A DNA stretch of 37,696 nucleotides, from the NCBI GenBank assembly GCA_031260685.1, contig JAISLB010000056.1, positions 1 to 37,696 on the forward strand, given 5' to 3'. Below the pieces are notes generated by a model. It ran no database searches. It was not told the DNA's origin and saw only the letters and a list, made by a program, of their open reading frames with translations. The translations under genes were made by a program, and so were the position numbers. This document shows, one piece after another, positions 1 through 37,696 of this stretch. This DNA comes from Oscillospiraceae bacterium. GTDB lineage: Bacteria > Bacillota > Clostridia > Oscillospirales > Oscillospiraceae. The number at the start of each line of letters is the position of its first letter. Position 1 is the first letter of the stretch.

Positions 1-6
1 TTGTTC

Positions 7-651
7 TTACAGACCGATTACCTTTTTGGCAAGTTCCGCAGCGGAAGCCGCGTCTTCGCTGTAGCCGTCCGCTCCGACTTCGTCTGCAAACGCCGGAGTG
101 ATAGGCGCTCCGCCGACGATGAGTTTGAGGTCGCGTCCGGACTCTTTCTTGTACGCGAGAATAGCTTCGGCGGCTTCTTTGAGCGCCGGCATAGTGGTTG
201 TCAGCAGCGCGGAGAGAGCAACGACCTTGACATCGGGCTGAGCTTTCAGCTCTTCGATGAATTTCTCTTTCGGTACGTCAACTCCGAGGTCGGTAACTTC
301 GAAGCCCGCGCCTTCAATCATCATCGCGACAAGGTTCTTGCCGATGTCGTGCAAGTCTCCCGCGACGGTGCCGATGATGAGTTTCGCGACAGGTTCGGAA
401 CCGGCTGCTTTGAGAGCGGGCTGCAGGATTTCGATGCCCTTTTTCATTGCGCGGGCAGCGATGAGCATTTCCGGAACAAAGATTTCATTCTTTTGGAAAC
501 GCGCGCCGACTACTGCCATCGCGTCAATCATACCCTCGTTGAGGATTTGTTTGGCATCTGCTCCGCTGTCGAGAGCTTCTTGTACGAGACCTGCAACGAT
601 TTTGACTTTGCCGTTTTCGACGGCTGCTTTTACTTCAGCAATTTTGGACAT
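7..651 (-). CDS. Corrinoid (cobalamin-binding) methyltransferase subunit, MtbC/MttC/MtvC-like
   Basis: 214 aa ORF; B12-binding signature DLHDIGKNLVAMMIEGAGFEVTDLGVDVP (DxHxxG) and an N-terminal helical cap; adjacent to MeTr and UroD-family methyltransferases. Confidence 0.93.
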   Translation of the reverse strand: MSKIAEVKAAVENGKVKIVAGLVQEALDSGADAKQILNEGMIDAMAVVGARFQKNEIFVPEMLIAARAMKKGIEILQPALKAAGSEPVAKLIIGTVAGDLHDIGKNLVAMMIEGAGFEVTDLGVDVPKEKFIEELKAQPDVKVVALSALLTTTMPALKEAAEAILAYKKESGRDLKLIVGGAPITPAFADEVGADGYSEDAASAAELAKKVIGL

Positions 652-698
652 AGTGAATGTTCCTCCGAATTATAATAAATTATTGTTTGTTGATGAGA

Positions 699-1550
699 TT
701 AGGCGATTTTTTTCGGTGCCGCAGCGGGAGCCGCTATAACGCCCTCGCGGTGCGCCGAAATATACTCCATACAGAAGTCGTCTCTACCGCAGCAGGCTTC
801 GGCGGCGTAGATTACACCGAGCAGAACCTTGTCAAGCGGGTCGAATACCGCGCTGTCAAGCCCGGCGTTAATCGCGAGTGCCGCGAAAGCCATATTGACG
901 AGCTTACGCGCGGGAAGATTGAACGAAATATTGCTGATTGCGCCGGTGATGTGGATTGACGGAGCTTTGGCGCGGATATATTTCATTACGTCCACTACTA
1001 CCGCGATTCCTACTACGTCCTCATCGTCCGAGTCGTAGCTTGTGGCGAGCATTTCGACAAGCGGGTCGATGTGCAAACGCGCCGGAGCGATTTTGTATTC
1101 GGCGGCTTTTGCCAGAAGCGCATCGAAAACTTCTTTGCGTTTTTGAGCCGTTTTGGGGATTCCCGTATCGTCACACAGCAGCGCTACGACCTCCCATTTG
1201 CTGTCCGCGATAAGCGGGAAAATTGTGTCTATCTTGCTGCCCTCCATTGATACGGAGTTCACAAGCCCGGGTTTCTTGACGAGCCCGTCGCGAAGAACCT
1301 GCGCTAAGACATCGGGGTTCGGACTGTCGATGCAGATAGGGGTTTCCGTCGCGCTCTGAACGATTTCAAGCATCCACTTGAGCGTATCGTACTCGATAGA
1401 GGGTTCGACAGAGGCGCAGACGTCGATGAAGTGCGCTCCCGCCTCCGACTGGCGTACTGCCAAATCACGCAGAAAGTCCGCGTCACGGGCAGCGATGGCT
1501 TTCCCGACCGATGGAATGGAGCCGTTGATTTTTTCGCCGATAATAATCAT
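699..1550 (-). CDS. Methyltetrahydrofolate:corrinoid methyltransferase (pterin-binding MeTr family)
   Basis: 283 aa; MIIIGEKINGSIPSVGKAI..., GAHFIDVCASVEPS, ETPICIDSPNPDVL typical of pterin-binding MeTr/AcsE/MtgA-like proteins. Confidence 0.92.
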   Translation of the reverse strand: MIIIGEKINGSIPSVGKAIAARDADFLRDLAVRQSEAGAHFIDVCASVEPSIEYDTLKWMLEIVQSATETPICIDSPNPDVLAQVLRDGLVKKPGLVNSVSMEGSKIDTIFPLIADSKWEVVALLCDDTGIPKTAQKRKEVFDALLAKAAEYKIAPARLHIDPLVEMLATSYDSDDEDVVGIAVVVDVMKYIRAKAPSIHITGAISNISFNLPARKLVNMAFAALAINAGLDSAVFDPLDKVLLGVIYAAEACCGRDDFCMEYISAHREGVIAAPAAAPKKIA

Positions 1551-1632
1551 TTTGTACTTTTCAACCGAGTGCGGTTTGTCCGCTGCCCGATTGTTGTCCT
1601 CCCTTTAGGTATATAAAATGTTAATTGGTTTA

Positions 1633-2778
1633 TTATTTTGCGAATTTTTTGCGCGAATATTCATAGATTGTTTTGTACAGCAATTCACTTCCGCCGAAGC
1701 TGGTATTTACGAAGATGCTGTCGATATATTCGCCGAAAGTATCAAGCCATTTGTCGATTATGGCTTTTTGCTCCTCGGGGCTTTGCGGAGGTCCGCCGAA
1801 GCCGCCTACGTCAGGTCCGAACTCGACGTAGATTTTTCCGCGGTTATCTTTCAAAACTTGGAGACGGTCGTTCATCGGCTGACCTGACCACACGTCTACT
1901 CCGCACTCTACCATTACCGGCACCAGCGGTTCGATTTTACCGCAGGAGTGCAGAACGATATACTGACCGCGCTTGTGTGCGCTGTCGCAGATACGTTTGA
2001 GGTATGGCGCAATCATTTCGCGGACTGTGTCCGCACCGAAGAACGGAGCGCGCTGGCTGCCCCAGTCGTCGTGGAAGTAGAAGAGCTTAGCGTTGTAGTA
2101 TTTTTGGTAATACGCGAACAGCTCATCGTGGAAATCGGCAATCGCGCTGAATAAGCGGTGGATATGCGGCTGCTGGTCCTCATTTTTGAGAGCTACGGCG
2201 GCGTTTTCGAATTCGACGAAGCTGATTAAACGCTCGAACAAGCCGGTTAGTACCCACGGCATAACTCCGCGCTCGTCTGCCGCGAGAAAGTCCTTGTTTT
2301 TCTCGGCGTTTCCTGCCCAGTCGTATTGACTTAGGTCGGGGAACTTGACATAATTTTCCCAGTGGGCAAAGTCGGACAGATCCATATCCCAGTCCTCGTC
2401 ATATACCTTAGGTATAAGCGGCTCACTGCCCGGACGAACCATAGAACCTCCGGCGCTCGGGACGTATTCCCATTCCACTCCGAAAAAGTCTTTTCCGCCG
2501 GAAGTATTGTACTTCGGGTCGTTACCGGCTTCGATTACGAAAGCGCGCGCGATGTTGTCCGGCATTATCAGCGGACAGAACGTCAGCACATCGCCGCCTT
2601 GCGGAGCCCAAAGCTGTTCGCCTTTCAGCGCGCCCGAAGCGTCGCGTTTGAGCGCAAGCTCAACATTCGCAAGCGGTGTTATGGGTGTATTGTATCTGGG
2701 GGAACCCGGGAAGTTTATTCCGCCCATTGGGAATGACGGAAAGTTGCCGTTGATTTTCAGCTCTTCTTGAATGTTCAT
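1633..2778 (-). CDS. Uroporphyrinogen decarboxylase (UroD/MtaA)-family corrinoid-dependent methyltransferase
   Basis: 381 aa; YIVLHSCGKIEPLVPVMVECGVDVWSG contains the HxCG zinc-ligand motif of MtaA/MtbA-type methyltransferases; in cassette with corrinoid protein and MeTr. Confidence 0.88.
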   Translation of the reverse strand: MNIQEELKINGNFPSFPMGGINFPGSPRYNTPITPLANVELALKRDASGALKGEQLWAPQGGDVLTFCPLIMPDNIARAFVIEAGNDPKYNTSGGKDFFGVEWEYVPSAGGSMVRPGSEPLIPKVYDEDWDMDLSDFAHWENYVKFPDLSQYDWAGNAEKNKDFLAADERGVMPWVLTGLFERLISFVEFENAAVALKNEDQQPHIHRLFSAIADFHDELFAYYQKYYNAKLFYFHDDWGSQRAPFFGADTVREMIAPYLKRICDSAHKRGQYIVLHSCGKIEPLVPVMVECGVDVWSGQPMNDRLQVLKDNRGKIYVEFGPDVGGFGGPPQSPEEQKAIIDKWLDTFGEYIDSIFVNTSFGGSELLYKTIYEYSRKKFAK

Positions 2779-2804
2779 TGTAGATGCTCACCCCTTTCTT
2801 TCCT

Positions 2805-2833
2805 ATTATAGCAAAAACTTGTTCACTTTGCAA
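2805..2833 (-). promoter_or_regulatory. Sigma-A type promoter for the corrinoid methyltransferase cassette
   Basis: Minus strand TTGCAA-N17-TATAAT (-35 2828-2833, -10 2805-2810), about 27 bp upstream of the start codon. Confidence 0.7.
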
Positions 2834-2849
2834 GAGGTTTTTTTCATTT

Positions 2850-3695
2850 TTAGGTAACTTTTGCTAAAATTACCGCCGCGGTATACAATATCAGCTGATG
2901 TGCCGGGTAAAAAATGTAGAATACCCACTTTGCGCGTCTCCCGCGTTTTCCGCTGTACGCGAGTATCAGCGGAACGCTCAGCGACGCAAAGACGAATTGT
3001 CCGAGCCCCGAAAGTACCAGCATCACTTGCTCATCAGCGGGAATCCCGGCTTGCGGAATCCACGCGAAAGTATTTCCGTTCCATACGGCGTAGAATCCGT
3101 AGAATACTAACGACCAGAGGAACGCCCACAGCGCTTTGCTCCGTTGCGTTTTTGCGAGGTAGAAGCCGAAAATCAGCGCAACTCCCCAAGCGTCGTAACC
3201 TGTCCGCAAAAAACTTGCGAGGAAGCAGGCAGCTATAAAAACCGGGATAATCAGCCGGCGGAGCCGCGTCCTCCCGCTTGCCTCTATCCGCTGCTGCGCG
3301 TATATAGTGAGCGCGCCGAGAGTGAGAATGACGAAGATGTTGTCAGGTTTCAGCACTGACAGCAGTGCGGACCTTATGCTTTCCCAACTGAGAAACGGAT
3401 TATAGCTGAACAGAAGATGGTAGATCGGCTGCGTCACAATCGCGAACACGGCAAGCCGCAGTATGTACTTCGGCATACTGCGCGTCTTGACGCAGCCCTC
3501 GGCTATCATAAACGCGAACAGCAGAAACGCTATGCGCCCTATCCACGTCATAACGCGGTAAATCCAGTACGTAAGCCGCAACTGCTCCGGAAAGATTAAG
3601 AGCAGTACGGGCTGGGCTAAAACAGTCTTGGCGATGTGGTCAATGAACATCGTGACGATAGCGATAAGCTTTAGCTGGTATGACGAAAGCTTCAT
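2850..3695 (-). CDS. TraX-family integral membrane protein
   Basis: 281 aa multi-TM; MKLSSYQLKLIAIVTMFIDHIAKTV...GRIAFLLFAFMIAEGCVKTRS...YIFYPAHQLIL, characteristic of TraX family. Confidence 0.88.
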   Translation of the reverse strand: MKLSSYQLKLIAIVTMFIDHIAKTVLAQPVLLLIFPEQLRLTYWIYRVMTWIGRIAFLLFAFMIAEGCVKTRSMPKYILRLAVFAIVTQPIYHLLFSYNPFLSWESIRSALLSVLKPDNIFVILTLGALTIYAQQRIEASGRTRLRRLIIPVFIAACFLASFLRTGYDAWGVALIFGFYLAKTQRSKALWAFLWSLVFYGFYAVWNGNTFAWIPQAGIPADEQVMLVLSGLGQFVFASLSVPLILAYSGKRGRRAKWVFYIFYPAHQLILYTAAVILAKVT

Positions 3696-3807
3696 TAAGT
3701 GTCTCCTTTGCGATAAATGATGTAATCAAGGAGAACTATACCGCTGAATCCGCCGCTTGTCAAGCGATTTGCCCCAATCGTAAGAAAGTTGTAAGATTTT
3801 GCGCTCC

Positions 3808-6153
3808 TTACGCCATCGCGAAATCCAGCACTCCGTCAACGCTGTTTGTCGGGTAGAATTCGAGCTGGGCGCGGACGAGCGGGTCAATTTCGTCTAAATC
3901 GGGCTTGTTAGCTTCGGGGATAATGAGCGTGTGAATATCAGCGCGGAGAGCCGCCATAGTCTTTTCGCGTAAGCCCCCAATCGGAAGCACGCGGCCGCGG
4001 AGCGTTACTTCGCCCGTCATCGCTATATCGCCGCGGAGCGGAGTGTTTTTCAGCGCGGAGATAGTCGCGAGAGTTACCGTAATACCCGCGCTCGGACCGT
4101 CCTTGGGAGTTGCGCCCTCCGGGAAGTGAATGTGTATGTCTTTCGTTTTGTAAAACTTAGGGTCAACGCCGATTTCCTTAGCCCTGCTGCGGATATAGCT
4201 TACGGCTGCCTTTGCGCTTTCCTGCATAACCTGACCGAGGTTGCCTGTGAGCTCGAGCTTGCCGTTGCCTTCGAGTACGTTGACTTCCACGTCGAGGACT
4301 TCTCCGCCGATTGAGGTCCACGCGAGACCGTGAGCTACGCCGACCGAAGCCTGCTTGTCCTCGGGGTCGCGCTTATACTTCGGAGTTCCCGCGAAATCGG
4401 CGAGATTGTCGGCTTTGACGGTGACGCGCTTCGACGTTCCCTCCGCGATTGCTACGGCGGCGCGGCGGCATACTCCCGCAAGTTCGCGCTCGAGTACTCG
4501 CACTCCGCTCTCACGCGTGTAGTCAGTTATCAGCAGGCGGATTGCGTCGTCCGTAACCTTTATCTGGGCGGCTTTCAGCCCGTGTTTTTTGCGTTGTTTC
4601 GCTAATAGGTGAGATTTCGCGATTTGCAGCTTCTCCTCGTCAGTATAGCTCGGAATGTCGATAACTTCCATACGGTCGAGAAGCGCCGGGGGAATCGCGC
4701 TCTTATCGTTTGCGGTAGTGACAAAAAGCGTATCGGACAAGTCAAAGGGAATCTCGAGATAATGGTCGCGGAAAGTCGCGTTTTGCTCGGGGTCAAGAGC
4801 TTCGAGCAATGCCGCCGCCGGGTCTCCTCGGTAGTCGTGACCGATTTTGTCAACTTCGTCGAGGAGCAGGAGCGGATTGCGGGTTCCGGCGCGTTGTACC
4901 GCCTCGATAATGCGCCCGGGCATAGCTCCGATGTAGGTTTTGCGATGACCGCGAATGTCGGCTTCGTCGTGTACGCCGCCGAGTGAGATTCGCGCCATAT
5001 TGCGGTTCAGCGCTTTTGCGATTCCCGTTGCGATAGAGGTTTTGCCCGTTCCCGGCGGTCCGATTAGGCAGAGAATACTGCCCTTATTGCCGGGCGCGAG
5101 TTTGCGTACCGCTACGAATTCGACTATACGGCGTTTTACCTTGTCTAAGCCGTAGTGGTCTTCATCGAGGATTTTGCGCGTAACTCCGGGGTCAAGGCGC
5201 TCTTTCGTTATTATCGTCCACGGCAGATTCAGGCAGGTGTCGAGATACTGAGTGAGCGAAGCCGCGTCCGGAGAACCGTTGTGCTGTTTGCGGAGGTTAG
5301 CTGCGTCTTTCAGCAGCTTCTTTTCCACGTCATCGGGGAAAGCGAGAGCTAAAATTTGCTCACGGTAGGTTTCGGCTTCGCTCTCGGGGTCTGTTTCTCC
5401 GCCCTCTCCAAGCGATTGTTTAATAACGCGGAGCTGTTCGCGGAGAATTCCCTCGCGCTGTCCCTCCGCTAAGCGTATGTTGGTGGCTTGACGCACCTCG
5501 AAGTCAACTTCGAGGAAAGCAATAGCCTCAAACATATAGTCGTTGAGCTTTTTCAAGCGTTCAAGCGGGTCAAGCTGCGACAATAGCTCGTATTTGCGCT
5601 CGTTCGGAATAAATACGTTATGCGCGAGTAAATCCGCGAGACTTCCGGCGAGTTCCAGCGGAGTGTGACCTGCGAGTAATTCTTCGATATGCGGACGGAA
5701 GTCCGGCGCGGTGCCTTGCCCGAGCATTGCGTAGCGTCCCGCGAGAGCCTTAGTGTGCGTGACGAGTTCCGCGGCTGCCGCGGCGTCGCTCACGGGGTTG
5801 TCGAACATCATTTCGTACTGAACCGTGAAACAGGGTTTGCGGCGCATAATCTTCGTCCAGCGCGCTCGCTGTTCGCACTCTATGACTGCGCGTACGCCGT
5901 CGCTGGAATTGAGAAACTGCGTCACGCGTCCGAGGAGTCCGACGGGGTAAATTTGGTTATTGGGCGGAGTAACCACAAAAGGCTCGTTTTCGTCAAATTT
6001 GTGAAACGCGAGAAAAATTTGCCGCCGCGAACCTCTCATCGCCGAGCGCAGCGCTGCCGCCGAACCTTCGTCGTCTATTTCTATGTTCAGCGTAGTCGCG
6101 GGGAAAATTGTCACCCCGCGCAGGAGTAACATCGGGATAGTTTCTATATTCAT
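3808..6153 (-). CDS. lon: ATP-dependent protease Lon
   Basis: Walker [10 protein letters not shown], Lon substrate-binding N-terminus, catalytic Ser motif PKDGPSAG. Start re-assigned to MNIETIP (ATG at 6153) preceded by GAGAGG; the ORF track start at 6234 is upstream. Confidence 0.95.
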
Positions 6154-6242
6154 ATATGTATACCTCTCGAAAGTGAACAGTATAGCCGTTCGGCTATGGT
6201 TTTGCCGTTTCGGGCTGATTTGCAGACTTATCATTCACCGAA

Positions 6243-6271
6243 AGTATAACACATTGAGCCGCGTTTGTCAA
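6243..6271 (-). promoter_or_regulatory. Sigma-A type promoter of lon
   Basis: Minus strand TTGACA (6266-6271)-N17-TATACT (6243-6248). Confidence 0.75.
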
Positions 6272-6279
6272 TCAAAGAG

Positions 6280-7056
6280 TTAAGAGCCTGCTGCCGCTTC
6301 TTTCATCGTTTTTACGTATTCGTAGATTTTCGATCCCGCGTCCGCTCCGTACTTTTCGCAAAGCTTTACAATCGCGGAGCCTACGATTACTCCGTCGGCG
6401 TATTTTGACATTTCGCGCGCCTGCTGCGCGGTACTTATCCCGAAGCCTATCGCCGCCGGAACCTCCGAAACTTTGCGGATTTGCGTGATTATCGCGTTCA
6501 GGTCAGTTGTAATCTCGCTCCGGACGCCTGTTACGCCCATTGAGGACACTACGTAAATAAAACCCGCAGCCTGCGAAGCAATCTCCGCAATCCGCGCTTC
6601 GCTCGTAGGTGCGATAAGCGAGATTACGTCTACATCGTACTTAGCCGCGATAGGCTTTGCTTCGCCCTGTTCCTCGAAAGGCATATCGGGAATGATTACG
6701 CCGTCCACTCCCGAGTTTTTACAGTCCGCGAAAAATTTATCGTAACCGCGCCGGAACACAGGGTTCAGATATGTAAGAAACACGAGCGGAACGTCAGTCT
6801 TGGCGCGAACTCTCCGCGCAAGTTCGAAGCAGCCGTCTACCGTAGCTCCGTTGGCTAAGGCGCGGATATTAGCAGCCTGTATAGTAGGTCCCTCGGCGAT
6901 AGGGTCCGAGAACGGTATACCAATCTCGACCAAATCCGCTCCGGCGCGTAGCATTTCCAGTATGAACTCCTCCGATTTATCAAGCGTAGGGTCGCCGCCT
7001 GTTACGAAACCTATGAACGCCTTGCCGTGGTCAAATGCTTTTGCTATTCTACTCAT
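6280..7056 (-). CDS. trpA: Tryptophan synthase alpha chain
   Basis: 258 aa; [68 protein letters not shown]. Confidence 0.97.
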
Positions 7057-8233
7057 TGATAGTTACCCCCTTATATTTCGCTATTGCCGCAACGTCTTTG
7101 TCGCCTCGTCCTGACAGACAGATAATAACGCTTTCGCTCTCCGGCAGCGTTGGGACGAGTTTTCGCGCGTAGGCAACGGCGTGGGCGGATTCAATCGCGC
7201 TGATTATCCCCTCGGTTCGCGCGAGATACTCAAACGCGTCTACTGATTCGTCGTCTGTGACCGGTACGTACTCCGCTCGTCCCGTGCTGTGAAGCTGCGC
7301 GTGTTCGGGACCGATTCCGGGGTAATCGAGTCCCGCCGAGATTGAGTATACCGGTGCGATTTGTCCGTTATCGTCCTGACAGAAGATAGATTTCATACCG
7401 TGGAAAACTCCCGTCTGACCTTTTGCGATTGTCGCGGCGTGCTTGTCAGTTTCTATTCCGTGACCGGCGGCTTCGCAGCCTATCAGCCGCACGGAGCTGT
7501 CGCCGATAAAGTTATAGAACATTCCGATGGCGTTTGAACCTCCTCCGACGCAAGCGATTACAGCCGCGGGAAGTTTCCCCTCACGTTCGAGAATCTGTTC
7601 GCGGGCTTCTTTCGAGATAACCGCCTGAAAGTCGCGTACAATCGTGGGAAAGGGGTGCGGACCCATAACGCTGCCAAGCATATAGTGGGTGTCGTGAGTT
7701 CGCGCTACCCACTCGCGCATTGCTTCGTTTACGGCGTCCTTGAGAGTTTGCGTGCCGGAAGTTACCGCGTTGACTTTCGCGCCGAGAAGCTCCATTCGGT
7801 AGACGTTGAGCGCTTGACGCTCCGTGTCCTCTCTGCCCATAAAGATTTCGCACTCTAAGCCTAGGAGCGCCGCCGCGGTAGCCGCAGCAACTCCGTGCTG
7901 TCCGGCTCCCGTTTCGGCTATGACGCGGGTTTTGCCCATACGTTTCGCCAATAGCGCCTGACCGAGGACGTTGTTAATCTTGTGGCTCCCGGTGTGGTTA
8001 AGGTCCTCGCGTTTGAGATAGACTTTCGCGCCTCCGAGGTCGCGCGTCATCTTCTCCGCGAAGTACAGCAAACTCGGGCGGTTAGCGTAGCCGCGAAGCA
8101 GCGCGTCAAGCTCCGCGGTGAATTCCGGGTCATTGCGGTAATGTTCGTATTCCGCGGTAAGGCGGTGTATTTCGTTCATAAGGGTTTCCGGTATGTACTG
8201 TCCTCCGAAATCCCCGAAACGTCCGTTTGTCAT
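7049..8233 (-). CDS. trpB: Tryptophan synthase beta chain
   Basis: 394 aa; [32 protein letters not shown] (PLP Lys), [11 protein letters not shown]. Confidence 0.98.
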
Positions 8234-8246
8234 ATCGGTGTCCTCC

Positions 8247-8330
8247 GTTGTTGTCAGTGGTCAGTGGTCAGTTGTCAGTGGTCAGTGGTTAGTGGTTAGT
8301 GGTTAGTTCATATCTGATAACTGCTATCTA
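8247..8330. repeat. Heptad-repeat element R1 (12 phased 7-mers) between trpF and trpB
   Basis: On + strand: gttgttg tcagtgg tcagtgg tcagttg tcagtgg tcagtgg ttagtgg ttagtgg ttagttc atatctg ataactg ctatcta; uninterrupted 7-bp phase for 84 bp. The trpF stop codon (TAG) is in the terminal unit. Confidence 0.9.
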
Positions 8331-8918
8331 TACAAAGTTGCGGCAGGCGGTTACAATTGCCTGTATTTTTTCGCAGTCTTTAACGCCGTTGGTTTCTGCT
8401 CCGGAGCTTACGTCAATTGCGTAGGGAGCGAGTTTCAGCGCGTCCGCTATATTGGCGGCGTTGATTCCTCCCGCTAAAAAGAACGGTTTGCCGGTGAGGG
8501 GAATCGCGCCGCGGTCGAAAACTTCGCCGCTCCCGCCGTTAGGAGAGTCGAACAGATGATAGTCCGCGAGTTCGCTCGGAATATCGTTTCTGCCGTGCCG
8601 AATCGCCTGAATAATCGGGATGCCGTAGGATTTCAGACGTTCGATATAGCTTCCGCGCTCTCCTCCGTGGAGCTGCGCGATGCCGATAACGCCGCTTTTG
8701 TACAGATTAACGATAGACTGTATCTCAGCGTTGACGAATACGCCGACGGGAACAATCCCGGGGTTAAGCAGCTCCCGCAGTCTTGCGGCGAATTCAGGCT
8801 CAATCCTGCGTTTGCTCTCGGCAAATACGAAACCGATGTAGTCAGGCTTTGCGAGATTGACGTAATCTATGTCTTCTATGCGCGTAAGTCCGCAAATCTT
8901 AATTTTGCAAGTCTGCAT
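8328..8918 (-). CDS. trpF: Phosphoribosylanthranilate isomerase
   Basis: 196 aa; KICGLTRIEDI, DYIGFVFAESKRRI, FFLAGGINAANI, AIDVSSGAETNGVKD. Confidence 0.96.
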   Translation of the reverse strand: MQTCKIKICGLTRIEDIDYVNLAKPDYIGFVFAESKRRIEPEFAARLRELLNPGIVPVGVFVNAEIQSIVNLYKSGVIGIAQLHGGERGSYIERLKSYGIPIIQAIRHGRNDIPSELADYHLFDSPNGGSGEVFDRGAIPLTGKPFFLAGGINAANIADALKLAPYAIDVSSGAETNGVKDCEKIQAIVTACRNFV

Positions 8919-9648
8919 TGTAGTTTCTCCGAAGTTCTGAAATGAATCCGACCTTGTCGTTCGAGCGCATTAACGCTTCGCCGATAAGTACGGCATCGGC
9001 GCGAAGCCTGCTTAGAGTTTTCCCGTTTTCCGGAGAAGTAATACCGCTTTCGGCAATAAAAAGCACATCCGGCGGAATGAGTTCGCGCAAAGTTTCCGCA
9101 GTGTTTACGTCAACGTCAAAAGTCGCGAGATTGCGGTTGTTGATACCGATAATCTTTGCGCCGGAGTTGACAGCGCGTCGAACCTCCGTATCGCTGTGAG
9201 CTTCGGCGATAGCCGCCATACCGAGAGTTTCCGCAAGTTCGCGGAACCGCAGCAGCTCCGCGTCATTGAGAATAGCGCAGATAAGCAATACAGCCGAAGC
9301 TCCGAGTGTCCGCGCCTCGTAGATTTGGTACTCGTCAACGGTGAAGTCCTTGCGTAAGCAGGGGAGACGTACGGCTCCCGCAATTTCGCGCAGATATTCA
9401 TCGCTGCCGAGAAAGCGCGTCGGCTCCGTAAGAACGGATATCGCGGAAGCTCCCGCCAGTTCGTAGTCCTTCGCGATTTCGAGATAGGGGAAGTCCGGAG
9501 CTATCAGCCCTTTGCTCGGCGAAGCGCGTTTGACTTCGGCGATAACTGATAAGCCGGGAGCCGCGAGAGCCGCGTAAAAGTCGAATTCAGCGGTCTTTGC
9601 GGCTGCTACGCGCTCTCTTGCGGAGGCTGCTAATTCGTCCAGTATCAT
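8899..9648 (-). CDS. trpC: Indole-3-glycerol phosphate synthase
   Basis: VIAEVKRASPSKG, CLRKDFTVDEYQIYEARTLGASAVLLI, IIGINNRNLATF. Start re-assigned to MILDELAAS (ATG 9648), overlapping the trpD stop (ATGA). Confidence 0.96.
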   Translation of the reverse strand: MILDELAASARERVAAAKTAEFDFYAALAAPGLSVIAEVKRASPSKGLIAPDFPYLEIAKDYELAGASAISVLTEPTRFLGSDEYLREIAGAVRLPCLRKDFTVDEYQIYEARTLGASAVLLICAILNDAELLRFRELAETLGMAAIAEAHSDTEVRRAVNSGAKIIGINNRNLATFDVDVNTAETLRELIPPDVLFIAESGITSPENGKTLSRLRADAVLIGEALMRSNDKVGFISELRRNYNADLQN

Positions 9649-10652
9649 TTGGATAACCTCACAAACTCGTTCAGGCGGTCGAGAGCGGCTCCGCTGTCGA
9701 GGATTCCGCGCGCAGTTTCTATCGCGTCTCCGATTGAAACTTCGGGTCTTGCGATGTGAATCGCCGCCCCGGAGTTTAGAAGTACCGCGTCGCGTTTGGC
9801 TCCCTTGTCCTTGCCGGATAGAACGCCGAGTGTGATTTGTGCGTTTTCTTGCGGCGTCCCGCCGACTAAGTCGCTTTTGTCGCAGCGTTTCATTCCGAAT
9901 TGCTCCGGGGTAAGCTCGTAGGAGGTGAATTTGCCGTCCCGGACTTCGCAAACGCTTGTGGCGGAGCTTGCGGAGATTTCGTCTAAGCCGTCCTGTCCGA
10001 AAACTACAAGCGCGCTTTTGACCCCGAGATTTGCGAGAACGTGAGCAAGCGGCTCGACTAAATCCTCCGAGTAAACCCCCAGAAGCTCCATATTGGCTCC
10101 GGCGGGGTTTACGAGAGGTCCGAGGATATTGAAAATCGTTCGAATCCCGAGTTCGCGCCGTACGGGAGCTACGTACTTCATAGCTATATGGTAGTTCTGC
10201 GCGAAAAGGAAACAGAGATTGATATTTTGGAGCAGCTCGAGGCTTTTCTCCGGCGGAATCGTTATATCCGCGCCGAGGGCTTCGAGAACGTCCGCCGCGC
10301 CTGATTTGCTTGAAGCCGCGCGGTTCCCGTGTTTCGCGACCGGGATTCCCGCTGCCGATATTATCATCGCGCTCGTAGTCGAGATATTGAACGAATTCGA
10401 CTTGTCGCCGCCTGTGCCAACGATTTCCAGTACGTCCATATTGTGCAGGAGCCGTATGCAGTGTTTGCGCATCCCTACCGCCGATGCCGTAATCTCGTCG
10501 ATAGTTTCGCCCTTGACGCTCATTGCCGCGAGGTACGCTGCCATTTGTATGTCGCTTGCCGAACCTGTCATAATCTCCGTCATAACGGTTTCAGCCATTT
10601 CCGGAGTTAGATCTTGCCGTGACGCGGCTCTTATGATTGCTTCCTTAATCAT
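9645..10652 (-). CDS. trpD: Anthranilate phosphoribosyltransferase
   Basis: EIVGTGGDKSNSFNISTTSA, KHGNRAASSKSGAADVLEALG. Start re-assigned to MIKEAIIRA (ATG 10652). Confidence 0.96.
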   Translation of the reverse strand: MIKEAIIRAASRQDLTPEMAETVMTEIMTGSASDIQMAAYLAAMSVKGETIDEITASAVGMRKHCIRLLHNMDVLEIVGTGGDKSNSFNISTTSAMIISAAGIPVAKHGNRAASSKSGAADVLEALGADITIPPEKSLELLQNINLCFLFAQNYHIAMKYVAPVRRELGIRTIFNILGPLVNPAGANMELLGVYSEDLVEPLAHVLANLGVKSALVVFGQDGLDEISASSATSVCEVRDGKFTSYELTPEQFGMKRCDKSDLVGGTPQENAQITLGVLSGKDKGAKRDAVLLNSGAAIHIARPEVSIGDAIETARGILDSGAALDRLNEFVRLSK

Positions 10653-10696
10653 TTCTGTGTTTCTCCTTATGTTAGGATTGTGTAATTTTTCGTATA

Positions 10697-11266
10697 TTAG
10701 CGGGCTTTGATAAAATTTTCCAGAATAGTGTTCCCGAGCGGGGTGAGTACGCTTTCCGGGTGGAATTGTACGCCGTACAGTTTGAAGTCCCTGTGGGCTA
10801 CTGCCATAATTTCGCCGTCCGGAGTGACCGCGGTAACTTTCAGCGATGCCGGAATAGTCTCCGGGATAGCCGCGAGAGAGTGATAACGCGCAACGGTGAT
10901 AACCTCCGGCAAACCCGCGAAAATCGCGCAGTCCGTATCTATCGACGCTTCGGACTGTTTGCCGTGCATAAGGCTTTTGGCGTAGCTGACGGTTGCTCCG
11001 TACACTTCGCAGATTGCCTGATGACCTAAGCAAACCCCGAGAATCGGTATCTTTCCCGCAAACTCGCGGATTACGTCTTCGCAAAGTCCCGCGTCCGACG
11101 GTTTCCCCGGTCCCGGCGAGATGATTATACGCTCCGGCTTGCGCTCCGCAATATCCGCAAGTGTGAATACGTCGTTGCGTACGACCTCTATGTCAGGCTC
11201 GATAGCTCCCGCCATTTGATAGAGATTATACGAAAAGCTGTCGTAGTTGTCGATAAGCAGAATCAT
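10697..11266 (-). CDS. trpG: Anthranilate synthase component II (glutamine amidotransferase)
   Basis: MILLIDNYDSFSYNLYQ, SPGPGKPSDAG, GVCLGHQAI, QFHPESVLTPLG; ATG 11266 overlaps the trpE stop. Confidence 0.97.
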   Translation of the reverse strand: MILLIDNYDSFSYNLYQMAGAIEPDIEVVRNDVFTLADIAERKPERIIISPGPGKPSDAGLCEDVIREFAGKIPILGVCLGHQAICEVYGATVSYAKSLMHGKQSEASIDTDCAIFAGLPEVITVARYHSLAAIPETIPASLKVTAVTPDGEIMAVAHRDFKLYGVQFHPESVLTPLGNTILENFIKAR

Positions 11267-12723
11267 AAGCGCACCTCCGACGCGGATTTTACCGCGTTTA
11301 CTACTGCCTGAGCTTTGTTTATGCACTCTTCGTATTCGTTTTCCGGTATGCTGTCGGCTACTATTCCCGCGCCGGAACGTACGAAAACTTTATCATTTTT
11401 CTTGAACGCGATTCGTATAGCGATACAGGTGTCCATATCACCGTTGAACGCGAGATAGCCGATAGCGCCGCCGTAGATACCGCGCCTGTTGCCCTCGAGT
11501 TCCCCGATTATCTCACAGGCGCGGATTTTCGGCGCGCCGGAGAGAGTACCCGCCGGAAGCAGCGCCGCTACAGCGTCCACCGCTCCGTAATCCGGGCGTA
11601 TTTCGCCGTTAACCGTGGAGCCGATGTGCATAACGTGCGAGAATTTTTCGATTGTCATATATTCCGCTACGTGAACCGAGCCGAATTTTGAGATTTTACC
11701 AATGTCGTTGCGCCCGAGGTCTACGAGCATATTGTGTTCCGCACGTTCTTTCGGGTCGGAGAGAAGTTCACGCTCCAGTTCCGCGTCAAGTTCGGGGGTT
11801 TTGCCGCGCGGTTTTGTACCTGCAAGCGGAAAGGTTGATACTATGCCGTTTTGCAGCTTGACGAGGGTTTCGGGAGCGGCGCCCGCGATTTCTATGTCGT
11901 CGCTCGAAAAGTAAAACATATAGGGCGAGGGATTGCTCCCGCGCAATATGCCGTAGGTTTCGAAGAGACTTCCGTCGGCTTCCGCCGTAAGACTATTTGA
12001 GAGTACGACCTGAAAAATATCGCCCTCGCGGATGTAGTGTTTGGCTTTCTCGACCATTTCGCAGTAGCGCGCTTTGTCGAAAAGCGGCGTGAATTCTGTT
12101 TTCAGCGCGAGCTTCTTCGGTTCTATCGCTTTGCCGCTTTCGAGAACCCGCCGTAAGCTTTCGAGTTCTGATACCGCGCGGTTGTAGTTTTCGCTTAGCG
12201 CGTCTGTACGGACATTTGTGATTAGGTATATCACATTTTCCAAAAAGTCAAAGGCGATAACCTTGTCAAACAGCATTAGGTCAATATCTTTGAAACCCTC
12301 GAGGTCGGTTCCTCCGAGGTTCAGCTGAGGTTCGGCGTATCTTATGTAGTCGTAGGAGAAGTAACCGACTAAGCCCCCCGTAAAGGGCGGCAAGCCGTCA
12401 ACGCGTGGTGAACGGTTATCCGCGAGAATCGCGCGTATCTGCTCCGAGGGGTCGTCTGAACGGAGAGTTATTGACGCTGCGCTTTTGATTTTGACTTCGC
12501 CGTTTTTCGCGGTGAATTCCAGCCCCGGGTCGTAACCGAGAAAAGTGTAACGCCCGTGGCGGCTTGAATTCTCCGCGCTGTCGAGGATAAAGCACTGGCG
12601 CGAGAGGTTTTTGAGCTTGAGAAAAACCTCCTGCGGGGTTGCGGAACCGATAGGAAGCGTTAGGGAGACCGGCACTAAGCCGTAACCTTCCGCAAGCTTC
12701 GCGGTTTGCTCAAATGTTTGCAT
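11263..12723 (-). CDS. trpE: Anthranilate synthase component I
   Basis: MQTFEQTAKL start at 12723; chorismate-binding motifs GDIFQVVLSNSL, GTKPRGKTPELD, AGTLSGAPKIRACEII, RSGAGIVADSIPENEY. Confidence 0.97.
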   Translation of the reverse strand: MQTFEQTAKLAEGYGLVPVSLTLPIGSATPQEVFLKLKNLSRQCFILDSAENSSRHGRYTFLGYDPGLEFTAKNGEVKIKSAASITLRSDDPSEQIRAILADNRSPRVDGLPPFTGGLVGYFSYDYIRYAEPQLNLGGTDLEGFKDIDLMLFDKVIAFDFLENVIYLITNVRTDALSENYNRAVSELESLRRVLESGKAIEPKKLALKTEFTPLFDKARYCEMVEKAKHYIREGDIFQVVLSNSLTAEADGSLFETYGILRGSNPSPYMFYFSSDDIEIAGAAPETLVKLQNGIVSTFPLAGTKPRGKTPELDAELERELLSDPKERAEHNMLVDLGRNDIGKISKFGSVHVAEYMTIEKFSHVMHIGSTVNGEIRPDYGAVDAVAALLPAGTLSGAPKIRACEIIGELEGNRRGIYGGAIGYLAFNGDMDTCIAIRIAFKKNDKVFVRSGAGIVADSIPENEYEECINKAQAVVNAVKSASEVRL

Positions 12724-12749
12724 ATAGCACTCCTTTTCTTCGGAGCAAA

Positions 12750-12786
12750 TAAAAATCGCCCCGACAAAATACATTGTCAAGGACGA
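12750..12786 (-). terminator. T-box intrinsic terminator
   Basis: TCGTCCTTGACAA / TTGTCGGGGCGA stem (one bulge, G-U pairs) followed by TTTTTATTT; its 5' strand CCTTG can alternatively pair with CAAGG of the T-box sequence. Confidence 0.85.
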
Positions 12787-12793
12787 ACGGATC

Positions 12794-12868
12794 CAGATAA
12801 CAAGTATCAGATATCAGATATCAGATAGTTTCGTATCTTCCAACTGTTATTTGATATTTGCTCACTGC
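12794..12868. repeat. Heptad-repeat element R2 inside the T-box antiterminator loop
   Basis: CAGATAA CAAGTAT CAGATAT CAGATAT CAGATAG on the + strand, inverted arm ctgttatttgatatttgctcactgc (RC gcagtgagCAAATATCAAATAACAG). Confidence 0.8.
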
Positions 12869-13063
12869 AAACTATAGTTCGCGGTGCCACCTTGATTCGG
12901 GGTTTACACTAACCCCGCACTTTTTGGCACGCTCCGCGCGCGCCTGATAACCTCCGCGGTTCCATTGTAACGTAGCTGATACCGCCGGTTCTCAGCAATC
13001 CCGGTTCTCTGTAAGTGCAGCCGCACGTTTTTACTTCCGCATCATCGGTCTATATTGTCAACC

Positions 13064-13092
13064 ATTATAGCACAGCCGTTTTGCTTTGTCAA
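13064..13092 (-). promoter_or_regulatory. trp operon promoter
   Basis: Minus strand TTGACA (13087-13092)-N17-TATAAT (13064-13069), immediately upstream of the T-box leader. Confidence 0.85.
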
Positions 13093-13104
13093 GAGGGTAA
13101 TTTT

Positions 13105-13222
13105 GCAGTGGTCAGTGGTCAGTGGTCAGTGAACAGCAGAGACGAGAGGACGGAGGTTGAGTCCAAACCCCCCGTCTACGCAGCTGACCACTAACCACTG
13201 TTCACTGACCACTGCTAACAGC
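13105..13222. repeat. Heptad-repeat palindromic element R3
   Basis: Left arm GCAGTGG TCAGTGG TCAGTGG TCAGTGA ACAGCAG; core gagacgagaggacggaggttgagtccaaaccccccgtc; right arm CTGACCA CTAACCA CTGTTCA CTGACCA CTGCTAA. Confidence 0.88.
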
Positions 13223-13282
13223 GAAGCACTTCAAATTAACTCGCTTTTGGGTTTGTTCATAAAATGTTTACAATTCACCCTC

Positions 13283-13311
13283 TTGACAAACAATATTATA
13301 CAGTTTATAAT
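13283..13311 (+). promoter_or_regulatory. Sigma-A type promoter of the PadR operon
   Basis: TTGACA (13283-13288)-N17-TATAAT (13306-13311). Confidence 0.82.
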
Positions 13312-13353
13312 ATAGCCATAAACAACAATATTGACGAAAGGAAGTGACTCTCT

Positions 13354-13731
13354 ATGGCTTTTCACGCGCAGCTGCTTGATGCTTGCGTGCTGGCTAATAT
13401 CGCTAAGTCGGACGCTTACGGCTATACGCTTACGCAAAACCTCAAGGACGTCGTTAACGTTTCGGAATCTACGCTGTACCCCGTGCTTAGACGTTTACAG
13501 TCGGACGCTATGCTCACCTATTACGACCAACCTTATCAGGGGAGGAACCGCCGCTACTACTCAATTACGGAGAGCGGCAGGCAGCAACTCAAAGAATTCT
13601 CGCAGCAATGGATAATTTTCCGCGATAAGGTTAACGAACTTCTGGACCCGTTCTATCAATTGCCGGCTTCCGGCTCACAAGCTATCGCTTTGAAAGGAGA
13701 TGATTCAAATGTCCAAATCGCAGTTTCTTGA
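13354..13731 (+). CDS. PadR-family transcriptional regulator
   Basis: 125 aa; LDACVLANIAKSDAYGYTLTQNL...VSESTLYPVLRRLQSDAMLTYY...GRNRRYYSITESGRQQL. Confidence 0.93.
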   Translation: MAFHAQLLDACVLANIAKSDAYGYTLTQNLKDVVNVSESTLYPVLRRLQSDAMLTYYDQPYQGRNRRYYSITESGRQQLKEFSQQWIIFRDKVNELLDPFYQLPASGSQAIALKGDDSNVQIAVS

Positions 13732-14389
13732 GGAATTGGCACATCGGCTGCGTCACTTACCGGAGAATGAGCGCGGGGAGGCTGTGCGCTATTACGATGA
13801 GTATATCTCGGATAAAATCGACGAGTCCGCGGACCGCGCAGACATTGCTCCCGCTGAACTCGGTACCCCCGCGGAGCTTGCGGCACAGATTATCGCGGTA
13901 TGGGCGGAGCAAGCCGAGCCGCAAACTCGGACAGCCGAAAACAGATATACCCGCGATAACACCGAGCGGACGCAAAGTACAACAGCTTACTACGAAGCAA
14001 GCGGCGAACAGCGCAAAGATTCCGGCAAACGCTCCGGGTTTAGGACTTTTTGGATTGTTGTTCTCGCGGTCTTTGCTTCTCCGATTGCGCTTCCGATTGG
14101 TATCGCGCTTATTGCCGTTGCGATTGCGCTTTTTGTCTCGCTTATAGCGGTTGTAATCTCGGTAGCGGCGGGGGGCGTAGCGGCTATAATCGGCGGAATA
14201 GTGACCTTAATCGCGGGATTCGCGCTTATCGGCACCAGTTTTGCCACAACGATATATCTTATCGGTATGAGCTTAGCGGCGGTCGGATTGGGGCTGATAC
14301 TCGTAAAGTGCGTTACGCTCATCGCTAAGCACGGGGTCGGAGGACTCATCAGTATGCTGACAAACGCCATTAGGAGGTACAAGAAATGA
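13709..14389 (+). CDS. DUF1700-like (HAAS domain) membrane protein
   Basis: MSKSQFLEELAHRLRHLPENERGEAVRYYDEYISDKIDES followed by TM helices; overlaps the PadR gene; typical PadR-DUF1700-DUF4097 order. Confidence 0.82.
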   Translation: MSKSQFLEELAHRLRHLPENERGEAVRYYDEYISDKIDESADRADIAPAELGTPAELAAQIIAVWAEQAEPQTRTAENRYTRDNTERTQSTTAYYEASGEQRKDSGKRSGFRTFWIVVLAVFASPIALPIGIALIAVAIALFVSLIAVVISVAAGGVAAIIGGIVTLIAGFALIGTSFATTIYLIGMSLAAVGLGLILVKCVTLIAKHGVGGLISMLTNAIRRYKK

Positions 14390-15306
14390 AAAACAACAGA
14401 ATTTGGCTTATTGCCTTAGGACTAATCCTCGTCGGCGGAATACTCGGCGTCGTAGGTTACGCCAGCGGAGCTTCAACGGGAGTTCGCTGGGATAGAGGCG
14501 GAATCCGCGCGATAGGCGGCAGGAACGATTTGCTCGAAATGTCCGATACTTATGATACTGTTTCGAGCATTACAATAGACCACGACGTGGGAAACGTTAC
14601 GCTCGAACCCTCGTATGACGGGAGCTTCGGATATAGTCTGCAATACAACGATGATATTGAGCCAATTGTTGACTACTCTGACGGAAAACTGAGGATAGTT
14701 ACGAAAGCGCCTAATTATAACGGCTGGGGCTCTTTCGGCTTTAACATCGGACCTTTCAGCGGGGAATACGAAAATAACCTTACCGTCTACTATCCGGAGG
14801 GCGCGGAGTTTTACTTTGGCGATATACAGTGCGCTTTGGGACAAATCTCTATCGACGGAGCGGACTTCGAACGTTTGACCGCGGAAGCCGATATGGGGCA
14901 AATCACCGTCAAGAACGTAAACTCCGGCAAAACTGTTGTTATCGCGCATATGGGTAAGGTTGAACTATACGGAGTTACCGCGGGCGCTGCCGATATTACA
15001 GCGAATATGGGCGCTGTGGAGTGCCGCGATGTCAGTCTCTCGGGTAATTCAAGCATTGAGCTTAGTATGGGCGCGCTGAATTACCGCGGGACTGTCAGCG
15101 GTGAGCTTAACGTAGAGGCTAATATGGGAGCCGTCGAACTGCGGCTCGAGGACGGACTCGACAACTACGACTTTGACTTAGACTGCGATATGGGCAGCGT
15201 ATACTTCGGCGGACGCGAAATGGGCGGCGACTACACCTCGCGCAGCAGCGCCGCAAACCTGATAAAAGTAAAATCCAATATGGGAGCGATTAAGGTCAGT
15301 GAATAG
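14386..15306 (+). CDS. DUF4097-like beta-strand repeat membrane-anchored protein
   Basis: 306 aa; N-terminal TM anchor, then repeated MG-hydrophobic units (DMGQITV, HMGKVEL, NMGAVEC, SMGALNY, NMGAVEL, DMGSVYF, NMGAIKV). Confidence 0.82.
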   Translation: MKNNRIWLIALGLILVGGILGVVGYASGASTGVRWDRGGIRAIGGRNDLLEMSDTYDTVSSITIDHDVGNVTLEPSYDGSFGYSLQYNDDIEPIVDYSDGKLRIVTKAPNYNGWGSFGFNIGPFSGEYENNLTVYYPEGAEFYFGDIQCALGQISIDGADFERLTAEADMGQITVKNVNSGKTVVIAHMGKVELYGVTAGAADITANMGAVECRDVSLSGNSSIELSMGALNYRGTVSGELNVEANMGAVELRLEDGLDNYDFDLDCDMGSVYFGGREMGGDYTSRSSAANLIKVKSNMGAIKVSE

Positions 15307-15489
15307 TGAATAGTGAATAGTGAATAGTGAATAGTGAATAGTGAATAGTGAATAGTGAATAGTGAACAGTGAACAGTGAACAGTGAACAGTGGTCAGATA
15401 ACAGAGACGGGGGTTAGGACGTAGCCTCCGTTACTGTTCACTGTTCACTGACCACTGACCACTGACCACTGAACCACTGACCACTACAA
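15298..15489. repeat. Heptad-repeat palindromic element R4
   Basis: (AGTGAAT)x9 (AGTGAAC)x4 AGTGGTC AGATAAC, core agagacgggggttaggacgtagcctccgtt, then (ACTGTTC)x2 (ACTGACC)x3 ACTGAACC ACTGACC. The stop codon of the upstream CDS lies in the first unit. Confidence 0.95.
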
Positions 15490-15498
15490 AATCAGGTA

Positions 15499-15525
15499 TA
15501 AAGTTTTTCGGATTTCTTACGATAA
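15499..15525 (+). promoter_or_regulatory. Sigma-28 (FliA/SigD) type flagellar promoter upstream of fliD
   Basis: TAAAGTTT-N11-TACGATAA vs consensus TAAAGTTT-N11-GCCGATAA (14/16 positions). Confidence 0.75.
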
Positions 15526-15616
15526 ACATAGTAGGCGGGAAGTCCGGGGAATTATTTGGGAGCTTGCTGAACCGGGTACGCCTTCGCAGCTCACACAATG
15601 TACAGCTGACCGGTTT

Positions 15617-15691
15617 GCAAATGTCAAATATTATTAGTCGGAAGCACGGTTTGCCGCTATTTGTTATCTGTTATTTGCTGACTGTTATTTG
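15617..15691. repeat. Heptad-like inverted element R11 in the fliD leader
   Basis: Left GCAAATG TCAAATA TTATTAG; right TATTTGT TATCTGT TATTTGC TGACTGT TATTTGG around core tcggaagcacggtttgccgc; same word class as R2. Confidence 0.6.
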
Positions 15692-15710
15692 GATATGAGA
15701 GGTAATTATT

Positions 15711-17891
15711 ATGGCTGTAACACCTTTACGATTTACCGGTATGGCCTCCGGGCTTGATACCGATGCTGTTATCAAGAGTATGATGCAGGTTCAGCAATTG
15801 AAGCTGGACCGTCAAATTCGCGCTAAGACTAGCTTAGAGTGGAAGCAGACCGCTAATAACGATGTTTCGGCGCAGCTGAAAACTTTCCGCGAGACGTTTA
15901 TGTCTACATTGAGCGAAAAGAATATTTTCAGCTCGGCTACGTTTAATGTTTTTGATGTAAAAATGGGCGAGACAAACGCCGCCGCGGTGACCGTCATAGG
16001 TTCCTCGGAGGCTCAATCCGGTAACTTTACGATTGATAAGATTACGCAGCTGGCTAAGGGCGCTTCGGTTTCGAGTAAACGCGATACCGCGGTACAGTCT
16101 ACCGTTACCGATACCTATAAAGACGCGGAGGGCAACGCGGTTTCCGACACCTACAAGGTTTGGGGAAGCTCTGACGGAACCGTACTCTACGAAGATAAGA
16201 ACGGCGAAATTTTCTCGCGAAGCAAGAAATCCGGCACTCCGGCTGATGGAACCTCACAGTATGAATATAAAAAAGCATATACGAAAGTCACTCCCGAGGG
16301 CAATGACTGGTACGCTCTTGCGGATAACGGCACAACGGTTGACCTGACAAAAGGCGTGTTTACCAAAAACGGTGACGGTAATTTCAACGTTAAGAACTCG
16401 TGGAACTATAATAACTCCGCTACCGGCTATAAGCTTGACAGCGCGTTGAATCGTCTCAGCACGCCGGAGGGTAAAACTCTTTCGTGGGTTGAGGACGCGC
16501 TTGACGGAACCGGCGCGGGAGCTTGGCTCGATTCCGACAGTAAGGTTATGTACCGTCAAGCCAGTGACGGTTCGCTCGGCAAACTTTCATACACCGAATC
16601 TAACGGTAAGCGCACCTCAACATTGACGGAGCTGATTCCGCAAACCGCGGGACCGCTCACTAAGGCGACTCATCTCGAAAGCAAAGAGCAGGGCGTTTCC
16701 ACGGGCAACGGCTTAGCGGGTAAAGACGGTTCCGCGCTTTCCACTAAAATGCAGGATTTGCAGTTCGCGAAAAGTCTGCAGTTTGATAAGAGCGGAAACT
16801 TCTCGTTTTCTATCAATAATAAGAGCTTTACGTTTAGTAAGAACGATACTTTGGCTACGGTTATCAACACCGTTAACGCGGATATTACGGCAAATGTCAA
16901 GATGTCCTATTCTTCCGCTACCGACGGGTTTTCGATTGAGTCTAAGCTTTCCGGTACTTCCTCCACGCTGAAAATCGCGAACATCTCGGGGAACTTTTTC
17001 GGGGTAAACGGAGCCAGCGGGCTTGACATCAACAAATCCGAAGCAGGTCAGAACGCTATATTTACGCTGAACGGCAAAGAAGTTACGCGTGACAGCAATA
17101 ACTTCACAATCGACGGCATACGCTATGGGCTGAACGCCGTAACGGTTGATCCGAGTGACCCGTCTAAGGACACCGCGATAAAATTCACGCTAAACCGCAA
17201 TGTTCAGCCCGCGGTTGATAAGATTCGGGATTTTGTAGACGGCTACAACGAGCTTGTGTCGAAACTTACGACGTTGATAACTGAAACGAAAACTCAGGAC
17301 GAACGCAAGTACACGCCTCTTACTGACGAAGAAAAAACCGGAATGACCGAAGAGCAAATCAAAATGTGGGAAGATACAGCGAAGAAAGGGATTCTTCACA
17401 ATGACAGCGGGATTCAGAATCTGCTGGGTTCGCTTCGTTCGGCGTTGTTTGACAAAGTATCCGCGGTGGGACTTTCTCCCGCTGATATCGGGCTTAGTAC
17501 GTACGCTCTTGACTATACAAAAGGCGGGCAAATCGAGCTGAACGAGACTAAACTGCGCGAAGCTCTCGAGAATCGTCCTAACGATGTCGCGAAAATATTT
17601 ACTGATACTCCTACCTCCGAGAGCGGAACCGCGAAGTATCAGGAAACCGGCTTACTGACGCGAATGATGGACTCGTTTTCGAGTTATAACGTTGGTCCGA
17701 ACACCACGCTGAAAGGCTCAATACAAATGCAGCTCACGACTATGACGACAAAACTGATTGATATGCAGAATAAATTCGCCGATATGGAAGAGAAGTACTA
17801 CAAGAAGTTCGCGGCATTGGAATCGGCAATCTCGAAAATTCAAGCTCAGGGCGAATCTTTTGCGTCGATGACGGGAATGTCGGCGTCTTAA
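15711..17891 (+). CDS. fliD: Flagellar hook-associated protein 2 (filament cap) FliD
   Basis: 726 aa; N-term LRFTGMASGLDTDAVIKSMMQVQQLKLDR, C-term DMQNKFADMEEKYYKKFAALESAISKIQAQ; large central insertion. Confidence 0.95.
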   Translation: MAVTPLRFTGMASGLDTDAVIKSMMQVQQLKLDRQIRAKTSLEWKQTANNDVSAQLKTFRETFMSTLSEKNIFSSATFNVFDVKMGETNAAAVTVIGSSEAQSGNFTIDKITQLAKGASVSSKRDTAVQSTVTDTYKDAEGNAVSDTYKVWGSSDGTVLYEDKNGEIFSRSKKSGTPADGTSQYEYKKAYTKVTPEGNDWYALADNGTTVDLTKGVFTKNGDGNFNVKNSWNYNNSATGYKLDSALNRLSTPEGKTLSWVEDALDGTGAGAWLDSDSKVMYRQASDGSLGKLSYTESNGKRTSTLTELIPQTAGPLTKATHLESKEQGVSTGNGLAGKDGSALSTKMQDLQFAKSLQFDKSGNFSFSINNKSFTFSKNDTLATVINTVNADITANVKMSYSSATDGFSIESKLSGTSSTLKIANISGNFFGVNGASGLDINKSEAGQNAIFTLNGKEVTRDSNNFTIDGIRYGLNAVTVDPSDPSKDTAIKFTLNRNVQPAVDKIRDFVDGYNELVSKLTTLITETKTQDERKYTPLTDEEKTGMTEEQIKMWEDTAKKGILHNDSGIQNLLGSLRSALFDKVSAVGLSPADIGLSTYALDYTKGGQIELNETKLREALENRPNDVAKIFTDTPTSESGTAKYQETGLLTRMMDSFSSYNVGPNTTLKGSIQMQLTTMTTKLIDMQNKFADMEEKYYKKFAALESAISKIQAQGESFASMTGMSAS

Positions 17892-17983
17892 CAGCTGACA
17901 GACTGCGGAGACCGTCTGTGCGGTTGCAGCCGTAACAATTGTCATACTTAACAGCTATAATATGTAACAGAGAGGGAACGAAT

Positions 17984-18430
17984 ATGCAGCAGCAAAATTT
18001 ATCGGCAGCTAACGAAGCCTACCGCCGTCAGAAGATTCTTACGGCGAGTCCCATTGAGCTTATCGTGCTGCTTTACGACGGCTTACATAAGGACATAGCA
18101 ATCGCGCAGTTGTCAATTGAGAAAAAACAGAACGAGATGGCTCATAAGAAGCTGATTAACGCGCAGGCTATCGTCAATGAGCTGATTAACTCGCTGAATC
18201 TTGATTACGAAATCGCGCAGGAATTGCTGCCGCTGTACGAGTTTTTGCATCGTTCGCTGATTGAAGCCAATTCAAGCAAGGACGCGAAAGTCTTGACCGA
18301 TTTGCTTGAAATCGTTGACGATTTGCGCGCGACTTGGGTTGATGTAGCCGAAAGTACGAGAAAGCCGATACCGCTGTCCGAATTGCGGAAGGCGGGGGAA
18401 AGCTCTCTTTCAGCTTTTCGCGCGGCTTGA
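17984..18430 (+). CDS. fliS: Flagellar export chaperone FliS
   Basis: NEAYRRQKILTASPIELIVLLYDGLHKDIAIAQ; directly downstream of fliD; start re-assigned to MQQQNLS (17984). Confidence 0.95.
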   Translation: MQQQNLSAANEAYRRQKILTASPIELIVLLYDGLHKDIAIAQLSIEKKQNEMAHKKLINAQAIVNELINSLNLDYEIAQELLPLYEFLHRSLIEANSSKDAKVLTDLLEIVDDLRATWVDVAESTRKPIPLSELRKAGESSLSAFRAA

Positions 18431-18440
18431 GGAACGATAA

Positions 18441-18782
18441 ATGACCGAACAACTGGCGCAGAGAATCCTCAGCCTTACGGTAGAACAGGGAAAATACGCC
18501 GAAGCCGGCGACTCCGAAGGTTTGAACGATTCGCTCGATAAACGCAAACAGCTCTTGGACGAGTTGCTGGAAGCGGGAGAACTGAACGAAGCCGCTAAAA
18601 CGCTGCTGCGAAAAGCGGAGGCGTTGAACGTTCCGCTGATGTCAAAAACTCAGAACCAGCTGAAATCACTTCGCGTCGAATACGCTAAGGCTAAACGCGG
18701 TTTGGAAAAAGTTGGCAGATATGAGGCAACGTACAGCGCGGTGGAAACAGAATTCAGCCGTAATCTGGACATTGAGGGATAA
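18441..18782 (+). CDS. FliT-like flagellar chaperone / hypothetical coiled-coil protein
   Basis: 113 aa helical protein directly after fliS, the usual fliT position; sequence similarity not certain. Confidence 0.6.
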   Translation: MTEQLAQRILSLTVEQGKYAEAGDSEGLNDSLDKRKQLLDELLEAGELNEAAKTLLRKAEALNVPLMSKTQNQLKSLRVEYAKAKRGLEKVGRYEATYSAVETEFSRNLDIEG

Positions 18783-18787
18783 TGGGC

Positions 18788-18919
18788 AGTGAATAGTGAA
18801 TAGTGAATAGTGAATAGTGAACAGTGAACAGTGAACAGTGAACAGTGAACAGTGAATAGTGAGAACGCCGCGAAACTTCGGGCTTATTATTCACTATTCA
18901 CTATTCATTATTCATTAAG
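18788..18919. repeat. Heptad-repeat palindromic element R5
   Basis: (AGTGAAT)x4 (AGTGAAC)x5 AGTGAAT AGTGAGA, core acgccgcgaaacttcgggc, right arm TTATTATTC ACTATTC ACTATTC ATTATTC ATTAAG. Confidence 0.93.
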
Positions 18920-18936
18920 TATTGCGTGGGGATAAA

Positions 18937-20196
18937 ATGGCGAAACTTCTATACCACAAGACCGGGCGGCTCCTCTTTACTAAGGAAATGAAGCGGGAGT
19001 ATACTTTGCTGCTTCCTAATATGCTTCCGTTCCACGGACGTTTGATGCAGCGCTGCTTTGAGCTTCACGGTTATAAGTGTATAACGCTTGAAACTAATCA
19101 CCGGGGGATTGCCGAGCTTGGGTTGAAATACGTCCATAACGATACCTGTTACCCGGCGCTGCTGGTTATCGGGCAGTTTATTGACGCGCTAAACAGCGGC
19201 TTGTACGATGTTAATAAAACCGCGCTGATGATTACGCAGACGGGCGGCGGCTGCCGTGCGAGTAACTACATACATCTCCTGCGGAGAGCGCTGAAGCGTG
19301 CGGGTTTCCCGCAGATTCCCGTAGTTTCGCTGAATCTATCGGGACTTGAAAGTAACCCCGGTTTCGGACTGACTTTGCCGCTTATCCGCCAGCTTATCTG
19401 CGCTATAATGTACGGCGATGTACTTATGATGCTCGGTAACAAGTGCCGCCCCTACGAGCTTACTCCCGGAGCTGCGGACGCTTTACTCGCGAAATGGGAG
19501 GAGCGTTTGGTCGAAGAATTCAAAACCTCCGGCAAGCTCAATTTCAAGACTATGGCGCAAAATTTCCGCGCTGCCGCTAAGGACTTTGCCGCGCTTCCGC
19601 GCTCTAACGCGAAAAAAGTCAAGGTCGGCGTAGTAGGCGAAATTTACGTCAAATTTTCGCCGCTCGGTAACAATAACCTCGAAGATTTTCTCCGCAGCAC
19701 GGGCGCGGAGGTCGTAGTACCGGGGCTTGCGGACTTTTTGATATTCAAAATCGACAACCGCGTGGTGGACACCGGGCTGTACGGCGGGAATCCGTTCAAA
19801 CCGTTGGTCGCGGGTTTTCTCAAAAACTACTTCGTAAAGTGTCAGCGCGCTATGCTCTCGGCGGTTAGAGAAGCGGGGTTCGAAGCTCCCGCGGAGTTTG
19901 CGGAGATTAAAGAACTCGCGATGAAATATCTCGGCGAGGGAAACAAAATGGGCGAGGGCTGGCTTCTGACCGGAGAAATGCTCGAACTTATCCACAGCGG
20001 TGTTAACAATATCGTCTGCGCCCAGCCTTTCGGCTGTCTCCCAAATCACGTCGTCGGAAAAGGTATGATTCGCGCCCTTAAAACTGACTATCCGCAATCA
20101 AACATAGTAAGCGTAGACTACGACCCGGGAGCGACAAAAATTAACCAAGAAAACCGAATACGCCTGATGATGTCTAATACAGTGAATAGTGAATAG
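18937..20196 (+). CDS. 2-hydroxyacyl-CoA dehydratase activator-related protein (COG3581/DUF2229-like region), standalone
   Basis: Cys motifs NDTCYPALL, QTGGGCRASNY, GNKCRPYE and C-term VSVDYDPGATKINQENRI as in large acyl-CoA dehydratase activase-related proteins; lacks the BadF/BadG ATPase domains. Start re-assigned to MAKLLYH. Confidence 0.78.
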   Translation: MAKLLYHKTGRLLFTKEMKREYTLLLPNMLPFHGRLMQRCFELHGYKCITLETNHRGIAELGLKYVHNDTCYPALLVIGQFIDALNSGLYDVNKTALMITQTGGGCRASNYIHLLRRALKRAGFPQIPVVSLNLSGLESNPGFGLTLPLIRQLICAIMYGDVLMMLGNKCRPYELTPGAADALLAKWEERLVEEFKTSGKLNFKTMAQNFRAAAKDFAALPRSNAKKVKVGVVGEIYVKFSPLGNNNLEDFLRSTGAEVVVPGLADFLIFKIDNRVVDTGLYGGNPFKPLVAGFLKNYFVKCQRAMLSAVREAGFEAPAEFAEIKELAMKYLGEGNKMGEGWLLTGEMLELIHSGVNNIVCAQPFGCLPNHVVGKGMIRALKTDYPQSNIVSVDYDPGATKINQENRIRLMMSNTVNSE

Positions 20197-20298
20197 TGAA
20201 TAGTGAACAGTGACGGGGGTTTAGACGCTTTTCGACGTCTAAACCCCCGTTTCTCGTCCCGCGCCGTGCGCGAGACTGTTCACTGTTCACTGTTAACT
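20179..20298. repeat. Heptad-repeat palindromic element R6 between convergent genes
   Basis: (AGTGAAT)x3 AGTGAAC, core with perfect hairpin ACGGGGGTTTAGACG-cttttcga-CGTCTAAACCCCCGT, right arm (ACTGTTC)x2 ACTGTTA. Confidence 0.93.
20212..20252. terminator. Candidate bidirectional terminator hairpin in the core of R6
   Basis: 15-bp perfect stem ACGGGGGTTTAGACG / CGTCTAAACCCCCGT between convergent genes; U-tract weak. Confidence 0.55.
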
Positions 20299-21311
20299 GG
20301 TAAAGCCGCGTATGCGTTTAGATCCCACGTTGCCGTGTTGCCCGCTTGGAACTCGTAGTATGCTTGGCAGCCTATCATCGCGGCGTTATCGGCGCAGAGA
20401 GATAGCGGCGGCATAACAAGGCGCAGTCCGCGGGTTTCGCAGCCCTCCTGTAAGCGTGAGCGGATTGTCGAGTTTGCGGCTACTCCGCCCGCTACCGCGA
20501 TTGTCCCGTAACCGAAGCGTTCGGCGGCGGTAAAAAGCCGCGGGAGCAGCGCGTCGCTGATAGCGTTCGTAAGAGCCTGAGCAAGCGCGGCTTTGTCGTA
20601 GTCCTCGCCCTTTTGCTCAAAGTTGTGAACGAGGTTGACTACGGTGGTTTTGACCCCGGAGAACGAAAAATCGAACTCTTTGCCGTCAACGTTGGCAATG
20701 GGAAGTTTGAACTCGGCAAGACGCTCCGGCGAAATTGTCCCTCCGGAGCTTGCGAGTTTGTCAATCGCGGGACCTCCCGGATATCCGAGCCCCATAATCC
20801 TCGCGGCTTTGTCGAAACATTCTCCGGCTGCGTCGTCGCGTGTTGTGCCGATAATCTCAAACTCCGTATAGCTCTTGACCGCGGTAATGAGCGAGTGACC
20901 TCCGGACACAACAAGACAGAGGAACGGCGGCTCAAGCTCCGGTTCCGCGATATAGTTTGCGGCAATATGACCGCGAATGTGGTGAACGGGAATAAGCGGA
21001 AGCTTCAAGCCGAAAGCCAGCGCTTTCGCGAAGTTTACCCCGACGAGCAGCGCGCCTATAAGCCCCGGAGCGTTGGTAACGGCTATCGCGTCCAAATCGT
21101 GCTTTGTAAGCCCCGATTTTTTGAGCGCACTGACCGTGAGTTCACGTATAACCTCGATGTGTTTGCGTGAGGCAATCTCCGGAACTACTCCGCCGTATTT
21201 CGCGTGGAAGCCGACCTGCGAAAAAATTTCGTCGCAAAGCACCTCTCGGCCGCAGCGAGTTATCGCGGCAGCCGTTTCGTCACAGCTTGATTCGATTGAA
21301 AGAATATTCAT
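20280..21311 (-). CDS. tsaD: tRNA N6-adenosine threonylcarbamoyltransferase
   Basis: MNILSIESSCDETAAAI, PLIPVHHIRGHIAANY, LCLVVSGGHSLI, VAGGVAANSTIRSRL, PPLSLCADNAAMIG. Confidence 0.97.
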   Translation of the reverse strand: MNILSIESSCDETAAAITRCGREVLCDEIFSQVGFHAKYGGVVPEIASRKHIEVIRELTVSALKKSGLTKHDLDAIAVTNAPGLIGALLVGVNFAKALAFGLKLPLIPVHHIRGHIAANYIAEPELEPPFLCLVVSGGHSLITAVKSYTEFEIIGTTRDDAAGECFDKAARIMGLGYPGGPAIDKLASSGGTISPERLAEFKLPIANVDGKEFDFSFSGVKTTVVNLVHNFEQKGEDYDKAALAQALTNAISDALLPRLFTAAERFGYGTIAVAGGVAANSTIRSRLQEGCETRGLRLVMPPLSLCADNAAMIGCQAYYEFQAGNTATWDLNAYAALPVNSEQ

Positions 21312-21323
21312 AGTTACCGTAGC

Positions 21324-21548
21324 TTAAAGGTCGTCGAAATCGCCTAAATCGTCAAAATCGGCGAAGTCTTTCGTACTGCACTTATCCGAGCATTTGCAGA
21401 AAGTTCTCTTGATGTCCGGCACAGCTTTGCTGATTTTATCCCAGAAAACGATAATCAGCGAAACGACCGTAAGGATAGCGAGGATAGTGGAAATAATGTT
21501 CAGCACAGCCAGAATTCCGTCCAGCGCGCTTGTTTTCTTCTCTTGCAT
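21324..21548 (-). CDS. Small single-TM protein with CxCxxxC motif and acidic DF/DDL tail
   Basis: Start at MQEKKTSALDG (ATG 21548) with GGAGG upstream; 74 aa; IISTILAILTVVSLIIVFW TM; tail CKCSDKCSTKDFADFDDLGDFDDL. Confidence 0.7.
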   Translation of the reverse strand: MQEKKTSALDGILAVLNIISTILAILTVVSLIIVFWDKISKAVPDIKRTFCKCSDKCSTKDFADFDDLGDFDDL

Positions 21549-21588
21549 AATTGAGTAACCTCCATAGTTTGTTATCATTGATATATAC

Positions 21589-21617
21589 ATTCTACACTAT
21601 ATGCGCGGATATTGCAA
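21589..21617 (-). promoter_or_regulatory. Sigma-A type promoter upstream of the small protein/tsaD
   Basis: Minus strand TTGCAA-N17-TAGAAT. Confidence 0.5.
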
Positions 21618-21646
21618 GCGCATTTTGTCAGATAAGCGTATCAACG

Positions 21647-22303
21647 TTACAGTAACATTGCCCGCAATTCAGCGGAGTTAGCGGCGAAAGCGTCCGCACC
21701 GGCGCTTCTTAGTTCTTCTTCCGAGCCGTAGCCGTAGAGTACCGCGATACAGGCTACTCCGTTAGAGTGTGCGCCCTCGACATCGTAGAATCTGTCGCCT
21801 ATCATAAGCGCGTTTTCCGGGGTAATGCCGTAAACGTTGTCGAGGGCGTACTTAATAACCTGCGATTTTTCTCCGCGTCCGCCCGCGAGTTCATCGCCGG
21901 AGACAAAGGAGAATACGTCAAGAAAGCCGAAATGCTCGAGAATCTGTTTAGAGTAAATCAGCGGCTTCGAGCTTGCGATGACAAGCGTTTTACCGGCGGC
22001 TTTCAGGTCGCGCAGAAGCTCCGGAATCCCCGGGAAAGGTTCCGCGTCGAAGATGCCGTTACTCTCGTAGTAGCTGCGCATAGAAGTTACCGCGAGCTTT
22101 ACCGCGCCCTCGTCAAAGCCGTAGACGTCGCGGAATGATACGGCTACGGGCGCGCCCATAAGCTGCCGCAATTCTTCCGCGTCGTTAACCATAATTCCGA
22201 AAGATTTCAGCGCGAACTGAAAGGATTTCGCAAGCCCCATAAGGGAGTCGCTGACTGTGCCGTCCATATCGAATAGGATATACTGCTTGTTTTGGAAATT
22301 CAC
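21647..22303 (-). CDS. HAD-superfamily hydrolase (phosphoglycolate phosphatase-like)
   Basis: YILFDMDGTVSDSL, VIASSKPLIYSKQILEHFG, NALMIGDRFYDVEGA; GTG start at 22303 with AAGGAG SD, overlapping the upstream stop. Confidence 0.88.
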   Translation of the reverse strand: MNFQNKQYILFDMDGTVSDSLMGLAKSFQFALKSFGIMVNDAEELRQLMGAPVAVSFRDVYGFDEGAVKLAVTSMRSYYESNGIFDAEPFPGIPELLRDLKAAGKTLVIASSKPLIYSKQILEHFGFLDVFSFVSGDELAGGRGEKSQVIKYALDNVYGITPENALMIGDRFYDVEGAHSNGVACIAVLYGYGSEEELRSAGADAFAANSAELRAMLL

Positions 22304-23112
22304 TTTTTGTTTTTCTCCTTGGCTTTGCCTTCTTTGCCGCCTACAGCCAGAGTGTAACCGAGACCTACGCAAACTCCGCCGCCGAGTATGTTGCCGAGAG
22401 TTACCGGGAGCAGATTATTCAGGAGGAAGTTGCCCCAAGTGAGTCCCTCAGCCGTAAGTCCGTACTCTTTGAGCGCGAAAAGTCCCGCAGGTAGGTAGTA
22501 CATATTCGCTACGCTATGTTCGTAACCCGATACGACGAACATCATAATCGGGAAGAACAAGCCCATAAGCTTCCCGGGAGCGGTGCTTGCGCCCGAAGCT
22601 ATCCAGACCGCGATACAAACGAGGAAGTTGCAGAGGATTCCACGTATGAACGCGTCTCCGAACGCCAGATTCGCTTTACCCGCGGCGACTGAAACCGCGT
22701 TTGCGGCGAGTTCGCCTCCGAACAGCGAAAAGGTGTGTCCGTAAACCGCAAGCGCGGCGATAAGCACCGAACCGATGAAGTTGCCTATGTAGACGATAAT
22801 CCAGTTTTTGAGCATCCCCGCGACGGTGGCTTTTTTGTGAACGAGTGAGATGAGAATCAGCGTGTTACCGGTAAAAAGTTCGCTCCCCGCGAGGATTACC
22901 ATCGCGAGACCTCCGGGGAACACTACCGCGTTAATGAGCTTAGCGTAGGAAGTGCTGCCGAGTGAAACTCCCGCGGTGGTGGCGGCTACACCGGCGAGTG
23001 CGATGAATATTCCCGCGAAGAGCGCGAGGACAAAGAGTTTGCCGGGTTTGTTCTTGGTTTTTGCGGTGCCGGTATCGACCCATTTGCTGAGGATTTCCGC
23101 AGATGTTAACAT
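22300..23112 (-). CDS. Formate/nitrite transporter (FocA/NirC, FNT family)
   Basis: GSELFTGNTLILISLV, AFIRGILCNFLVCIAVWIA, FPIMMFVVSGYEHSVANMYYLP, NLLPVTLGNILGGGVCVGLGY; start MLTSAEIL (23112). Confidence 0.93.
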   Translation of the reverse strand: MLTSAEILSKWVDTGTAKTKNKPGKLFVLALFAGIFIALAGVAATTAGVSLGSTSYAKLINAVVFPGGLAMVILAGSELFTGNTLILISLVHKKATVAGMLKNWIIVYIGNFIGSVLIAALAVYGHTFSLFGGELAANAVSVAAGKANLAFGDAFIRGILCNFLVCIAVWIASGASTAPGKLMGLFFPIMMFVVSGYEHSVANMYYLPAGLFALKEYGLTAEGLTWGNFLLNNLLPVTLGNILGGGVCVGLGYTLAVGGKEGKAKEKNKK

Positions 23113-23181
23113 AAGGACCTCCAAAGTGTAGATAACAGTTCGGAGTTAGCCGGCTGTTATCCCGAATGTGTGATATATGGT

Positions 23182-23211
23182 ATTATATCCTATTACCGGT
23201 AGTTTTGTCAA
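23182..23211 (-). promoter_or_regulatory. Sigma-A type promoter of the FNT-HAD operon
   Basis: Minus strand TTGACA (23206-23211)-N18-TATAAT (23182-23187). Confidence 0.7.
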
Positions 23212-23246
23212 GTGGCAATAACGCGCTTGATGATTGCTATATGACC

Positions 23247-23275
23247 TTGACAAGGGCGGGTAAATGTGTTATAAT
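23247..23275 (+). promoter_or_regulatory. Sigma-A type promoter of guaB
   Basis: TTGACA (23247-23252)-N17-TATAAT (23270-23275). Confidence 0.82.
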
Positions 23276-23277
23276 AG

Positions 23278-24792
<1,515 letters not shown>

Positions 24793-24795
24793 CAA

Positions 24796-24880
24796 GCAAT
24801 GAATAGTGAATAGTGAATAATGAATAACGAGAACGCACGAAACCTATTATTCACTATTCATTATTACCTATTCATTGCAG
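24796..24880. repeat. Heptad-repeat palindromic element R7
   Basis: GCAATGAATAGTGAATAGTGAATAATGAATAACGAG ... CCTATTATTCACTATTCATTATTACCTATTCATTGC; ends form an inverted repeat GCAATGAATAG / CTATTCATTGC. Confidence 0.9.
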
Positions 24881-24893
24881 TAAAGAGGTGTTT

Positions 24894-25592
24894 ATGGCTG
24901 CAAATACGAAACGTGCTCTCGTGGTAGAGGACGAAGCGAATATCGCGGAGCTGATAACGTTATACCTTGAGAAAGACGGCTTTGACGTTCGTACCGCTTC
25001 GGACGGTTTGGAAGGTCTCAAAGCCGTTGACGACTTTAATCCGACGATTATACTTCTTGATATAATGCTGCCCAAAATGGACGGCGTATCACTGCTGAAG
25101 CGGCTTCGCGAGGAACGGATTATGACGCCCGTAATCTTTCTTACCGCAAAGGGCGAACAATACGACAAAGTCAGTGGCTTGGACCTCGGAGCCGACGACT
25201 ACGTGACGAAACCTTTTCAGCCGAAAGAGCTCGTAGCCCGTATTCACGCAGTACTCCGCAGAGCCGAGGGAAGCGTTCCCGCGAAAGAACGTAAGCTCGA
25301 TTTCGACAAGCTCACAATCAATATGGACACCTACGAGCTTATTATCAACGGACAAAAAGTGGACGCTCCGCCGAAAGAAATGGAGCTGCTGTTCCATTTG
25401 GCGGCTTCCCCGAATAGAGTTTTTACGCGCAATCAGCTGCTGGACGAGGTTTGGGGCTTCGACTATTTCGGAGACAGCCGCACAGTTGACGTACACATTA
25501 AGCGGCTCCGCGAAAAGCTCGAGGGCGTGAGCAACAGCTGGGCGGTGAAAACGGTCTGGGGCGTAGGCTATAAATTTGAGACAACAGGTTGA
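24894..25592 (+). CDS. OmpR/PhoB-family two-component response regulator (orphan)
   Basis: Receiver RALVVEDEANIAELI...LLDIMLPKMDG...ADDYVTKPFQPKEL and winged-helix NQLLDEVWGFDYFGDSRTVDVHIKRLREKLE; no kinase adjacent. Confidence 0.95.
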   Translation: MAANTKRALVVEDEANIAELITLYLEKDGFDVRTASDGLEGLKAVDDFNPTIILLDIMLPKMDGVSLLKRLREERIMTPVIFLTAKGEQYDKVSGLDLGADDYVTKPFQPKELVARIHAVLRRAEGSVPAKERKLDFDKLTINMDTYELIINGQKVDAPPKEMELLFHLAASPNRVFTRNQLLDEVWGFDYFGDSRTVDVHIKRLREKLEGVSNSWAVKTVWGVGYKFETTG

Positions 25593-25613
25593 GCGCGGGA
25601 GAGAGGTCAAACT

Positions 25614-25889
25614 ATGGAAGTAGCGAGAATCACAAGCGGAGGTCAGGTCACTGTACCAATTGGAATCCGCGATAAACTGGGGTTGAGCGGCGGCGGCAAG
25701 ATAGTCTTTTGGGAGGACGCGGGCAGAATCGTAGTCGCAAATGCCGCAAAAAGCGTGTTTGACGATATGCGGACAGCCTTTGCGGGAGAAGCCGAACGCC
25801 TCGGACTGAAAGACGAACAGGACGTTGCCGCTTTGGTAGACGAAGTGCGTGAGGAAATGTGGAACGAATGTTATGCGTATAATGCTTGA
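25614..25889 (+). CDS. AbrB/MazE/SpoVT-type antitoxin
   Basis: 91 aa; MEVARITSGGQVTVPIGIRDKLGLSGGGKIVFWEDAGRIVV; overlaps the PIN gene. Confidence 0.85.
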   Translation: MEVARITSGGQVTVPIGIRDKLGLSGGGKIVFWEDAGRIVVANAAKSVFDDMRTAFAGEAERLGLKDEQDVAALVDEVREEMWNECYAYNA

Positions 25890-26274
25890 TACAAACGTGA
25901 TTATTTCTGCTTTTGTGCTGTCGTCGCAGCCGCTGACTAAGATGATAGATGTAATATCCGAAAACCATACTATAGTCCTCTCAACGTATGTTATAGCCGA
26001 GTTAAAGCGGGTTGTGAGAGAAAAGTTTCCCGATAAGTACAGTCTGGTTGAGAACTTTTTGCAAAGGCTTGATTTTGAGCTTGTTTATACTCCTGAGGTA
26101 ATTGATAAATCGAAGTTTCCGGAAATCCGGGACAAAAAGGATTTACCGATTCTGGTTTCCGCGATTATTGAAAATGTCGATATTCTTATCAGCGGGGATA
26201 AAGACTTTATCGCTGTGAATGTCGAACGCCCTGAAATACTTACGTCAAAGAGCTTTGTTGATAAATATTGCTGA
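25873..26274 (+). CDS. PIN-domain toxin (putative ribonuclease, COG1569-like)
   Basis: MRIMLDTNVIISAFVLSSQPL...VIAELKRVVREKFP...KDLPILVSAIIENVDILISGDKDF; conserved acidic residues present. Confidence 0.88.
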   Translation: MRIMLDTNVIISAFVLSSQPLTKMIDVISENHTIVLSTYVIAELKRVVREKFPDKYSLVENFLQRLDFELVYTPEVIDKSKFPEIRDKKDLPILVSAIIENVDILISGDKDFIAVNVERPEILTSKSFVDKYC

Positions 26275-26308
26275 AAAGCTGCTAATCTTATTTACCGGGA
26301 GAATAACA

Positions 26309-28873
26309 ATGCGTGAACTACCTAAACAATATGACCCTAAGGACACCGAGAGCCGTATCTATCAGCTTTGGGCTGACGGAGGTTACTTCAGGGGTGTCGT
26401 TGATACTGACAAAGAGCCGTTTTCTATCGTTATTCCGCCGCCTAATGTTACGGGGCAGCTTCACCTCGGACACGCCTTTGACAATACCGTTCAGGACATA
26501 CTCACGCGCTGGAAGCGTATGTCGGGTTATGCCGCGGTGTGGATTCCCGGAACTGACCACGCGGGTATCGCCACGCAGATTAAAGTCGAGGAGGAGCTCC
26601 GCAAAGAGGGACTTACGCGTTACGACTTAGGGCGCGAGGCTTTTACGGCGCGTGTCTGGGACTGGAAAAATAAGTACGGGAGCCGCATTATCGAACAGCT
26701 CAAACTGCTTGGTTCCTCCTGTGACTGGAGCCGCGAACGCTTTACGATGGACGAGGGTTGTTCGGCTGCTGTCCGCGAAGTCTTTGTACGCTTATACGAA
26801 AAAGGTCTGATATACAAGGGTAAGCGCATTATCAACTGGTGTCCGGACTGTACCACAGCGCTCTCCGACGCGGAAGTCGAACATGAGGAGGAACCCGGCA
26901 AACTTTGGCATATCCGCTATCCGTTTAGTGACGGCAGCGGCTACCTTACTATCGCGACTACGCGCCCGGAGACAATGCTCGGTGACACGGCTGTCGCTGT
27001 AAATCCCGCGGACGAACGTTATACCGCGCTTATCGGCAGAACGCTTACGCTTCCGCTTGTCGGAAGAGAGATTCCGGTAATTGCCGACGATTACGTAGAA
27101 ACTGACTTCGGTTCGGGCTGCGTTAAGATTACGCCTTGTCACGACCCTAACGACTTCGAGGTGGGACAGCGGCACAATCTTCCGCAGGTGTTGATAATGG
27201 ACGACAACGCGAAAATTATCAACGGCGGTGACAAATACAACGGACTTGACCGCTACGAAGCGCGTAAACTGATTGTAGCGGATTTAACGGAACTCGGACT
27301 TTTAGAGAAAATCGAGGAACACGTTCACAATGTCGGTAAATGCTACCGATGCGGAACTACCGTTGAGCCTATTACCTCGCCGCAGTGGTTCGTTAAAATG
27401 GAGCCGCTTGCTAAACCCGCTATCGACGTGGTTCGCGAGGGGAAAATGAAGTTCGTGCCGGAGCGTTTCTCGAAGATTTATCTCAATTGGATGGAGAACG
27501 TACGCGATTGGTGCGTTTCGCGGCAATTGTGGTGGGGACATCAAATTCCCGCTTGGTACTGCGCGGATTGCGGCGAGATAACAGTTTCGCGCACCGACCC
27601 CGACAAATGCGGCAAGTGCGGGAGTACAAATATCGAGCGCGACCCGGACGTTCTGGATACTTGGTTTAGTTCCGCGCTGTGGCCCTTTGAAGTTTTCGGC
27701 TGGCCGGAGAAAACACCGGAGCTTGATTTTTGGTATCCTACGACCGTTGTCACGCCCGGCTATGACATAATATTCTTCTGGGTAGCCAGAATGATATTTT
27801 CGGGCGTTGAGCATATGGGCGATGTGCCGTTCCATACCGCGTACATTCACGGTCTTGTCCGCGACGAGCAGGGACGCAAAATGCAAAAATCCCTCGGCAA
27901 CGGAGTTGACCCGCAGGAGATAATCGACAAATACGGCGCTGACGCGCTGCGAATGAATATGATTTCAGGCAGTTCGCCCGGAAACGATATGCGCTTCGTA
28001 ACGGCAAAATGCGAGAACTACCGCAACTTCGCGAATAAGCTCTGGAACGCTTCGCGCTATGTTATGATGAACCTCGACAAGGAACAGCCGGAGCGTACTA
28101 CCGATGAGGACAGATGGATTCTCGGCAAGCTCAACCGTTTAGCCGGTTCTATGGCGGAAAATCTCGAAGCTTACGACCTCGGTATCGCCGCCGGGAAAAT
28201 CTACGACTTTATCTATGACGATTTCTGCGACTGGTACATTGAGCTTTCGAAATCCGGCGTTAACCCGAAGGTTCTGACGGAGGTTTTGAGCGGGGTGCTG
28301 AAGCTTCTGCATCCGTTTATGCCGTTTATCACGGAGGAAATCTGGCAAACTCTCAAAAACGGCGAATCCGCGCTAATCGTTGAGAGTTATCCGCTGTTTG
28401 ACGCTGAATTCGACAAGATTGCGGAGAATCAGGCGGCGTTTGTCAATATCGAGGCGCTGATAGCCGCTGTACGTGCTTTGCGCAGTGTCCGCGCGGAGAA
28501 GAACGTTCCCGCGGGTACCAAATCCGCGCTGTATATCGTTACCGATAAGCGCGAACTGTTTGAGAGCGTGGAGAAACACCTTAAGAAACTCGCGTATGTA
28601 ACCGATATATATTATAGGGAGCCTGATATTGACTGTATAACGGCTGTAACGCCCGAAGCGAAGCTTTGTCTGCCGCTTGCGGACTTAGTGGACCTCAAAG
28701 CCGAAGCCGCCAAACGCGAAAAGGAGCTTGCGAAAGCCGTCGCTCTGCGTGAGCAATTGTCCGCAAAGCTCGCTAATCCGGGCTTCACTGAAAAAGCCCC
28801 CGCTAATGTAATAGAAGCGGAGCGCGAACGTCTCTCAAAAGCCGAAGCGCTGATACGTCAGCTATCGGCGTAG
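26309..28873 (+). CDS. valS: Valyl-tRNA synthetase
   Basis: PPPNVTGQLHLGHAFDNTVQDIL, GTDHAGIATQIKVE, DVLDTWFSSALWPF, KMQKSLGNGVDP, C-terminal coiled coil. Start re-assigned to MRELPKQYDP (26309). Confidence 0.97.
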   Translation: MRELPKQYDPKDTESRIYQLWADGGYFRGVVDTDKEPFSIVIPPPNVTGQLHLGHAFDNTVQDILTRWKRMSGYAAVWIPGTDHAGIATQIKVEEELRKEGLTRYDLGREAFTARVWDWKNKYGSRIIEQLKLLGSSCDWSRERFTMDEGCSAAVREVFVRLYEKGLIYKGKRIINWCPDCTTALSDAEVEHEEEPGKLWHIRYPFSDGSGYLTIATTRPETMLGDTAVAVNPADERYTALIGRTLTLPLVGREIPVIADDYVETDFGSGCVKITPCHDPNDFEVGQRHNLPQVLIMDDNAKIINGGDKYNGLDRYEARKLIVADLTELGLLEKIEEHVHNVGKCYRCGTTVEPITSPQWFVKMEPLAKPAIDVVREGKMKFVPERFSKIYLNWMENVRDWCVSRQLWWGHQIPAWYCADCGEITVSRTDPDKCGKCGSTNIERDPDVLDTWFSSALWPFEVFGWPEKTPELDFWYPTTVVTPGYDIIFFWVARMIFSGVEHMGDVPFHTAYIHGLVRDEQGRKMQKSLGNGVDPQEIIDKYGADALRMNMISGSSPGNDMRFVTAKCENYRNFANKLWNASRYVMMNLDKEQPERTTDEDRWILGKLNRLAGSMAENLEAYDLGIAAGKIYDFIYDDFCDWYIELSKSGVNPKVLTEVLSGVLKLLHPFMPFITEEIWQTLKNGESALIVESYPLFDAEFDKIAENQAAFVNIEALIAAVRALRSVRAEKNVPAGTKSALYIVTDKRELFESVEKHLKKLAYVTDIYYREPDIDCITAVTPEAKLCLPLADLVDLKAEAAKREKELAKAVALREQLSAKLANPGFTEKAPANVIEAERERLSKAEALIRQLSA

Positions 28874-28880
28874 GAGAAAT

Positions 28881-29702
28881 ATGTTACAAATCGGCATAGA
28901 CGTCGGAGGTTCCACGACAAAACTTGTCGGGCAACGTCCTGACGGTTCAATTTTTGGTATGACGCAGGTTCGCGCGGCGGATCAGGTGACTTCGCTCTAC
29001 GGGGCAATCGGAACGTTTTGCCGGAGTGAGAACGTACAGCTGTCGGATATTGCGGAGATTGCGATAACCGGCGTCGGAGCGCAGCTGTTTGAGGATTCGG
29101 TCTACGGAATACCGCTCCGGCACATTGACGAATTCAAGGCGATTGGGCGCGGGGGACTGCTGCTCTCCGGTCTTGACGCCGCGATTGTAGTTTCCTGCGG
29201 TACGGGAACAGCTTTTGTACGCGCCTCCGGAGATAAGACGGCGCGAATCGGCGGAATCGGAATCGGCGGCGGAACGCTTATGGGCTTGTCGCATCTGCTC
29301 CTCCGCGAGGACGATATACACCGCGTTTCGGATTTGGCTTCGCGCGGAAACGGCGGTAACGTCGATTTACTAATGAGCGCGATAAGCCGCGAAGCAATCC
29401 CCGGGCTTCCCGACAGCGCGACCGCGAGTAACTTCGGCGCTGTCAATCCGACGACAAGCCGCGAGGATTTGGCGCTCGGGATAACGAATCTCGTTACTCA
29501 CAGCGTTGGTATGCTTGCCGTATTCGCAACGCTGAATGACCCCGACGGTATACGCGATATAGTTCTGACAGGCAGCGTAGCGGAGCTTCCGCAATGTGCC
29601 GCGGTAATGACGGCGTTGACGGCTATGACCGGTGTGCGCTTCCGCATAACGGAAAATGCTCCCTACGCCACGGCAATCGGAGCGTTGGCAGTGGTTGGTT
29701 AG
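28881..29702 (+). CDS. coaW: Type II pantothenate kinase
   Basis: MLQIGIDVGGSTTKLVG, AIVVSCGTGTAFV, RIGGIGIGGGTLMGLSHLLL. Confidence 0.88.
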   Translation: MLQIGIDVGGSTTKLVGQRPDGSIFGMTQVRAADQVTSLYGAIGTFCRSENVQLSDIAEIAITGVGAQLFEDSVYGIPLRHIDEFKAIGRGGLLLSGLDAAIVVSCGTGTAFVRASGDKTARIGGIGIGGGTLMGLSHLLLREDDIHRVSDLASRGNGGNVDLLMSAISREAIPGLPDSATASNFGAVNPTTSREDLALGITNLVTHSVGMLAVFATLNDPDGIRDIVLTGSVAELPQCAAVMTALTAMTGVRFRITENAPYATAIGALAVVG

Positions 29703-29842
29703 CAGTGGTCAGTGGTCAGTGGTCAGTGGTCAGTGGTCAGTGGTCAGTGAGCAGTGGTTAGTGGTCAGTGAGTAGTTGGGGAATTCGCGCAATTCCCGTT
29801 CCGCATCTTTCGTCCTACTGACCACTGAGCACTGATCACTGC
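29688..29842. repeat. Heptad-repeat palindromic element R8
   Basis: GCAGTGG TTGGTTA GCAGTGG then TCAGTGG x6 and variants; core ttggggaattcgcgcaattcccg; right arm ctactgaccactgagcactgatcactgc. Confidence 0.92.
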
Positions 29843-29862
29843 AAACGGCAAAAGAGGTTATT

Positions 29863-32252
<2,390 letters not shown>

Positions 32253-32271
32253 GATTTATTCAGTTGGGGTA

Positions 32272-32301
32272 TTGACAATTGACCTATGTATGTGTTATGC
32301 T
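32272..32301 (+). promoter_or_regulatory. Sigma-A type promoter of the amino-acid ABC operon
   Basis: TTGACA (32272-32277)-N18-TATGCT (32296-32301). Confidence 0.6.
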
Positions 32302-32359
32302 TAGCTAGTTATTCGAAATCAGTCGAATTAACAAACTATTAACACTGGGAGAACATATT

Positions 32360-33229
32360 ATGAACACATCACATTGTACACTGCTGAAAAGAGTTTCAGC
32401 GCTTGTTCTTGCGCTCGCCTGTGCGCTGACTTTTGCGGCTTGCGCTAAAACAGAGGGCGGAGCGGCTTCTACGGCTGCCGGTACCGCTGCCGACGGCGGA
32501 GAAACCGTTGACTACGGTAATGTCACGCCGGGCGTTCTTAAAATCGGTATGGAAGTGGGCTACCCGCCTATGGAGTATCTCGCGGAGGACGGCTCGACTA
32601 TAACAGGCTTTGACTATGAGCTTGGTCTTGAAGTCGGCAAGAAGCTCGGGCTTGACGTAGAATTCGTGGATACCGCTTGGGAAGCTATCCTGACTTCGCT
32701 TGACAGTAACCGCTATGACGTGGTTATGTCCTCGCTTAGTATTACCGCGGAGCGGCAGGCTAATTACAACATCACTAAGCCTTATATCGCGAATAATCTC
32801 GTTCTCGTCACGGTATCAGGTTCCGGTATTGATTCTACGGAGAGTTTAGCGGGGAAAAGGGTTGCTACGCAAACCGAAACTACCGCCGACGACTATATGA
32901 ACGAACTCATCGACGGCGGACTAAATCTCGCGGGTTACAACGTATACGAAAAGGTTATCAACTGCTTCGACGAGCTGAAACTTAACCGTATTGACGCGGT
33001 TATGGTGGATAAAGTCGTTGCGCTGTATTACCTCGCAAACTACTCGGAGCTTGAAGTCGTTTGGGAAAGCGACACTCCCGAACCACTCGGAATGGGACTG
33101 AAAAAGGGTAACGACGTTCTGACTGCCGCAATCGAAAATGCAGTTGACGAGCTTTACGCCGAGGGAACTATCGCGGCGATTGCTAACAAATACTTCGGCA
33201 GCGACATAACAGCGGGAGTACGTAAATAG
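32360..33229 (+). CDS. Polar amino-acid ABC transporter substrate-binding lipoprotein
   Basis: Signal/lipobox ALACALTFAACAK; PGVLKIGMEVGYPPMEYLAEDGSTITGFDYELG..., SBP family 3. Confidence 0.94.
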   Translation: MNTSHCTLLKRVSALVLALACALTFAACAKTEGGAASTAAGTAADGGETVDYGNVTPGVLKIGMEVGYPPMEYLAEDGSTITGFDYELGLEVGKKLGLDVEFVDTAWEAILTSLDSNRYDVVMSSLSITAERQANYNITKPYIANNLVLVTVSGSGIDSTESLAGKRVATQTETTADDYMNELIDGGLNLAGYNVYEKVINCFDELKLNRIDAVMVDKVVALYYLANYSELEVVWESDTPEPLGMGLKKGNDVLTAAIENAVDELYAEGTIAAIANKYFGSDITAGVRK

Positions 33230-33301
33230 GTTAACGGCATACAGCGGACGGTTGCACTGACCGGCTTTTCGCGGAGTCTTTTGCAACTGTCCGCTGTTAA
33301 C
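33230..33301. repeat. Intercistronic inverted repeat (stem-loop) between binding-protein and permease genes
   Basis: GTTAACggcataCAGCGGACGGTTGCA ... TGCAACTGTCCGCTGTTAAC; long stem around loop ctgaccggcttttcgcggagtcttt. Confidence 0.85.
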
Positions 33302-33330
33302 TGTAAACCGGACAGCGGGGATAAGATATT

Positions 33331-34005
33331 TTGTTCGAATCAATACTGCACGGGCTAAGACAAATAGCCGGGTGGATTATCCCGCTTGCGCAAGCCGCGG
33401 AAGTCACACTCGCGCTCTCGGTTATCTCCGTCGTTATCGGCATAATCGGCGGCGTATTCATAGCGCTCGGGCGCATTTCGCGCGGCAAAATTCTCAAGCG
33501 GATTTGCGGCGCGTACATCTTTGTCTTCCGCGGGACGCCGCTTTTGATGCAGCTGTTTTTCCTGTGGACTGCATTGCCGCTTGCTATACCCGCGCTTACT
33601 ATGCAGAATCGCTTTCTCGCGGCTGTGATAGCGTTCTCGCTGAATTCCGCGGCTTATCAGGCGGAGATTATCCGCGCGGCTATTCAGTCTATCGACCCCG
33701 GGCAAATGGAAGCCGCTAAGTCGCTGGGGCTGACTTACAGCCAAGCTATGCGGCTGATAATTTTCCCGCAATCTATCAAGCGGCTCGTACCGCCGATTGG
33801 CAACGAATTCATTATGGTGCTTAAAGATACTTCGCTTGTGCAGATGATTTCGCTTGTCGATTTGATGAAAAAGACGAACCAAATCCAGTCCTCGGCGGCG
33901 ACTGCGTTAGTCTATCTGCCGTCCGCCGTAATGTACCTGATTTTCACGGGAGTGTTCACGTGGCTATTCAACAGACTGGAAAAACACCACGCGAGATATG
34001 AGTGA
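33331..34005 (+). CDS. Polar amino-acid ABC transporter permease (HisM/GlnP-like)
   Basis: TTG start; YIFVFRGTPLLMQLFFLW, AAYQAEIIRAAIQSIDPGQMEAAKSLGLTYSQAMRLIIFPQSIKRLVPPIGNEFIMVLKDTSLV. Confidence 0.95.
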   Translation: MFESILHGLRQIAGWIIPLAQAAEVTLALSVISVVIGIIGGVFIALGRISRGKILKRICGAYIFVFRGTPLLMQLFFLWTALPLAIPALTMQNRFLAAVIAFSLNSAAYQAEIIRAAIQSIDPGQMEAAKSLGLTYSQAMRLIIFPQSIKRLVPPIGNEFIMVLKDTSLVQMISLVDLMKKTNQIQSSAATALVYLPSAVMYLIFTGVFTWLFNRLEKHHARYE

Positions 34006-34114
34006 ATAAGTAATAGTGAATAGTGAATAATGGGCGAACTACAGACTTTGCGTATTTTCTTGCTGTAGTGGGACCAATCAGTTACCACTATTCACTATTC
34101 ATTATTTACTATTA
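34002..34114. repeat. Heptad-repeat palindromic element R9
   Basis: GTGAATA AGTAATA GTGAATA GTGAATA ATGGGCG; core with TACAG/CTGTA; right arm CACTATTCACTATTCATTATTTACTATTAG. The permease stop TGA is in the first unit. Confidence 0.88.
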
Positions 34115-34127
34115 GTTGGAGGTAATT

Positions 34128-34886
34128 ATGCCGCTTATTGAGACGCAGAATATTACGAAACGCTTTGGGGAGCTTGAGGTTCTCAAGGGGATTTCGCTTA
34201 CTGTGCAAAAAGGTGAGACTATCTGCGTTATCGGACCCTCCGGCGCGGGTAAGTCTACGTTTTTGCGCGCGCTGAACCACCTCGAGTCTATAACGAGCGG
34301 AAAAATTATCATCGACGGCGAAGTTCTTGACGACCGCGAAAACGGTATCAACAAATCAATATTGACAAAACAGCAGGAAAGCGACATTCTCCTCGAAATG
34401 GGTATGGTATTCCAGCGTTTCAATATTTTTCCGCACAAAACGGTTCTTGAGAACGTGGCTTTGGCGCCGGAGAAAGTCCGCAAAGTTTCCAAAGCAGACG
34501 CTGAGAAACGTGCCCGAGACCTGCTCGAAACAGTGGGACTGACGGATAAGACTGACGTTTATCCCGCGAAACTCTCCGGCGGTCAGCTTCAGCGCGTAGC
34601 GATTGCCCGCGCCTTAGCTATGGACCCGAAGATTATGCTTTTTGACGAACCTACGTCGGCTCTTGACCCGGAGCTTGTCGGCGAAGTTCTGAACGTTATC
34701 CGCAAGCTTGCCCAGGACGGTATGACGATGCTGATTGTAACCCACGAGATAGGTTTTGCGCGCGATGTGGCTGACAGCATAGTATTTATGGCGGACGGGC
34801 TGATACTGGAACAGGCTCCCCCGGCTGAAATCTTTGCGAATCCCAAGAATGAGAAAACTAAGTCGTTCCTGCAAGCCGTGCTTTAG
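34128..34886 (+). CDS. Polar amino-acid ABC transporter ATP-binding protein (GlnQ-like)
   Basis: Walker A GPSGAGKST, signature LSGGQLQRVAIARALAMDPKIMLFDEPTSALDPE; start MPLIETQ (34128). Confidence 0.96.
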   Translation: MPLIETQNITKRFGELEVLKGISLTVQKGETICVIGPSGAGKSTFLRALNHLESITSGKIIIDGEVLDDRENGINKSILTKQQESDILLEMGMVFQRFNIFPHKTVLENVALAPEKVRKVSKADAEKRARDLLETVGLTDKTDVYPAKLSGGQLQRVAIARALAMDPKIMLFDEPTSALDPELVGEVLNVIRKLAQDGMTMLIVTHEIGFARDVADSIVFMADGLILEQAPPAEIFANPKNEKTKSFLQAVL

Positions 34887-34925
34887 ACAGATAGCAGATA
34901 GCAGATAGTAGATATCAGATAGCCG
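34884..34925. repeat. Heptad-repeat half element R10
   Basis: TAGACAG ATAGCAG ATAGCAG ATAGTAG ATATCAG ATAGCCG; first unit contains the ATPase gene's TAG stop; followed by gaggttggacgtag resembling the R3/R4 cores. Confidence 0.75.
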
Positions 34926-34991
34926 AGGTTGGACGTAGGTTGCGTGGATAGCCGCACCGGAGCGCACTGACGGGTGAAGCGGAAAGGTTAA

Positions 34992-35864
34992 ATGCTGCAT
35001 AAACATATAAAGCTTATCTCCGGAATCGGACTGCTGCTCGCCACGATTATCTGGGGGAGCAGTTTTGTTGTGATGAAATACTCGGTGGAAACGTTTCCGC
35101 CGGGCTACCTGATAGCCATACGATTTACAATGGCGGGACTCGCTGGCGCACTCGTATTTGCCAAAAAGTGGCGCGGATTGCGCAAATCTGACATATATTC
35201 CGGAGCGTTAGCGGGTTTTTGGCTTGGGGTGAGCTATCTCCTGCAAAACTATGGGCTGAAATACACTACCGCCAGTAACAACGCGTTTATAACGACTTTT
35301 TACGTTATAATCGTTCCTTTTCTATGTTGGGTCTTTAATAAGGACAAAATCCGCGCGATACATATAGTGACGGCTGTAATCGCGCTTTGCGGAATCGCGC
35401 TTCTTTCGCTGAATAACGAGGGCGGGAGCTACGTACCGCGCTTCGGCGATGTACTGACCTTGGGGAGCAGCGTGACCTTTGCGGCGCATATACTGGTACT
35501 CGCGAGAACCGCCGGAAAAGTTGACGTATTCCGCTTGTCGGTGCTGCAATTATTGTTCGCGGCAGCGGTGTTGTGGATATTCGCCGGGATATTCGAGACT
35601 TTCCCGGCTCCGGAGCTTTTTACCCCGGGACTGTGGCTGTCGCTGTTATATCTTGCGTTTTTTGCCACGCTTGCGGCTTTTGTGTTCCAAACGTTAGGCG
35701 CGAAGCATTTGCCGCCGATGACTGTTTCGATACTGCTTTCGCTCGAGTGCGTTTTCGGAGCAATTTTTTCGATAGCGATATTGGGCGACCCGCTTACGGG
35801 GCAGATATTTGCGGGTTTCATACTTATGTTCGCGGCTTCGGTGATTTCAATCAGGAACTCGTGA
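34992..35864 (+). CDS. EamA/DMT-family transporter
   Basis: 290 aa; LLATIIWGSSFVVMKYSVETFPPGYLIAIRF..., two EamA repeats. Confidence 0.93.
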   Translation: MLHKHIKLISGIGLLLATIIWGSSFVVMKYSVETFPPGYLIAIRFTMAGLAGALVFAKKWRGLRKSDIYSGALAGFWLGVSYLLQNYGLKYTTASNNAFITTFYVIIVPFLCWVFNKDKIRAIHIVTAVIALCGIALLSLNNEGGSYVPRFGDVLTLGSSVTFAAHILVLARTAGKVDVFRLSVLQLLFAAAVLWIFAGIFETFPAPELFTPGLWLSLLYLAFFATLAAFVFQTLGAKHLPPMTVSILLSLECVFGAIFSIAILGDPLTGQIFAGFILMFAASVISIRNS

Positions 35865-35882
35865 CTACGGAGGACAGGAGCA

Positions 35883-36617
35883 ATGAAAAAACCTTACAAC
35901 GCCGATAGGACTGTCCGCGACTACGTGCCGGAAGTGCTGCTTGCTCCGAAACCGCGCGGCAACGGAGCGATTCTTACGGCAATGATAATCCTGCTGCTGC
36001 TGATGATAACTTCGCTGGTTGTCAAGCACACGCTGTATAAACCTATGAGTTTGGTCTTTACCTTGGCGGTATTGGCTGTATGTGTAGCCGCAACGGTATA
36101 CTGCGCGAAACGCGCGCTGCAGCGGCTGACACTGCAGCGGAAGTTTCTGCTGAATGGCGCGTATATGCAGTCGGAGAAGTCAAGCAAAAGGATATACAGA
36201 GGCAGAATCGTGGTTATAGCGGTTTTGGTTATTGAGTTTGCGTTTCTCGCGCTTGTTATTTGGCTTGGGATAAGCGACGGATTCACGAAGTTTACGGACT
36301 TAGATATGGCGTTTTCGCTGTCGGTGTTCTATCTTAACACTAATAATCTCTTGCTGAACCCGGTAACGGGACTTAGCGGCGTTGTACCGCTTATATTCTG
36401 CGACGATAGGTTCTACTCGGGAGGTTTTGAGGTAGCCTACGCGGGACTGTCAGTAACTTCAAGAACGAAGATTAGCGGCTCACCGGTAAAGACGGTTTCG
36501 GCGGTATTCTGCAAAGACGGCGAGGAAGCCGGACACGACCTGCTGAAAATTGAGGACTTCCGCTATCTCGAAAGCATACTCGGCGCGTTCGAACAATACG
36601 CCGGAGGTGTGAAGTAG
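35883..36617 (+). CDS. Hypothetical membrane protein
   Basis: 244 aa with 3 or more TM segments; SD GGAGGACAGGAGC upstream; no family recognised. Confidence 0.7.
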   Translation: MKKPYNADRTVRDYVPEVLLAPKPRGNGAILTAMIILLLLMITSLVVKHTLYKPMSLVFTLAVLAVCVAATVYCAKRALQRLTLQRKFLLNGAYMQSEKSSKRIYRGRIVVIAVLVIEFAFLALVIWLGISDGFTKFTDLDMAFSLSVFYLNTNNLLLNPVTGLSGVVPLIFCDDRFYSGGFEVAYAGLSVTSRTKISGSPVKTVSAVFCKDGEEAGHDLLKIEDFRYLESILGAFEQYAGGVK

Positions 36618-36657
36618 AGTTAAAAAAGCGGCGCGGCGGGTATTTGGAAAATAGCAC

Positions 36658-36686
36658 TTGACAAATCTTGCGAATTGGTGTATTAT
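36658..36686 (+). promoter_or_regulatory. Sigma-A type promoter upstream of the DUF6470-fliW genes
   Basis: TTGACA (36658-36663)-N17-TATTAT (36681-36686). Confidence 0.7.
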
Positions 36687-36786
36687 ATTGATACTGTCGG
36701 TAAGAGTATACATTAGGTCGTGAAAAGACAGCGCAAAACCGTCCGCAGACGAAAATTGTCAAATTTATACAGGGAGGTACAGTGCT

Positions 36787-37383
36787 ATGACAATCTCTCG
36801 TTTAGTAATAGACCAGCAATTTGCCCAGCTCGGGGTTAAGTTTACCCCTGCCCAAATGACTGTTTCGACTAATATCGTTGCTCCTGAGATTGATACGGAG
36901 ACTTCTAAACCTAAGATAGATTCGGAAGTTCCCGCGTTTACGCTGAATTTCTCGAAGCTAATGAGCGATGTCGGAGTCGCTACACCGTCCGAAGCTACTG
37001 ACCAATACGCCGGAAAGGGCTTGGACACGTCGATTCAGGGGACTCAAGTCGCTGCAAACGACGGCGACTATCTCGCTTCCACGGATAAACCCGGCGATAG
37101 GGTGGCGCAAATCGCAAAGCAGCACAATCGTCCGAAAATGCCGGAAACGAATGTCGCGTCGATACCTAAGGCGCCTCCGCAGATTACGTGGAGTAAGGGT
37201 TCGGTGAATATAAATTGGTCGGACCATAACGTCAACATCGACTGGAACTCAAACTATCTGCCGGAGATAAAAATTGACCCGCGGGCTTCGGTAGAGGTAT
37301 ATTTGAGGAATCAGCCGAAAATAACGATAAGCGTTGAGGAATCGCAGCCGTTTGAGGCGCGTTATATCAACGAGAAGCTTTAA
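36787..37383 (+). CDS. DUF6470-like flagellar-locus protein
   Basis: 198 aa; LVIDQQFAQLGVKFTPAQMTVSTN..., position immediately before fliW. Confidence 0.7.
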   Translation: MTISRLVIDQQFAQLGVKFTPAQMTVSTNIVAPEIDTETSKPKIDSEVPAFTLNFSKLMSDVGVATPSEATDQYAGKGLDTSIQGTQVAANDGDYLASTDKPGDRVAQIAKQHNRPKMPETNVASIPKAPPQITWSKGSVNINWSDHNVNIDWNSNYLPEIKIDPRASVEVYLRNQPKITISVEESQPFEARYINEKL

Positions 37384-37496
37384 CGCCGTTCAGCCGGATT
37401 GCCGCGAAAGTCCGCGCCGTAGAGGGTTTATAGCCGCAGCGATTGTCAAACGTAACAGCTATAATAAGGGAAATCTAAGATAATGAGGAACACTTA

Positions 37497-37696
37497 ATGA
37501 CAATAGATACCGTTCGCTTCGGTCAAGTTGAGATTGACCCGTCAAAGATTTGGGAATTCACCGAGGGCTTGCCGGGGCTGGAAGATGAGCGCCGCTTCGT
37601 ACTGCTCGAATTCGAAGAGAGCAAGCCTGTGGCGTGGCTGCAATCAGTTGACGACGTAGACGTCTGTCTGCCTGTGACTGATACGTTCCGCGCATT
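37497..37696 (+). CDS. fliW: Flagellar assembly factor FliW (truncated by window end)
   Basis: MTIDTVRFGQVEIDPSKIWEFTEGLPGLEDERRFVLLEFEESKPVAWLQSVDDVDVCLPVTDTFRA...; open to the window end. Confidence 0.9.
   Translation, partial: MTIDTVRFGQVEIDPSKIWEFTEGLPGLEDERRFVLLEFEESKPVAWLQSVDDVDVCLPVTDTFRA

Follow-up and report, generated by a model that had tools for sequence, protein, structure and literature searches.

The window, the whole 37,696-nt stretch of Oscillospiraceae DNA analysed here, contains two convergent genes whose intervening gap is wholly filled by a palindromic repeat, R6, which overlaps them by 16 and 19 nt. The plus-strand gene (18937–20196; hereafter the plus gene) has a weak match to DUF2229, a CoA enzyme activase domain, and no NCBIfam name, and its minus-strand partner (20280–21311) is tsaD (TIGR03723, 400.9 bits). 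R6 (20180–20299) is an inverted, 120-nt composite whose arms are inward-pointing tandem runs of 7-nt repeats (AGTGAAY, AGTTAAC), the left arm (20181–20212, plus strand) consisting of three AGTGAAT units, one AGTGAAC and a further AGTG, and the right arm (20278–20298) of AGTTAAC, AGTGAAC and AGTGAAC on the minus strand. Between the arms lies a core hairpin (20213–20250) with stems at 20213–20227 (ACGGGGGTTTAGACG) and 20236–20250 (CGTCTAAACCCCCGT), 15 perfect base pairs closed by an 8-nt loop, the sole perfect stem of at least 12 bp with a loop under 12 nt in the whole window. A second, small GC hairpin (20260–20272; CGCGC CGT GCGCG) sits within the motif CGCGCACGGCGCGGG, which is also present in other elements of this genome and is common in the sister species (7 copies here, 63 there). 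Folding of the two R6 strands as RNA gave z values of −9.3 and −9.4, with none of 200 shuffled sequences equally stable. An Rfam scan of the window returned no match. Within the genome R6 has 78 BLAST matches, and AGTGAAYAGTGAAYAGTGA occurs at 107 exact sites compared to 0 for the reversed pattern.

Both genes terminate inside the arms. The plus gene ends ACA GTG AAT AGT GAA TAG (T V N S E stop; tail codons 20182–20196, stop 20194–20196), and tsaD ends CCA GTT AAC AGT GAA CAG TGA (P V N S E Q stop; tail codons 20280–20297 on the minus strand, stop 20280–20282). The original prediction had described the perfect 15-bp core and the two gene ends correctly; of its statement that the arms are inverted copies, the inversion stands, but the copies are not exact.

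To trace the origin of the tails, we compared homologues. None of about 105 other TsaD genes from relatives ends in VNSE, a set in which some loci are one contig present in two collections, and neither does any of 24 homologues of the plus gene. The closest TsaD, from the sister species (85% identical; found at loci L031 and L112, apparently one contig, JAISJH010000034.1), has the C-terminus DLNAYATMALDK directly before its stop. The plus-gene product ends MMSNTVNSE here and MMSNS in the sister genome, and the tails of other homologues are varied. On this comparison both protein tails derive from R6, because no other TsaD or plus-gene homologue ends in this way; the proposal that the two proteins acquired a shared tail from one element is thus upheld, and VNSE was not encountered in TsaD of species that lack the repeat. 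Two unrelated proteins therefore share a tail through a single DNA element. Solved TsaD homologues can be aligned only up to about residue 330 to 339 of 343, short of most of the tail. The tails would be tolerated as both C-termini are unconserved, and they appear to have no function.

The plus gene and tsaD are adjacent in this genome only, among relatives where both were found, although the fragmentation of many of these assemblies could have concealed such a pair elsewhere. In the sister, a 4-alpha-glucanotransferase gene lies opposite the plus gene in convergent orientation. Such a pattern could arise if the junction at R6 were a misassembly through the repeat. However, the longest R6 word repeated elsewhere in 819 kb is 34 nt, so that ordinary assembly word sizes span the element, making an artificial junction highly improbable. 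Even then, only the shared palindrome would be lost, since both tails run on uninterrupted from their own genes and would remain. We also considered the arrays as rearrangement hot spots and rejected the idea, as gene order was interrupted in 9 of 26 array-bearing gaps versus 35 of 73 gaps free of arrays, which is no enrichment.

Recurrence and placement of the elements

We surveyed 819 kb of this genome (GC 0.52, about 39% of the total) and 572 kb of the sister (about 25%), a sample partly picked for contigs with arrays, with genes called by a simple script, without Prodigal, which makes the counts approximate. Tandem runs are dominated by a period of 7 (152 runs, versus at most 8 for any other period except the multiple 14), all but 2 of 124 arrays are intergenic, and arms form inward pairs in 70 and outward pairs in 2 of 111 cases. 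A stop codon lies 4 nt or more within an arm for 27 of the 705 genes called here and 23 of the 464 called in the sister, meaning that about 4% of the genes read receive their stop and final residues from a selfish or neutral repeat family. The overlap between AGTGAAY arms and gene ends measures 5 to 19 nt. Within the window there are eight more inward-paired heptamer elements (8256–8329, 12795–12866, 13107–13213, 15298–15470, 18788–18916, 24798–24876, 29690–29840 and 34001–34103), and three further genes end in such arms: 14386–15306 with KVSE, 28881–29702 with AVVG and 33331–34005 with RYE before the stop.

The fit between elements and genes is close. All 14 elements in convergent gaps (8 here and 6 in the sister) lie within −23 to +23 nt of both stops, and R6 is the only one of them with both stops well inside its arms, and hence with two tails. 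In co-directional gaps the median distances are 1 nt to the stop and 20 nt to the following start (4 and 31 nt in the sister), and in divergent gaps elements keep at least 19 nt away from starts. The simplest reading suggested by these distances is that the element has taken all gap sequence that its neighbours do not need. Targeting of stop codons was considered separately and rejected: 78% of co-directional arms lie within 10 nt of a stop, where uniform placement in the available space predicts 68%, and in the sister the values are 68% and 52%, which gives no clear sign of targeting once the shortage of space is allowed for.

A hairpin between two 3' ends raises the question of termination, and the original prediction had the core terminating both transcripts. 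In that form the proposal is not supported, since a terminator scan of R6 returned nothing on either strand and a looser script accepted the plus strand only, where the stem is followed by TTTCTC. On the tsaD strand no U-tract, the stretch that directly follows the GC-rich stem of an intrinsic terminator, comes after the stem. One could nevertheless suppose that R6 is kept as a bidirectional terminator of the convergent pair, with the tails as a side effect, given the position of the perfect 15-bp hairpin, a folding stability of both strands far beyond that of shuffles and the plus-strand site just mentioned. However, among gaps of at least 60 bp, elements occupy 10 of 31 between convergent genes, 15 of 66 between divergent genes and 52 of 263 between co-directional genes, with no clear preference for convergent pairs. 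Nor are terminator-like sites more frequent in 3' flanks that hold an element (12 of 88, versus 29 of 175 without one; in the sister, 13 of 101 versus 33 of 134). Because the evidence for it is weak and one-sided, we regard a selected bidirectional terminator as unlikely.

Stop codons in a seven-nucleotide period

The identity of the tails follows from the arrays themselves. With a unit length of 7 nt, AGTGAAC and AGTGAAT pass through every reading frame in three consecutive copies, and since 7 is coprime to 3, an AGTGAAY array read from outside has TGA or TAG in each frame within 19 nt. The three entry phases yield CAG TGA (Q-stop), AGT GAA TAG or AGT GAA CAG TGA (SE-stop or SEQ-stop), and GTG AAT AGT GAA TAG or its C variant (VNSE-stop or VNSEQ-stop). 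The opposite strand of the array is open, without stops; because the arms face inward, genes always meet the stop-bearing strand. A gene whose native stop was lost to, or replaced by, such an array would thus end in Q, SE(Q) or VNSE(Q).

Both genes flanking R6 enter the array in the phase that gives the longest tail. The chance that the second gene matches the phase of the first is about 1 in 3, and the shared tail is explained by the period-7 stop geometry, with nothing special further needed. Counted by eye, tails in AGTGAAY arms comprise about 14 Q-stop, 5 SE(Q)-stop or VSE-stop and 3 VNSE(Q)-like endings, which makes VNSE the least frequent phase, with about 3 of 22 (chi-square test for equal phases, p 0.009). 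The variants AGTGGTC and AAATATC have no stops in the inward direction, indicating that three-frame stops are a property of some units and not of the whole repeat family.

Identical residues on two proteins could also point to a function of the tail, such as a C-terminal signal under selection in both, and a few other proteins end in SEQ, VSE or VNS. Yet the type of tail is set by the entry phase, most tails are of the shorter kinds, no such tail is present in orthologues that lack the element, and the plus-gene protein and TsaD are unrelated, which together make selection on the tail extremely improbable. The shared VNSE tails are a real but probably neutral by-product of the repeat family, and in such genomes a VNSE or SEQ ending should not be annotated as a conserved motif.

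Taken as a whole, the best explanation, to which we assign a probability of about 0.82, is that R6 is a copy of this repeat family and that the stops of its arrays supply the tails. The family is one of composite palindromic intergenic repeats in which a hairpin core is flanked by two inward arrays of 7-nt units, and the arrival or expansion of R6 would postdate the species split. The overlap with the genes may have come about through insertion, expansion or deletion of the flanks.

Arms and cores in other genomes

In this genome the dominant units are AGTGAAY and AGTGGTY. Left and right arms of an element are correlated in unit type (rho 0.63, n = 47) and not in length (rho 0.00), with the p-value on the optimistic side because an arm is in some instances counted in more than one of the 47 entries. 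Elements of the sister are built in the same way, with AAATATC as the prevailing unit instead (115 of 174 runs). At one orthologous convergent site (L141:1186–1334 here, L267 in the sister species), both species retain the core TCGCGCACGGCGCGGGA...ACGAGGGYTGCG...CAACCCTCG and roughly the same number of heptamers, and the units of both arms differ, being AGTGAAY here versus AAATATC and AGTTATC in the sister. This is the single clean case; elsewhere shared sites differ in their arms and the cores cannot be aligned by eye, and a few shared sites keep AAATATC-type arms in both species. It is conceivable, although we consider it doubtful and distinctly improbable, that an active process such as templated addition or gene conversion rewrites the heptamer arms genome-wide, independently of the core. 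If this were true, one would have to explain how hundreds of heptamer arrays stay uniform inside one species and yet differ from those of its sister.

We counted 80 occurrences of the AGTG-armed inward pattern here, overlapping matches included, and it is present with other cores in 6 other genomes of 292 searched in the class. At the level of the phylum, CAGTNNN heptamer arrays with differing variable letters were detected in 22 of 250 genomes, a search whose reversed control was not clean. A genome from another family of the class (G148, contigs C8, C13, C31, C34 and C40) carries several AGTG-armed inward elements with an unrelated core, TTCCAATGGTC...AGGAACATG; therefore the arm design recurs with different cores. 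Among viral contigs, AGTGAAY arrays were found in 27 stretches, several of them inward-paired and with other cores, and the arm string of the sister was not found. Four viral contigs (L320, L322, L326, L327) contain inward-paired heptamer palindromes of AGTGAAC and AGTGATC.

Two side observations concern the sisters. Orthologous genes of the two sister species (L301:3086–5167 and L146:4571–6607) end in arms of opposite direction, giving KAVNS-stop versus QAAIDI-stop. Gaps of the sister genome G002 (e.g. L112, L267) hold several repeat types stacked in one gap, including CGTCATTGCGAAGC...GCAATCCAG...GCAATGACG and the CGCGCACGGCGCGGG motif, and GCAATCCAG occurs 238 times in 572 kb of the sister versus 5 times in 819 kb here.

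Relation to known repeats

A literature search for the heptamers as strings returned unrelated subjects only. The closest described system is that of the TAACTGA heptamer repeats of Beggiatoaceae, Cyanobacteria and Bacteroidetes. According to the parts of MacGregor 2015 (PMC4679880) drawn on here, these are intergenic tandem arrays of 7-nt units with forward-strand stops in all three frames, 13 sets of which overlap the 3' end of the upstream ORF; they are direct, with 1 inverted in 170, and lie mostly just upstream of start codons. The present arrays likewise consist of exact 7-nt tandem intergenic units, and the AGTGAAY forward strand, unlike the AGTGGTC and AAATATC units, has stops in every frame and overlaps gene ends by 5 to 19 nt, in line with the maximum of about 18–19 nt for arrays of the TAACTGA type. 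The sequences are also related, as TCAGTTA is a rotation of AGTTATC minus one letter, with CAGTTA in common. In contrast to the TAACTGA arrays, arms are paired inward around a hairpin core and lie next to stop codons, several heptamers are in use (dominant AGTGAAY and AGTGGTY), and the dominant unit differs in the sister. Three-frame-stop heptamer arrays at gene ends are thus already published, and what is new relative to those parts of the report is the paired inward arms, the hairpin core, the stop-to-stop fit and the units differing between sisters.

The family also resembles the REP or BIME sequences, CGTC- or GTAG-tagged single palindromes of 20–40 nt (PMC3733652), in being abundant, short, intergenic, hairpin-forming and expanded in a species-specific manner, and the CGTCATTGCGAAGC...GCAATCCAG repeat of the sister is similar to a CGTC-type REP; however, REPs lack the period-7 arms, and R6 is a 120-nt composite. 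No Y1 (RAYT) transposase (PF01797) was detected in the genome (G000, 91% complete), with 5 control genomes positive. MITEs such as Correia or ERIC are small non-coding intergenic inverted elements that can supply stop codons, and they are recognised by terminal inverted repeats, a target-site duplication and a partner transposase. R6 is similarly small, non-coding, inverted and placed between genes, but arms in its family are tandem arrays of varying copy number. Apart from the heptamer elements, the window contains two 35-nt copies, 86% alike (17928–17962 and 37432–37466), each ending in ACAGCTATAATA shortly before a gene start, which are perhaps a shared promoter or operator.
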